Source: Flavobacteriales bacterium (lineage in GTDB: Bacteria; Bacteroidota; Bacteroidia; Flavobacteriales_D; Crocinitomicaceae). Taken from it: a stretch of DNA of 55,721 nucleotides. A model generated the notes under the pieces. That model saw only the letters and a program-made list of their open reading frames with translations, had not been told where the DNA came from and did no database searches. The stretch is from contig VFKM01000013.1 of NCBI GenBank assembly GCA_009885545.1, positions 1 through 55,721 on the forward strand, written 5' to 3'. This document shows positions 1-55,721 of this stretch, piece by piece; the first letter of the stretch is position 1; each line of letters opens with the position of its first letter. Position numbers and translations under genes: made by a program.

Positions 1-821
1 CGTCCTTCTTTTACAAATTTAGCCACATCAAATTGTGTTCTTCCATCTTCTAAATCGACTCCAGAAACAAATTTCTCTAAATCTTCTGCTTTCACAGGTT
101 TATTCAATTCAACATGGTAAATTTTGGAAGCTTTATGTCTTGGATGGGTTAATTTTTTTGCTAAATCACCATCGTTTGTAAATAACAAAAGCCCCGTTGT
201 TTCTCTATCCAATCTTCCGACTGGATAAATTCTTTCCCTGCACGCTTTATTTACAAGAGACATAACAGTTTTTCTTCCTAAAGGATCATCCATTGTTGTT
301 ATAAATCCTTTTGGCTTGTTTAGTAACACATATCGCTTCTTTTCTGCATTAATTGTTTCACCATCGTATTGCACGATATCACCAGGTTTGATTTTATAAC
401 CCAATTCCAACACAATTTGTCCATTGATTGAAACAACACCTGTTTCAATTAAAACATCGGCTTCACGGCGAGAACAAATACCAGCATTCGCCAAATATTT
501 ATTCAAGCGGATTTCAAGTTCGTTAAATGAAGGAAGAGGATCACCCTTCTTCGCTTTGTCTTTAAACTCAATATATTTTCGCTTATCTCGAGCAGAAACT
601 TCCTTCTTAGGTTTTGCGGATTCACTCGCTATATCACTAGGATCTTCTTTTTTGAATCCCTTTGGGAAATCTTTTTTGACATTTTTTGGTGCTTCTTTTT
701 TAGCGCCTTTGCTAAATGGAGATGCTTCTTTCTTTTTTGGTTTGAAAGAATCCTTTGTAGTTTTTGTGGAATTAGATCTCGATGTGCGAGATTTATCTCT
801 TCCGGTATTTTTTGTGTTCAT
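1..821 (-). CDS. rluB: Ribosomal large-subunit pseudouridine synthase, RluB/RsuA family (3' end outside window)
   Basis: Not in the ORF track because its stop lies beyond the left edge. I translated the minus strand from the ATG at 821. The first ~100 residues are a Lys/Ser/Thr-rich, probably disordered extension. An S4 RNA-binding domain follows (RLNKYLANAGICSRREAD), then the RsuA/RluB catalytic core with the signature GRLDRETTGLLLFTNDG, whose first Asp is the catalytic residue. RluB isomerises a uridine in helix 80-90 of 23S rRNA; RsuA acts on 16S rRNA, and the two are hard to separate by eye. A TACCTTTG element (CAAAGGTA at 841-848 on the plus strand) sits 20 nt upstream and suits a Bacteroidota -7 box. 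Confidence 0.9.
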   Translation of the reverse strand, partial: MNTKNTGRDKSRTSRSNSTKTTKDSFKPKKKEASPFSKGAKKEAPKNVKKDFPKGFKKEDPSDIASESAKPKKEVSARDKRKYIEFKDKAKKGDPLPSFNELEIRLNKYLANAGICSRREADVLIETGVVSINGQIVLELGYKIKPGDIVQYDGETINAEKKRYVLLNKPKGFITTMDDPLGRKTVMSLVNKACRERIYPVGRLDRETTGLLLFTNDGDLAKKLTHPRHKASKIYHVELNKPVKAEDLEKFVSGVDLEDGRTQFDVAKFVKEG

Positions 822-865
822 CACGAGCAGAATTATTTTACAAAGGTAGTTTAAAAAACTATTGG

Positions 866-1225
866 TTAAACTATTGGGCAAAAAGCATCTTCAATGTGTT
901 CAATTTGAGTGCGGTAAGAATTGTGAACAATTGAAACAATGTCAAATCTCGTTTCTTTATCAATCTCATTTTTACATATATATTGATTGGCAACTTGTAT
1001 TATTTGTCGTTGTTTAGATCTAGTAACAGCTCTCCAAGGTTCACCAATTTCTGCAGTTTGTCTCGTTTTCACTTCAACAACAACTATTTTCTCTCCATCT
1101 TGAGCGATGATATCTACTTCTAACTTTTTAAAGCGGTAATTTTTATCCAAAATTTGATATCCTTTTTTGCTTAAATAATGTTCAGCTAATGTTTCTCCAA
1201 ATATTCCTAACTCAGTATTGTTCAT
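866..1225 (-). CDS. YraN/UPF0102 family protein, nuclease-fold
   Basis: The protein of 119 residues starts at MNNTELGIFGETLAEHYL. The track's longer version adds 45 residues that lack family similarity and would overlap the divergent gene at 1321, so I use the internal ATG at 1225. The motifs are typical of UPF0102/YraN: GxxGExxAxxxLxxxGYxILxxNYR near the N-terminus, then a PD-(D/E)XK-like core, EVDIIAQDGEKIVVVEVKTR. Members are usually around 115-125 residues. The fold resembles Holliday-junction resolvases, but the cellular role is not settled. It lies just upstream of rluB on the same strand, with a 44-nt gap. Confidence 0.88.
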   Translation of the reverse strand: MNNTELGIFGETLAEHYLSKKGYQILDKNYRFKKLEVDIIAQDGEKIVVVEVKTRQTAEIGEPWRAVTRSKQRQIIQVANQYICKNEIDKETRFDIVSIVHNSYRTQIEHIEDAFCPIV

Positions 1226-1320
1226 GATTGACACTTCAAATTTTATGGTTCTATTGAAGTTAAGAAAATATTCTGAGACTAAAAACTGAACTAATCTTTT
1301 TGATGCATGTATTAAGGCAC

Positions 1321-1929
1321 ATGAATAAATTTTTAATCCTCTACAGTATTTTGATATCAACCACGCTTTTCAGCCAAGACAAAATTCTGTTTATTGGAAA
1401 TGTATCTCATATATGTTATGAAGATTCAGTTCAAACTATTGAATTAGCTTCTGATTTACCTGATACATTATCTGCTTATTCTGCAATTTTCATTTTCTCT
1501 TCTGCTCAGTCAATTTTGAATGAAAAAAAAATAGAGCAGCTTTTACAATTTTTAAATAGTGGAAATGGTCTTTATTTGGGGTCAGAAAATTGGCCACTTC
1601 AAGCTGAAAGTAATGTTATGACGCATCTACTTTTTTCTAAAACAACTTGGGGTGATTTCAATGAACCAAATGCAGTACTCACTGAGAAAGGAATTTTTGA
1701 AGAAATGAAATCGATTCCTGCAGGAACTACAACGGTGGCTTTTCCGTTAGATTATAGATTAAAAGTCGAAGCTTGGGTCAATGACGAACCTTTAATTTTG
1801 TCTGGAGAATGTTACAAAGGCAAGATTATAATTGATGGAGGTTATTCTAGATTTTATTGCACCATTAATAAAGAGACCAATAATAGCTATATGATGAATC
1901 AATTTATTGATTTTTTGACCAAACCTTAA
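1321..1929 (+). CDS. Secreted protein of unknown function
   Basis: I do not recognise a family. The track starts at 1300, but the ATG at 1321 gives a clean signal peptide (MNKFLILYSILISTTLFSQ) and a 202-residue product. The mature part has alternating beta-strand/helix patterns such as ILFIGN, AIFIFSS and GLYLGSENWPL, and ends with GKIIIDGGYSRFYC. This looks like a ThuA/GATase-like Rossmann-type domain; that is inference from the pattern only. It is divergent from yraN and ends 3 nt before the stop of convergent rnc. No T9SS sorting domain or membrane anchor is visible. Confidence 0.7.
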   Translation: MNKFLILYSILISTTLFSQDKILFIGNVSHICYEDSVQTIELASDLPDTLSAYSAIFIFSSAQSILNEKKIEQLLQFLNSGNGLYLGSENWPLQAESNVMTHLLFSKTTWGDFNEPNAVLTEKGIFEEMKSIPAGTTTVAFPLDYRLKVEAWVNDEPLILSGECYKGKIIIDGGYSRFYCTINKETNNSYMMNQFIDFLTKP

Positions 1930-1932
1930 TTA

Positions 1933-2652
1933 CTATATTTCTCCCATCAGTTGTAAGGTCTCCTTTGCAGCAGCTTGTTCAGCCATTTTCTTGGAAGAAC
2001 CTTTTCCTCTTCCATAATTGGTGTTATTGATATTCGCAATAACTGAATATTCCCAATTTCCTCCGATATTTTCTTCTGATAAGATGATGAAATCTAATTT
2101 CAATCTTTTTTTCTGACTCCAAATAAATAATTTGGATTTAAAATCTATTTCTTCTTCTAAAATTCTGTTCAAATCAACATACTTTCTAAAAATATGATGT
2201 TGAATGCTGTTTTTCACAGCTTCATATCCACCATCTAAATAAATCGCACCCATTAATGCTTCAAAAGCATTTCCTTCAATCGTAGCTAGGTTTATTGATC
2301 TTCCTTTGTGGTAATTAATTATGGTTCTTAGTTCCATTGTTTCAGCAATTTCTCCAAGTGTCTTACGACTCACCACTTTCGACTTAATTTTTGTCAAATA
2401 GCCTTCATCTTCTGACGGAAATCGTTGATATAAATATTCCGCGATAACAGCGTCTAATATTGCATCACCTAAAAATTCCAGCCGTTCGTTTGAAGTATCT
2501 GTAGCGCTATTACTTAAAGATTTGTGTGTAACGGCTTGTTGAAAAAAGGATAAGTCTTTTGGTCGGTAACCAAACCGTTGCAAAATGAATCGAATTAACT
2601 CCAACTCACTTTGTGAGCGTTTCTTTTGTAAGAATGAGAATTTCAGATTCAA
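1933..2652 (-). CDS. rnc: Ribonuclease III
   Basis: A 239-residue double-strand-specific endoribonuclease that processes rRNA precursors and structured mRNAs in the cytoplasm. The N-terminal RIIID domain carries the signature NERLEFLGDAILDAVIAEYLY with its metal-binding acidic residues, and the second acidic cluster is in EGNAFEALMGAIYLDGG. A C-terminal dsRNA-binding domain spans roughly residues 165-235 (DFKSKLFIWSQ ... GRGKGSSKKMAEQAAAKETL). The start codon directly abuts the stop of fabF (0-nt gap), so the two are very likely translated from one mRNA. Linkage of acpP, fabF and rnc is widespread in bacteria. Confidence 0.97.
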   Translation of the reverse strand: MNLKFSFLQKKRSQSELELIRFILQRFGYRPKDLSFFQQAVTHKSLSNSATDTSNERLEFLGDAILDAVIAEYLYQRFPSEDEGYLTKIKSKVVSRKTLGEIAETMELRTIINYHKGRSINLATIEGNAFEALMGAIYLDGGYEAVKNSIQHHIFRKYVDLNRILEEEIDFKSKLFIWSQKKRLKLDFIILSEENIGGNWEYSVIANINNTNYGRGKGSSKKMAEQAAAKETLQLMGEI

Positions 2653-3906
2653 TTATCCGTTAAATTTCTTCATTATAACACTTGTATTGTGCCCGCCAAA
2701 TCCAAAGGTATTCGAAATAGCAACATTCACAGTACGTTTTTGTGCTTCATTGAAAGTGAAATTCAATTTTGGATCAAATTCCGGATCATTAGTAAAATGA
2801 TTTATTGTTGGAGGAACGATATCATATTTACACGCCATAATACATGCAATTGCCTCAATAGCCCCAGCTGCACCGAGAAGGTGGCCTGTCATTGATTTTG
2901 TTGAACTTATATTCAACTTATAAGCATGATCGCCGAATACAGCTTGAATCGCTTTTACTTCAGCAATATCTCCTAGTGGAGTTGATGTACCATGAACATT
3001 CACATAATCAATAGCTGAAGGATCAATATTTGCATCTTCTAGAGCTGCAAGCATTGTATTTTTCGCTCCTAAACCATCTGGATGAGGAGCAGTCATATGA
3101 TAAGCATCACCCGACATTCCACCACCGATCATTTCAGCATAAATTTTTGCTCCACGTTTCATTGCGTGCTCATACTCTTCCAGAATTAAGGCCCCACTGC
3201 CTTCACCTAAAACAAAACCATCACGGTCTAAATCAAAAGGACGAGAAGCTGTTTCTGGTGATTCATTTCTTGTAGAAAGCGCTCTTAACGCATTGAATCC
3301 TCCCATTCCCATTTCATTAACTGCAGCTTCAGAACCTCCCGTAACAAAAGCATCAGCTTTTCCTAAACGGATGTAATTGAATGCATCAATAATGGCATTG
3401 GTTGCTGAAGCACAAGCCGAAACAGTAACGAAGTTAGGTCCGCGCAATCCATACTTAATTGAAATATGACCTGCAGCAATATCTGCAATCATTTTTGGAA
3501 TAAAGAAAGGATTGAAACGAGGAGTACCATCTCCAGAGAAAAAATTTTGTGACTCATCTTGGAATGTTTTAAGTCCTCCAATTCCTGAACCCCAAATAAC
3601 ACCTATTCGGTCTAAATTTGGGTTTGAATCTAATAGTGCAGAATCCGCCATAGCTTCCGTTGCGGAAACCATAGCGTACTGCGAAAATTGGTCTAATTTC
3701 CTTGCTTCTTTCTTATCGATAAATTCTTCGACATCGAAATTTTTAATTTCGCAAGCAAATTGTGTTTTAAACAAAGTTGCATCGAATTGTTTGATTGGTG
3801 CAGCACCACTTGTTCCTTTTAGCAACGCATCCCAGTATTCACCTAATGTGTTTCCAATAGGCGTAAGCGCACCCATACCTGTAACAACAACTCTTTTTAA
3901 TTCCAT
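2653..3906 (-). CDS. fabF: 3-oxoacyl-[acyl-carrier-protein] synthase II
   Basis: The condensing enzyme of type II fatty acid elongation; it joins malonyl-ACP to acyl-ACP. The 417-residue length fits FabF (usually 410-415). The Cys-His-His triad is visible: nucleophile Cys165 in VSACASATNAI, the first His in VHGTSTPLGD and the second in STKSMTGHLLGAAGA. The glycine-rich C-terminal motif SNTFGFGGHNTSV is intact. It sits 35 nt downstream of acpP, its carrier protein, and abuts rnc. Transcription probably begins upstream of acpP. Confidence 0.98.
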   Translation of the reverse strand: MELKRVVVTGMGALTPIGNTLGEYWDALLKGTSGAAPIKQFDATLFKTQFACEIKNFDVEEFIDKKEARKLDQFSQYAMVSATEAMADSALLDSNPNLDRIGVIWGSGIGGLKTFQDESQNFFSGDGTPRFNPFFIPKMIADIAAGHISIKYGLRGPNFVTVSACASATNAIIDAFNYIRLGKADAFVTGGSEAAVNEMGMGGFNALRALSTRNESPETASRPFDLDRDGFVLGEGSGALILEEYEHAMKRGAKIYAEMIGGGMSGDAYHMTAPHPDGLGAKNTMLAALEDANIDPSAIDYVNVHGTSTPLGDIAEVKAIQAVFGDHAYKLNISSTKSMTGHLLGAAGAIEAIACIMACKYDIVPPTINHFTNDPEFDPKLNFTFNEAQKRTVNVAISNTFGFGGHNTSVIMKKFNG

Positions 3907-3941
3907 AGAGAAATTCTTTGTAAAACCAATAACTATTTCAA

Positions 3942-4178
3942 TTAGTTAGCGTTCTCTTCAATATAAGAAACCGCGTCACCTACTGTTTGAATGTTTTCAG
4001 CTTGATCATCAGGAATTGCAATATTGAATTCTTTTTCGAATTCCATAATCAATTCTACTGTGTCTAGAGAGTCAGCTCCTAGATCATTTGTAAAAGACGC
4101 TTCGTTAGTTACTTCGGTCTCTTCAACTCCTAATTTATCTACGATAATAGAAATTACTTTTGCTTTGATATCAGACAT
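3942..4178 (-). CDS. acpP: Acyl carrier protein
   Basis: A small acidic four-helix carrier of 78 residues. The phosphopantetheine attachment site is Ser37 in [17 protein letters not shown], the universal ACP motif. It carries growing acyl chains between the fatty-acid synthase enzymes, including the FabF encoded next. It is the first gene of the acpP-fabF-rnc unit; upstream on the minus strand a TTTGCAC sequence resembles the tail of a Bacteroidota promoter but lacks a full TANNTTTG box. Confidence 0.98.
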
Positions 4179-4244
4179 TACTTATTAATTTAAGGGTTAA
4201 TCAGGGTGCAAAGAAAAAAACAATGCACTAGAAAACAAAATTAT

Positions 4245-4916
4245 TTACTCATATAATTCAATTACTTGCTTTTTTCCTTTTCTTTTTAGGTTGGGAATAC
4301 GTGCATTTTCGGCTGGATAACCTATTGGAATCAGTAAAAATGGTCGTTCATTAATTGGGCGATTTAAAGCTTTGGCGATAAAATTCATTGGGCTTGGAGT
4401 ATGTGTAAGCGCCACTAAACCAACGTTATGAACAGCTAACAGCAACATTCCGACAGCAATTCCAACTGATTCAGCAACATAATAATTGGTTTGTTTTTCT
4501 TCACTTTCTCCTATATCATAAACCTTTTTCATGACTACAACAATCCAAGGGGCGATGTCGATAAATTCTTTTTCCCAATTTGTACCTAAAGGAGCCAAAT
4601 CATTTTTCCATTCGTCCGACATTCTTCCATTATAGGAAATGAATTCCTCTTCTTCAGCCAGTTTTCTTAAGGCGGATTTCAAACCTTTGTTTGATATTAA
4701 ACAAAAGGTCCATGGTTGTTTGTGCGCGCCAGAAGGAGCTGTAGAGGCTGTCATGATCAAATTTTCCATAATTTCTACAGGCACTTGTTTTGAAGAGAAA
4801 TCTCGAACAGACCTTCTTTTATCCGCCCAATTATAAAATTCTTGAGATTTCTTCAACATCTCTTCTTCCAAAAATCTTTCTCCTTCAAAAGGAATAAAAT
4901 CCAAATCTGTTTCCAT
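4245..4916 (-). CDS. Nitroreductase-superfamily flavoprotein, iodotyrosine deiodinase (IYD)-like
   Basis: An FMN-dependent protein of 223 residues. The nitroreductase fold shows FMN-binding RRSVRDF (residues 34-40) and TAPSGAHKQPW (59-69). It matches animal IYD far better than generic nitroreductases. The active-site lid EEEEFISYNGRM...GTNWEK supplies Glu91, Tyr95 and Lys116, spaced exactly like the Glu/Tyr/Lys that bind the iodotyrosine zwitterion in mammalian IYD (E153, Y157, K178 as I recall them). The C-terminal IGYPAENARIPNLKRK also matches. Unlike animal IYD there is no N-terminal membrane anchor. IYD homologues are known from Bacteroidota such as Haliscomenobacter. The natural substrate here is unknown; reductive dehalogenation of halotyrosines is the inferred activity. 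Confidence 0.82.
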   Translation of the reverse strand: METDLDFIPFEGERFLEEEMLKKSQEFYNWADKRRSVRDFSSKQVPVEIMENLIMTASTAPSGAHKQPWTFCLISNKGLKSALRKLAEEEEFISYNGRMSDEWKNDLAPLGTNWEKEFIDIAPWIVVVMKKVYDIGESEEKQTNYYVAESVGIAVGMLLLAVHNVGLVALTHTPSPMNFIAKALNRPINERPFLLIPIGYPAENARIPNLKRKGKKQVIELYE

Positions 4917-4937
4917 CCGCTAATTTTAATTCTTTAT

Positions 4938-4969
4938 TTGTTAAATGTAATAGATACTTTCTAAATTTG
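4938..4969 (+). promoter_or_regulatory. Candidate promoter for purN-marC
   Basis: TTG (4938-4940), a 21-nt spacer, then TAAATTTG (4962-4969). This fits the TTG-N17-23-TANNTTTG form described for Flavobacterium promoters. The -7 box ends only 4 nt before the ATG of purN, so the transcript would be leaderless or nearly so. Confidence 0.6.
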
Positions 4970-4973
4970 CACT

Positions 4974-5558
4974 ATGATTAAAAAGCGATTGGCACTCTTT
5001 ATTTCTGGAGCGGGCAGCAATGCCTTGAATATTATTGATTATTTCCAAAATCATTCACAAATTGAAGTTGGTTTTGTATTATCAAACAATGAAAATTCGC
5101 CAGCTATTGCAGCAAGTAAAGCAAAATCTATTGATGTTTTTGTTTGTTCAAATAATCAAGTTTTAGACAGTAAATATTTAATTGATTTGTGTCAAGATCA
5201 ATCAATTGATTATATAATTTTAGCTGGATATTTGAAACTAATTCCGGTTGATTTTATCCAACGTTACTCGGATCGAATTATCAATGTTCATCCTTCTCTT
5301 TTGCCTAAATATGGTGGAAAAGGAATGTATGGTGAAAATGTGCACAATGCAGTTTTAGCGGCTAATGAATCAGAATCGGGAATCAGCATTCATCTTGTAA
5401 ACGAAAAATTTGACGAAGGAAGATTGTTAGCGCAATTTCATTGTCATTTGTCGGATGAGGATTCTCTAGCTTCGTTAAAGAAAAAAATAGCTTATTTGGA
5501 ACATTCGTATTTTCCAGCTGTAATTGAAAAAACCATTTTATCTGAAAATTATGTATGA
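4974..5558 (+). CDS. purN: Phosphoribosylglycinamide formyltransferase (GART)
   Basis: The third step of purine synthesis: it transfers a formyl group from 10-formyl-THF to GAR. The 194-residue length matches PurN (about 190-210). Visible motifs are ISGAGSNALNII (phosphate-binding loop), NVHPSLLPKYGGKGMYG with catalytic His106, and the formyl-folate Asp in NEKFDEGRLLAQ. The gene overlaps the next reading frame by 8 nt. The later pathway enzyme purH lies far away at 47.8 kb, so the purine genes are dispersed here. Confidence 0.96.
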   Translation: MIKKRLALFISGAGSNALNIIDYFQNHSQIEVGFVLSNNENSPAIAASKAKSIDVFVCSNNQVLDSKYLIDLCQDQSIDYIILAGYLKLIPVDFIQRYSDRIINVHPSLLPKYGGKGMYGENVHNAVLAANESESGISIHLVNEKFDEGRLLAQFHCHLSDEDSLASLKKKIAYLEHSYFPAVIEKTILSENYV

Positions 5559-6141
5559 CTATTTTAATGGTTTTAGTTGGGGCGAAATCTTCAAAGCTAC
5601 AACCGTCCTTTTTGCTGTAATTGATATTGTTGGATCAGTTCCTATTATCATCAAGCTGAAAGAATCTGCTGGCATGCTTCATGAAGCACGCACAAGTACA
5701 GTTTCATTCTTTATCATGCTTGGGTTTTTAATATTAGGAGAAAGTATCTTGAAACTGTTTGGCGTTTCTATTGAAGCATTTGCTGTTGCTGGAGCGCTTA
5801 TATTATTTGCAATGGCCTTAGAGATGATTCTAGGAATTCGTTTATTTAGAGATGAAATTAGCGGCAAAACTGCTAGTATTGTGCCTTTAGCTTTTCCAAT
5901 AATTGCTGGAGCTGGAACAATGACCACACTTGTCTCTTTAAAAGCAGAATTTGATAACATCAACATTATTATTGCCATAATTATTAATGTTATTATTATA
6001 TATTTAGTGTTAAAATCTACCAAAAAAATAGAATCAATTCTTGGAGAAGGGGGTATCGCCATTCTCAAGAAAGTGTTTGGAATAATACTTCTTGCGATTG
6101 CTGTGAAGCTTTTTGCAACGAATTTAAAGGTGTTAATGTAA
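5551..6141 (+). CDS. MarC/UPF0056 family inner-membrane protein
   Basis: The track starts at a non-ATG codon (5524) deep inside purN; the ATG at 5551 (MYDYFNGFSWGEIF) is the likelier start and still overlaps purN by 8 nt, giving 196 residues. Six hydrophobic segments and the family pattern (FAVIDIVGSVPIII, AVAGALILFAMALEMI, LAFPIIAGAGTMTTL) mark a MarC family integral membrane protein. E. coli MarC was once linked to multiple antibiotic resistance but this has not held up, so no substrate can be named. Translational coupling with purN is likely. Confidence 0.9.
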   Translation: MYDYFNGFSWGEIFKATTVLFAVIDIVGSVPIIIKLKESAGMLHEARTSTVSFFIMLGFLILGESILKLFGVSIEAFAVAGALILFAMALEMILGIRLFRDEISGKTASIVPLAFPIIAGAGTMTTLVSLKAEFDNINIIIAIIINVIIIYLVLKSTKKIESILGEGGIAILKKVFGIILLAIAVKLFATNLKVLM

Positions 6142-6151
6142 TTGCAAAGAT

Positions 6152-7849
6152 TTAATTCGGCGAAAACGTTCCTTCACCTTCCCTTACTTCCATACCAAAT
6201 GCGAATTTTTTCTCAGAGATGATTTTACCTTTTTCGTCGTACACGATAAAGCGTCCATGCTTTTGACCGTCTTTAAAGTCCATTTCTTCCAAAAGAGCGC
6301 CTTTTCTATCGTACATCTTCATTGTACCGTTCAATTCTCCATCCTTGTATTGAGATACAACCGCTGGTGTTCTTCCTCCTGGATAATAAGCAATCCATTC
6401 TCCGTCCTTTTGTCCCTCTTTGTAATTTCCTTCTTCGGTTTTTTTGAAATCTTTGCTGGAAAAAGAAGAAGACAATCCATCTTTTTTACTGTCTAAACGT
6501 ACACGATCTTTCAAAATTTCATCTTCGAATTTTGACTTCTCCTTAAAAATTTTATAATTCACAACTTCCTTTGGTTTCCCATTATCAAAATAATCTATCC
6601 ATTCATCAACTTTTAAATTGTCTTCATATTTTCCTGATAACTTCAGTTTCCCCGTGTCATAAAATGAAGTCCATTCGTCGTTTAACAGACCATTTTTAAA
6701 ATTCGCTTTATTCTTTAACGTGCCATTTTCCCAATAATTCAACCATTCACCTTCTTCTTTTCCTTCCTTGTAATCACCTTTCATCAATAATGTTCCGTCT
6801 TCATACCACGTTTGCCAAGTTCCATCTTTAAGGTCATTTTTAAAACTCCCGTCTTTGAATTTTTTGCCATTTTGATATAAATATGTCCACTGTCCAGATT
6901 TTAAGCCTTCCTTGTAATGTGCGTTGTATGATAATTCGCCTGTTGGGTACCAATATGTCCAATCACCATGTTGGAGATCATTTTGAAACGACCCTTCCAT
7001 ATCACGATTACCAGTATTTGTATACCATTTCCATACACCTTCTTTTTTACCATCTTTATAATAACCAAAAACATTCAATTTTTTGTTATCGTAGAAATAG
7101 CTGTATTCTCCATTTAAAACGCCATTCTTGTAATTACTGATCTTTTCAGTTTCTCCTGTGTAATATGCGTATGTCCAGGTACTGTCTTTTTCTCCATTCT
7201 TGAAAAATCCGATCAGCGTATTATAACCATAAATACTAATTTCTTCAAAAGGACCATCCTTCAATCCATCTTTATAATTGTACCATTCTTTAACTGTTCC
7301 AGTAGTGTAATAGGTAGATAATTCTCCAGTGCCTTCAATTATTGTTTGTGTGTGGTCTGGATCAGATAACCAAAATGCCATTACATAGTTTACACCACCT
7401 TTAACTTCTTCAATTGACTTTTCTCTTCCGTCAAAATAATAATATGTCCATTTGTTTATAGGTTGATCTAATTTATATTGCCCTACAATTGAAAGCTTCC
7501 CGTTTTCAAACCATTCTTTGTAAGTGCTATCTTGTTGGTTTAAATAGAAATATCCTTCTTGTTTTAATTTTTTATTGGAATAATAGAACACTGTTTTTCC
7601 GTGTAACATGTCCTTATAATAATTACGTTCTTCCTCTAATACTCCCAAACGATCATAATAAAGCCATTTACCATGTTTTTCTGTAGTTTCTCCAGTTTCA
7701 TCTTTAAAATAAGCACCAGATGCCTGAAGTTGCGTTTTATTAAAATCCCAAAAAAGACTTGTTTTTTTTGTGAGATTCTCTTTTAAAATCACCTGACAAA
7801 AACTGATTGAAAAAGACATCAAAAAGAGGATGGAGAGAATTATTTTCAT
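6152..7849 (-). CDS. Secreted MORN-repeat (YwqK-type) protein
   Basis: A 565-residue protein with an N-terminal signal peptide (MKIILSILFLMSFSISFCQ) followed by almost nothing but ~22-residue MORN/YwqK-type repeats: W.YY..G.L...G.YK.G...G.W, well over a dozen copies. The repeats form beta-hairpin ladders. Databases often call such proteins 'YwqK family antitoxin', but there is no partner toxin next to it and the signal peptide puts it in the periplasm or outer membrane. Similar proteins are very common in Bacteroidota with no proven role. It is convergent with marC (10-nt gap). No sorting domain is seen. Confidence 0.88.
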   Translation of the reverse strand: MKIILSILFLMSFSISFCQVILKENLTKKTSLFWDFNKTQLQASGAYFKDETGETTEKHGKWLYYDRLGVLEEERNYYKDMLHGKTVFYYSNKKLKQEGYFYLNQQDSTYKEWFENGKLSIVGQYKLDQPINKWTYYYFDGREKSIEEVKGGVNYVMAFWLSDPDHTQTIIEGTGELSTYYTTGTVKEWYNYKDGLKDGPFEEISIYGYNTLIGFFKNGEKDSTWTYAYYTGETEKISNYKNGVLNGEYSYFYDNKKLNVFGYYKDGKKEGVWKWYTNTGNRDMEGSFQNDLQHGDWTYWYPTGELSYNAHYKEGLKSGQWTYLYQNGKKFKDGSFKNDLKDGTWQTWYEDGTLLMKGDYKEGKEEGEWLNYWENGTLKNKANFKNGLLNDEWTSFYDTGKLKLSGKYEDNLKVDEWIDYFDNGKPKEVVNYKIFKEKSKFEDEILKDRVRLDSKKDGLSSSFSSKDFKKTEEGNYKEGQKDGEWIAYYPGGRTPAVVSQYKDGELNGTMKMYDRKGALLEEMDFKDGQKHGRFIVYDEKGKIISEKKFAFGMEVREGEGTFSPN

Positions 7850-7890
7850 ATTAAAATATTAGAAAAATATAATTTGATAAAGCCTAAATG

Positions 7891-8541
7891 TTACAGAGTG
7901 CCCAGAATACCTTGTACAACTAATACCACGCCAAAAACAACAAAGACAATCCCTATCAAATGATTAAGGGTAACTAATAACTTATCCGTAACAAAGGGAC
8001 GTAACTTTTTTGCGCCAAAAATCTTTAATAAATCGAATGAGAAAAAAGTAAGGAGAATCACCCCTAAAAAGTAAAGAATTGAATTTTCATGACTATCAGT
8101 GTAATTTGAGTCTTTAGCACCTAATGTCATTACACTGAACCAATAAAAAATTACTAGCGGATTTGCGAAATTCAGTAAAAAGCCTTTTAAACCGAGCATT
8201 ACATAATCGCTTGAATTCTGAATTACATTCCCAACTTCATCGACACGGACTTCTTTTGCCTTTTTAAAAAAAGTAACGACACCATATATTAAAAATAATA
8301 TCCCTCCAATTAATTTTAATATTCCTTGTTTTTCTCCAGAAATTAAAGAAGAAACTTGAGAATAAAAAACATAAGCAATTAAGATATATACAACGTCACT
8401 GAGAAATACACCTAAGTCAAATATCATTGCCGCTCGTACACCCTTCCGAATACTCGTTTCGAGTAAAACAAAGAAGACAGGGCCTATCATTATACTTAGT
8501 ATAAATCCAGTTACAATTCCTTTTAAAATTAATTCAAACAA
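7891..8541 (-). CDS. LysE family translocator
   Basis: A 216-residue, six-helix inner-membrane exporter. The LysE/RhtB pattern is clear at the N-terminus: GIVTGFILSIMIGPVFFVLLETSIRKGVRAAMIFDLGVFLSD. It also has GGILFLIYGVVTFFKK and a FANPLVIFYWFSVM segment typical of the family. Relatives export amino acids such as lysine, threonine or homoserine; the substrate cannot be read from sequence. It lies 41 nt upstream of the MORN gene on the same strand and diverges from the gene at 8735. Confidence 0.88.
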   Translation of the reverse strand: MFELILKGIVTGFILSIMIGPVFFVLLETSIRKGVRAAMIFDLGVFLSDVVYILIAYVFYSQVSSLISGEKQGILKLIGGILFLIYGVVTFFKKAKEVRVDEVGNVIQNSSDYVMLGLKGFLLNFANPLVIFYWFSVMTLGAKDSNYTDSHENSILYFLGVILLTFFSFDLLKIFGAKKLRPFVTDKLLVTLNHLIGIVFVVFGVVLVVQGILGTL

Positions 8542-8645
8542 ATCTTTTAGTCTTTATACAAAAATAGCTTTTCAAAGTTGGAAAATCGTTACAAAATCAA
8601 CTTTCTATTCAAATATTCGAAAAATTATTGAGGTTTTCTTTAAAA

Positions 8646-8679
8646 TTGGCTGAAAAGTTTCGAAAGATGTTTAACTTTG
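8646..8679 (+). promoter_or_regulatory. Candidate promoter for the gene at 8735
   Basis: TTG (8646-8648), 23-nt spacer, TAACTTTG (8672-8679). It matches the flavobacterial consensus and leaves a leader of about 50 nt. Confidence 0.55.
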
Positions 8680-8734
8680 CTCACGAAAAACAGCACATTT
8701 CAGCATGTTAGTTGTTTTAGAAAATTTGTGAATT

Positions 8735-9094
8735 ATGAAAATTGCAGCAGCAAATATTAAATTGGACGAAATTATCGTTAAGGTTGAAAAAAAAGGGTTA
8801 AAAGCTCCAAAATTGATTGACGATTTAAAAGTATTGAGAGAATATGCTTTGAAAGAGCAAGATCCTTTAGTTACAAAAGTTCTTCGTTTAACTTACGAAT
8901 ATCTTAATGAAAAAGATGGTTTTGATGTTCAAGCACAATACGAAGAGGACGAAGAAGGAAATGAATATCCTATCGAAATAGACGCAAAAGAAAACTTACT
9001 TTACATTTTGAATTTGTTAAAAAATGCAGATCACAAAATTAACAGAGAAGAGATTAAAGATTATAGAACAGCATTGAAATTAGAATTATATTAA
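8735..9094 (+). CDS. Conserved hypothetical cytoplasmic protein
   Basis: 119 residues with no signal peptide or membrane segment. It is mostly charged and helical, with a Glu/Asp-rich middle (QYEEDEEGNEYPIEID) and long predicted helices on either side. I recognise no enzymatic motif. It has its own good promoter and a strong intrinsic terminator, so it is expressed as a single gene, probably at a useful level. It is likely a lineage-restricted housekeeping protein. Confidence 0.75.
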   Translation: MKIAAANIKLDEIIVKVEKKGLKAPKLIDDLKVLREYALKEQDPLVTKVLRLTYEYLNEKDGFDVQAQYEEDEEGNEYPIEIDAKENLLYILNLLKNADHKINREEIKDYRTALKLELY

Positions 9095-9115
9095 TTCTAA
9101 AATTGCTTATATTTG

Positions 9116-9146
9116 AAACACCTGCAAATGCAGGTGTTTTTTTTTT
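9116..9146 (+). terminator. Rho-independent terminator
   Basis: A perfect inverted repeat, ACACCTGCA/TGCAGGTGT, followed by a run of ten T, 22 nt after the stop of the 119-residue gene. Confidence 0.9.
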
Positions 9147-9242
9147 CCTTTTTTTGAAATTAAAAGATAGAAAAAACGACTTTTTGGATTGCCTGGGATT
9201 CATTGAAATTGACCTGTACTTTATAGATCGTAACTATTAATT

Positions 9243-11534
9243 ATGAAAATTATTCTCTTTCTTTTTGTATTAATTTCATTACTCCATTCTTTTGCTCAAA
9301 CAGATCAGCAAAACCTAGAAAAATACTGGAAATTCAGAAATACTTTTCGTGAGCAATTTATAAAAATTGGTCCAAACGATGGAGAAAGTCTGCCTGCTGG
9401 TTCTATCAAACCATGCGCCTGTGTGGATGATTTATATCCTTCAGAAGACAAGACAGAATGGGGTGTGACTTGCTATGGCGAAATGCATTGGGGTGATGGG
9501 ATGATTCGACACGGTCATTATTTAGGTTTATTAGCAACAGAATATCGCTTGTTAAAAAATAGTGGTGGAGATGTTACAGGTGTCTTGAATGAATTGTTCT
9601 ATGCACTTAACGTAATTAACAGATTAGACCTTAAGGCAGAATCAGAACAAGCTAAATTTTATAACCTTACTTTAAATGGAGAGTTAAATGGCTTTTTTAT
9701 TAGAGAAGATGTAGGTCAGGATTTTGGTTTAAATTGGAAGGATGAACCAACTTCAATTAGAGGTACGAATTCTGTCTTATACTATAACCAAAGAGCTTCG
9801 GGTGGTATTCCAAATGGTAGTACAGTTTTTGGAAATAGTTATCAAAATGTGCCGAGCAATGATCAGGTTTCAAGTTTAATGGTTGGTTTAAGTTTGATTC
9901 ATAAACTGGTAGATAGTGTTTTTGTTCAACCGCCAAATTCTAAAATTGGATTTAATATTGTACTAGAAACGGCTGCAATAGTTGATAGATTAGTTCGCTT
10001 TGCTGCTGATCATAATTGGCAACTGATAGATGTAAATGGATGGCCTGTTGGAAATGGTGGTGGTGATATGCTACTTATGGCTTATCCATTAATAAAAGCA
10101 AGTCAACGAATTACTGGACTTAAGCCAACAAGTTATGACTTATCATTTACGCGAAAAATCATCCCATACAATTGGCTTCAGCATTGTATTACAGGTTATG
10201 GGAGTAATGATAAAATTTCTCAAAGCGATGCTTGCCGTGAAATGGGAATTTTACAAAAAAGCCAAAGACGTAAATTTAATTCCAAAAAAAATAAAGACAT
10301 TATAAACAATATGAACTCTTCCCTATTTCAAAAATGGGAAATGAGTGGAAAATTTAATAGCAATATCAAAATCACAAGTTTCATTTGGACGAATATAATT
10401 CCTAATAATTATTTAAATGGCTATGAAGATTTTGAGAAAACCCGCAAATTACCCTTTCTTCCTTGGCCTTTAAAAGCAATCACTTGGGATAAAGTGAATA
10501 TTTCAGATTACAATAATACTATACTCTTTAACTATGGAATAATCACCGGAGAATGGACTAAATACCAGGCTGATAAATTTGCTGATATTTCAGGAAACCG
10601 TTGCTTGGAGTTGATTAATGCAGTAATTCGGCACGAATCTCCCCTTAACAACAAATCATTTTATAACAATTATTTAAATGGGTTAACCCCTTTTGGGCCC
10701 TTTAATATTGCTGGGTTTACATCAGATCCACTAAAGCTTAATAAATTTCATGAAAATGGTTGGGCAACAGAATATCGCTGGACCAATCCAGGCGAATCTA
10801 TCGTTGCTGGTGGCAATGAAGGAATGTTTAGTGCATTAGATTATATGCTCTATCACAACCTTTATTATCTACTTTTTGAGAAAGAATTACCGCCGTTTAA
10901 AGAAAAATATAATTGTTTTTGCTCAGATGAGCTCGCTATTGATCTATCAAAAACAACGTCTTTAAAATATTTGGCAAATTATGATCAACAAGTTATTAAG
11001 CAAATAATTGAAAATTTAAATAAAAAATTAGCCTACCTGCCTAACTGCGTTTCTGATGTTTTTGAAACTGTTAACAATAACGTACAGACTGTTTTTGAAA
11101 TAAAGCCAAAATTTTCAAATTACAACAGTTTAGAAATTCTTACAAATGAATTTCAAACGGAAAACACGATTATTAAGAATAATGGAAATGTCAATTTAAG
11201 AACGCGATTAATACTTTGTAACAACAGTGTACTAACTCTTGATTCTGCTGGAAGAATGGATATTTATGGGGGTGAACTACTATTAAACGATCGGTCAATA
11301 CTAGCTATTTTTGGTGAAGTACATTTACATTCAGGGTCAAAATTAAAATTGGTTGGAACTGGATCAAAAATCATATTACATCCTGGCGGGAAACTAATAT
11401 TTGATGAAAATACATTGATAGAAAACGAATTAGGGAGTGAAATTGAACTTTATGATGGAGGTGAAATTATCACTCCTGGAGTTGAATGGGAAGCTATCAT
11501 AAGTGGAATGATAAAGAAAATGAATGTAAAATGA
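9243..11534 (+). CDS. Large secreted protein of unknown function, beta-solenoid-like tail
   Basis: I do not recognise a family. The 763-residue protein begins with a signal peptide (MKIILFLFVLISLLHSFAQ). Residues ~50-85 carry a Cys pair and a striking His/Trp-rich stretch, CYGEMHWGDGMIRHGHYLG, that could be functional. The middle is helix-rich with repeated aromatic and Gly motifs (NGWPVGNGGGDMLL, NGWATEYRWTNPGES), reminiscent of alpha/alpha-toroid enzymes, but this is a weak guess. Residues ~655-755 show short strands ending in Gly/Asn (DIYGGELLLNDRSILAIFGEVHLHSGSKLKL), typical of a parallel beta-helix. No T9SS sorting domain, lipobox or anchor is seen. It sits 46 nt upstream of the LD-carboxypeptidase on the same strand. 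Confidence 0.75.
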   Translation: MKIILFLFVLISLLHSFAQTDQQNLEKYWKFRNTFREQFIKIGPNDGESLPAGSIKPCACVDDLYPSEDKTEWGVTCYGEMHWGDGMIRHGHYLGLLATEYRLLKNSGGDVTGVLNELFYALNVINRLDLKAESEQAKFYNLTLNGELNGFFIREDVGQDFGLNWKDEPTSIRGTNSVLYYNQRASGGIPNGSTVFGNSYQNVPSNDQVSSLMVGLSLIHKLVDSVFVQPPNSKIGFNIVLETAAIVDRLVRFAADHNWQLIDVNGWPVGNGGGDMLLMAYPLIKASQRITGLKPTSYDLSFTRKIIPYNWLQHCITGYGSNDKISQSDACREMGILQKSQRRKFNSKKNKDIINNMNSSLFQKWEMSGKFNSNIKITSFIWTNIIPNNYLNGYEDFEKTRKLPFLPWPLKAITWDKVNISDYNNTILFNYGIITGEWTKYQADKFADISGNRCLELINAVIRHESPLNNKSFYNNYLNGLTPFGPFNIAGFTSDPLKLNKFHENGWATEYRWTNPGESIVAGGNEGMFSALDYMLYHNLYYLLFEKELPPFKEKYNCFCSDELAIDLSKTTSLKYLANYDQQVIKQIIENLNKKLAYLPNCVSDVFETVNNNVQTVFEIKPKFSNYNSLEILTNEFQTENTIIKNNGNVNLRTRLILCNNSVLTLDSAGRMDIYGGELLLNDRSILAIFGEVHLHSGSKLKLVGTGSKIILHPGGKLIFDENTLIENELGSEIELYDGGEIITPGVEWEAIISGMIKKMNVK

Positions 11535-11580
11535 CAAAAGTATTAACCTATCATTTCTGGTTTTTAATTAACTTTCAATT

Positions 11581-12615
11581 GTGAAAGAAATCTCAAGAAG
11601 AAATTTTATTCCAGCTATTGGTGCCTTGCTAGTGACACCTGTTTTGCTTTCTTCATCAAGTGAATTGATGAAAGAAAAATCGCGTATTCGCCCTAAAGCT
11701 TTAAAAGTTGGAGATGCTGTTGGACTTTGTGCTTCTGCAGGTGCATCTCACGCTATGGCTGAAGTGGATGGTTTTATAACAGTTCTGCAGGGTCACGGGT
11801 TTTTAGTGAAAGAAGGAAAAAACATTCGAAAAAAATTGGGCTACTTTTCAGCTTCCGATCAAGAAAGAGCAGCAGAATTCATGTCGTTCATTTTGGATAC
11901 AAACGTAAAGGCAATTTTTTTCACACGAGGAGGTTGGGGTTGTGCACGCATCCTAGAATTTCTTGATTTTGATTTAATTCGCAACAATCCAAAAATAATA
12001 ATGGGTTTCAGTGACATTTGTTCATTGTTGAATGCTATTACGTTTAAAACTGGACTTACAACTTTTCATGGTCCAAATGGAAATGCCAGCTGGAATGAAT
12101 TCAGTTGGAAATCAATTGAAGATTTAATTGTAAAAAGCAAAACCGTAAAATATCCTTTCCCAAGTTTGGATCTTGTTGAAGCGAAACCTGTAACGCTTGT
12201 TTCTGGAAAAGCAACGGGTGAATTGTTTGGTGGAAATTTAACGGTAATGACAGGACTATTGGGAAGTGCTTATCTGCCAGATTGGACTGGAAAAATACTC
12301 TTTTTTGAGGACGTTTTGGAAGAACCATATTCTATTGACCGGATGTTGACTCAATGGAAACTGAACGGAGTTTTTGATAAAGTTGCTGGAGTTATTCTGT
12401 GTCAATTCCGAAAATGCGTCCCTGAAGAACCTGAATGGTCGTTTACATTGAATGAGGTTTTTCAGCAGCATTTTAAAACACTTTCAATTCCCGTTTTTAG
12501 TGGTTTTGCTTTGGGACATATGAAAAACAAATATTCCGTTCCAATTGGTGAAAATGTGACGATGGATGCAAATCTGTTTACGCTAGAATTAAATGAATCT
12601 GCAGTGATCAATTAA
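11581..12615 (+). CDS. LD-carboxypeptidase (peptidase S66, LdcA/MccF family)
   Basis: A 344-residue serine peptidase that trims the terminal D-Ala from murein tetrapeptides during wall recycling, or acts on related L,D bonds. The Ser nucleophile lies in IIMGFSDICSLLNA; the other triad parts are the Glu in LFFEDVLEEPYSIDRML and the His in GFALGHMKNKYSVPIG. The start is a GTG (11581). The N-terminus SRRNFIPAIGALLVTP resembles a Tat or Sec signal, with SRRNF close to the twin-arginine motif, so export is likely. The only gene on the same strand close upstream is the unknown secreted protein. Confidence 0.88.
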   Translation: MKEISRRNFIPAIGALLVTPVLLSSSSELMKEKSRIRPKALKVGDAVGLCASAGASHAMAEVDGFITVLQGHGFLVKEGKNIRKKLGYFSASDQERAAEFMSFILDTNVKAIFFTRGGWGCARILEFLDFDLIRNNPKIIMGFSDICSLLNAITFKTGLTTFHGPNGNASWNEFSWKSIEDLIVKSKTVKYPFPSLDLVEAKPVTLVSGKATGELFGGNLTVMTGLLGSAYLPDWTGKILFFEDVLEEPYSIDRMLTQWKLNGVFDKVAGVILCQFRKCVPEEPEWSFTLNEVFQQHFKTLSIPVFSGFALGHMKNKYSVPIGENVTMDANLFTLELNESAVIN

Positions 12616-12616
12616 T

Positions 12617-12808
12617 TTTAAAAAGCTTTATCAAATTGAATTACCAGAAGAAGTCATCGAAAGTGTTTCAATTTTCAATTTAAGAGGTTCTTTAGTACAA
12701 CAAGAAACAACAAAATCGTATTCCGTTAAAGCACTTCCGGCAAGAATTTATATTGTAAATCTTGTAACTGAAAATGGTGTTCAAGCAATGTGATTTGTAA
12801 AAGAATAA
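12617..12808 (+). pseudogene. Decayed C-terminus of a T9SS cargo protein (type A sorting domain remnant)
   Basis: Absent from the ORF track. Reading the frame from 12617 gives KKLYQIELPEEVIESVSIFN, then LRGSLVQQETTKSYSVKALP, ARIYIVNLVTENGVQAM, a TGA stop (12791-12793), then FVKE and TAA. This is a near-complete type A T9SS sorting domain, where the intact form would read ...LPAGIYIVxxVTENGVxxxKFVKE. The conserved Gly is Arg and the expected Lys codon is TGA. There is no start codon and no N-terminal cargo domain: the frame runs back into the stop region of the LD-carboxypeptidase. It is therefore a relic of a deleted secreted protein. Confidence 0.82.
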
Positions 12809-12810
12809 GA

Positions 12811-12828
12811 ATCAGTCAGCTGACTGAT
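12811..12828. repeat. 18-bp perfect palindrome
   Basis: ATCAGTCAGCTGACTGAT is its own reverse complement. It begins 2 nt after the stop of the T9SS remnant. No T-run follows directly, so a terminator is uncertain; it might be a protein-binding site or a leftover of the deletion event. Confidence 0.6.
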
Positions 12829-12897
12829 GATGATATCAAGCGTTAGCGCAGATTATCTATAAAAAAAGAACTCATTGGGGACGATGGTTTTTTTTGT

Positions 12898-13794
12898 TTA
12901 AAATCGTAGTATTTTAATCCCATTCTCTACAACTGAAATAATCTGATCTCCGATTTCTAAAAACTCACCATCCATTTCTGAAGACACCTTTCCTTTAATC
13001 GACCTAATTTCAATGGATTTTGCTTCCAAATAATGTGCTTCTGGATGTGTAATTGGAATTCCTTTTTTCAAGTTTCTTAAATTCTTGATGTAATCAAATA
13101 ATGAAACTTTCCCTAGAAGTGTAATATTTAAAACCCCATCGTCAATTTTTGCATATGGATTGATTGTCAATCCATTACCAAAAACTCCCCCATTACAAAT
13201 CGCAACAATTAATACTTCGCCTTGAAATTGAAAATCATCTGTAACGATCGAAAGAGTTGGTCTTTTGAACCCGAAAAATGCTCTTAGAATTGCAATCGAA
13301 TAAGACATTTTTCCTCCGAAATATTTTCTTTGTTTGTCCAATATTTCGATAACTTTCCCGCCAAAACCAGTATCTGAAATATTTAAAAAATAGTGTATTC
13401 TATTATTGCTTTCAATTCTACCTATATCAATTTTTGAAGTTCGATTTTCAAGAATTGCATTGACGAAATCAGCAGTGTTAGCCTTCAATTTTGCACTTTT
13501 AATAAAATCATTTCCTGTTCCATTTGGCAAAATAGCTAAAACTGGTTTGATCTCTGTTTTTGCATACATTATTCCATTGAGCACTTCGTTCATTGTTCCA
13601 TCTCCTCCAACAGAAACAATTACATCAAAATTTTGAATCGTACATAATTTTGCAATTTCTATGGCTTCTTTTGTTCTTTTTGTGCAGAATTGAATAGCTT
13701 CTATTTCAGGATGCTCCTTACATTGGCTCAAGATATCTTGAACTTGAACCGTCAATTTTTTTGACCCATTTATTATAAAAGCTATTCGCACCAT
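12898..13794 (-). CDS. Diacylglycerol kinase family lipid kinase (YegS/DgkB type)
   Basis: A 298-residue soluble kinase of the DAGK catalytic superfamily. The signature VSVGGDGTMNEVLNG (nucleotide binding) and LAILPNGTGNDF are intact, and the C-terminal beta domain contains the SEMDGE motif found in the family. Such enzymes phosphorylate diacylglycerol or related lipids for recycling into phospholipid synthesis; the exact lipid cannot be read from sequence. It is downstream of recA on the same strand, but recA has its own terminator between them, so it is probably separately expressed. Confidence 0.9.
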   Translation of the reverse strand: MVRIAFIINGSKKLTVQVQDILSQCKEHPEIEAIQFCTKRTKEAIEIAKLCTIQNFDVIVSVGGDGTMNEVLNGIMYAKTEIKPVLAILPNGTGNDFIKSAKLKANTADFVNAILENRTSKIDIGRIESNNRIHYFLNISDTGFGGKVIEILDKQRKYFGGKMSYSIAILRAFFGFKRPTLSIVTDDFQFQGEVLIVAICNGGVFGNGLTINPYAKIDDGVLNITLLGKVSLFDYIKNLRNLKKGIPITHPEAHYLEAKSIEIRSIKGKVSSEMDGEFLEIGDQIISVVENGIKILRF

Positions 13795-13821
13795 TTGATA
13801 AAATTAAGAAACTTAGTGAAA

Positions 13822-13852
13822 CCAAAAACGGCACCCTTTTGAGGCGCCGTTT
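13822..13852 (-). terminator. recA terminator
   Basis: On the minus strand AAACGGCGCC pairs with GGTGCCGTTT (one G-U), and the stem runs into TTTGG. It lies 18 nt after the recA stop codon. Confidence 0.75.
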
Positions 13853-13869
13853 CCGTTTACGATATGCAG

Positions 13870-14901
13870 TTAGTCTTGCAGTACTGGAACATCTACACCA
13901 GGACTTACAAGAGCCTTTTTAATTTTCTCTTCTAATTCTTCCATTAATTCTGGATTGTCTTTGATCAATGCTTTCACAGCATCACGACCTTGACCCAAAC
14001 GTGTTTCACCGTATGAGAACCAAGACCCACTTTTCTTTAAGATGTTTAAGTCAACTCCTAAATCGATGATTTCACCAACTTTCGAAATTCCTTCTCCATA
14101 CATGACATCGAATTCTGCTTTTCGGAATGGCGGTGCAACTTTGTTTTTCACCACTTTCACTTTTACGCGATTTCCAATAATTTCTTCACCATCTTTTAAT
14201 TGACTCGATCTTCTGATATCAATTCGGATAGATGAATAAAACTTCAAGGCATTTCCTCCAGTTGTTGTTTCAGGGTTACCGAACATCACACCAATTTTTT
14301 CACGCAATTGGTTGATGAAAATACAACAACAACCTGCTTTATTAATTGATCCTGTCAATTTACGCAATGCCTTTGACATCAAACGTGCTTGAAGACCCAT
14401 TTGAGAATCTCCCATTTCGCCTTCAATCTCCGCTTTTGGAGTTAATGCTGCAACTGAATCGACAACGATTAAATCGATCGCACCTGAACGAATCAAATTA
14501 TCCGCGATTTCCAACGCTTGTTCACCATTGTCAGGTTGAGAGATCAATAAATTATCAATATCAACTCCTAAATTTCTAGCGTACGTCGGATCAAAAGCGT
14601 GTTCTGCATCAATGAAGGCTGCGATACCACCTTGTTTTTGCACTTCAGCAATTGCATGAATTGCCAATGTTGTTTTACCAGATGATTCAGGACCATAGAT
14701 TTCAACTATTCTTCCTTTAGGATATCCATTGATTCCTAAAGCAATATCAAGAGTCAATGACCCAGAAGGAATTACTTCCATTTTTTCTACTGGAGCATCG
14801 CCCATTTTCATTACGGTTCCTTTACCATAAGTTTTGTCAAGCTTTTCCATTGTTAATTGGAGCGCCTTTAATTTTTCTGCATTTACTTCTTTAACTGCCA
14901 T
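13870..14901 (-). CDS. recA: Recombinase A
   Basis: A 343-residue DNA strand-exchange ATPase and activator of SOS-type cleavage. Walker A is [13 protein letters not shown] and Walker B is [10 protein letters not shown]. The DNA-binding L2 region [24 protein letters not shown] is intact. It has no intein and no frameshift. A TATTTTTG box (CAAAAATA at 14973-14980, plus strand) about 70 nt upstream could be the -7 element. I saw no clear LexA-type operator. Confidence 0.99.
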
Positions 14902-15014
14902 ATCGTTTTTTATTGCTCTTTCTTTTTACTCGTAAACTAAAAAGTCAGAATTGTTATTTGATTAATGTTTTACAAAAATACATTGAGTACATCGTAAAGT
15001 ATTTACGTTCTGTT

Positions 15015-15479
15015 TTATTTATTAAAAATTTCTAAAATTTCTGTTGTATGATCTTTTGTTTTTGGTTTTTCAATGATGCTAATAATTTGTTGCTTTTCAT
15101 TTATTAAAAAGGTTGTTCTATGGATTCCATCATATTCTTTTCCCATGAATTTCTTTGGTCCCCAAACTCCAAAAAGGTTAATGATGGTTTTATCTTCATC
15201 AGCAATCAACGGAAAAGGCAAGGAAAATTTATCAGCAAATTTCTGATGTGAAACAATAGAATCTGCACTTATTCCAAGGATTTTAATGCCAGCTTTCTCC
15301 AAACCTTCTTCATTATCACGCAAGTTGCATGCTTGAACAGTACAACCAGGTGTATTGTCTTTAGGGTAAAAATAAATCGCTAACTTTTTTCCTTTAAAAT
15401 CCATTAAAGTAATTAATTGATCATTTTGATCTATTCCGCTAAAATTTGGTGCTTGATCTCCTATTTTTAAATGTTTCAT
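15015..15479 (-). CDS. bcp: Thiol peroxidase, Bcp/PrxQ peroxiredoxin
   Basis: A 154-residue peroxiredoxin that reduces hydrogen peroxide and organic hydroperoxides with thioredoxin. The peroxidatic Cys and a second Cys five residues on are in FYPKDNTPGCTVQACNLRD, the hallmark of the atypical 2-Cys PrxQ group. The length matches BCP (about 150-156). It lies 113 nt downstream of recA's start region on the same strand and is probably monocistronic. Confidence 0.95.
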   Translation of the reverse strand: MKHLKIGDQAPNFSGIDQNDQLITLMDFKGKKLAIYFYPKDNTPGCTVQACNLRDNEEGLEKAGIKILGISADSIVSHQKFADKFSLPFPLIADEDKTIINLFGVWGPKKFMGKEYDGIHRTTFLINEKQQIISIIEKPKTKDHTTEILEIFNK

Positions 15480-15598
15480 TTTTTTGCTGATTATTTAAAC
15501 ATCATTTTGACGATTTATTAATCAAATATAAATCGAATTTTCATATAAACAAAAAATAAAATGAAAAAATGTTTAGAATTTCGTCAAAATAATAGACG

Positions 15599-15632
15599 AA
15601 AAAAAAGCCTTTCAATGATTTGAAAGGCTTTT
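15599..15632 (-). terminator. Terminator of the M1 aminopeptidase gene
   Basis: AAAAGCCTTTCAA / TTGAAAGGCTTTT with a 4-nt loop, followed on the minus strand by a T-run. It sits 20 nt past the stop codon. Confidence 0.85.
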
Positions 15633-15651
15633 AAATTGAGTTTGTATTAAA

Positions 15652-18273
15652 TTATTCTTCCTCTTTTACTGTCAACGTATCAAATTTAACTTTCAAACCA
15701 TTATACACTTTTTGTTTTTTTCTCGCTTGATCTGCTAATACAACATCTTTGTTTTTATCATGAAGTTCAATTTCAGCATCTAGCTCTTTAATTTTAGAAT
15801 CAAACAAACCAATCAAATAATTAATGTTCTGTGGCACGAACATTTGGGTGTAAAATCCTCCTTCTGCTTTCAAATGTGAATATAATTCAAACGATCTGTC
15901 AATCATTTCTGGTTCTTGACGTGTGATAAAATACGTCAATGAATTCATTACACCCAATTGATCAAATCCATGTAAGTTTGTTCCTTTTAACGCCACATCG
16001 AAAAATTCGTAATTCCCTTTTTCTCCATAAGAACCATATAATTGTCCAATTCCTGAAATCATTTTTGATGACTTTTCTGACTCTAACCCTTTCGCTTTAT
16101 CCAATGCTAATGTTGGGTTTATCTTCCCAAGATTTTTAAGTGCATTTGAAATAACCAAGTAAGATTGGTCCTTTTCAATTCTATCTAAATAAATTGCTGT
16201 GATTGACTCTGCAGCCATGTTGTTTGATAAGAAATTCAATGCAGCCGATCGAACCTGAGATTTTGAATCGTTTAACGCTAAATCTTTAATCAGCGCAATT
16301 CCTTTGTCTTTATTGTCGACATTCAATTTAGCTGCTTTTTCAATTGCTAATAAACGAATGTTCCAAAATGGATCGTTCAATGCATCTAAAATCAATTGCT
16401 GCCCTTTTTGATCTTTACTTTTTGACCCCAATAACAAGCCTTCTTTCCTCGCTCTATATCGTTGCCCATTGTAAAACTGAAAAATGTACTGTTCAGATGG
16501 TTTCGTTTCACTGATCTTTGCGAGTAACATTTGTTCGTTATCAAAGATGACATTGTTTAATGTTCCACTATACGGCAATACAAATGATTGGTCTAATTTA
16601 TCAACTACTACTTTATGAATATGTTTTCCATTTGAATCAAATACAGCTATTTCAAGTGGTAATTTAAAAATAGGAGACAATTCCAAACTTTGATTTTGTT
16701 TAACTGAAACAGTAACCGTGTTTGTTGTTAAATCAATTTGTTGTTTTACTTCTAATATTGGATGGCCTGAGCCTAAGTACCATTGATCAAAAAACCAATT
16801 CAAATCCTCACCACTTACTTCTTCAAAAGCCAAACGCAATTGATGAAACTCTGCCGCTTTGAATTTATTTGTATTCAAATAGTTACTAATTCCTTTGAAA
16901 AAAGCCTCATCGCCTAAATAATTACGCAACATGTGTAAAATTCGTCCTCCTTTATTGTATGAATGCCCATCAAACATTTGTTCCTTATCATCATAATCCA
17001 ACCAAACTAGATCATGGTAACCTTGCGTTTGACCTGTCTGATAATAACCATCTGCTTCATTATCCGCTTGATAATCCGCTTCATCTAGTCCAAAACGATG
17101 TTCATCCCATAAGTACTGTGAGTAATTTGCGAATGATTCGTTCAACGTTAAATTTGACCATGACTCACATGTTACCAAATCACCAAACCAATGGTGGAAA
17201 AGCTCGTGGGCAATTGTTGATTGATCATTATCATCCAATAATTCTCTATCTGTTTTATAGGCATACTCTCCAAAAATAACAGCACCCGTATTTTCCATTG
17301 CTCCAGAAACATAATCTCTAACCACAATTTGATGGTATTTATCCCAAGCATATTCAACACCCAACAATTCGGAGAAATGTTTAATCATTGCTGGTGTTTC
17401 TCCAAAAATCGATTTGGCATACGATTCCCATTCTTTTTCAACGTAGTAATTAACCTCCATTTTTGTTCCGTCAGCACGCGTATAAAAATCTTTTACAACT
17501 TTAAACTCACCTACTCCCATCATAAATAAATAGGGTGCATGCGGTAAATCTTGTTTCCAATAATCCGTTCTCGTACCATCAGAATTCATTTTAGAAGAAA
17601 CAAATTTTCCGTTAGATAAAGTAGCGTACTTATTTTCAACTGTTATATAGATTTCTTGAGAAGTCTTGGCGTTTGGTGAATCAATTGTTGGAAACCAAAC
17701 TGAACTTGCTTCTGTTTCACCTTGCGTCCAAATTTGAGGCATTTTAGTTTTATCTTCATTCTTTGGGTTGATGAAATACAAACCTTTATCCGAAGATATT
17801 GCTGCGCTTCCTCCTGTCGTTCGTTCGTCAGGTTTCGCCACATATGCTATCACTACTGTATATTTATCTGCGCGTGTATAGATTTTATTCAATTTGATTT
17901 TCAAATACATACTATCAGATGAATAGCTTAAATCTTTCCCATCGATTTGTACTTTTAATATGTCCATTCCCTTCGCGTCAAGAATTAAACTATCAGATGC
18001 GTAAAAATGTGGTTTTGCAGTAATCGTTGCAATTCCATTCATTCTCGACTTCGTCCAATCGAAATTTACTTCCAATTTTGTATGAATCAAATCAGTAAGT
18101 ACTGTTTCTGATTCTCGATAAACTGGTCGTTGTTGTTCAATCTCATCAATCAACAGTGAATCTATTTCCAAACCATTATCATTTGTACTACCTAAGTCTC
18201 CATTATCGGTTGGTTTATTAGTCCCACAAGCGGCTACCAAAACTAGGATTGCGATATAAATACTATTTCTCAT
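15652..18273 (-). CDS. M1 family zinc aminopeptidase, lipoprotein
   Basis: I start at the ATG at 18273 rather than the track's 18306, because MRNSIYIAILVLVAACG is a perfect lipoprotein signal with lipobox LVAAC. The product has 873 residues. The exopeptidase signature VSGAMENTGAVIFGE and the zinc site HELFHHWFGDLVTCESWSNLTLNE (HExxH plus Glu 18 residues on) are intact. The C-terminal half (~600-860) contains helical HEAT-like repeats as in other M1 enzymes. It removes N-terminal residues from peptides, here probably at the cell envelope to feed on imported or periplasmic peptides. Confidence 0.95.
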   Translation of the reverse strand: MRNSIYIAILVLVAACGTNKPTDNGDLGSTNDNGLEIDSLLIDEIEQQRPVYRESETVLTDLIHTKLEVNFDWTKSRMNGIATITAKPHFYASDSLILDAKGMDILKVQIDGKDLSYSSDSMYLKIKLNKIYTRADKYTVVIAYVAKPDERTTGGSAAISSDKGLYFINPKNEDKTKMPQIWTQGETEASSVWFPTIDSPNAKTSQEIYITVENKYATLSNGKFVSSKMNSDGTRTDYWKQDLPHAPYLFMMGVGEFKVVKDFYTRADGTKMEVNYYVEKEWESYAKSIFGETPAMIKHFSELLGVEYAWDKYHQIVVRDYVSGAMENTGAVIFGEYAYKTDRELLDDNDQSTIAHELFHHWFGDLVTCESWSNLTLNESFANYSQYLWDEHRFGLDEADYQADNEADGYYQTGQTQGYHDLVWLDYDDKEQMFDGHSYNKGGRILHMLRNYLGDEAFFKGISNYLNTNKFKAAEFHQLRLAFEEVSGEDLNWFFDQWYLGSGHPILEVKQQIDLTTNTVTVSVKQNQSLELSPIFKLPLEIAVFDSNGKHIHKVVVDKLDQSFVLPYSGTLNNVIFDNEQMLLAKISETKPSEQYIFQFYNGQRYRARKEGLLLGSKSKDQKGQQLILDALNDPFWNIRLLAIEKAAKLNVDNKDKGIALIKDLALNDSKSQVRSAALNFLSNNMAAESITAIYLDRIEKDQSYLVISNALKNLGKINPTLALDKAKGLESEKSSKMISGIGQLYGSYGEKGNYEFFDVALKGTNLHGFDQLGVMNSLTYFITRQEPEMIDRSFELYSHLKAEGGFYTQMFVPQNINYLIGLFDSKIKELDAEIELHDKNKDVVLADQARKKQKVYNGLKVKFDTLTVKEEE

Positions 18274-18380
18274 TGTTTTAAAATTATTTATTACAAAACT
18301 GAACAAATATTTTTAATTCTTTACAGGAAAATACAGCAATGGAATGTCTTTGTGTTATTTTTGTAATAAATACATGATAA

Positions 18381-18848
18381 ATGGTAAGCAACACTTGGAG
18401 TTTTGATGGAAAGGAAGTAATTGGTTCACAAGGTTCTGTCTTAAAATGGGACGATCACCAATTCTTTACATTAACATATAAAGGACAGAAATTTTTTGGT
18501 GAATTATTAGAAGATAAATCTGAAGACAATTCATTGAAAATTAAAATAAATCACCGAGTTTTCGAAATAAAGAAAAAGGGAGAATTAGATGATTTAATTT
18601 CTGCCTTAGGTCTAGACATTCCAAAAGTTAGAAAGTTAAAGGAATTACAAGCACCAATGCCAGGCCGTATTGTTCAAGTTTCTGTTAAAATTGGACAAGA
18701 ATTAAACATTGGTGACGAAATCTTATCGCTAGAGGCAATGAAAATGGAAAACATTCTTAAAGCCGAAGGCGTTGGAACAGTTAAATCAATTTTTGTTGAA
18801 GCGAATCAGGTTGTAGAAAAAGGATTTGTTTTAATCGAATTTGAATAA
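18381..18848 (+). CDS. Biotin/lipoyl-attachment carrier protein (BCCP-like)
   Basis: A 155-residue protein whose last ~70 residues form a biotinyl domain: APMPGRIVQVSVKIGQELNIGDEILSLEAMKMENILKAEG. The Lys of EAMKMEN is the biotinylation site. The N-terminal half resembles the linker region of acyl-CoA carboxylase alpha subunits. In Bacteroidota such stand-alone carriers work with separately encoded carboxylase subunits (propionyl- or methylcrotonyl-CoA type), but none is encoded nearby, so the partner is unknown. A TATTTTTG box (18356-18363) lies just upstream. Confidence 0.88.
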   Translation: MVSNTWSFDGKEVIGSQGSVLKWDDHQFFTLTYKGQKFFGELLEDKSEDNSLKIKINHRVFEIKKKGELDDLISALGLDIPKVRKLKELQAPMPGRIVQVSVKIGQELNIGDEILSLEAMKMENILKAEGVGTVKSIFVEANQVVEKGFVLIEFE

Positions 18849-18863
18849 AAAATATTCAGTTAC

Positions 18864-18897
18864 AAAAAAGGGAGAATCAATGATTCTCCCTTTTTTT
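18864..18897. terminator. Bidirectional terminator
   Basis: AAAAAGGGAGAATCA / TGATTCTCCCTTTTT: a near-perfect hairpin between convergent genes, with A- and T-runs for both strands. It reaches the stop codon of the small minus-strand gene at 18896. Confidence 0.88.
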
Positions 18898-19093
18898 ATT
18901 TCGCTACCTCTAGCGCAAAAGCTTTTTTAATTATACTGGGGTACTTTGCCCCAAATTCAATAATACACCATTCCTGAAATTTCTTGATTTCTTCCGCAGA
19001 AGTAATCCACTTCAATGCTTTATAGAGTTCTTTTTGAAACAGATGCGCATCAAAACTCACTTTAGTAAGAATTTTTTTTGTTAGTTCCAGCAT
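18896..19093 (-). CDS. Small conserved hypothetical protein
   Basis: 65 residues (MLELTKKILTKVSFDAHLFQKELYKALKWI...), highly charged and helical, with no signal or membrane segment. I believe it is real. Its stop coincides with the end of a strong terminator, its codon use matches the neighbours, and similar ~65-residue proteins beginning with a KxILxKVSFD-type motif occur across Flavobacteriales. No function can be assigned. Confidence 0.7.
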   Translation of the reverse strand: MLELTKKILTKVSFDAHLFQKELYKALKWITSAEEIKKFQEWCIIEFGAKYPSIIKKAFALEVAK

Positions 19094-19164
19094 AGTTAAT
19101 AATGTTTATACTCACAATGAACGAAAAAAATGAATCCCTTGTATATTTCGAAATGTTAAAAAAT

Positions 19165-19195
19165 AAAAAAGGCCACTATTTTAAAATGACCTTCT
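19165..19195 (-). terminator. Likely terminator of the TlpA/DUF6029/Omp28 operon
   Basis: On the minus strand AAGGTCATTTT pairs imperfectly with AAAATAGTGGCCTT (two-base bulge, G-U pair), followed by TTTTTTATTTT. Confidence 0.55.
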
Positions 19196-19220
19196 TCTAT
19201 TTCTCTTTAAAAATGGGCGT

Positions 19221-20192
19221 TTATGGAATTATTTTTTTATCAACAATTTGATAAATTTCCAATGATACTTTGTCATAAACATAAATCAACAAATGCATAT
19301 TATCTGCATTATGTGTTGATGAATTTCCTACTGGAACTAATTGATCTGGTAATATATAACTGTAATTTAAGTAATATTTTGTACCTGTCATTAAGTCTGG
19401 TGTTAACGTTCTACCCCATGTTTGACCATCTATGCACCCTCTGAAAATATCACGGTGAACATAATTTGTAGTTAAAACATTATCAACATTTTGAGGAGCA
19501 ACTAAAGAGTCTTCAATTAAATATACAACCATTGCAAGGTCATTTGTTATTCCAGCATCCAATTTTTCTACTTCCGTATGTAAGAAAAATCCATGTTTTG
19601 GAGTTTCAAAATAATTTACTTTAGCTTTAATGGCTACCTTCAAAGGAGCAGCAAGAACCGCATCAACTTTTGATTGCCAAGACCCTGAAGCTACAAAATA
19701 TTCTCCTGCATCATTCGTGCGGCTAACAGTCCCTGATGGATTTCCAAAGAAACCTGAATTTATTAATGTGTTTCCAAAGAAATTTCCTAGTTCCTTGCTT
19801 TGATTATTAACGAAATCGACCGTATAACCCTGTCCAACATTTACTGCTTGAAAGGCCCCATAGCCAAGAACCTCATTTGATGCATGAATACTAGCTATAA
19901 AAACACGTGTTGGGTTAGACACATGAATAGTATGTGCAACTTCTCCTGCAGCAGGACATGCGGCGCAATTGTGTCCAGTCATATCTTCAATTAGTGCATT
20001 CCTATTAGGATCTTCATTTGGTAAAGTCGAAAAATCCGGCCACTCGTTGACAACATAATCGGCCCAATTGCCATTATAAATCGTGGTGTCCAATTCATTA
20101 TTAACGACAGGTGGAAATGGGTTTTCCACTTTATCGCATGAATTAATCATAAAACAACAAATTGCGACAACTATAAAAAGTAATTTTTTCAT
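19221..20192 (-). CDS. Omp28-related lipoprotein with CxxC motif
   Basis: A 323-residue lipoprotein (lipobox MINSC, Cys19). The early part carries EDMTGHNCAACPAAGEVAHTIH, a thioredoxin-like CxxC (Cys76, Cys79), typical of the Omp28 family first named in Porphyromonas gingivalis. The thioredoxin-like fold is followed by a beta-sandwich segment. The location is inferred to be the outer membrane or cell surface. It is the last gene of a three-gene operon with a TlpA thioredoxin and a DUF6029 barrel (11- and 29-nt gaps), which suggests a redox function linked to that barrel. Confidence 0.85.
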   Translation of the reverse strand: MKKLLFIVVAICCFMINSCDKVENPFPPVVNNELDTTIYNGNWADYVVNEWPDFSTLPNEDPNRNALIEDMTGHNCAACPAAGEVAHTIHVSNPTRVFIASIHASNEVLGYGAFQAVNVGQGYTVDFVNNQSKELGNFFGNTLINSGFFGNPSGTVSRTNDAGEYFVASGSWQSKVDAVLAAPLKVAIKAKVNYFETPKHGFFLHTEVEKLDAGITNDLAMVVYLIEDSLVAPQNVDNVLTTNYVHRDIFRGCIDGQTWGRTLTPDLMTGTKYYLNYSYILPDQLVPVGNSSTHNADNMHLLIYVYDKVSLEIYQIVDKKIIP

Positions 20193-20203
20193 GTCTTCTT
20201 ATA

Positions 20204-21904
20204 TTAAAAACTATGCGTAAATGAAAAAGTCAATCCATTTGAAGCTGGTACTGGACGACAAACACCTCCTACACAAAATAATCCTGCTCGTTGACGGCCA
20301 TAAGACAAAGTCAATCTAGTTGCTTCGTGTATATATCCAATTGTAAAGTATGGATGGTGTGCTCTGTGATCAAGCTTAGGATTTCCAAAATTGTATTGAT
20401 CCATTATGCTGACATACAAGTGTGAGTTAATTGTGTATTCTAATAATACTGTTGCCCAATCACCTTTGTCGACTGGTGTTCCTTTAGAAAAACCAACTTC
20501 ATTTCCTAAACTATCTCTTCTGTTAACGAACAATGTTTGAAATTCAGCTCTTAAAGATTGTTTATTTGCAAATTTATAAGCCAATTCTAAAACAAAGATA
20601 TTAGACTTTATTAATCCTTTTTCTTTCGTTACTGTTGCAACATCGTTGTTTATAATAATATTATAGTAACTAAAAATTAGACTAAACTTTTTATTGAACT
20701 TTCGTGTAATATTAAAATTGATATCTCTCATGTAAAGGCTATCACTCATATCAAACAAACCACTTGTATAGGTTACTCCTGTAGAATCTGATGGGTTTAT
20801 CGAACCTGTATGTCGCATTGGGCGCATTGCAACAGAAACATTTCCATTTATAGACATTCCATATTTACCACCTAATTTTGATCCTTTTTTGAAAGTATAC
20901 AAAACTTCAGCTTGAAATGCTGTTTCTCCCACTGGTTGTGTAGCATAAGGATATAAAGACGCAACTAAATTATATGTATGCGTTTTGTTCATTGACGGAA
21001 GATAATTGATAATCACATTTTGCAATTGTTTTGTTCTATCCGAACGGTAGCTCATGTTATCAACCGATTTTGCAGAAAGTAGAATCCCTAATCCTTTTTG
21101 AGAATATCCAAAATTTGCGATTGCGGCATGACCAATATTATAATTATAACCATTATCTTGACTTGGATCTTGCCCTTTCATCACGTATTCTCCATCTAAG
21201 ACAAATTTACCATAACGCAACTTCAAACGTCCACCATAGCAACCCACATTTTCCGGAAGAATTAAATCAGTATTATCATCTTTTTGATATTTACTAACAA
21301 AAGATCCTCCTATTGTGATATCCAATTTTTTATCCGCTAGCTTTTTGACCATTTCGTTCAAATGTATTTCACCATCAATACCACGCGTGACACCATCGCT
21401 ATGTATAATTCTTCCTTCGAGAAATGCATATCTTTGGTATCCATAAACTCCTTTGAAAACAATTCCTTTTTTAGGACGAATAATTAATCTAACACCATCT
21501 AATTGACTGTCGTATCCTAAGCCCATATTTTCATAGGCTCTTAATGAAAGTCCAGCGCCAAATTGCTCATAAATCGAACCTAATGTAACATCCACAAAAT
21601 CACTCGCATATCCTATATAACGCATTCCAATCCCAGTTCCGTCGAAAGTGGAAGGATAACCTTGAATTCTTGGAAGGTAAGATTCCATACGCATTCCTGC
21701 TTTGAAATTTCCTTGGGTATAAAAGACATTCATATAAGAATTTAATAATCCTTTTGAGGCAGGTTGAGTCGCTCCAATTAGAGTATCTGTATTTAAATAC
21801 TGAAATGTAGTTTCAATATTACCTGTGAAATTACCTGCATTAACTTGTGAAAAACCTGAAAAGGAATTTATTAATACAAAGGTGAAGAAAAGTAGTTTTT
21901 TCAT
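20204..21904 (-). CDS. DUF6029 family outer-membrane beta-barrel protein
   Basis: 566 residues with a signal peptide (MKKLLFFTFVLINSFSGFSQ). The N-terminus GNFTGNIETTFQYLNTDTLIGA...SKGLLNSYMNVFYTQGNFKAGMR is characteristic of the DUF6029 family of Bacteroidota. Alternating hydrophobic residues throughout and the C-terminal NGLTFSFTHSF (ending in Phe) indicate an outer-membrane beta-barrel. The function is unknown. Its neighbours, a TlpA-like thioredoxin and an Omp28-like CxxC lipoprotein, form a conserved-looking cassette with it. Confidence 0.82.
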   Translation of the reverse strand: MKKLLFFTFVLINSFSGFSQVNAGNFTGNIETTFQYLNTDTLIGATQPASKGLLNSYMNVFYTQGNFKAGMRMESYLPRIQGYPSTFDGTGIGMRYIGYASDFVDVTLGSIYEQFGAGLSLRAYENMGLGYDSQLDGVRLIIRPKKGIVFKGVYGYQRYAFLEGRIIHSDGVTRGIDGEIHLNEMVKKLADKKLDITIGGSFVSKYQKDDNTDLILPENVGCYGGRLKLRYGKFVLDGEYVMKGQDPSQDNGYNYNIGHAAIANFGYSQKGLGILLSAKSVDNMSYRSDRTKQLQNVIINYLPSMNKTHTYNLVASLYPYATQPVGETAFQAEVLYTFKKGSKLGGKYGMSINGNVSVAMRPMRHTGSINPSDSTGVTYTSGLFDMSDSLYMRDINFNITRKFNKKFSLIFSYYNIIINNDVATVTKEKGLIKSNIFVLELAYKFANKQSLRAEFQTLFVNRRDSLGNEVGFSKGTPVDKGDWATVLLEYTINSHLYVSIMDQYNFGNPKLDHRAHHPYFTIGYIHEATRLTLSYGRQRAGLFCVGGVCRPVPASNGLTFSFTHSF

Positions 21905-21933
21905 TGAATAAGGATCTGCTTACTTTATATTAT

Positions 21934-22464
21934 TTATTCTGTCACTATTTTTTTACTGATTTTCTTAATCTCTTCATATAAATGATCTTCGTCTCCGTCA
22001 GCATAATTATTGTGAGAATAAACAATTTTACCATCGGTATCTACTAGGAATGTGTGTGGTACATTGTTGACACCCATTGCTCTTTTGAAATCACCATTTG
22101 GATCCATTAATACTAAATATTCCCATCCCTTACCATCAACGTAAACTGCAACAGAATTCATTGTTTTCGTATCATCGATAGAAACAGCAACTAAATTTAC
22201 ACCTGTCTCTTCTTGCCAATCAGTGTATAATTCATGGATGGTGTTCAACTCTCTTTTACATGGAGAGCACCATGTTGCCCAAAAACTAATAACAACTGGA
22301 CCGGTAAACCCAAGATCAGCTGTGTTTACAGATTTTCCATCCACCGTTTTCAATTGGACTGATGGTAATTCTTTCAAATTTGATTCTTGCGATTCAGTTG
22401 ATTCTTGGGCAAATACGTTACACACAAGGGTTAATCCAACGACAAACAAAACTATTTTTTTCAT
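21934..22464 (-). CDS. TlpA-like periplasmic thioredoxin
   Basis: 176 residues: a signal peptide (MKKIVLFVVGLTLVCNVFAQ), then a thioredoxin fold with the active site FWATWCSPCKREL (Cys66, Cys69) and the cis-Pro region NNVPHTFLVD. TlpA/ResA-type proteins reduce or exchange disulfides in exported proteins. It is the first gene of the operon with DUF6029 and Omp28, so likely partners are those cysteine-containing envelope proteins. Confidence 0.92.
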   Translation of the reverse strand: MKKIVLFVVGLTLVCNVFAQESTESQESNLKELPSVQLKTVDGKSVNTADLGFTGPVVISFWATWCSPCKRELNTIHELYTDWQEETGVNLVAVSIDDTKTMNSVAVYVDGKGWEYLVLMDPNGDFKRAMGVNNVPHTFLVDTDGKIVYSHNNYADGDEDHLYEEIKKISKKIVTE

Positions 22465-22839
22465 TTACTTAAATTTTAATATTTTTTGGCAATTGCGTTT
22501 TCAAAAACCTTGCCGCACTCAAAGATATACTATTTCATTGATGACGAAATCAAAGATGCACGTTTATTCTTGAAATCCTAATTAAGGGTTTTTTGAATAG
22601 TAAAAGTAACCCATCTTTCAAATAAAGCCTTAAAAAGCTTATTATTTACCTGATTTTCAATCTACTATGTGGTGTTAATCAAGACTGGAATGTTTTTTGC
22701 AATTCTCGCGACGACAAAGAATATATCGTTTTATAAATGATGAATTCATTTTTTTAAGTAGGATTTCAAGAAACATCCTTATTTAAGATGTTTATTGTAC
22801 GATTATTCTTATATATTTGTATGTATTAACAATAGTTAT
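22465..22839. other. 375-bp intergenic region with internal repeats between divergent genes
   Basis: No gene is apparent. It holds a good minus-strand promoter (22520-22553), a 14-bp perfect inverted repeat with widely separated arms (TTCTTGAAATCCTA at 22567-22580 and TAGGATTTCAAGAA at 22759-22772), and what looks like an imperfect direct duplication: GCAATT...CAAAGATATACTATTTCATTGATGA near 22490-22545 and GCAATT...CAAAGAATATATCGTTTTATAAATGATGA near 22699-22743. Confidence 0.55.
22520..22553 (-). promoter_or_regulatory. Candidate promoter of the tlpA/DUF6029/omp28 operon
   Basis: On the minus strand: TTG (22553-22551), 23-nt spacer, TATCTTTG (22527-22520). The leader to the tlpA-like ATG would be about 50 nt. 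Confidence 0.55.
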
Positions 22840-23607
22840 ATGAAAAAACTTATACTTTCTCTCACAGCAATAGCTACTTTTTCATTTGTGTATGCACAAG
22901 ATGGGATTGAAATTAGACTTGATGGTGCTGGTGCTGATATTTCTGGCACAGTTCATTCAGTAAATTTATATGCTGGTTCTCCTGATATGCTAGGAAGTGT
23001 TTATGAAGTTCATTTCGATGTAACGAATAACACTGGGGCTAATCAACAATGGAGAATAACGCGCACAAAGATGAGTGTTCCTGCAACTTGGGTTGATCAA
23101 GTTTGTTGGCCTCCACAATGTTATCCAACTAGCGGAGACGTTTATATTACACCAAATACTGGTGGGAATCCAGCTCCAATCATTGTAGATGGAACATCAA
23201 TGACTACGCTTTCTGCATTGGCTGAATTAAAACCAAGAATTACTCCAGATGCATCTGCTGCTGGTTCTGCATTATATAGATATTATATAACAACTATTGC
23301 TGGTGAATATATAGATTCTATTGACTTGAGTATTAATTACGCTTTAGGAGTTACTAATTTAAAACAACCCACAACATTAACAATTAGCCCAAATCCTGCA
23401 GATAATAATGTAACTATCGCTTTAGGAGGAATTGAAAATTCTTCAATAAAAATTGTTGACGTATTAGGAAATGTTATTTACAACGAATCTATCAACAACG
23501 GAACTAAAACAATCGATGTTTCAAATTTCAAAAACGGAGTTTACTTTGTTTTGGTTGAAGCACCTGGAATCAAATCATTTAATAGAAAATTAATTATTAG
23601 ACATTAA
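22840..23607 (+). CDS. Secreted T9SS type A sorting-domain protein
   Basis: The track starts at 22795, but the ATG at 22840 gives a clean signal peptide (MKKLILSLTAIATFSFVYAQ) and 255 residues. The middle part (~25-175) is a beta-sandwich-like domain of unknown type: VYEVHFDVTNNTGANQQWRITRTKM with a Cys pair in QVCWPPQCYP. The last ~75 residues are a type A sorting domain: LTISPNPADNNVTIALGG...GVYFVLVEAPGIKSFNRKLIIRH. It is therefore exported through the T9SS to the surface or medium. A TATATTTG box lies at 22812-22819. The middle domain recalls short surface proteins that describe themselves only by a sorting tail; its role is unknown. Confidence 0.85.
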   Translation: MKKLILSLTAIATFSFVYAQDGIEIRLDGAGADISGTVHSVNLYAGSPDMLGSVYEVHFDVTNNTGANQQWRITRTKMSVPATWVDQVCWPPQCYPTSGDVYITPNTGGNPAPIIVDGTSMTTLSALAELKPRITPDASAAGSALYRYYITTIAGEYIDSIDLSINYALGVTNLKQPTTLTISPNPADNNVTIALGGIENSSIKIVDVLGNVIYNESINNGTKTIDVSNFKNGVYFVLVEAPGIKSFNRKLIIRH

Positions 23608-23623
23608 TTTTTCTTTCGCATAT

Positions 23624-23655
23624 TAAAAAGATCGTTTTAGGACGGTCTTTTTTTA
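23624..23655 (+). terminator. Rho-independent terminator
   Basis: AAAAAGATCGT / ACGGTCTTTTT with a 6-nt loop and a trailing T-run, 17 nt after the T9SS cargo gene. Confidence 0.85.
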
Positions 23656-23719
23656 TGCTTCTTATTTCCTTCTTTTCTTATCTTTACTCAGAAAAACTGT
23701 ATTAAAATCAATTGATTAA

Positions 23720-25273
23720 TTGAAGTCTATTGTATTCACATATCTACTAATCGTATGCTTTTCTTTTGCTTATTCACAGCAAAACTCAATACTGCTGCAT
23801 ACATATTATAAAGATCGACTGTTCGATAATTCAAAGTCGACGTTTTATCATGGGGCTTCTTTTTTACCAGCATTTGAAAATGAATTCGATTTAAATTCTA
23901 TCAATAGGGATTCTTCGATTTTTTATTATGATGCTTTGGAAGTACTATTTAAAAAACACTTAATCGAAGTAAAAGGAGAAAACTATTACTTTACTATTTC
24001 TCCAAATGTAGATTTTTCAATGGGCAAAGATCGCAATGACACAAACGAACGTCGTTTATTTCAGAATACCAGAGGTGTTTTTATTGAAGGTGATTTATTG
24101 AAGAATTTTTCATTTTCGACAGCAATTTATGAAAATCAAAGTCGTTTCTCGAATTATGAAAGTGCTTATTATTCATCAGTAGGAGAGTTATATCCGAATC
24201 AAACTTCAGGAATTTATAGCACGCAAAATGCTGTGGTTCCAGGTAGTGCACGTACGAAACCATTTAAGAAGGATGGTTTTGATTATGGATATGCTGTTGG
24301 AAATATAATATACAAACCTCATCGATCCATACTTTTGTCTGCTGGTAATACTGCACAATTTATTGGTGATGGATATCGTTCCCTCTTTTTATCTGATAAC
24401 GGTGCACCTGCACCTTTTTTAAGAAGTACTTTTCAATTATCCAAAAAATGGCAATTTAATTATTTCCGAATGAGATTAATTAACTTGATGCGTAGACCTA
24501 AAAGTTCATCTGTTGAGGCCTATTATGAAACGAAAGGATTTTCAGCGAATTATTTAACTTATGAAGTTTCAAAAAATATTTCGATTAGTTTTTTTGAAGG
24601 AATAATTTGGTCAAAAGGAGATTCAATTGTTTCAAAATCTGTTCATCCATTATTTTATAACCCTATTCCATTTGTCGCAGAATTTGCATTAGATAAAGAA
24701 GAAATCAATTCGGTTTTAGGTTTAAATGCATCTATTACACCTTATAAATCACATAGAATATATGGTCAATTCGCCATTGGGAATTTAAATACAGATCAAA
24801 TTGCATTTCAACTTGGATATAGAGGATACAATTATTTTGGCTTGAAAAATTTTATGCTTCAATTAGAATACAACAATGTATCAAAGGAAATGTATTCTTC
24901 GAATAATCCGAGATTAAATTATAGTCACTATAATTTGCCTTTAGGTCCTATCAAAGGAAATGCCTTTCAGGAATTCATTTTACGCAGTAATTACGAAATA
25001 AAGAGAGTTTATTGCGAAATAAAAGGCATCGTTTACATCTTAAAAGATTATACACCATTAACATTATTACCAGTAAATAAAAATCTACCTCAGCAAACTG
25101 GATCAATCTTTTTGCAGCAGATAGAACTGGGTTATCGTTTCAATAAAAAAATGAATTGGAATTTATTTGGAAGCTGGCAATATCGTTCTGAACTGCTTTC
25201 CAACAGTCAAATTACTAATCTATTTAACATTGGATTAAGAACTGGTATTAATAATCATTACAACGATTTTTGA
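23720..25273 (+). CDS. Wzi/RemB-like outer-membrane beta-barrel protein (copy 1)
   Basis: 517 residues, starting from a TTG codon (23720). No ATG or GTG nearby would keep the signal peptide (MKSIVFTYLLIVCFSFAYSQ). The mid-protein motif AGNTAQFIGDGYRSLFLSDNGAPAPF matches the capsule-assembly Wzi family, and the flavobacterial gliding protein RemB as I recall it. The C-terminal half alternates in a beta-barrel pattern. It probably anchors or organises surface polysaccharide; whether it serves gliding here is unknown. It overlaps the next, paralogous gene by 1 nt (TGATG). Confidence 0.75.
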   Translation: MKSIVFTYLLIVCFSFAYSQQNSILLHTYYKDRLFDNSKSTFYHGASFLPAFENEFDLNSINRDSSIFYYDALEVLFKKHLIEVKGENYYFTISPNVDFSMGKDRNDTNERRLFQNTRGVFIEGDLLKNFSFSTAIYENQSRFSNYESAYYSSVGELYPNQTSGIYSTQNAVVPGSARTKPFKKDGFDYGYAVGNIIYKPHRSILLSAGNTAQFIGDGYRSLFLSDNGAPAPFLRSTFQLSKKWQFNYFRMRLINLMRRPKSSSVEAYYETKGFSANYLTYEVSKNISISFFEGIIWSKGDSIVSKSVHPLFYNPIPFVAEFALDKEEINSVLGLNASITPYKSHRIYGQFAIGNLNTDQIAFQLGYRGYNYFGLKNFMLQLEYNNVSKEMYSSNNPRLNYSHYNLPLGPIKGNAFQEFILRSNYEIKRVYCEIKGIVYILKDYTPLTLLPVNKNLPQQTGSIFLQQIELGYRFNKKMNWNLFGSWQYRSELLSNSQITNLFNIGLRTGINNHYNDF

Positions 25274-26709
25274 TGAGAAAATTAACTTTCATATTTATGT
25301 TGATTCAAATGACTGTTTTTGGTCAAGGAGGAGTTAATGAACTATATGAAGAAATGCCAAATGATTCAGTATTCCCAGTTAATATAGAGTCTCATTCCTC
25401 CTTAAAACCAGAAATAAGAATTAATAAGTCGACACAAGGGTTAGTTTCACTAAAATCTAAATCAAATCCCTTTTGTTTTATTTCACCTTTAGTTGATTTG
25501 AATTATAGGTATACGACCACTTCACAATTTAGAACAGGCGCTGGAATTACGATAGAAAGCAGTGCAAATAAGAAAATTTATTTTCGAGCAAATTTGATAG
25601 GAGGAACTGGGATTGGTGATTCGACTTTTTCGTCACGTGGTTATTTTATAAAAGGCAATACCTCAAGTTATAATTACATTGATGCCAGAGGACGAATTTC
25701 CTATACACCAAATTCAATTTTTAATTTCCAAATTGGGTTGGATCACAATTTTATTGGAGAGGGAAATCGCTCATTATTTTTAAGTGATTATGGAACCCCT
25801 TCCCCTTTTGGTTTAATTCGAACTAAATTTTGGAGACTTGAATACGATATAATCTATCAGTTCTTTAGAGAAAAGGTTAATGTAGATTGGAAATCAAAAT
25901 ATGGCGCCACACATCATATCAGTTTCAATGCTGCAAAATGGTTAAATTTTGGTGTTTTCGAAACAGTAATTTTTCTACCTAAAGACACGATGCTCAATCG
26001 AGGTTATGACGCTGAATATTTGAATCCTGTAATATTTTACCGCCCACAGGAATATGCATTGGGTTCTTCTGACAATGTATTAATTGGTGCAAGTTTCACA
26101 GCCAGATATAAAAGCCACGTGCTTTATGGACAATTAATTTTAGACGAATTTTCTTTGGTTGAAATTAAACTTAAATCAGGTTGGTGGGCAAATAAATATG
26201 GTAGTCAAATTGGAGTGAAAGGAAGATTAAAGCTGGGAAAAACAACCGCTTTTTACCGCATTGAATATAATTCTATAAGACCATATACTTATTCTCATAT
26301 CGGCCCAGGACAAAATTATGGGAATCAAGGAATGCCTTTAGCCCATCCTCTTGGATCAAATTTCATGGAAATTTTGGGTGAATTCAAAATTCAAAAAGGA
26401 AAATGGGCGTTAAAATCTTTTTTCAGCTATTTCCTTCAAGGATTGGACAAAGATGGATTTAGTTATGGTAATAATGTCTACCAGCCCTATAATAATAGAC
26501 CATATGAATATGGACATTACATAGGTCAGGGAAAAGGAAATAATGGTTTTAGGGCAGTCTTGACTTTATCCTATCAAGTTATGAAATATGGCAATCTTAA
26601 CGCTTTCTTTGAAAATCAATTCCGTTATGAAAGTGCTTTTAATTCATCCATGTATATTCCAATGATAGGTTTACGAAGCCAATTATGGAATGATTACAGG
26701 AATTATTAA
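25273..26709 (+). CDS. Wzi/RemB-like outer-membrane beta-barrel protein (copy 2)
   Basis: 478 residues from the ATG at 25273; the track adds a preceding TTG. The signal peptide is MRKLTFIFMLIQMTVFGQ. It is clearly a diverged paralogue of the preceding gene: DHNFIGEGNRSLFLSDYGTPSPF here against TAQFIGDGYRSLFLSDNGAPAPF there, plus YKSHVLYGQL against YKSHRIYGQF. The TGATG overlap points to translational coupling, so the two may form a hetero-oligomer or a divided function in surface glycan anchoring. Confidence 0.75.
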   Translation: MRKLTFIFMLIQMTVFGQGGVNELYEEMPNDSVFPVNIESHSSLKPEIRINKSTQGLVSLKSKSNPFCFISPLVDLNYRYTTTSQFRTGAGITIESSANKKIYFRANLIGGTGIGDSTFSSRGYFIKGNTSSYNYIDARGRISYTPNSIFNFQIGLDHNFIGEGNRSLFLSDYGTPSPFGLIRTKFWRLEYDIIYQFFREKVNVDWKSKYGATHHISFNAAKWLNFGVFETVIFLPKDTMLNRGYDAEYLNPVIFYRPQEYALGSSDNVLIGASFTARYKSHVLYGQLILDEFSLVEIKLKSGWWANKYGSQIGVKGRLKLGKTTAFYRIEYNSIRPYTYSHIGPGQNYGNQGMPLAHPLGSNFMEILGEFKIQKGKWALKSFFSYFLQGLDKDGFSYGNNVYQPYNNRPYEYGHYIGQGKGNNGFRAVLTLSYQVMKYGNLNAFFENQFRYESAFNSSMYIPMIGLRSQLWNDYRNY

Positions 26710-26741
26710 AAAAAAGGCGATTAACCAAATGGTCAATCGCC
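26708..26741 (-). terminator. Terminator of the SSB cluster
   Basis: On the minus strand GGCGATTGACC pairs with GGTTAATCGCC (one G-U) over a 4-nt loop, followed by eight T. It lies about 38 nt after the last SSB stop. Confidence 0.85.
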
Positions 26742-26778
26742 AAATCTAACTGCACGTCGTATCGTTTGATTAGATTAT

Positions 26779-27105
26779 TTATAGTCCAATTATGTGACGT
26801 AATTCCACTTCAGTAACATTTCTTTTTTTACCTTCTTGGTTGAGATATGTTCTATTCACTAAGCGACCATGAATAGCAACTTTTTTTCCCTTTTCTGCAT
26901 ATTCTTCAACAAATTGTGCCATATTTCCCCAAGCAAATATACGGTGCCATTCGGTATCGGATTTAATTTTTCCATTGTTTGCACGAAAGGTTTTGTCAGT
27001 TGCTAAACTAAAACGAGCAACTTTACTTCCGTTGTCAAATTTTGTGATTTCTGTTTGAGAACCAATGTTCCCAATAAGTGTTATGTGATTGCGTAGTGTT
27101 GTCAT
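26779..27105 (-). CDS. Short single-stranded DNA-binding protein (SSB paralogue 3)
   Basis: 108 residues forming one OB fold: RNHITLIGNIGSQTEITKFDNGSKVARFSLATDKTF, then TEWHRIFAWGNMAQFVEEYAEKGKKVAIHGRLVNRTY. These are the standard SSB family landmarks. It ends right after the fold, with no Gly/Pro linker and no acidic DDDIPF-like tip that normally recruits repair proteins. It is the third of three tandem, clearly diverged SSB genes. Confidence 0.93.
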   Translation of the reverse strand: MTTLRNHITLIGNIGSQTEITKFDNGSKVARFSLATDKTFRANNGKIKSDTEWHRIFAWGNMAQFVEEYAEKGKKVAIHGRLVNRTYLNQEGKKRNVTEVELRHIIGL

Positions 27106-27146
27106 AATTTGAGTGATTTGATTGAATTATTAATACTGTTGTGGAT

Positions 27147-27458
27147 TTACAAAATGATCAAGTCATTTACCTCTACTTCTGAAATACATTTTCGAGCGCC
27201 ATTATCTTTATAAAATCGAGTAACAAGTTTGCCTTCAACCGCTAGGTCCATTCCAACGATTCCTAATTCTTCCATTACTTGTACCCATCGTCCCCAAGCT
27301 GTTAGGCGGTGCCAATTACTTCTTGTTTTTGTTTTACCTGTTTCATCAAGATACATTTCTTTAGTAGACATTGTAAACTGTGCAATTTTTCTACCATTTG
27401 CCAATTCAACAACCTTTGGAATTGAACTTACTTTTCCAATTAAATTTACGTGATTCAT
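27147..27458 (-). CDS. Short single-stranded DNA-binding protein (SSB paralogue 2)
   Basis: 103 residues, the most diverged of the three: MNHVNLIGKVSSIPKVVELANGRKIAQFTMSTKEMY, with SNWHRLTAWGRWVQVMEELGIVGMDLAVEGKLVTRFY. The Trp-His and Ala-Trp-Gly landmarks of the SSB OB fold are kept, and the acidic C-terminal tip is absent. It lies 41 nt upstream of paralogue 3 and 51 nt downstream of paralogue 1. It could form mixed tetramers or have its own ssDNA preference; that is inference. Confidence 0.9.
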   Translation of the reverse strand: MNHVNLIGKVSSIPKVVELANGRKIAQFTMSTKEMYLDETGKTKTRSNWHRLTAWGRWVQVMEELGIVGMDLAVEGKLVTRFYKDNGARKCISEVEVNDLIIL

Positions 27459-27509
27459 ATTTTTGTTTTTAAAAGGAGCCGATTTCTCGACTCCATATTG
27501 ATATTAAAA

Positions 27510-27863
27510 TTATTTTGCTGCTGGTTCAGTTTTTTGATTCAAGACTAAAAACTCCGTCGCTTCAATGATTGTCGCATAGCGCTTTTCGCCTGTTTTTGTT
27601 TCATACGATTGATGAATAAGTTTTCCTTCCAGGATTACTTCCTGCCCTTTATTGAGCGCTTTTTTAGCTCGTTCAGCTATTTTGCCCCAAGCATTGACAG
27701 TGTGCCATTGGGTGTTGTCATACCATTCACCATCTTTACCTTTGTAGCGTTCATTGGTTGCCATTGTGAACCGTGCTAGCGTTTTACCTGTTTCGAAAGT
27801 TGTTACTTCCGGTTGTGCCCCAAGGCGGCCAATCAAACTCACTTTGTTTCTTAATGTGTTCAT
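27510..27863 (-). CDS. Short single-stranded DNA-binding protein (SSB paralogue 1)
   Basis: I start at the ATG at 27863 (MNTLRNKVSLIGRLGAQPEV), because the extra 25 residues of the track are not SSB-like. The 117-residue product has SSB landmarks GRLGAQPEVTTFETGKTLARFTMATNE and TQWHTVNAWGKIAERAKKALNKGQEVILEGKLIHQSYE. The tail LNQKTEPAAK is short and not acidic. It is the first gene of the three-SSB operon. The promoter must lie in the 386-bp region shared with the divergent kinase. Confidence 0.93.
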   Translation of the reverse strand: MNTLRNKVSLIGRLGAQPEVTTFETGKTLARFTMATNERYKGKDGEWYDNTQWHTVNAWGKIAERAKKALNKGQEVILEGKLIHQSYETKTGEKRYATIIEATEFLVLNQKTEPAAK

Positions 27864-28189
27864 GTTGTAATTTTTAAAAGTTTGAAAAAATTGATTTGTA
27901 ACCCTATCAGAAGTCATTTTCTGTATTCGACACTGCAAAATTGTGGCTGTATCAAAAACACATTCGGTTATTTGTCATTTACTTTCGATTGTCTTTCGTT
28001 TGTAAACGGTTAATATCATTTAAAATGATTGTACTATTGATTTTAACTAGAAAAAGTAAATTCAACTTATTTTTCACTTTCTTTAAAAAATAGCCTTTTT
28101 TACCAATCAATTAATTACATTTGGATAGCAATATGAACTCTAACTAAGAGTCACTTGTTCTTTTTCGAGCTATTGAATTTCACTATGCA
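27864..28189. other. Divergent intergenic region between the SSB cluster and the histidine kinase
   Basis: Very AT-rich, no ORF of note. It must hold the SSB promoter, but I found no clean TTG/TANNTTTG pair on the minus strand. No tRNA- or repeat-like structure was seen. Confidence 0.5.
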
Positions 28190-28218
28190 TTGAAATAAAA
28201 ATGTATTCTTTAACTTTG
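28190..28218 (+). promoter_or_regulatory. Candidate promoter of the histidine kinase
   Basis: TTG (28190-28192), 18-nt spacer, TAACTTTG (28211-28218). This is the cleanest flavobacterial promoter in the window. The start codon is 31 nt downstream of the -7 box. Confidence 0.65.
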
Positions 28219-28249
28219 AATTGAACCATAATCTATAATTACATCATAA

Positions 28250-29464
28250 ATGAGTTTGTTCGATACTCCAAAACATTCATATAGTGATTTTTACGACATT
28301 GCTCGTTTTCGTTTGGCATGGAGAATAAACATTTTTCTAACTTTTGGCTTATTTGCTATTTCTGTTTTTTACATTTTCCATAATACTACGACTGCAGTAC
28401 AATATTTTTCTGGATTTGTAATTGCCATGACAGGAGTTTTGTTTTTACTTGTTACAAAGAAATTTATTATAGTTTCTTATATTATGATTATTTGCTCCAT
28501 TTTTTTGGTGGGTTCATCTCTTTTTTTCGTTAAAAACATCCCACATTTTATAGAACCACTCTGGTTAATTATTATCGCCATTTTCGCTTATTTCAATCTC
28601 GGTAAGCAAATTGGGCATTCAGTACTTACTATTGTGGCATTAACAATTTCAATATATTTTTATTTCTTCTTGAATGATAATGAAACATTGAAAACTTCAA
28701 TGTCTTCTATCAATTTGATTGGTACAATATTAGAACTTTGTCTTTGTTCGTTTATCGTGGGGTTTTTTCTTTTAAATTTCATTAATGCCACAGCTGATGC
28801 AGAGCAGAAATTTCGAGAAGCCAATGAAGCGTTAAACGAACAAAACAAGATGATTCATATTCAAAATGAAGAAAAAACTGTTTTGTTGCAGGAAATTCAT
28901 CATCGTGTAAAAAACAATTTACAAGTTATTACTAGCTTATTACGTTTGCAGTCTGCAGACATTGAATCACTTGAAACAAAAATGCACTTCGATGATGCAA
29001 TAAATCGAATAATGACTATGTCGTTGATTCATCAAAAAATGTATCAAACAAAAAATCTTTCACAATTGGATGTTTCAGACTATTTCAAAACGTTAATAAA
29101 TGATTTGATTCTTTCTTCTTCTATTATCATTCCAATAGAAATTTCAATCAATTCAAAATTAGAAAGAGTTGGAACCAAAACAATTGTGCCACTTGCTTTG
29201 TTGATTACTGAGCTAGTATCAAACTCACTTAAACACGCTTTTAGTGAAAGAGGAAAAATCACTGTTTATTTAAGTGTAGAAAAAAATAATGTTTTTGATT
29301 TAACCTACCAAGATAATGGTGTTTGGAAAGAAAAAATCAATCCTAATTCATTTGGGCTTCAACTTATCGAAGCGTTAATTGAGCAATTAGAAGGGAAGAT
29401 GAGTTTCAATACAAAAGAAAATTGTACTGAATATCAATTTACTTTAAGTAATTTGGACGTTTAG
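28250..29464 (+). CDS. Membrane histidine kinase, HisKA_2 type
   Basis: 404 residues. About six hydrophobic segments (residues ~28-180) form a membrane sensor region with no large periplasmic loop. A short coiled coil (FREANEALNEQNKMIHIQNEEK) follows, then LLQEIHHRVKNNLQVITSLLRLQS, the HisKA_2 dimerisation domain with phospho-acceptor His217, and an HATPase_c domain with N-box PLALLITELVSNSLKHAF and a G-box around LTYQDNGVW...FGLQLIEALIEQL. No response regulator is adjacent; the signal is unknown. The next gene is ribE, 20 nt downstream, but a functional link is not implied. Confidence 0.9.
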   Translation: MSLFDTPKHSYSDFYDIARFRLAWRINIFLTFGLFAISVFYIFHNTTTAVQYFSGFVIAMTGVLFLLVTKKFIIVSYIMIICSIFLVGSSLFFVKNIPHFIEPLWLIIIAIFAYFNLGKQIGHSVLTIVALTISIYFYFFLNDNETLKTSMSSINLIGTILELCLCSFIVGFFLLNFINATADAEQKFREANEALNEQNKMIHIQNEEKTVLLQEIHHRVKNNLQVITSLLRLQSADIESLETKMHFDDAINRIMTMSLIHQKMYQTKNLSQLDVSDYFKTLINDLILSSSIIIPIEISINSKLERVGTKTIVPLALLITELVSNSLKHAFSERGKITVYLSVEKNNVFDLTYQDNGVWKEKINPNSFGLQLIEALIEQLEGKMSFNTKENCTEYQFTLSNLDV

Positions 29465-29484
29465 TTTTAAATTCAAAATAATTA

Positions 29485-30063
29485 ATGTTTACAGGAATTA
29501 TAGAGCAATTAGGAGTTGTAAAAGGTATTAAAAAAGAAAATGGGAACATTGATTTTACTATTGGTGCGTCGTTTGTTTCTGAACTAAAAATCGATCAGAG
29601 CGTAGCCCATAATGGTTGCTGTTTAACTGTTGTTTCAAAAAACGAAAATGAATATGTTGTTACTGCTATAAAAGAAACTCTTGAAAAAACCAACTTAGGC
29701 ACTTGGAAAGTTGGAACAAAAGTAAATCTTGAACGTTGCATGCAAATGAATGGCAGATTGGATGGGCATATTGTACAAGGCCACGTTGATACTACTGCAG
29801 AATGTATTCAAATTGAGGATCAACAAGGAAGTTGGAAATATACATTTAATTACAACAATGAAAACGTAACAGTTGAAAAAGGATCAATCACAGTTAACGG
29901 AACAAGTTTGACTGTTGTAGGGTCAAGTGATCAAGAGTTTTCTGTTTGTATAATACCTTTTACATATGATCATACCAATTTTCATCAAATAGAAATTGGC
30001 GATAATGTAAATTTAGAATTCGATATTATTGGAAAATATGTGTTAAAACTAATGCAACGGTAA
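29485..30063 (+). CDS. ribE: Riboflavin synthase, alpha chain
   Basis: 192 residues. It dismutates two 6,7-dimethyl-8-ribityllumazines into riboflavin. The tandem-barrel architecture shows as two related halves, the first starting MFTGIIEQLG and the second near MNGRLDGHIVQGHVDTTAEC. The lumazine-binding motifs (HNGCCLTVV and VNGTSLTVVG) are present in each half. It is not clustered with other rib genes. I see no FMN-riboswitch-like structure upstream; it is close behind the kinase gene and may be co-transcribed. Confidence 0.95.
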   Translation: MFTGIIEQLGVVKGIKKENGNIDFTIGASFVSELKIDQSVAHNGCCLTVVSKNENEYVVTAIKETLEKTNLGTWKVGTKVNLERCMQMNGRLDGHIVQGHVDTTAECIQIEDQQGSWKYTFNYNNENVTVEKGSITVNGTSLTVVGSSDQEFSVCIIPFTYDHTNFHQIEIGDNVNLEFDIIGKYVLKLMQR

Positions 30064-30083
30064 TCCTTTGTTTTCAAGGATTA
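30061..30083 (+). terminator. Possible terminator after ribE
   Basis: TAATCCTT / AAGGATTA with a 7-nt loop, overlapping the ribE stop. The T-run is weak (TTTCCATTTTTT). Confidence 0.5.
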
Positions 30084-30617
30084 TTTCCATTTTTTAACGA
30101 TTCTCTTGGTCAATTTATTTCTTAAACGTTTGATAACAGAATCGCGATCTGAAATATTACCACATTTAATAATATCGCTTCCTACAAATGCTCCATTTCG
30201 ATAGAATAAAAATTCAAAACTAACCGACGTAACTTCTTCTCGGTATAGCGGATATAAATTTCCGGAATTTAATATTGTTTCCAAATTTTCTGTTCTATTC
30301 GAGGTTCTGAACTTTTTATCAAATCCCCGAATAGAAATTATAAGATACGTGTCTACACCTTTTGCGGTAACAATTTTTTGAATGGAATCAGAAATAATAC
30401 CTGCCGCATCACTTCCTAGTTTCATCACATTCAATGAAGGAATTGCTTTTACACCTGCGTCTGTCAATAATTCAGTTACATTTATTTCCACAGCATATCG
30501 ATCTTCTGACTTGTCCATTTGACCAATTACCAAAGTATTTGTTAAATGAATGTTTTTTGTTTGCCCGAAAGAAAAAGAAGCAATGAAAAGTAAAAGTATA
30601 AGAGCGTATTTTTTCAT
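30081..30617 (-). CDS. Secreted protein of unknown function
   Basis: 178 residues with a signal peptide (MKKYALILLLFIASFSFGQ). No family recognised. The mature part has alternating strands and helices (YLIISIRGFDKKF, VSFEFLFYRNGAFVGSDIIK) and a basic C-terminus (KRLRNKLTKRIVKKWK). It looks like a small periplasmic alpha/beta protein. It is 9 nt downstream of metF on the same strand, so it is likely co-transcribed with it, but a metabolic link is not evident. Confidence 0.7.
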   Translation of the reverse strand: MKKYALILLLFIASFSFGQTKNIHLTNTLVIGQMDKSEDRYAVEINVTELLTDAGVKAIPSLNVMKLGSDAAGIISDSIQKIVTAKGVDTYLIISIRGFDKKFRTSNRTENLETILNSGNLYPLYREEVTSVSFEFLFYRNGAFVGSDIIKCGNISDRDSVIKRLRNKLTKRIVKKWK

Positions 30618-30626
30618 TTTATAAAG

Positions 30627-31577
30627 TTAAAAAATTTCTTTTGCAATAGCTTTTACCATTGTCGAATTAGACATAGTATAATAATGTATACAAGGCACAC
30701 CTGCCTCTTTCAATTCTCTTGATTGCTGAATTCCCCATTCAATACCCAATTTTTCTACTTGCTTACTGTCTTTACATTTCAATAATTCTGAAGAAAGAGC
30801 TTCTGGATAATCAATTTTAAAGAATTTAGGTAAAAAAGTAATGTGTTCTAAGGTTTTAATTGGTTTCAATCCTGGAATAATTGGAACATTTATCCCTATT
30901 TCTCTACATGCCTTTACAAACGCAAAATACTTTTCATTATCGAAAAACATTTGAGTAACAATATATTCTGCGCCAGCCTCCACTTTTGCTTTCAAAAATT
31001 GCAAATCTGTTGTCAAATTCATTGCCTCGAAATGCTTTTCTGGATAACCAGCCGTTCCGATACAAAAATCTGTCGGTTCAAGCTGAACATCATCCATCAT
31101 GTAATTTCCTTTATTGATTTCTGTAACTTGTTCTATCAATTCAACAGCAAAACGATGTCCATCTTTGTGCGGTTTAAATGATGTTTCCGTTTTTATTGAA
31201 TCCCCTCTTAGAGCTAATACATTATCAATTCCCAAAAATTGAAGATCGATTAGGGCATTTTCTGTTTCTTCTTTACTAAATCCACCACAAATCAAATGAG
31301 GAACTGCATCGACTTGATATTTGTTCATAATAGCAGCACAGATTCCTACTGTCCCAGGACGTTTTCTGATGGCAATTTTTTCCAAAAGTCCGTTTTCACG
31401 TTCTTTATAAATAAATTCTTCTCTGTGGTACGTTACATTGACAAAACGTGGCTTAAATTCCATTAATGGATCGATTCCATCATAAATCGATTGAATACTT
31501 TTTCCTTTTAACGGTGGCAATATTTCAAACGAGAATAAAGTGTCTTTTGCCGATTGAAGATGTTCTGTGACTTTCAT
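30627..31577 (-). CDS. metF: Methylenetetrahydrofolate reductase
   Basis: 316 residues; an FAD-dependent TIM-barrel enzyme that makes 5-methyl-THF for methionine synthesis. Motifs: FSFEILPPLKG (catalytic Glu), VNVTYHREE, LICGGFSKEETENALIDLQFLGIDNVLALRGD and the folate/FAD region GTAGYPEKH, with ITQMFFDN. A TATCTTTG box (CAAAGATA at 31597-31604 on the plus strand) 20 nt upstream is a plausible -7 element. I saw no SAM-riboswitch-like leader; there is little room for one. Confidence 0.96.
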   Translation of the reverse strand: MKVTEHLQSAKDTLFSFEILPPLKGKSIQSIYDGIDPLMEFKPRFVNVTYHREEFIYKERENGLLEKIAIRKRPGTVGICAAIMNKYQVDAVPHLICGGFSKEETENALIDLQFLGIDNVLALRGDSIKTETSFKPHKDGHRFAVELIEQVTEINKGNYMMDDVQLEPTDFCIGTAGYPEKHFEAMNLTTDLQFLKAKVEAGAEYIVTQMFFDNEKYFAFVKACREIGINVPIIPGLKPIKTLEHITFLPKFFKIDYPEALSSELLKCKDSKQVEKLGIEWGIQQSRELKEAGVPCIHYYTMSNSTMVKAIAKEIF

Positions 31578-31640
31578 TGTATCAATTATTGAGGTGCAAA
31601 GATACTTTACAATTGGGAATTAAGAATTAAGAATTGTTAA

Positions 31641-32312
31641 TTAAATCATTCTAGACAAACATGTTGATGCTACTTCCAAATCCATCTTACTTGTAATTTT
31701 TATGTTTTCACTATTGCCTTCGACTAAGTGGATTACAAAACCTGCTTGTTCAACAAGACTTGCGTCATCTGTAATTCCTTCGTGAAAAGGCATATTATAA
31801 GCTGTTTCCAATACGTTTCTTTTGAAACATTGAGGTGTTTGAACAATACAATATTCTGTTCTTTTCACTGCTTTTGAGCCATCATCAAACACCTGTCGTA
31901 ATGATTCATTGAGTTGAATTACTGGAATTACTTGGTCGTGTTTTTCAACTGCCGTAAAACATCTTGATAATGTCTCAGTACTCACGAGTGGTCTTACACC
32001 ATCGTGAACTACAATAAAATCTCCTGTACAAATTTTTAATGCATTTTTGATAGAATGATATCTTTCATCTCCTCCGTCTACAATTATATGAGGAATAAAA
32101 CATGTGTGTTTTTGTAAAATATCTTGCCAATATTCTTTCCATTCCGTTGGAAGCGTAAGAATTAATTGAGCATTCATATCATATTTGAAAAACAATTCTA
32201 GCGTATGCATCAGAATAGGCTTCCCAGCAATTTCGATAAATTGTTTGGGGATATCACTTCCCATTCTCTTACCAATTCCTCCTGCTGTTATTATAATAGA
32301 ATATTTACTCAT
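31641..32312 (-). CDS. ispD: 2-C-methyl-D-erythritol 4-phosphate cytidylyltransferase
   Basis: 223 residues. It activates MEP with CTP in the non-mevalonate isoprenoid pathway. The nucleotidyltransferase signature IITAGGIGKRMGSDIPKQFIEIAGKPILMHTLE includes the catalytic Arg and Lys, and VHDGVRPLVS is the family motif. Isoprenoids made here feed retinal and quinone synthesis, which is relevant to the rhodopsin at 34 kb, but the gene is housekeeping. Confidence 0.96.
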   Translation of the reverse strand: MSKYSIIITAGGIGKRMGSDIPKQFIEIAGKPILMHTLELFFKYDMNAQLILTLPTEWKEYWQDILQKHTCFIPHIIVDGGDERYHSIKNALKICTGDFIVVHDGVRPLVSTETLSRCFTAVEKHDQVIPVIQLNESLRQVFDDGSKAVKRTEYCIVQTPQCFKRNVLETAYNMPFHEGITDDASLVEQAGFVIHLVEGNSENIKITSKMDLEVASTCLSRMI

Positions 32313-32337
32313 TGAATATCTTTTACACTAAAACAAA

Positions 32338-32369
32338 AAAGGTTGTTGACCTACAGATCAACAACCTTT
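32338..32369 (-). terminator. Terminator of the 61-residue membrane protein gene
   Basis: AAAGGTTGTTGA / TCAACAACCTTT, extended by G-U pairs, then TTTTTTGTTTT on the minus strand. Confidence 0.88.
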
Positions 32370-32391
32370 ATATATTTTATAATGAATAGAA

Positions 32392-32577
32392 TTATTTTAA
32401 TTTGCCTTCCTTTTCAGCTTTAGCAGTAAGTTTACGTTGTATATTCAACCAATAGAACAAACCTACAAAACCAAGCACGATCAATGAATAATTGAACTTA
32501 TTTCCAACTGCATCAAAGAACTGAAAAGTCCATTGTAAAAAATCTGCTATTCCGTAAAAAAATGGTGAAGAACTCAT
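32392..32577 (-). CDS. Small membrane protein, DUF6341-like layout
   Basis: 61 residues with an amphipathic N-terminal stretch (FFYGIADFLQWTFQFFDAVGNK), one clear transmembrane helix (YSLIVLGFVGLFYWL) and a Lys/Glu-rich tail. The layout (aromatic N-terminus, Asn-containing loop, single TM, charged end) resembles small Bacteroidota proteins filed as DUF6341, which are often wrongly named uracil phosphoribosyltransferase. It is 83 nt downstream of rsmA with its own strong terminator, which supports a real gene. The function is unknown. Confidence 0.72.
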   Translation of the reverse strand: MSSSPFFYGIADFLQWTFQFFDAVGNKFNYSLIVLGFVGLFYWLNIQRKLTAKAEKEGKLK

Positions 32578-32660
32578 CTTATTTGTTTTTATATAATGAC
32601 AAAGAAAGTGATTTTTATTAAAAAAAAAGCTTTTTCAACTAGAAAATCACTTATTTGAAA

Positions 32661-33470
32661 TCATTCTATGATTTTTTCTGTTATTTGCCCTGATTTATTG
32701 AGGGCTGCAACAGCTAATGTCAACTCAATAAAATCATCTACGGAAAGTCTTTCAGGTCTTAACGTTAAAAATGTGTGGTCGAATTCCGTTCCACTAATTA
32801 ATTGTTTTATTGAATTACGTATTGTCTTTCTACGTTGGTTAAAACTCATTTTTACCAATTGAATGAACAGTTTTTCATCGCATGGTAAAGCGCCTCTTTC
32901 GTTACGTGTGCAACGGATCACCCCCGATTTTACTTTTGGTGGTGGGTTAAACACATGTTCATCAACCGTAAAGCAATATTCAATATCGTAGAATGCCTGA
33001 AAAATAACACTCATGATGCCGTATTTTTTTGAACCAGGCTTTTCTGCAATTCGCTCAGCAACCTCTTTTTGAAACATTCCCATTATTTCAGGAATTTGAT
33101 TTCGGTAATCCAAACATTTGAAAAGAATCTGAGTAGAAATATTGTATGGGAAATTTCCAACGACCCCAAAAGGCTCTTCTCCCATGATTTTCTTCAAATC
33201 CATTTTCAAAAAGTCTTGTTCAATTATTTTGTTTTCTAGCATTGGATAATGCTCATTCAAATAAGCAATTGAGTCTCTATCTATTTCGATTACATATAAA
33301 TCCAGCTCTTCGCGTTTCACCAAATATTCAGTAAGTGCTCCGGTTCCAGGACCAATTTCCAACACCTTATTACAGCCTTGGTGATTTCTATATTGATCTG
33401 CGATTTTTTGACAGATGTTTTTATCAATCAAAAAATGTTGACCAAGGTGCTTCTTCGCTCTTACTTTCAT
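32661..33470 (-). CDS. rsmA: 16S rRNA dimethyladenosine transferase
   Basis: 269 residues. It dimethylates two adjacent adenosines near the 3' end of 16S rRNA. It starts with VRAKKHLGQHFLIDKNI, the conserved KsgA N-terminus. The SAM site is VLEIGPGTGALTEYLV and the target-base motif is NFPYNIST. The C-terminal helical domain ends with the RPERLSVDDFIEL motif. A 1-nt gap separates it from the DUF4286 gene upstream, so translation is coupled. Confidence 0.97.
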   Translation of the reverse strand: MKVRAKKHLGQHFLIDKNICQKIADQYRNHQGCNKVLEIGPGTGALTEYLVKREELDLYVIEIDRDSIAYLNEHYPMLENKIIEQDFLKMDLKKIMGEEPFGVVGNFPYNISTQILFKCLDYRNQIPEIMGMFQKEVAERIAEKPGSKKYGIMSVIFQAFYDIEYCFTVDEHVFNPPPKVKSGVIRCTRNERGALPCDEKLFIQLVKMSFNQRRKTIRNSIKQLISGTEFDHTFLTLRPERLSVDDFIELTLAVAALNKSGQITEKIIE

Positions 33471-33471
33471 A

Positions 33472-33783
33472 CTATTTAAATTCTTCTATGATGTGCAAAA
33501 ATGTACGAAATGCAGCGAATTTGCCACTATATTTTTCTGAATGACTTTTCTGAAGTAAGGGTGCATGTTTTGATTGATATTCATCTAAAAGTTCTTGATT
33601 GGGAGACATATACGTAATTGCAAAGGTCACTCCTCCTTCTTCTTCACCTTGAACACGTGACAGTCTACTTTCAACAAAACAACCTGTTGCCATTACCTCA
33701 GGTATATGCGTTGTTCGCATCCAAGAAAGCCATTCTTCTGAAACCGATGGGTCAATACTAACCGTAACATTGTATAAAATCAT
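33472..33783 (-). CDS. DUF4286 family protein
   Basis: 103 residues; a small ferredoxin-like fold (dimeric alpha-beta barrel type): MILYNVTVSIDPSVSEEWLSWMRTTHIPEVMATGCF, with GVTFAITYMSPNQELLDEYQSKHAPLL. This matches the DUF4286 family of Bacteroidota, whose function is not known. A TAACTTTG box (CAAAGTTA at 33788-33795) ends 4 nt before the ATG, so its transcript is probably leaderless. It forms an operon with rsmA. Confidence 0.85.
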   Translation of the reverse strand: MILYNVTVSIDPSVSEEWLSWMRTTHIPEVMATGCFVESRLSRVQGEEEGGVTFAITYMSPNQELLDEYQSKHAPLLQKSHSEKYSGKFAAFRTFLHIIEEFK

Positions 33784-33787
33784 GGTG

Positions 33788-33795
33788 CAAAGTTA
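33788..33795 (-). promoter_or_regulatory. -7 box of the DUF4286-rsmA unit
   Basis: TAACTTTG on the minus strand, followed by CACC and the ATG. No TTG at -33 was found. Confidence 0.45.
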
Positions 33796-33958
33796 CGTAG
33801 AATGATGAATTAGAAATTAGGAATTAGGAATTTATATTTGGGGAATAATAACAGCAAGTGATAATGCTAAAGTATGTGCTTTTAAATTATCATTTCAAAC
33901 ATCTAAATATTGTGTAGAACTATAATGATATAAAGATTTTTAAGCGTACTAAGATTAA

Positions 33959-33999
33959 TAAAAAAGAGGCACATTCGTTAAAAATATGCCTCTTTTTTA
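33959..33999. terminator. Terminator of the rhodopsin gene
   Basis: AAAAAGAGGCA / TGCCTCTTTTT with flanking A- and T-runs that suit either strand; the rhodopsin ends 19 nt to the right. Confidence 0.88.
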
Positions 34000-34017
34000 T
34001 TTTAATTAATGACAGAT

Positions 34018-34737
34018 TTAATCTTCACTTTTTCTACTCAAAGCATAGATTACTAGACCAAAACCAATTTTATTTATTGCATCTGCGATATTGTAAACAA
34101 TATCCATTGCATGCATAGCTTGTTTTGTATCTGCTACAGGTTGCCATCCGAATAATCCTCCTGGAGTCCCCAAAATGTAACCTAATGGATAAATTGCCCA
34201 ACCAACTAAAACAAACCAACCTAATATTTTTGTTGCTTTCGCTACTTGAGCACCGGCTGTTTGAGCCAACTTCGCAACTTCTCCAAACCAAATAATGTAA
34301 ACAATATAGAAATAAGCCGCGCCTGAAATTACTCCCCACAATACACTTCCATCTCGATCTAATACTTCACCAGCATAACCAGTTAACAGCATTACAAGAG
34401 ACGCAGTAATTAATTTCCATAATAAACCGATTTTTGCGCCTGCTTTTTTTGTGATTAAGTAGAATTCAACGCACATTAACGGCACCGTTAAAATCCAATC
34501 TACATAGCGGAAAAATGTAGGAGACTCACCAGTTTCTAAATTGTAATCTCTCATGTAGTAGTAATGAACTGCTGCAATAAAAGTAATTAATCCAGATACT
34601 AAAACAGAAGTTCTCCATTTTTGAGAGGTGTTATTTAACTCAAAAAAGAAGAAAACAGAAGCAGCCATCATGGCCATTGTTCCAATAAAGAACGTAAACG
34701 CGACATAGTTATCGCTTGCAATTTTTAAATGTTCCAT
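34018..34737 (-). CDS. Proteorhodopsin (light-driven proton pump)
   Basis: 239 residues, seven transmembrane helices. Helix C RYVDWILTVPLMCVEFYLI has the DTE motif: proton acceptor Asp80, Thr84 and proton donor Glu91, the proteorhodopsin/proton-pump type rather than the NDQ sodium pump. Helix G has the retinal Schiff-base lysine, Lys223 in DAINKIGFG. His58 in AAVHYYYMRDY is the conserved His that pairs with the acceptor. Met88 sits where green (Leu) and blue (Gln) proteorhodopsins differ; Met is common in flavobacteria and gives green absorption (inference). No blh or carotenoid genes lie in this window. It has its own terminator. Confidence 0.96.
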   Translation of the reverse strand: MEHLKIASDNYVAFTFFIGTMAMMAASVFFFFELNNTSQKWRTSVLVSGLITFIAAVHYYYMRDYNLETGESPTFFRYVDWILTVPLMCVEFYLITKKAGAKIGLLWKLITASLVMLLTGYAGEVLDRDGSVLWGVISGAAYFYIVYIIWFGEVAKLAQTAGAQVAKATKILGWFVLVGWAIYPLGYILGTPGGLFGWQPVADTKQAMHAMDIVYNIADAINKIGFGLVIYALSRKSED

Positions 34738-35045
34738 AGTTAAAAAATTTTAAATTCCTACTCTTTTGGCTTTTCGGATAGCGCCTTATCTTTTACATAA
34801 ACAAATTTTTATTTTTTTGTTTAAAGATTCTGTAAATATGTTAAACAGTTTAAATTAATATTTGCTTTTTTTGTTTAAATCCGCTTATTTCATTGAACTT
34901 TGACAGCCTAAAAAAAATTACTGAATGCTAATTTTGTTCGTTTACATAATATTTATGTTTTTTACTATTGCCCTATTTATATCAACTCATCCCCAATAAA
35001 ACCGTCTTTCCGTGAAAATTCCTATTTTTGACAAAAACACGTACT
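34738..35045. other. Divergent intergenic region between rhodopsin and yicC
   Basis: 308 bp of AT-rich DNA. It contains a repeated TTTTTTTGTTTAAA (34811-34824 and 34866-34879 approx.) with a related TGTTAAACAGTTTAAA between them, candidate operators for the rhodopsin. TATTTTTG at 35023-35030 is a likely -7 box for yicC. No gene seen. Confidence 0.5.
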
Positions 35046-35936
35046 ATGTTAATGTCCATGACCGGTTTTGGAAAAGCGACCGGAAACTTTCAAAGCGATG
35101 CATTGAGCCCGTCGAATGGTAAAAAAGTATCCATTGAAATTCGCTCTCTGAATAGTAAAACATTGGACTTAAATGTTCGCATGTCTTCAGCTTATAGAGA
35201 AATAGAAGCTGAGATTCGCAAAGTGATTAGCGCATATATGGATCGAGGAAAAGTCGACGTTAATATCAACGTAGATAATACTGGAGATTCAAAGAATTAT
35301 ACGTTAAACAAAGATTTAGCTAAAGCATATTATACCGATTTAAAGGAAGTGAATGGATTGATTGGAGAAGAATCTGTGGACTATTTAGCAATGATTTTAA
35401 AAATGCCTGATATTCTAATCAATGAAAGAGAAGAAATTGGTCAGGAAGAAAAAGATTGGATTCTGGAATTGACAAAAGAAGCATGTGAAAACATGAATGA
35501 ATTCAGAAGACAAGAAGGAAAAGCTTTGGAAATTGAATTTACAGAACGAATAGAAGATATTCGTCGTTTGCTCAATGAAGTTCCTAAGTATGAAAATGAA
35601 CGTGTTGAGATTGTTCGTGCGCGTATGACTAAAGCGTTAGAAGAGTTAGAAAATAGCAAACATGATGATAATCGTTTGGAGCAAGAAATGATTTTCTACA
35701 TTGAGAAATTGGATGTTTCAGAAGAAAAAATGCGTTTAAGCAACCACTTGGACTATTATTTAGAAACAATGGTTCTTCCGCTTTCTGGTAAAAAATTGGG
35801 ATTCATTTCTCAAGAAATTGGTCGTGAAGTCAATACCTTAGGAAGCAAAAGTAACCATGCGGAAATGCAAAAATTGGTTGTTGACATGAAAGACAACTTA
35901 GAAAAAATTAAAGAACAAATATTAAATACACTTTAA
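35046..35936 (+). CDS. yicC: YicC family endoribonuclease
   Basis: 296 residues from the ATG at 35046 (MLMSMTGFGKA). The track's TTG start at 35028 lies inside the probable -7 box and is rejected. MSMTGFGKA at the N-terminus and the C-terminal GFISQEIGREVNTLGSKSNHAEMQKLVVDMKDNLEKIKEQ are hallmarks of the family, which E. coli studies describe as an RNase acting on small RNAs. It is 39 nt upstream of gmk, an association common in bacteria. Confidence 0.94.
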   Translation: MLMSMTGFGKATGNFQSDALSPSNGKKVSIEIRSLNSKTLDLNVRMSSAYREIEAEIRKVISAYMDRGKVDVNINVDNTGDSKNYTLNKDLAKAYYTDLKEVNGLIGEESVDYLAMILKMPDILINEREEIGQEEKDWILELTKEACENMNEFRRQEGKALEIEFTERIEDIRRLLNEVPKYENERVEIVRARMTKALEELENSKHDDNRLEQEMIFYIEKLDVSEEKMRLSNHLDYYLETMVLPLSGKKLGFISQEIGREVNTLGSKSNHAEMQKLVVDMKDNLEKIKEQILNTL

Positions 35937-35975
35937 GCTGATTGCAAAATTAGCACAAAGATAAAATTGAACTTT

Positions 35976-36548
35976 ATGCCAAAAGGAGGTAAATGCATTA
36001 TCTTTTCTGCTCCATCTGGAGCTGGTAAAACAACAATTGTTCATGCGTTGTTGGATGCAAATCTTGGATTAGAATTTTCAGTATCGGCTTGTAGTAGAGA
36101 ACCAAGAGGGAATGAAATTGATGGAAAAGATTACCATTTTTTAGGAGTTGAAGGATTCAAAAAGTACATTAAGGATGGGGCTTTTGTTGAATGGGAAGAG
36201 GTGTACACGAATAACTTTTATGGTACCCTAAAATCTGAAATTGAACAAATTTGGTCGCACAATAAAACCGTCATTTTTGATGTTGATGTAATCGGAGGGT
36301 TGAATCTTAAAAAAGTATTTCAAGAAAATGCACTTGCTATTTTTGTTCATCCACCCAGCTATGAAGAACTTGAAAAACGTTTGCGCCACAGAAGTACCGA
36401 AACGGAAGAAAAGATTTTGCAACGCATGAGCAAAGCACATAAAGAATTGAGTAGTGCTCCGGAATTTGATTTTATCTTAATCAACGATGATTTAGAAAAA
36501 GCAATACTCAAAGCAAAAGAATTGGTTCAAGAATTTATCGCAAAATGA
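35976..36548 (+). CDS. gmk: Guanylate kinase
   Basis: 190 residues from the ATG at 35976 (MPKGGKCIIFSAPSGAGKTT); the track begins at an earlier TTG. The P-loop SAPSGAGKTTIVHALL and the GMP-binding VSACSREPRGNEIDGKDYHFL are intact. It converts GMP to GDP. The stop overlaps the nadD start (ATGA, 4 nt), so the two are translationally coupled. Confidence 0.97.
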   Translation: MPKGGKCIIFSAPSGAGKTTIVHALLDANLGLEFSVSACSREPRGNEIDGKDYHFLGVEGFKKYIKDGAFVEWEEVYTNNFYGTLKSEIEQIWSHNKTVIFDVDVIGGLNLKKVFQENALAIFVHPPSYEELEKRLRHRSTETEEKILQRMSKAHKELSSAPEFDFILINDDLEKAILKAKELVQEFIAK

Positions 36549-37159
36549 AAATCGGATTATATTTCGGGACTTTTAATCCTATCCATGTTGGACATTTGGT
36601 GATTGCCAATTACATGGCTGACTTCACTGAATTGAATCAAGTTTGGTTGGTTGTTTCGCCACATAATCCATTGAAAGATAAAGCAACATTATTAACGGAT
36701 ATGCACCGTTTGGCATTAGTTAAAGTTGCAATTGACGACAACTCAAAACTTCGTGCGTGTGATATAGAATTTAATCTTCCAAAACCAAGTTATACCTCTA
36801 CAACGCTCGCTTATTTAAAGGAAAAATACCCAGAAAATGAGTTTGCTTTGATCATGGGTGAAGACAACTTGCGCACTTTGCATAAATGGAAAAACCATGA
36901 ATCCATCCTAATGAATCACAAGATTTATGTCTATCCGAGGGTTTTAACAACGCAGGAAGAAACAGAAGTTTCAGATATTAATGCTAAAATAGGGAATGAC
37001 TTTTCACAAAATGCAAATGTGATTTTCTGTGAAGACGCACCCGTGATGAAAGTGTCTGCCACCTTCGTGAGAAAGGCAATCAAAGACGGAAAAGATGTGC
37101 GGTATTTATTGACAGAGCCGGTGCATAAATACATTGAAGAAATGCACTTTTATAAGTAA
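36545..37159 (+). CDS. nadD: Nicotinate-nucleotide adenylyltransferase
   Basis: 204 residues. It makes nicotinate adenine dinucleotide in NAD synthesis. The nucleotidyltransferase motif GTFNPIHVGHLVIANYM (TxxxH-type HxGH) and the C-terminal ISxTxxR-like VSATFVRKAIKDG are clear, with the family's ALIMGEDNL. It completes the yicC-gmk-nadD operon. Confidence 0.96.
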   Translation: MKIGLYFGTFNPIHVGHLVIANYMADFTELNQVWLVVSPHNPLKDKATLLTDMHRLALVKVAIDDNSKLRACDIEFNLPKPSYTSTTLAYLKEKYPENEFALIMGEDNLRTLHKWKNHESILMNHKIYVYPRVLTTQEETEVSDINAKIGNDFSQNANVIFCEDAPVMKVSATFVRKAIKDGKDVRYLLTEPVHKYIEEMHFYK

Positions 37160-37283
37160 TTTGAGAGAATTATGAATTGTTAGTTATTAGTTGCTAGTTA
37201 TAATTTTCGAAGAGAACAAATCTATGTGACTTATGTGTCACTTCGACAAGCTCAGTGCATCGCTATGTGGTTTTAATTATCAA
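37160..37283. repeat. Degenerate intergenic repeat region
   Basis: It contains GAATTATGAATTGTTAGTTATTAGTTGCTAGTTAT, a slippage-like AT repeat, and the phrase CACTTCGACAAGCTCAGTGCATCGC. I have seen the latter type as a dispersed intergenic repeat in Bacteroidota; the copy number here cannot be checked. No gene is evident. Confidence 0.45.
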
Positions 37284-37940
37284 TTACAACTTCATTTCTG
37301 GAACAAAATCTGGAACAACCAAATCACCTTCTGTTTTTGAAATAATTTCTTCGACCGTTACACCTGGTGCACGCTCTAGTAAATAGAACTTATTGTCTTT
37401 AATTTCCATAACCGCAAGTTCAGTTACAACTTTCTTAACGCATCCAACTCCTGTTAATGGTAAACTACATGTTTTAAGAATTTTCGATTCCCCTTCTCGG
37501 TTTGAATGCATCATTGCAACGATAATATTTTCAGCTGAAGCGACAAGATCCATCGCGCCACCCATTCCTTTAACCATTTTACCTGGAATTTTCCAATTGG
37601 CAATATCTCCATTTTGAGAAACTTCCATTGCACCAAGTACAGTCAATTGAACATGTTGACCACGAATCATTGCAAAAGAAGTTGCCGAATCAAAGAATGC
37701 AGCACCTTTTAAAGTAGTTATTGTCTGTTTTCCTGCATTGATAAGGTCAGCGTCTTCTTCTCCTTCAAAAGGAAATGGACCCATCCCTAAAACGCCATTT
37801 TCTGATTGAAATTCAACTTCAATTCCTTCTGGTATATAATTCGCAACCAACGTAGGAATTCCAATTCCCAAATTAACGTACCAACCATCTCTCAATTCTT
37901 GAGCAATTCGTTTTGCGATTCCAATTTTATCTAAAGCCAT
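37284..37940 (-). CDS. scoB: 3-oxoacid CoA-transferase subunit B
   Basis: 218 residues. The family I CoA-transferase signature SENGVLGMGPFPFEGEEDADLINAG contains the catalytic Glu that forms the CoA thioester. It moves CoA between succinyl-CoA (or acetyl-CoA) and acetoacetate for ketone or amino-acid catabolism. Its partner subunit A is at 38746-39444, but a lipoprotein gene lies between them, which is unusual because the two are normally adjacent. Confidence 0.95.
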   Translation of the reverse strand: MALDKIGIAKRIAQELRDGWYVNLGIGIPTLVANYIPEGIEVEFQSENGVLGMGPFPFEGEEDADLINAGKQTITTLKGAAFFDSATSFAMIRGQHVQLTVLGAMEVSQNGDIANWKIPGKMVKGMGGAMDLVASAENIIVAMMHSNREGESKILKTCSLPLTGVGCVKKVVTELAVMEIKDNKFYLLERAPGVTVEEIISKTEGDLVVPDFVPEMKL

Positions 37941-38015
37941 ACTATTAATGTATCAATTTTTTAATGTACCAATTTATCAATTATTGTAGCACTCAAGCAA
38001 TCACTTTTTTGAGCT

Positions 38016-38687
38016 TTAAGGTTCAATATGATAATTAACAAGATTCCAAACTTGGTTGCTGTCTATAAGTTCTTTTCGTACTAAACCTATTCCTTTTGAA
38101 AAATAATGATTCGTAGGTTGTTTTCCCTCGATAAAAGTATTTAATTCATGAATTTTTATTGTTTTTTGAAATTCATAATTACCCAATTGAAAAGTGGTAT
38201 AAATTGCATCAATTGATAATTTATCATTTTGATAAGCTACATTTGATATATATATATAATCATTTTCATAATAGGTGAAAAATAAACAATAATCACTTCC
38301 TACATAATCCCCAGGTTTTTGTTTAGCTCGGTTTACATACAAACATTTTTTACTTACTGGTACTGTTTCACTACATACATTTGTGTTAATGTAAAGAGGC
38401 CAATAATGGTAATAATAACCCTGATAAGTACTATAAATATAGGTATCGAAGTTATAACCCGAACTTATCGTTGATTGTGTCACATATACAGAGTCTCTTT
38501 CAAGGCTCGTCTCTTCTTCATACACCCACCATGTTCCAACCTTAAAAGCAAAATAATCTTTGGCTTCGGTTACTTTTTGGCAAGTAGTACATGGAGTTGA
38601 ACTTACAACTGGGTCTTTTTTACAAGAGACAATCAAAATAATAAAACCACTAATACAAAGAAGGATTAAAGAAATGAGCTTTTTCAT
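38016..38687 (-). CDS. Lipoprotein of unknown function lodged between CoA-transferase subunits
   Basis: 223 residues with a lipobox signal MKKLISLILLCISGFIILIVSC (Cys22). The mature part is rich in Tyr, Trp and Thr (YFAFKVGTWWVYEEETSLERDSVYVTQ), a pattern of beta-sandwich lipoproteins in Bacteroidota, with Cys pairs at CTTCQK. I recognise no family. Same strand as both CoA-transferase genes, gaps of 58 and 75 nt. Function in CoA transfer is unlikely, because it is exported and the enzyme is cytoplasmic. Possible recent insertion. Confidence 0.78.
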   Translation of the reverse strand: MKKLISLILLCISGFIILIVSCKKDPVVSSTPCTTCQKVTEAKDYFAFKVGTWWVYEEETSLERDSVYVTQSTISSGYNFDTYIYSTYQGYYYHYWPLYINTNVCSETVPVSKKCLYVNRAKQKPGDYVGSDYCLFFTYYENDYIYISNVAYQNDKLSIDAIYTTFQLGNYEFQKTIKIHELNTFIEGKQPTNHYFSKGIGLVRKELIDSNQVWNLVNYHIEP

Positions 38688-38745
38688 ACATTTTCAATTA
38701 AGCTAATATACCCACTCGAAAGATTAGTCCCTTCCAATTGTTTCA

Positions 38746-39444
38746 TTACTTTTTTGGGCGAACAGTTCGTTGTTCTATGCGTTTTTCAAACTTTTCTCCT
38801 TTAAAGATTCGTTGAACAAAAATTCCTGGAGTATGAATGAAATTTGGGTCTAATTCTCCTGCCGGTACTAATTCCTCAACCTCAGCAATGGTGATTTTTC
38901 CAGCCATTGCCATCATTGGATTAAAATTGCAAGCTGTTGCTTTAAAAACCAAATTGCCTTCCGTGTCCCCTTTCCACGCTTTAACGATAGCAAAATCCGC
39001 TGTTAATGCACTTTCTAAAATATGTGGTTTGCCATTAAAGACACGCACTTCTTTTCCTTCCGCAACTTCAGTTCCGAAACCTGATGGCGTAAAAAATGCT
39101 GGTATTCCAGCCCCACCTGCTCTACATCTTTCGGCTAAACTACCTTGTGGAATTAGGTCTACTTCTAATTCTCCTGAAAGCATTTGACGTTCGAATTCAG
39201 CATTTTCTCCTACATAAGAACTAATCATTTTTTTGATTTGCTTCTCTTGCAACAATAACCCTAATCCAAAATCATCAACACCTGCATTGTTCGAAATACA
39301 TGTCAAATCTTTCACTTTCATTTTCACTAATTGTGCGATTGAATTTTCTGGAATTCCGCACAATCCAAAACCTCCAAGCATTAAAGTCATTCCACTTTCA
39401 ACACCTGTTAAGGCTTCTTCAACATTTTTTACAACTTTGTTCAT
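38746..39444 (-). CDS. scoA: 3-oxoacid CoA-transferase subunit A
   Basis: 232 residues. The CoA-transferase alpha motif [20 protein letters not shown] (GGFGxCGxPE) is intact, followed by the CoA-binding region [26 protein letters not shown]. It works with ScoB. It follows PBP1A by 5 nt and is probably co-transcribed with that unrelated gene. Confidence 0.95.
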
Positions 39445-39449
39445 AATTT

Positions 39450-41951
39450 CTATAGTCCTCCAAAATTTTCTTCCTCCTCTGGAATATCCAAAACATCATC
39501 TCCTGAACAAGAGAACATATTTGGATCATACGTAGGTGGTTGCGCAAAATCAGTAGTCGACAGCGCTATAACAGGATCTTTATATACTTTTTGCATGTAA
39601 TAGCCATAAATCGGCAAAGCCATTCTACCTCCTTGTCCCCAAACCATCGTTTTAAATCGAACAGATCTATCTTCTGCGCCAACCCAAACACCAGTAACCA
39701 ATTCAGGTGTTAAACCAATAAACCATCCATCAGCATTGCTTTGAGTTGTTCCAGTTTTACCAGCCGTTGGGGCCAAAATATTTCCCCAAGATCTACCGCT
39801 TCTTAAACTTCCTGCTGTACCTCTTGTAACAACTTGTTTCATCATCTTCAACGTCTCGTATGCCACATTTTCGTTCAATACTTCCTTTGAATATGGCTTG
39901 GCATTATAGATTACATTTCCGTTTCTGTCTTCAATTCTTAGGATTGTTGTTGGCCGATTGTAAATTCCGTTGTTCGCAAAAATTGCTTGTGCCCCAACTA
40001 ATTCAAACAAAGAAAGATCCATAATTCCAAGACACATTGCAGGTACCTCATCCTCAGGACGCATGTTAATGTCCATTTGTTTTAATAATTTCGATATTGT
40101 CTTTGGGCCAGCATACCCCCCCATTTTTGACATTACACCAACAGTAATGTTATTCATAGAATTCGCTAAACCAGTTTCGGCAGTTACAACACCACCTTCA
40201 GGCCCTCCAGCATTTCGCGGACACCAACGATCATCTATTTCACCTTCAGCATTTTGTAAATCAACGCAATATGCTGTATTGGCAAACTGCGTACATGGCT
40301 TCACTACACCCATAGCTATTGCAGTTCCATAAACGAATGGTTTGATAGTCGACCCAACTTGTCTACGACCTTGTTTCACATGGTCAAAAGCAAAATGATT
40401 AAAATTTGCTCCACCAACCCACGCTTTTACAAACCCAGTTTGAGGTTCAATTGAAATTAATCCTGCATGTAAAAACGATTTATAATAACGAATAGAATCG
40501 TTTGGTGACATTGTAGTATCAATTTCTCCTTTCCATGAAAAAATACTCATTGGAATTGCTGTATTGAAGTTTGAACTAATTTCACTATCAGATAATCCTA
40601 GTGCTTTTAAGGTACTATATCTCGGTGAGTTTTTTCTAGCCGAGTTCATAATTGATTCAGCTTCTGAATCGTTTAAAGAATTCGTAAATGGGTAATTCCG
40701 CAAATTCCGATTATTCTGATCAAAAGCAACTTGCAGTTCTTCTTTTAAGTGTCGTTCGACTGCCTCTTCTGCGTATTTCTGCATGTTTGCATCTATGGTC
40801 GTGTAAATTTTTAAACCATCACGGTAAATATCATACGTTGTCCCGTCCTGACGTTTATATTTCCATGAACCGTCTGTGTTCTTTTCTTTAAATAAGGATG
40901 TTAATTCCTTGCGAACAGATTCTCTAAAATAAGGAGCCATTCCTTGTTTGTGATCCACAACTTGATAGTCAACGACTAGAGGCTTCACTTTTAGTAGGTC
41001 AAATTCTTCTTGCGTCAATTTATTTCTTAAAGCTTCATTATTTGCATTACTGTTTTTTAACCATTGAAACAATACTTGATTTCTTCTATCAACTGCCCTT
41101 AATGAGTCCTTCGCACGACTTTCAGCAATTTCTGTTTCAGTGACTGCGTCTAATGCTATTTCTTTATCTGAAGCAATTGATCGGCGATAGTTTTTAATCT
41201 TGTGAGAATATGGATTAAATAAAGAAGGGTTTTTACACATTCCTACCAACATTGCCGCTTCGTCTCGAGTAAGATTAATTGGTTTTTTATTGAAATAAAC
41301 TTTCGCTGCATTTTCAATTCCAACTGCATTGTACAAGAAGTCAAATTGATTCAAGTACATCGTAATAATTTCTTCCTTTGTGAATCGTTTTTCTAAACGA
41401 GTGGCAATGATATTTTCACGTACTTTCTCGTTCATTCTTCTAAAAATTCTTCCCACCTTGCCACCAGAAGTTCCTCCGATAGATTCTCCATTTGCACGTG
41501 CTTGTTCTTCTCTTTCTCGTTGTTGCAAAGTAAACAACAATTTAGCTAATTGTTGGGAAATCGTTGATGCTCCACCAGCTCCTCCTACATTTACAATTGC
41601 TCTACCAATTGCTTTGAAATCTACACCAGAGTGATCTAAAAAACGTTCATCTTCAGTTGAAATTAACGCATCTGTAACGAATGGAGATATTTCCTTATAT
41701 TCAACACTTGTTCGGTTAATTTTCCAGTAACGTCCAAGCTCTGTTTCTCCATCATCCGCATATACAACGGAAGCCAATAATTCTGGAGGGTTATCAAGCA
41801 TTTCAACTGGTGGAAGATCATCCTCAGATTGAAATAAAAATAAAAAAGTGACAATTATAAAAGGAAACATGGCAAAACCCCAAAAAGCATATGTCATTTT
41901 TTTCTTGCCTTCTTCAGAAAAAGTAACTTTAGTTTCTTTTCTATCCTTCAT
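39450..41951 (-). CDS. mrcA: Penicillin-binding protein 1A, bifunctional class A
   Basis: 833 residues. An N-terminal TM ([22 protein letters not shown]), a GT51 transglycosylase domain with catalytic Glu in [21 protein letters not shown] and [11 protein letters not shown], then a transpeptidase domain with SxxK STIKPF, SxN SMN and KTG in [13 protein letters not shown]. It polymerises and crosslinks murein at the outer face of the inner membrane. A low-complexity acidic tail ([10 protein letters not shown]) follows. It is 56 nt downstream of rodA, so it may be part of the elongasome transcript. Confidence 0.96.
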
Positions 41952-42007
41952 ATTAGATTATTTTTTGTAAAAATAAAGATTTCTTTCATTCGTTGTGCGC
42001 TTTTTAG

Positions 42008-43405
42008 TTATTGAAGATCTTCTCTTCTTTGACTGTCTAATTTCAATAATATAAACATCATCATTGAAAAGGACATCATCGATGAGCCACCATAACTAAA
42101 GAATGGCAGAGGTATTCCGATTACAGGTGCAAAACCTATATTCATTCCAATATTAATGGCAAAATGATAAAACAAAATCATCGCAACGCTATAAGCATAT
42201 ATCCTGTTAAAAGAGGATCGTTGACGTTCTGCAATAAAAAGTATTCGCAGCAACATGAACATGTACAAAACAATAAAAATAATTGTTCCTATAAATCCCC
42301 ATTCTTCGGCAAATGGACAAAATATAAAATCCGTCTCGCTTTCAGGAACGTGGTTACTTTCAACACTTGAAACTGAGGCCTTATTATACCCTTTTCCTAA
42401 GAACCCACCTGATCCAACGGCTGCCATTGCTCGATTGCGGTTATAATCTTCTCCATCTGGGTCTTCTTTTAAACCTAGAAATAATTCAATTCTATCTTTT
42501 TGATGTTCTGCTAAACTTTGAAAACCAAAATTAACAGTTGACACCAAGCCTGAAGCAAGAATAAAACCTATAATGACAATAAGAACAACTCTATTTCTAT
42601 CTCTTCTTGATGAAATAAAACGCAAAACTAAAAATGACAAAATCGCCAAAATGGTTAAGGACATCATTACAATTCCAAAACCTGGAATTTTTAAATCTGG
42701 GAAGGTTTCAAACGTAAGTGTTTCATTACTCATTAGCAAGGTAACAAGACTTAAAAATACTACGATAAAAAGTAAAGGTATAAAGTGAGTTCCGACCCAG
42801 GTCTCCTTAAATTTAATTCCTGGAATGCTATTCAACATTTTCAGAATAATTGGATCATACGTTATTCCTTCACGATACATTACAAAAAGGAAGGATGTGA
42901 AGACTACAAAAGTTCCAGCATCAGGTTGCAACAAAACCATTACCATTGGTATTAGAATTATTGCATTTGCCAAAATAACCGTTCTAACATTTTGCTGTTT
43001 AATATTGACTGAACTAATAAACCTTGCAAGTAAAAGTGCTGTTCCAATTTTTGAGAACTCTGCAGGTTGAATACCCAATGACCCTATTCCCAGCCATGCA
43101 CGTGCGCCATTAACAGGAGGCATAAATAAAACAACGACTAATAATATCAACGTGAATAAATATATTGGAATCGAAAATTTTCGATAAATATCTGAGTCAA
43201 TCAAGAAGACCAAAAGGCCTAGAAATAAAGAAAATCCGACCCATAGAACTTGTTTCCCATATTTTTGAGAAAAATCAAATAAATTGGGATGGTCTTCATT
43301 ATAGGCTGTTGAGTATACAGTAGATACGCCCATAATCAACAAGATGATATAAACAACGAACAATGCCCAATCAAAATGTGCAACTATTGATTCTCCTTTT
43401 CTCAT
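42008..43405 (-). CDS. rodA: Rod-shape peptidoglycan glycosyltransferase RodA (SEDS family)
   Basis: 465 residues with ten or so hydrophobic helices. The SEDS signatures are visible: GSLGIQPAEFSKIGTALLLARF near the first third, LLQPDAGTFVVFTSFLFVMYREG, and PVIGIPLPFFSYGGSSMMS near the end. It polymerises glycan strands together with PBP2 (MrdA), whose gene directly precedes it with a 4-nt overlap. It is longer than typical E. coli RodA because of an extra central segment between ~200 and 300. Confidence 0.95.
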   Translation of the reverse strand: MRKGESIVAHFDWALFVVYIILLIMGVSTVYSTAYNEDHPNLFDFSQKYGKQVLWVGFSLFLGLLVFLIDSDIYRKFSIPIYLFTLILLVVVLFMPPVNGARAWLGIGSLGIQPAEFSKIGTALLLARFISSVNIKQQNVRTVILANAIILIPMVMVLLQPDAGTFVVFTSFLFVMYREGITYDPIILKMLNSIPGIKFKETWVGTHFIPLLFIVVFLSLVTLLMSNETLTFETFPDLKIPGFGIVMMSLTILAILSFLVLRFISSRRDRNRVVLIVIIGFILASGLVSTVNFGFQSLAEHQKDRIELFLGLKEDPDGEDYNRNRAMAAVGSGGFLGKGYNKASVSSVESNHVPESETDFIFCPFAEEWGFIGTIIFIVLYMFMLLRILFIAERQRSSFNRIYAYSVAMILFYHFAINIGMNIGFAPVIGIPLPFFSYGGSSMMSFSMMMFILLKLDSQRREDLQ

Positions 43406-45264
43406 TTGATGCCAGAAAAATTTGCTTCAAGAATTGTTTTTTCTCTGTCTTTTTCCATTATTTTTCTCGTAAGATACTTTTCAATCATCAGTCCAGCAGT
43501 TGGTGCAGCCCATAAACCTCCGCCACCTTTTGCATTTTCGATAAATACAGCGATCGCAATTTTAGGTTTATACATTGGTGCAAAAGCAACAAAAACTGAA
43601 TGATCATCTCCGTGAGGATTTTGGACAGTTCCTGTTTTTCCACACACAATAATGTCTTTTAATCTAGCTCTTCTTCCTGTTCCTCCTCCTTCATGCACAA
43701 CACGTCTCATTCCTTCGACAATAACAGAATAATGTTTGGCATCAACCATTGAATAGTGTTTTTTTCTGAATTGCTCTAGAGGTCCATCTGATCCAATTGA
43801 TTTCACAAAATGAGGTGTATAATACCATCCTCTATTTGCAATAATTGCAGCGATATTTGCCATTTGAAGAGGTGTTAGCATAACTTCACCTTGCCCAATT
43901 GAGATTGAGCGAATTGTAGAGAAAGCCCATCTGTGATGGCCATACCATTTATCGTAATAATTAGCATCTGGGATTGACCCTGGTCTCAAACCAGTAATGT
44001 CGGTTTCTAAATTATGGCCTAAACCAAAGCTATGCATGTACTTTGCCCAAATATTAAGTCCAATTTCGGCATCATGAAAAACACTTTTTTCCTTATTTTG
44101 CTGTAATATTTTTCTCGTTACAGCATAGAAATAGGGATTGCATGAATGTTTAATTGCATCAGCTAAATTTCCTGCACTTGGATGATTATGGCAGCCTACA
44201 ACTGATTTATTACAAGGGAATCCAGACTCTGGAGTTATAACACCTTCCTGCAATCCAATTAAAGAATTCAATAATTTGAATGTTGATCCGGGAGGATATT
44301 CTGCTGCCAATGGCCTAGGATATAAGGGTTTACTCGGATCAGCCAAAAGCTTGGGATAATTTTTAGATATATTTCGTTTCCCAATAAATAGATTTGGATC
44401 ATACGTTGGCGCCGAAACTAAAGCAAGAATTTCACCAGTTGCAGGTTCAATCGCTACGATGCACCCTCTTTTATTCGCCAGTAATTTCTCCCCATAAGCT
44501 TGAAGAATGATATCAATCCCCAAATTTAAGGGTGGCCCTTGTTTCGCAATAGTATCATATTTCCCATCGGCATATGATTCAATTGCATTATTTAATGCTG
44601 AGGTCACAATATATTTTATTCCCTTTCTTCCGCGCAGTTCATTTTCATAAAAGCGTTCAAGACCAGCTCTTCCCATGTTGTTTCCTGGCTTATAAAACGG
44701 GTCTTCATCTATTTCTTCCCTATATACTTCTGATAAATATCCTACAATGTTGGCACCGTTTGCGTAAGGATAACTTCTCATGCTTGTCACCTCTTCATAA
44801 AATCCTGGGAAATCTTCTAAATGAGCTGCAATAGTTGCAATTTCTTCTAAGGTCATTTCCTTAAGAAATGGGTATGCTCGTATTTTTTGATAATTAGAAG
44901 AACGCACGCCCGTATGCTTGTTTCTATAAGTCCCTTCTCCTTTAACGATTTCTTTGAATCGTTCACGAACTTCTTCTCTCGTCCAACCAATTAATTTCGC
45001 AAATGCAACAGTATCAAAGTTTTTCATCTCTGACTCTTTCATCATCAGATTAAAATACGTTCGATTAGAAACGATTTTCCTTTTGTTTCGATCAAATAGA
45101 ACTCCTCGTGGAGGTGTAATTTCCTTTCTTTTTTCTGCTATTTCTTGAGCTCTCAACGTCCAAGTCTCATCGACAACTTGCATGTAAAAAAGTCTCATTG
45201 AGTAGATAATACCTACTAACAACGTAACTATTATAATTACATATTTTCGCCCGTCTAAATTCAT
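43402..45264 (-). CDS. mrdA: Penicillin-binding protein 2
   Basis: 620 residues. One N-terminal TM helix, a pedestal domain, then the transpeptidase with SxxK in AAEYPPGSTFKLLNSLIGLQ, SxN in SCNPYF and KTG in CGKTGTVQNPHGDDHS. It is the crosslinking enzyme of the lateral-wall elongasome, partner of RodA. Overlaps of 4 nt with both mreD upstream and rodA downstream show strict operon coupling. Confidence 0.96.
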   Translation of the reverse strand: MNLDGRKYVIIIVTLLVGIIYSMRLFYMQVVDETWTLRAQEIAEKRKEITPPRGVLFDRNKRKIVSNRTYFNLMMKESEMKNFDTVAFAKLIGWTREEVRERFKEIVKGEGTYRNKHTGVRSSNYQKIRAYPFLKEMTLEEIATIAAHLEDFPGFYEEVTSMRSYPYANGANIVGYLSEVYREEIDEDPFYKPGNNMGRAGLERFYENELRGRKGIKYIVTSALNNAIESYADGKYDTIAKQGPPLNLGIDIILQAYGEKLLANKRGCIVAIEPATGEILALVSAPTYDPNLFIGKRNISKNYPKLLADPSKPLYPRPLAAEYPPGSTFKLLNSLIGLQEGVITPESGFPCNKSVVGCHNHPSAGNLADAIKHSCNPYFYAVTRKILQQNKEKSVFHDAEIGLNIWAKYMHSFGLGHNLETDITGLRPGSIPDANYYDKWYGHHRWAFSTIRSISIGQGEVMLTPLQMANIAAIIANRGWYYTPHFVKSIGSDGPLEQFRKKHYSMVDAKHYSVIVEGMRRVVHEGGGTGRRARLKDIIVCGKTGTVQNPHGDDHSVFVAFAPMYKPKIAIAVFIENAKGGGGLWAAPTAGLMIEKYLTRKIMEKDREKTILEANFSGIK

Positions 45265-45776
45265 CGCTCTTTCGGCTTAGAAACGAACATTGCTTGAAAA
45301 ATAAGACAAAACAAAAAGGATAATGGAACACTTAATAATGTTTTGCTTAAAACAAATAGCATATCATCGAATCGGAAGATCTCTAATATAAAAAACCACA
45401 AATGATGAATAATCAACATTAGTCCAAAAACAGATATGAACCAACGTGTACCCATTTCATACATATTTCCTTCTTTTAAAATGTCATAACCATCTCTTGG
45501 TCCAAAAAGTTTAAAAATAGCAGGACGTAAATAGGTAATCACTAACAATGATGAAGTATGTAAACCAAACGTATTTGAAATCCCGTCAATTGAGAGGCCC
45601 ATTACAAATGCAATAAAAAGCATATATATAATTCCTAAATCAAAAGGTAACAATACGATGAGTAATGGATAAACCATAAACTGAATCCCAAAACCGATCT
45701 CTAATTGATTCAACACTAAGACTTGGGCTGCTACTAAAACGATAAATCGTATGATATGTTTAAATACTATATTCAT
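45261..45776 (-). CDS. mreD: Rod-shape-determining protein MreD
   Basis: 171 residues, almost entirely hydrophobic with about five TM helices: QVLVLNQLEIGFGIQFMVYPLLIVLLPFDLG is the typical start. It is recognised mainly from context, because MreD diverges strongly, but its position between mreC and mrdA with 4-nt overlaps at both ends makes the call secure. It is part of the inner-membrane MreBCD complex. Confidence 0.92.
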   Translation of the reverse strand: MNIVFKHIIRFIVLVAAQVLVLNQLEIGFGIQFMVYPLLIVLLPFDLGIIYMLFIAFVMGLSIDGISNTFGLHTSSLLVITYLRPAIFKLFGPRDGYDILKEGNMYEMGTRWFISVFGLMLIIHHLWFFILEIFRFDDMLFVLSKTLLSVPLSFLFCLIFQAMFVSKPKER

Positions 45777-46612
45777 TCTTCTTTATCTTCAGGAATAAGG
45801 GATTCCAATTTGTTTTGTTCTTCTTGAAAGAGGTTTTTTATGACATAAACTCTTTGAATTGTTCTATAATCTTCTGAAAAACGAATGACAACGTCCCAAA
45901 GTGGTTTTCCTTCAACTGGGTTTAACTTTTCAACTTTTCCTACATTTAACCCTCTTGGAAAAATTCCAGAACCGCCACGTGTAGTTACTTTAGACCATTT
46001 TTTTATTTTGAGGTCATTCGAAATACCCGTAATTGACCCACGTCTTGGATCTCGTCCGTCCCATTTTAATAAACCGAATAAACCTATTGGCTCAATCATA
46101 ACATCCACATTAATGTTTTCTGTTAAAACAGTTTTTACAACCGAAAAATGATCACTTGCAATGTGTACAATTCCTACAATTCCTTTATCAGAAAAAACAC
46201 CCATTCCGTGCTTAATTCCTTGTTTAGAACCAATGTTTAACGTAAAAAAGTTATTTCGTTTCGTACTAGTTGAATTAATAACTGTGGCTGGAATGTATTC
46301 ATATTGTTGATGAAAAAGTGTATCGTTAATTTTTGCCCAACCATTTTGCATCCGTTGAAAGCTTTCTGGAAGTCTTTTGCGTAAACGGATGTTCTCTTTT
46401 TGGAGTTTGTAGTTATTTGTACTAAGATTAAAATGCTTGGTAATATCATTTTGAACGGTCAAAATTAACCCTGAAACCCTTGATACACTTGTTAAATATT
46501 GAGATCTAGGAAAGTTCAAATACGTGAAATATGTGTACAGTGCAAAGAACTGTAATAACACAAAAATCAAAAATACTCGGAAACGCCTAAAGAAGGCTAT
46601 CAAGTTACGCAT
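45773..46612 (-). CDS. mreC: Rod-shape-determining protein MreC
   Basis: 279 residues. I start at the third codon of the track ORF (ATG at 46612), because the first ATG (46618) would overlap a -7 box at 46616-46623. One TM helix (RVFLIFVLLQFFALYTYF), a coiled coil (~65-90) and then the beta-rich MreC domain: VINSTSTKRNNFFTLNIGSKQGIKHGMGVFSDKGIVGIV. It links the cytoplasmic MreB filament to the periplasmic PBP2. Confidence 0.95.
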   Translation of the reverse strand: MRNLIAFFRRFRVFLIFVLLQFFALYTYFTYLNFPRSQYLTSVSRVSGLILTVQNDITKHFNLSTNNYKLQKENIRLRKRLPESFQRMQNGWAKINDTLFHQQYEYIPATVINSTSTKRNNFFTLNIGSKQGIKHGMGVFSDKGIVGIVHIASDHFSVVKTVLTENINVDVMIEPIGLFGLLKWDGRDPRRGSITGISNDLKIKKWSKVTTRGGSGIFPRGLNVGKVEKLNPVEGKPLWDVVIRFSEDYRTIQRVYVIKNLFQEEQNKLESLIPEDKEE

Positions 46613-46615
46613 GCA

Positions 46616-46623
46616 CAAAGATA
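46616..46623 (-). promoter_or_regulatory. Candidate -7 promoter box for mreC-mreD-mrdA-rodA
   Basis: TATCTTTG on the minus strand, directly behind the mreB terminator and 3 nt before the preferred mreC ATG. The transcript would be leaderless. No clear TTG at -33 (the spacer region is the hairpin). Confidence 0.45.
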
Positions 46624-46657
46624 AAAAAGTCCCGATAAGATATTACCAGGACTTTTA
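46621..46657 (-). terminator. Terminator between mreB and mreC
   Basis: AAAAGTCC / GGACTTTT outer stem with an inner GGTAA/TTATC stem and a 4-nt loop, then TTTT. It begins 3 nt after the mreB stop, so much of the transcription should stop after mreB. Confidence 0.82.
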
Positions 46658-46659
46658 AA

Positions 46660-47685
46660 TTAATCTCTAATCAAGAATTGGAATCTATCAATATTTTTCA
46701 AAGCGATGCTTGTTCCTCTAGCAACTGCTCTTAACGGATCTTCTGCAATGTGAACTGGTAATTTTGTTTTCAATGAAATTCTTTTGTCCAAACCTCTCAA
46801 CATCGATCCGCCTCCTGCAAGGTAAATCCCAGTTTTGTAGATATCTGCTGAAAGTTCTGGTGGAGTCATTTCCAGTGCACTTAAAATCGCTTCTTCAATT
46901 TTAGAAATCGTTTTGTCTAGTGCATGTGCAACTTCAGAATATGTAATAATAATTTCTTTTGGAATCCCTGTCATTAAATCACGTCCACGTACTGCATAAT
47001 CAGGTGGGGGGTTATCTAATTCAGGAATTGCTGCGCCAACTTCAATTTTAATTTGTTCTGCAGTACGCTCCCCAACAAGAATGTTGTGTTGGCGTCTCAT
47101 ATATTCTTCAATATCATTTGTAAAGTCATCACCCGCAATACGAATAGATTTATCACAGACGATACCACCTAAGGCAATGACAGCAATTTCGGAAGTTCCT
47201 CCGCCTATATCAATAATCATATTTCCCATTGGTTCTTCAACATCAATCCCGATTCCGATAGCCGCAGCCATTGGTTCATGAATTAAGTAAACTTCTTTTG
47301 CTCCAGCGTGTTCCGCTGAATCTCGAACAGCACGTTTTTCAACTTCAGTAATTCCTGAAGGTATGCAAATTACCATTCTTAAAGTTGGGTTGAATAAACT
47401 TCTTCCTGGATTGATCATTTTTATCATTCCACGAATCATTTGTTCGGCGCTTTGGAAATCAGCAATTACACCATCTTTTAATGGTCGAACAGTTTCAATT
47501 AACTTATGGGTTTTTCCATGCATTTGTTGTGCTTTCTTCCCGATAGCAACAATCTTACCTGTTTGAATGTCTCTCGCTACAATTGATGGTTCGTCAACAA
47601 CCACTTTATCATTCATGATGATAAGCGTATTTGCTGTACCTAAGTCAATTGCAATTTCTTGCGTTAAAAAGCTAAATAATCCCAT
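46660..47685 (-). CDS. mreB: Rod-shape-determining actin homologue MreB
   Basis: 341 residues, the usual MreB length. Actin-fold motifs: IDLGTANTLIIMNDKVVVDEPS (phosphate 1), MIIDIGGGTSEIAVIALGGIV (phosphate 2) and GIYLAGGGSMLRGLDKRI (adenosine). It forms membrane-bound filaments that orient wall synthesis by PBP2/RodA. Its gene is separated from mreC by a terminator, so MreB can be made in excess of MreC/D. Confidence 0.98.
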   Translation of the reverse strand: MGLFSFLTQEIAIDLGTANTLIIMNDKVVVDEPSIVARDIQTGKIVAIGKKAQQMHGKTHKLIETVRPLKDGVIADFQSAEQMIRGMIKMINPGRSLFNPTLRMVICIPSGITEVEKRAVRDSAEHAGAKEVYLIHEPMAAAIGIGIDVEEPMGNMIIDIGGGTSEIAVIALGGIVCDKSIRIAGDDFTNDIEEYMRRQHNILVGERTAEQIKIEVGAAIPELDNPPPDYAVRGRDLMTGIPKEIIITYSEVAHALDKTISKIEEAILSALEMTPPELSADIYKTGIYLAGGGSMLRGLDKRISLKTKLPVHIAEDPLRAVARGTSIALKNIDRFQFLIRD

Positions 47686-47780
47686 TTTCCAGTGCGCTTT
47701 CTTTATAGTTACTTATAATGATAGTTAGTTTCTTCGTAAAAATCGACTTTTTGTTTCAATTTTCGACAAAACTTATTTTT

Positions 47781-49310
47781 TTAATGTTTAAAATGACGAT
47801 TTCCTGTAAATACCATCGCCATTTTGTTGGCATTGCAGTAATCGATTGATAATTGGTCTTTTATAGATCCTCCTGGTTGAATAACTGCGGTAATTCCTGC
47901 TTTATTTGCTATTTCAACACAATCAGGGAAAGGGAAAAAAGCATCAGATGCCATCACCGCTCCATGCATATCAAAATTAAATGATTTCGCTTTATGAATT
48001 GCATGAACTAATGCATCAACACGTGATGTTTGACCAGTACCACTTGCCAATAATTGTTTGTTTTTAGCTAAAACGATGGTGTTTGATTTTGTGTGCTTCA
48101 CCAACTTGTTAGCAAAAATCATGTCTTCAATTTCTTTGTCAGTTGGTTTCTTTTTTGTTTTTGATTCAAGATCTTTTGCCGTTTCGGTAATTAAATCTTT
48201 CCCTTGAACTAAAACACCGTTTAAGATTGTTCTAAACTGACGATTTGGTAAAACAACTTCTTTTTGTGCAAGAATAATTCTGTTCTTTTTTGACTTTAAA
48301 ATCTCTAGTGATTCATCTGTAAATGCAGGCGCGATAATTACTTCACAAAACAAATCATCCACTAATTCAGCTGTTTTTTTGTCGATTGTAGTATTTGATA
48401 TCAAAATTCCACCGAAAGCACTTACTGGGTCACCAGCCAAAGCGTCAATATATGCTTTTCTCAATGTTGGACGTGAAGCAATTCCACATGCATTATTGTG
48501 TTTTAAAATTGCGAATGTTGGTTCATCATCTTTAAAATCAGCCATTAAATTTACAGCAGCATCAACATCTAGCAAGTTATTATAAGAAAGTTCTTTCCCG
48601 TGCAATTTATCAAACATTCCGTCCAGATTGCCGTAAAAAATTCCACGTTGATGCGGATTTTCACCGTAACGTAAAACATGTGATTCTTGAATGCTTTCTT
48701 TAAAAACTTCTTTTTTCCCTTGGTTGAAATACTTAAAAATTTGTGCATCGTAATGAGATGTTACATTGAACGCTTCTTGCGCGAATGTTTTTCTTTGACC
48801 CAAGGATGTTTCACCTTTTTGTTCAATTAATAGTTCTAAAAAGGAAGCATATTCTGCTTGACAAGGAAGAATAACAACGTCCTTATAATTTTTTGCAGCA
48901 GCACGAATCAGTGAAACGCCACCAATATCAATTTTTTCAATTATTTCATCGTGACCAGATCCAGCAGCAACAGTTGCTTCAAAAGGATATAAATCAACAA
49001 TTACAAGGTCAATTTCTGGTATTTCAAATTCAGCAATCTGAGCTTGATCTTCTTCTATATCTCTACGATTTAAGATTCCTCCAAAAACTTTTGGATGAAG
49101 TGTTTTTACACGACCTCCCAATATTGAAGGATAAGAAGTCAAATCCTCAACACGTTCAACTGGAATTTTCATTTCCTCAATAAAAGATTGTGTTCCTCCA
49201 GTTGAATAAAGAACAACACCATTTTTGTGTAATTCTTGAACTAATGGGGCCAATCCAGTCTTGTCGAAAACAGAAATTAACGCTGATTTAATTTTTTTTG
49301 ATGTGCTCAT
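47781..49310 (-). CDS. purH: Bifunctional AICAR transformylase/IMP cyclohydrolase
   Basis: 509 residues from the ATG at 49310 (MSTSKKIKSALISVFDKTGL); the track's 26 extra residues are not family-like. The N-terminal MGS-like domain (STGGT) does the IMP cyclohydrolase step, and the C-terminal domain the formyl transfer, with LRYGENPHQRGIFY and KHNNACG. These are the last two steps of IMP synthesis. A TAATTTTG box at 49332-49339 (minus) sits about 20 nt upstream. Confidence 0.98.
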   Translation of the reverse strand: MSTSKKIKSALISVFDKTGLAPLVQELHKNGVVLYSTGGTQSFIEEMKIPVERVEDLTSYPSILGGRVKTLHPKVFGGILNRRDIEEDQAQIAEFEIPEIDLVIVDLYPFEATVAAGSGHDEIIEKIDIGGVSLIRAAAKNYKDVVILPCQAEYASFLELLIEQKGETSLGQRKTFAQEAFNVTSHYDAQIFKYFNQGKKEVFKESIQESHVLRYGENPHQRGIFYGNLDGMFDKLHGKELSYNNLLDVDAAVNLMADFKDDEPTFAILKHNNACGIASRPTLRKAYIDALAGDPVSAFGGILISNTTIDKKTAELVDDLFCEVIIAPAFTDESLEILKSKKNRIILAQKEVVLPNRQFRTILNGVLVQGKDLITETAKDLESKTKKKPTDKEIEDMIFANKLVKHTKSNTIVLAKNKQLLASGTGQTSRVDALVHAIHKAKSFNFDMHGAVMASDAFFPFPDCVEIANKAGITAVIQPGGSIKDQLSIDYCNANKMAMVFTGNRHFKH

Positions 49311-49331
49311 TCGTAAATGTAAAAGAAAGTG

Positions 49332-49339
49332 CAAAATTA
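49332..49339 (-). promoter_or_regulatory. -7 box of purH
   Basis: TAATTTTG on the minus strand followed by CAC; leader about 17-20 nt. I found no -33 TTG at proper spacing. Confidence 0.45.
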
Positions 49340-49373
49340 GTCTATTTTTTCTGACCTTCAGCACATATAAAAT

Positions 49374-49409
49374 AAAAAAGGGATTCATTTTAAAATGAAT
49401 CCCTTTTTT
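49374..49409. terminator. Terminator of the secreted protease gene
   Basis: A perfect 36-nt palindrome, AAAAAAGGGATTCATTTT / AAAATGAATCCCTTTTTT. It follows the protease stop on the minus strand and separates it from purH downstream. Confidence 0.9.
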
Positions 49410-49424
49410 TATAATTTATTGCTC

Positions 49425-52355
49425 TTACATTTTAGCAATTCTCTTCATGATTTGAGTTGAAGAACTAATTAACTTAACTTGATATAATCCATTTGAAAAC
49501 GATGACATATCAATTGAGATCATACTTCCATTTTTATTGTTAGTTGTAGTCAAAAGCTTACCAGCCATATCATACACTTCAATGTTCACTTCTTCACTAG
49601 ATACAGTAGAAAGGTCTATCATTAAATTGTCAGATATTGGGTTTGGATAAAGCGTTACTAAGCTGAACATATTTATTTCTGTAATGCTTAGATCATCTAC
49701 ATAAGTAACAGTCACCTGACATGTTTGTGTATTTCCACATTGGTCAGTAGCTGTAACAGTAATTAAATTCGCACCATTTGTTAAAGCACTCCCTGCTGCA
49801 GGAGACTGAGAACTATTAACAACTCCACCTATACAATTTGTACTTGTCGTTGCGGTAGACACAACGTTAGGGACAACTGTTCCTTGTGTAGACCCAACAA
49901 TTGTTTGATTGCCGCCACAAGTTAATGCAAGAACAATATCATCGACAAAAGTGACAGTTACTTGACATGTTTGTGTGTTACCACATTGGTCTGTTGCTGT
50001 AACCGTTATTAAGTTTGCCCCACTTGTCAAAGCACTTCCTGAAACAGGTGACTGAGAAACAGTAACTGATCCACCTGGACAAGTTGTACTTGCAGTTGCT
50101 GTAGCCACTACGTTTGGCACAACTATTCCTTGAGTAGATGCAACAATCGTTTGATTACCACCACAAGTCAAGGAAAGAATTCCTGACGGCATTGCCTGAA
50201 CAACAACCGAATAATCCTCAACTTCACCCCACTGTGATGTACCGCATGGAGTAATTGTTCCATCATCAGGTAAATAAGATAATCTTACTCGCATGTTTAA
50301 TGTTCCAATTGTTGCAGTTGCAGGAACTGTAAATGTAAATTGATTGCTCCAACCGGTTGCAACGATTACATATCCAACTTGCTCGCCGACATCAATGAAA
50401 TCATCATCATTATTCCAGTCAATCCAAATTGCTATTTCATCATCAGTATAGGCTCCTGCAGCTGTTCCAATCATTGGCGTAACAGTAGCCGTGTATGCCG
50501 AACCAACATTCAGTGTTGTGGATGTTGCTGTATAATCTGCATAATTTAGACACGCAGTTGTGTTATTTATTGTGTTTAATGTAACATTCGAAATAAACTC
50601 ATCACAGGTTGTTGATGTAGCAGCACATGGCCCTGTAGAAACAGCAACTGTAATATATAATGGGTTTGTTTGAGTATCATTTCCTATAGCATTGGATACA
50701 TATAAAGAGATATTATATTGCCCAATTGTGTTAAAAATTACTTGTGGGTTTTGAGATGCTGAAGTTGTACCTCCAGTATAAGACCAGTCCACACCGGCAG
50801 TTCCTGGAGTGATTGTCCAAGCCCATGACGTTGGTATACCGGTTGATAGATCCGTGAAAGAAACTGTTCCTCCAGGAGCAACAGTTGTTGGTGTTCCAGA
50901 AAAATTCGCAACCGGCATAGCAGGTGCAGAACATGGGTCAGGAGAACCATCCATAACCAAAGCACCAGTATTTCCTGGATCTAAAAAAGTTTTCAATTGC
51001 TCAGCAGCTGGTGTACCATTTGTAACCCAGTGATACGACATTTTTCCGTAATAATCTTGTTGAGTTGGAGTTGCACAAAACGACCCGCCACCAGTTAATG
51101 TTCCAATTTGACGCCCAAGATTATTAAACAATGGTGATCCTGAAGAACCTCCTTCAGTTACACCGTATCCGTTAGCATTTGCTGTCCAAGTAAATCTCCA
51201 ATGTGATTGAAGGCCATTTCCATTCCATCCAGTTGAAACTGTATTGCCTGTAAACGTTGAGATTTTCTTAATATCACCAGCTGGATGATGAATTCCTGCG
51301 CCTCCAGTTGTTGTAATGTTGTTTGCATCCCAACCAATCCAATATGCATTAAAATTCGCTGTTTTCAAAGTGGTAATCGTTGCTGCTTCATTTGCCGCCG
51401 AACCCATTTGAACTAAAAGAAAATCAGATCCTGTATCACCTCCGCCATCATTTGAATTAGCTCTTCTTACGCAGCCTGTAATCCAATAATCATCCAATGT
51501 TCCTGCTGAACCAGGGTTAGTACAAGCAAGTGCTTCATATTTAAAATAAAATCTCCAAAGGTTTGAGTTTGCTGCTGACGTAGATACTCCACAATGCAGT
51601 GCTGTTAACATCAAAGGCTTACAATCTTGCGCAGTATTGTTCACTAAAGATCCAGAACACCATCCCGCTCCGGCTGCATCAACAATATAAATTCTTGCAA
51701 CTCCTCTTTTTTCATCTTGCCAAGGATCTCCAACTGGAGTGCAATTCACATTCACTTCACACGTTTCTGATTCGTTAATTTTCAAAATATTTGGGTTTCC
51801 AGTAGCTCGGTAATTATACATTACACGATCCATATGGATTTCAGATGGCGTTCCGTTTTTAGGTTCTACCAGCGTTAAAATCATTTCATCCCCAAAACAC
51901 AATGCTAAATGTTGTTGGAAATCTTCCAACATGTCTTCTTTATAAACTGTTTTATGTAATAATGTACCATTTAGGTCAGTAACTTTAAAATAACTGTTTT
52001 CATACAATTTAAAATTGCTGAAAATAAAACTTAAGGCTTCTGCACCATTCGATTTTAGCTTTAATTGCCACATTTTATCGCCATTTGGCAAAGTTTGCCA
52101 TAAGCCACTATTTAATGGCGTGATATCCGTGAAAATTGGAACACCAATTCTATACAGTTGGCCATTACGATCTCTATCAACATCTTCTGCAAGTAATGCT
52201 TCTACATCTGGAGCTGTTAGTTTCACCGATGGAATATCCGCAGAAAATTGATTAGGAACAGGAATTATAGACCCCTTGTCAGAGATCTGTTGAGCGAAGA
52301 GGGATGCTGATTGAATAAACAAAGCAATCCCAATAAAGAGTAATCGTTTTTTCAT
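49425..52355 (-). CDS. Secreted trypsin-like endopeptidase with PKD, GEVED, HYR-like and T9SS domains
   Basis: 976 residues. Signal peptide MKKRLLFIGIALFIQSASLFAQ, a propeptide-like region (~25-200), then an S1-type protease domain similar to lysyl endopeptidases: His254 in LTALHCG, Asp311 in GSDFLLVQM, Ser405 in GGSSGSPLF. After it come a PKD domain (VANFSGTPTTVAPGGTVSFTDLSTG), a GEVED domain (YTDDEIAIWIDWNNDDDFIDVGEQVG ... GEVEDYSV), two 82-residue HYR-like repeats and a C-terminal type A sorting domain (TLYPNPISDNLMIDLS...KRIAKM). It is an extracellular protease exported through the T9SS, probably for protein degradation. Confidence 0.92.
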   Translation of the reverse strand: MKKRLLFIGIALFIQSASLFAQQISDKGSIIPVPNQFSADIPSVKLTAPDVEALLAEDVDRDRNGQLYRIGVPIFTDITPLNSGLWQTLPNGDKMWQLKLKSNGAEALSFIFSNFKLYENSYFKVTDLNGTLLHKTVYKEDMLEDFQQHLALCFGDEMILTLVEPKNGTPSEIHMDRVMYNYRATGNPNILKINESETCEVNVNCTPVGDPWQDEKRGVARIYIVDAAGAGWCSGSLVNNTAQDCKPLMLTALHCGVSTSAANSNLWRFYFKYEALACTNPGSAGTLDDYWITGCVRRANSNDGGGDTGSDFLLVQMGSAANEAATITTLKTANFNAYWIGWDANNITTTGGAGIHHPAGDIKKISTFTGNTVSTGWNGNGLQSHWRFTWTANANGYGVTEGGSSGSPLFNNLGRQIGTLTGGGSFCATPTQQDYYGKMSYHWVTNGTPAAEQLKTFLDPGNTGALVMDGSPDPCSAPAMPVANFSGTPTTVAPGGTVSFTDLSTGIPTSWAWTITPGTAGVDWSYTGGTTSASQNPQVIFNTIGQYNISLYVSNAIGNDTQTNPLYITVAVSTGPCAATSTTCDEFISNVTLNTINNTTACLNYADYTATSTTLNVGSAYTATVTPMIGTAAGAYTDDEIAIWIDWNNDDDFIDVGEQVGYVIVATGWSNQFTFTVPATATIGTLNMRVRLSYLPDDGTITPCGTSQWGEVEDYSVVVQAMPSGILSLTCGGNQTIVASTQGIVVPNVVATATASTTCPGGSVTVSQSPVSGSALTSGANLITVTATDQCGNTQTCQVTVTFVDDIVLALTCGGNQTIVGSTQGTVVPNVVSTATTSTNCIGGVVNSSQSPAAGSALTNGANLITVTATDQCGNTQTCQVTVTYVDDLSITEINMFSLVTLYPNPISDNLMIDLSTVSSEEVNIEVYDMAGKLLTTTNNKNGSMISIDMSSFSNGLYQVKLISSSTQIMKRIAKM
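49700..50185. repeat. Two tandem 246-bp coding repeats
   Basis: These encode the two HYR-like modules of the protease: LTCGGNQTIVxSTQGxVVPNVV...TVTATDQCGNTQTCQVTVT. They are similar at DNA level with a period of 246 nt (82 codons), so the duplication is fairly recent. Confidence 0.75.
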
Positions 52356-52425
52356 AGTTTTTGTTATAATAATTAAAGCAGTTCAGAACAAATATATAAC
52401 TTTAACCAAATAAAATAAAATTTTA

Positions 52426-53115
52426 ATGTCATTCATTTGTCTTATTGAAGATGAGAAAAGCCTTTCTGACATGATTCAAATGAATCTTGAAATGGAGGGT
52501 CATAAAGTTTACTCTTTTAAAAATGGACTTGAAGCAATGAAAGTTGCGAATAAAATGGACATCTATCAATTGATTATTTTGGATGTCATGCTCCCAGAGG
52601 TTAGTGGTTTAGACATTTGCAAAGAAATCCGAAAATACTCTTCAGTTCCAATTTTATTTTTATCGGCAAAAGGAACGACAGAGGACCGAATCACAGGATT
52701 AAAATTAGGAGCCAATGATTATTTGAGTAAGCCATTTGACTTGGAAGAATTGTTATTGCGCGTTTCTATTCTTGTCGGTAAGTCATCAATGGGGGAAGAA
52801 ATGAGTGCTTTAATTATTGGGAATAAGAAGGTTGATTTTTATACATTTGAAGTGACCGATGCTCTTTCTAACCAAACTATATCACTTTCAAAAAAAGAAA
52901 TTGAATTATTAAAATTGTTTTCAGAAAAAGAAAATATTGTTCTTCCAAGGGATGAAATTTTGGACAGAGTTTGGGGGAATGATCAGTTTCCGACAACGCG
53001 AACAATCGATAACTATATCCTATCATTCCGAAAAATATTTGAGCAAGATCCTAAAAATCCTGTTTTTTTCCACTCGATTAGAGCAGTTGGATACAAATTC
53101 ACAAATCCCAAATAA
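52426..53115 (+). CDS. OmpR/PhoB family response regulator
   Basis: 229 residues. An N-terminal receiver domain (SFICLIEDEKSLSDM, phospho-acceptor Asp in LIILDVMLPEVSG, Lys in YLSKPFD) and a C-terminal winged-helix DNA-binding domain (LSKKEIELLKLFSEKENIVLPRDEILDRVWG ... RTIDNYILSFRKIFEQDP). No histidine kinase lies beside it in this window. Target genes unknown. Confidence 0.94.
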   Translation: MSFICLIEDEKSLSDMIQMNLEMEGHKVYSFKNGLEAMKVANKMDIYQLIILDVMLPEVSGLDICKEIRKYSSVPILFLSAKGTTEDRITGLKLGANDYLSKPFDLEELLLRVSILVGKSSMGEEMSALIIGNKKVDFYTFEVTDALSNQTISLSKKEIELLKLFSEKENIVLPRDEILDRVWGNDQFPTTRTIDNYILSFRKIFEQDPKNPVFFHSIRAVGYKFTNPK

Positions 53116-53195
53116 ATATAATTTTAAGTCAGCATTCAATTCATATCACAGGATTTTACAATCTGTATGATTACTTTTGATACACTTATTAAGTT

Positions 53196-53636
53196 ATGAA
53201 AGAAAAGGAACAACAAAAACAACTTCGTTACGACAAGGCATATTTAAAAATGGCTGAATCATGGTCTGCTTTATCTCATTGCAATAGAAGGCAAGTAGGT
53301 GCTATAATCGTAAAAGATGATATGATTATTTCTGATGGTTACAATGGTACTCCTGCAGGATTCGATAATTGTTGTGAAAATGACTTGGGTGAAACAGAAT
53401 GGTATGTGCTACATGCTGAAGCTAATGCAATTCTTAAGGTAGCGAAATCGACTAACAACAGTAAAGATGCAGTTTTGTATTTAACACTTTCTCCATGTAA
53501 AGATTGTAGTAAATTAGTGCTTCAAGCGGGAATAAAAAAAGTAGTTTTTAAGGAATTATATAAAGACACTTCAGGTGTTGATTTTTTAAAAAATGCAGGA
53601 ATTGAAATAATTCAAATAGCAGATTTAAATGACTGA
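53196..53636 (+). CDS. Deoxycytidylate (dCMP) deaminase, ComEB-like
   Basis: 146 residues of the cytidine deaminase superfamily. The zinc site is HAEANAILK (His and proton-shuttle Glu) and SPCKDCSKLVLQAG (two Cys). The N-terminal CNRRQVGAIIVKDDMIISDGYNGTPAGFDNC is typical of dCMP deaminases, which supply dUMP for thymidylate synthesis. A TACTTTTG box at 53172-53179 may be the -7 element. The gene overlaps the next by 8 nt. Confidence 0.93.
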   Translation: MKEKEQQKQLRYDKAYLKMAESWSALSHCNRRQVGAIIVKDDMIISDGYNGTPAGFDNCCENDLGETEWYVLHAEANAILKVAKSTNNSKDAVLYLTLSPCKDCSKLVLQAGIKKVVFKELYKDTSGVDFLKNAGIEIIQIADLND

Positions 53637-55224
53637 TCAAAAACCAACGAAATATTATTTTCTCCCTCTAGTTATATCCTTGTGCATAGCATTTGGTTTG
53701 TGGTTAGGTAAATCAATGTCAAATGGCGTCAATGATTCTTTGTTATTGGGAGGTTCTGCAAAATATCAAAAAATGCAGGACATCATTGATGTACTTGATA
53801 AAAAATATGTGGATTCATTAAACGGAGAAGCGTTATTTGAGCAGACTATTTCCGATATGCTTCACAAACTAGACCCGCATAGCAATTATATTGCTGCAAA
53901 GGATTTAGAATTGATGAACGAATCTATACAAGGTCAATTTGGTGGGGTTGGGGTTCGTTTTTTCATCTTACGTGATACTATTTGTGTTACGAATGTAATT
54001 CCTGGGTCACCATCTGACCGTGCTGGACTTTTAGCTGGAGACAAAATCATAAAAGTTGATGGTAAAAAGGTAGCAAAGAAGAAAATCACAAACGACAAGG
54101 TAATGGCTTTGTTGAAAGGAAATGAAAACACTACTGTTAAATTGCAAATCCTTCGAAATGGGAAAATCATCAATAAAAGTGTTGTTCGTGGCACCATTCC
54201 AATCGAATCAATTGTTTCCGCATATATGATAGAGCCTACAATAGGATTTATTAAAATTGATCAGTTTTCAGTGAATACTTCGCAAGAATTTAGAAAAGCT
54301 GCCGAATGGTTGCAACAAAAAGGAATGAAAAAACTCATTCTTGATTTGCGTAATAATGGTGGTGGTGTTTTACAATCAGCTACTGATATTGCAGACGAAT
54401 TTTTGAAAAATAATTTACCGATGCTTAAAACAAAAGGCGAGCACACTAAGCCACAAACATATAGAGCAACATCAGGTGGTATTTTAGAATCAACAGAAGT
54501 GACAATTTTGATAAATGCCAATTCAGCTTCTGCAAGTGAAATTTTAGCTGGAGCAATTCAAGACAATGATAGAGGAACAATCATTGGTAGAAGATCGTTT
54601 GGTAAAGGATTGGTTCAAGAAGATGTTAAATTACGTGACGGTAGCAACCTTCGTTTAACAATTGCGCGGTATTATACGCCAACTGGTAGATGTATTCAAA
54701 AATCATACGACGCAGGCTATGAAGAATATATGAGTGACCAAATGGACCGATATGATAATGGTGAATTGTATGCTCCAGACAGTACTCTTTTCGCTGATTC
54801 TTTGAAGTTTAAAACTCCAAAGGGTAAAATCGTTTATGGAGGTGGTGGAATAATGCCAGATGTTTTTGTTCCTTTTGATTCAAGTGGAACGAGTTGGTAT
54901 TATACTGATTTACGTTTTTCTCAAGCGTTTAATGCCTTCGCTTTTGACTTTGTGCAACAACGTCGCTACAAATGGAAAACAATCGAAGATTTTGAGAAGA
55001 ATTTTACTGTTACAGATGCAATTTTAAATCAATTTGTACAGTTTGCACAAAAGGAAATCAAGATTACTAAAGACAAAAAAGGCCTTGCTTATAGCAAGAC
55101 CTTAATTGTAAAAACGTTGAAAGCTGAGATTGCTCGTCAGTTGTGGTTAGAAGATGGTTACTATCGTATTACCAATAAAACCGACAACGAAGTTCAACGG
55201 GCGCTCAAGTATTTAAAGCGTTAA
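53629..55224 (+). CDS. S41 family C-terminal processing peptidase (CtpA-like)
   Basis: 531 residues. One N-terminal membrane helix (YYFLPLVISLCIAFGLWLG), a PDZ domain (~80-165; GGVGVRFFILRDTICVTNVIPGSPSDRAGLLAGDKIIKVDG), then the peptidase with catalytic Ser in NANSASASEILAGAIQD and Lys in GRRSFGKGLVQ. It cleaves near the C-termini of envelope proteins in the periplasm. It is translated together with the dCMP deaminase. Its stop overlaps the stop of the convergent gene by 3 nt. Confidence 0.95.
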   Translation: MTDQKPTKYYFLPLVISLCIAFGLWLGKSMSNGVNDSLLLGGSAKYQKMQDIIDVLDKKYVDSLNGEALFEQTISDMLHKLDPHSNYIAAKDLELMNESIQGQFGGVGVRFFILRDTICVTNVIPGSPSDRAGLLAGDKIIKVDGKKVAKKKITNDKVMALLKGNENTTVKLQILRNGKIINKSVVRGTIPIESIVSAYMIEPTIGFIKIDQFSVNTSQEFRKAAEWLQQKGMKKLILDLRNNGGGVLQSATDIADEFLKNNLPMLKTKGEHTKPQTYRATSGGILESTEVTILINANSASASEILAGAIQDNDRGTIIGRRSFGKGLVQEDVKLRDGSNLRLTIARYYTPTGRCIQKSYDAGYEEYMSDQMDRYDNGELYAPDSTLFADSLKFKTPKGKIVYGGGGIMPDVFVPFDSSGTSWYYTDLRFSQAFNAFAFDFVQQRRYKWKTIEDFEKNFTVTDAILNQFVQFAQKEIKITKDKKGLAYSKTLIVKTLKAEIARQLWLEDGYYRITNKTDNEVQRALKYLKR

Positions 55225-55721
55225 TTCTTTATCAGTTGTTTTGTGCTGTTTTGTCCATTCACATTGATTGAAACAAAATAAACACCATTTCGAGCTTCAG
55301 CATTCACCTCATTTGTTCCATCCCAAGTTGTGGTGAAACTATTAGTTGATACAGTTTCAGCTTGAATAAGTTTCTTAATTAGTTTCCCTTGATAATCGTA
55401 AACATAAACTGAAACTACATCGCCTGATTTCACTCCAGGATGAACGATGTTTGTTCCTTCAGAAAAAGGATTTGGGAAGATGTTAATTGGGCTATCATCT
55501 GGACCTAATTGCTCTTCCATACTCGCTGACATTAAAGCTTCCATGTCATAGTTTTCATCACCGGTTTGGTGCAGCATATAATGGAAATAAACCAAGAACA
55601 TTTCGTCTGAAGTATTCAATCCGGCAGTAACTGTAATAGGTGGCGTATTTGGATTGTTCGGATTTGCCGATGTATTGTCATAAACACCTTGTCCTTTAAT
55701 AATAGTTCCTGTTGGTGCCCA
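55221..55721 (-). CDS. T9SS cargo protein, possibly a copper type II monooxygenase (5' end outside window)
   Basis: The track stops at a TTG, but the frame stays open to the right edge, so this is the C-terminal 166 residues of a longer gene. The last ~85 residues are a type A sorting domain (INIFPNPFSEGTNIVH...KQLIKN). Before it, QGVYDNTSANPNNPNTPPITVTAGLNTSDEMFLVYFHYM resembles the end of the Cu2-monooxygenase C-terminal domain, where Met of DEM is the CuM ligand in PHM/DBH-like enzymes. That assignment is inference from one short stretch. The stop overlaps the end of the S41 peptidase gene. Confidence 0.8.
   Translation of the reverse strand, partial: WAPTGTIIKGQGVYDNTSANPNNPNTPPITVTAGLNTSDEMFLVYFHYMLHQTGDENYDMEALMSASMEEQLGPDDSPINIFPNPFSEGTNIVHPGVKSGDVVSVYVYDYQGKLIKKLIQAETVSTNSFTTTWDGTNEVNAEARNGVYFVSINVNGQNSTKQLIKN

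Follow-up and report, generated by a model that had tools for sequence, protein, structure and literature searches.

A soluble homologue of iodotyrosine deiodinase encoded between purN and acpP in a Bacteroidota genome

Iodotyrosine deiodinase (IYD) is a flavoenzyme that reductively dehalogenates halotyrosines with FMN; in the animal thyroid it removes iodine from iodotyrosine. To our knowledge, the role of IYD in bacteria has not been settled. An open reading frame at 4245–4916 of the stretch of DNA analysed here (the window, 55,721 nucleotides; contig C98 of draft genome G000, which is 3.16 Mb and 89% complete) had been predicted from its letters to encode such an enzyme. The bacterium is an aquatic member of the Bacteroidota, and the named genomes nearest to it are MAGs of Crocinitomicaceae, Fluviicola and Flavobacteriales. 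Is the product an IYD, or is it one of the many other flavoproteins of the nitroreductase superfamily? Why would a bacterium dehalogenate tyrosines? And does the position of the gene next to acpP say anything about its function? Enzymes of this family have been found from mammals to bacteria (review, PMC13078365), and bromotyrosine is debrominated in vitro by human DEHAL1 (PMC4708624).

Assignment to the IYD family

The predicted coordinates stand, with the strand corrected to minus; the plus strand at 4245–4916 is full of stops. The reading frame encodes a soluble, FMN-type IYD homologue (putative halotyrosine dehalogenase) of 223 aa. Its ATG at 4916 is preceded by an in-frame TAG two codons upstream, so the start is secure and the protein has neither an extended N-terminus nor a membrane anchor. 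Animal IYD has an N-terminal membrane anchor followed by a linker, whereas the window protein begins at the catalytic domain and its alignment to PDB sequences starts at residue 2, in agreement with the original prediction. Purifying selection acts on the gene (dN/dS 0.06–0.10 against three near relatives).

In a phmmer search of the PDB sequences the top match was the IYD of Haliscomenobacter hydrossis (302.6 bits, E 1.4e-89; PDB 5ko7, 5ko8, 5krd), with 59% identity over nearly the full length. H. hydrossis is also a member of the Bacteroidota, in another class, Saprospiria, and its enzyme has the same anchor-free form, Glu/Tyr/Lys clamp, TAPSGAH and THTPSPMN motifs and fold. The mammalian IYD/DEHAL1 enzymes (3gb5, 3tnz, 4ttb, 4ttc) scored 204–209 bits, with the mouse protein at E about 2e-59 and 44% identity, the same clamp residues and a fold TM of about 0.94. 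The IYD of Thermotoga neapolitana (6pz0), a shorter outlier of the same family, is a weaker match at 85 bits, 31% identity and a TM of 0.76 by query length. The best nitroreductase outside the IYDs reached only 47 bits (E 2.7e-11), and the distance between this value and those of the H. hydrossis and mouse enzymes excludes chance.

Could the protein nevertheless be a general FMN nitroreductase or flavin reductase with no specificity for halotyrosine? Generic annotation leads there, as had been anticipated. Pfam matched the general nitroreductase family PF00881 (68.9 bits, cut-off 23.5), an assignment at superfamily level, and members of this superfamily are promiscuous. No NCBIfam model exceeded its cut-off for the protein; the BluB model TIGR02476 gave 54.4 bits, under its cut-off of 150. 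Even in the PDB the H. hydrossis IYD chain is labelled 'Nitroreductase'.

The tree and the predicted fold argue against this. A phylogeny had been proposed as a check, with placement outside the IYDs counting against the assignment. In an IQ-TREE maximum-likelihood tree of 131 rows, which included 6 BluB and 21 other nitroreductases of the order and left out the T. neapolitana IYD, the window protein groups with the H. hydrossis and mouse IYDs with clade support of 100/97, although the bootstrap had not fully settled, long branches meet and the order inside the clade is mostly unresolved. BluB and the other nitroreductases fall outside, in separate clades. Six rows that had been fetched as general nitroreductases (L133, L135, L136, L139, L140 and L143) are themselves IYDs of other families in the order. 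AlphaFold2 was given 42 window and genome-derived sequences, and the model of the IYD has a mean pLDDT of 93.7. In Foldseek the 25 PDB entries that best match this predicted model are IYDs without exception. First among them, with TM 0.95, rmsd 1.0 and 59% identity, is 5ko8, the H. hydrossis enzyme in complex with FMN and mono-iodotyrosine. Judged by these best matches, the predicted fold resembles IYD with the closed lid of the substrate-bound state. A separate, ordinary nitroreductase is present elsewhere in the genome, on contig C105.

Sequence, residue pattern, tree and predicted fold thus all bear out the prediction of an IYD homologue: the gene product is an IYD-family protein and an orthologue of the crystallised H. 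hydrossis enzyme.

Active site and proposed reaction

The codons for residues 91–95 (4632–4646, minus strand) contain Glu91 and Tyr95 and mark the start of the predicted active-site lid. We take these two residues, from the solved IYD structures, to clamp the substrate zwitterion; the third zwitterion-binding residue would be Lys116 (codon at 4569–4571, minus strand). The predicted numbering and spacing (4 and 21) proved accurate, and the three residues match the H. hydrossis and mouse IYDs column for column. In the larger alignment each is present in 104/104 sequences of the IYD clade, and all three are among the 21 columns that are invariant across a diverse set of 35, with identities as low as 38%. 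The TAPSGAH motif is likewise where it was said to be, T59-A-P-S-G-A-H65 (4722–4742, minus strand), which by alignment is the site for FMN and the substrate phenolate. Thr171-His-Thr173 (4398–4406, minus strand) lies at the position of human Thr239, which, going by published human IYD mutants, tunes flavin N5. Within the IYD clade T173 is conserved in 104/104 and T171 in 103/104 sequences, and the THTP stretch aligns with TTTP in the mouse enzyme; the PDB matches list 5yak as a human Thr239 mutant.

BluB (5,6-dimethylbenzimidazole synthase) and the general FMN nitroreductases have the superfamily fold and the FMN-binding arginines in common with IYD, but those examined are without the Glu/Tyr/Lys clamp. 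At the columns of residues 91, 95 and 116 BluB has A, F and a gap. Among the letters printed for the 21 other nitroreductases, which lack one or two rows per column, there is no E at 91, Y at 95 or K at 116. With every IYD-specific binding residue invariant in a gene under purifying selection, a general nitroreductase is a highly improbable identity for this protein.

The reaction may then be pictured as follows. A halotyrosine (iodo-, bromo- or chlorotyrosine) would bind above the flavin, where Glu91, Tyr95 and Lys116 would hold its amino-acid part while the lid closes. Reduced FMN would strip off the halogen reductively, in one-electron steps that the Thr at flavin N5 would favour, and the products would be tyrosine and halide. 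A soluble, FMN-dependent IYD acting on halotyrosine is the best explanation of the gene, with a probability of roughly 0.87; the activity itself, like the halide range, the reductant and the physiological role, is what we infer for the window enzyme.

Might the fold and the clamp serve a different native substrate? Another tyrosine derivative in place of free halotyrosine, such as nitrotyrosine or a halogenated metabolite made from tyrosine, would fit a neighbourhood that has no visible link to halogen chemistry and a gene that is widespread across the phylum. However, all the known residues that fix iodotyrosine are kept, and the fold nearest to the model is the iodotyrosine-bound state. We regard another tyrosine derivative as improbable.

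If free halotyrosine is the substrate, the physiological role could be to salvage or detoxify halotyrosines that stem from decaying protein or from halogenated matter. The tyrosine released would re-enter protein synthesis or pass into the cell's tyrosine catabolism, through HPPD and then a homogentisate-dioxygenase-like (HGD-like) enzyme. The genes for these two lie side by side on contig C133 of the same genome, so tyrosine freed of its halogen can be catabolised. They are found in nearly all genomes of the family, with or without IYD, which makes the catabolic link permissive and not diagnostic, and their co-occurrence with IYD uninformative.

The purN/acpP slot

On the minus strand the IYD gene is followed by acpP, the acyl carrier protein gene (3942–4178, PF00550), fabF, for beta-ketoacyl-ACP synthase (2653–3906, named by reading), and rnc, for ribonuclease III (1933–2652, PF14622/PF00636). 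On its other side is the divergent purN, for glycinamide ribonucleotide formyltransferase (4974–5558, plus strand, PF00551). PurN, acpP and fabF are syntenic in relatives. Among the 34 relatives fetched, 32 have the gene upstream of acpP-fabF and in the same orientation, usually with a gap of less than about 130 bp (1.4 kb in one), and the opposite flank is mostly a divergent purN. Nearly all genomes with IYD in this slot, which represent at least seven families of the order, have it beside acpP-fabF.

Such a fixed place before acpP could point to a role of IYD in fatty-acid synthesis or in the acpP operon. Genomes that have no IYD argue otherwise, as they retain acpP-fabF-rnc, mostly with purN adjoining. 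In 9 of the 13 IYD-less genomes of the same genus or family that were examined, purN is 137–284 bp from acpP; the other four have no purN within the stretch fetched. No IYD remnants were found between purN and acpP in the empty slots. In the window, the 66-bp gap after the IYD stop (4179–4244, minus strand) contains conserved acpP promoter-like elements, TAATTTTG ... TTCTTTGC, and identical elements precede acpP where IYD is absent. Very likely, then, acpP is transcribed from a promoter of its own, and its operon need not include IYD. In the 28 loci examined beyond the order, IYD lies elsewhere, in no case beside acpP. A function in the acpP operon is therefore one to which we give very little credence.

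Outside the slot the neighbours of IYD have little in common. No Pfam family is shared near these genes, any one being present in at most 3 of the 96 flanking ORFs scanned, and no conserved partner reductase or halogenase was found among them. In four genomes of the same taxonomic family (L090, L091, L096 and L097) the gene also lies outside the acpP slot. The tree joins these four IYDs to ones from other orders of the class, a placement that suggests separate acquisition. In a search of plasmids, acpP alone matched.

As part of the best explanation, IYD is an accessory gene that is mostly inherited vertically in the purN/acpP slot of the order and absent from many members. A stronger version is unlikely: that IYD was ancestral in the order, was kept vertically, with its place next to acpP fixed, and was lost many times. 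Its task would then be a general housekeeping one, the removal of halotyrosines before tRNA is charged with them or catabolism is blocked, and its expression might be coupled to acpP-fabF-rnc by read-through.

Two further observations concern this region. Locus L003 (CAMDNE010000006.1), from a MAG titled 'Chitinophaga pinensis', is a near copy of the Crocinitomicaceae-type window locus (fabF 97% and IYD 91% identical), and the name looks wrong. A secreted-looking protein of 565 aa (6152–7849, minus strand), with repeated 'W.YY..G'-like segments that are MORN-like by eye, is syntenic with the IYD locus in many relatives.

Distribution among Bacteroidota and other genes of the window

IYD is an ordinary but patchy trait in the Bacteroidota. 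Of 150 genomes of the family, 50 have it (42 of 113 if only the good ones are counted). The sample of the order contained at least 8 genomes with IYD out of 12, and that of the phylum 116 out of 396, or about 30%. At this frequency the find is not strange. Bacterial IYDs had also been crystallised already, and the surprise that the original prediction expressed at a bacterial IYD was overstated; the window gene adds one further member to a known family. A 610-residue open frame in genome G244 was considered as an IYD fusion and dropped, as its N-terminal half reads as low-complexity sequence and the IYD part comes with a separate Met.

Two consequences follow from these data. Many Bacteroidota genes that would be annotated as 'nitroreductase' are probable halotyrosine dehalogenases, which no NCBIfam model names. 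In addition, some genomes of a single genus have IYD in this slot and others lack it there, with the flanks unchanged, which provides natural pairs of genomes in which its role could be tested.

Other genes of the window include one for a 763-aa secreted-looking protein (9243–11534, plus strand) with zero Pfam matches. Two genes read as 3-oxoacid CoA-transferase-like (37284–37940 and 38746–39444, minus strand) have a 223-aa lipoprotein-like ORF between them (38016–38687). A proteorhodopsin-type gene is present at 34018–34737 (minus strand; PF01036, 4e-43). In the helix C of its product, RYVDWILTVPLMCVEFYL, the D, T and E typical of a proton pump are in place and the tuning site is occupied by Met.
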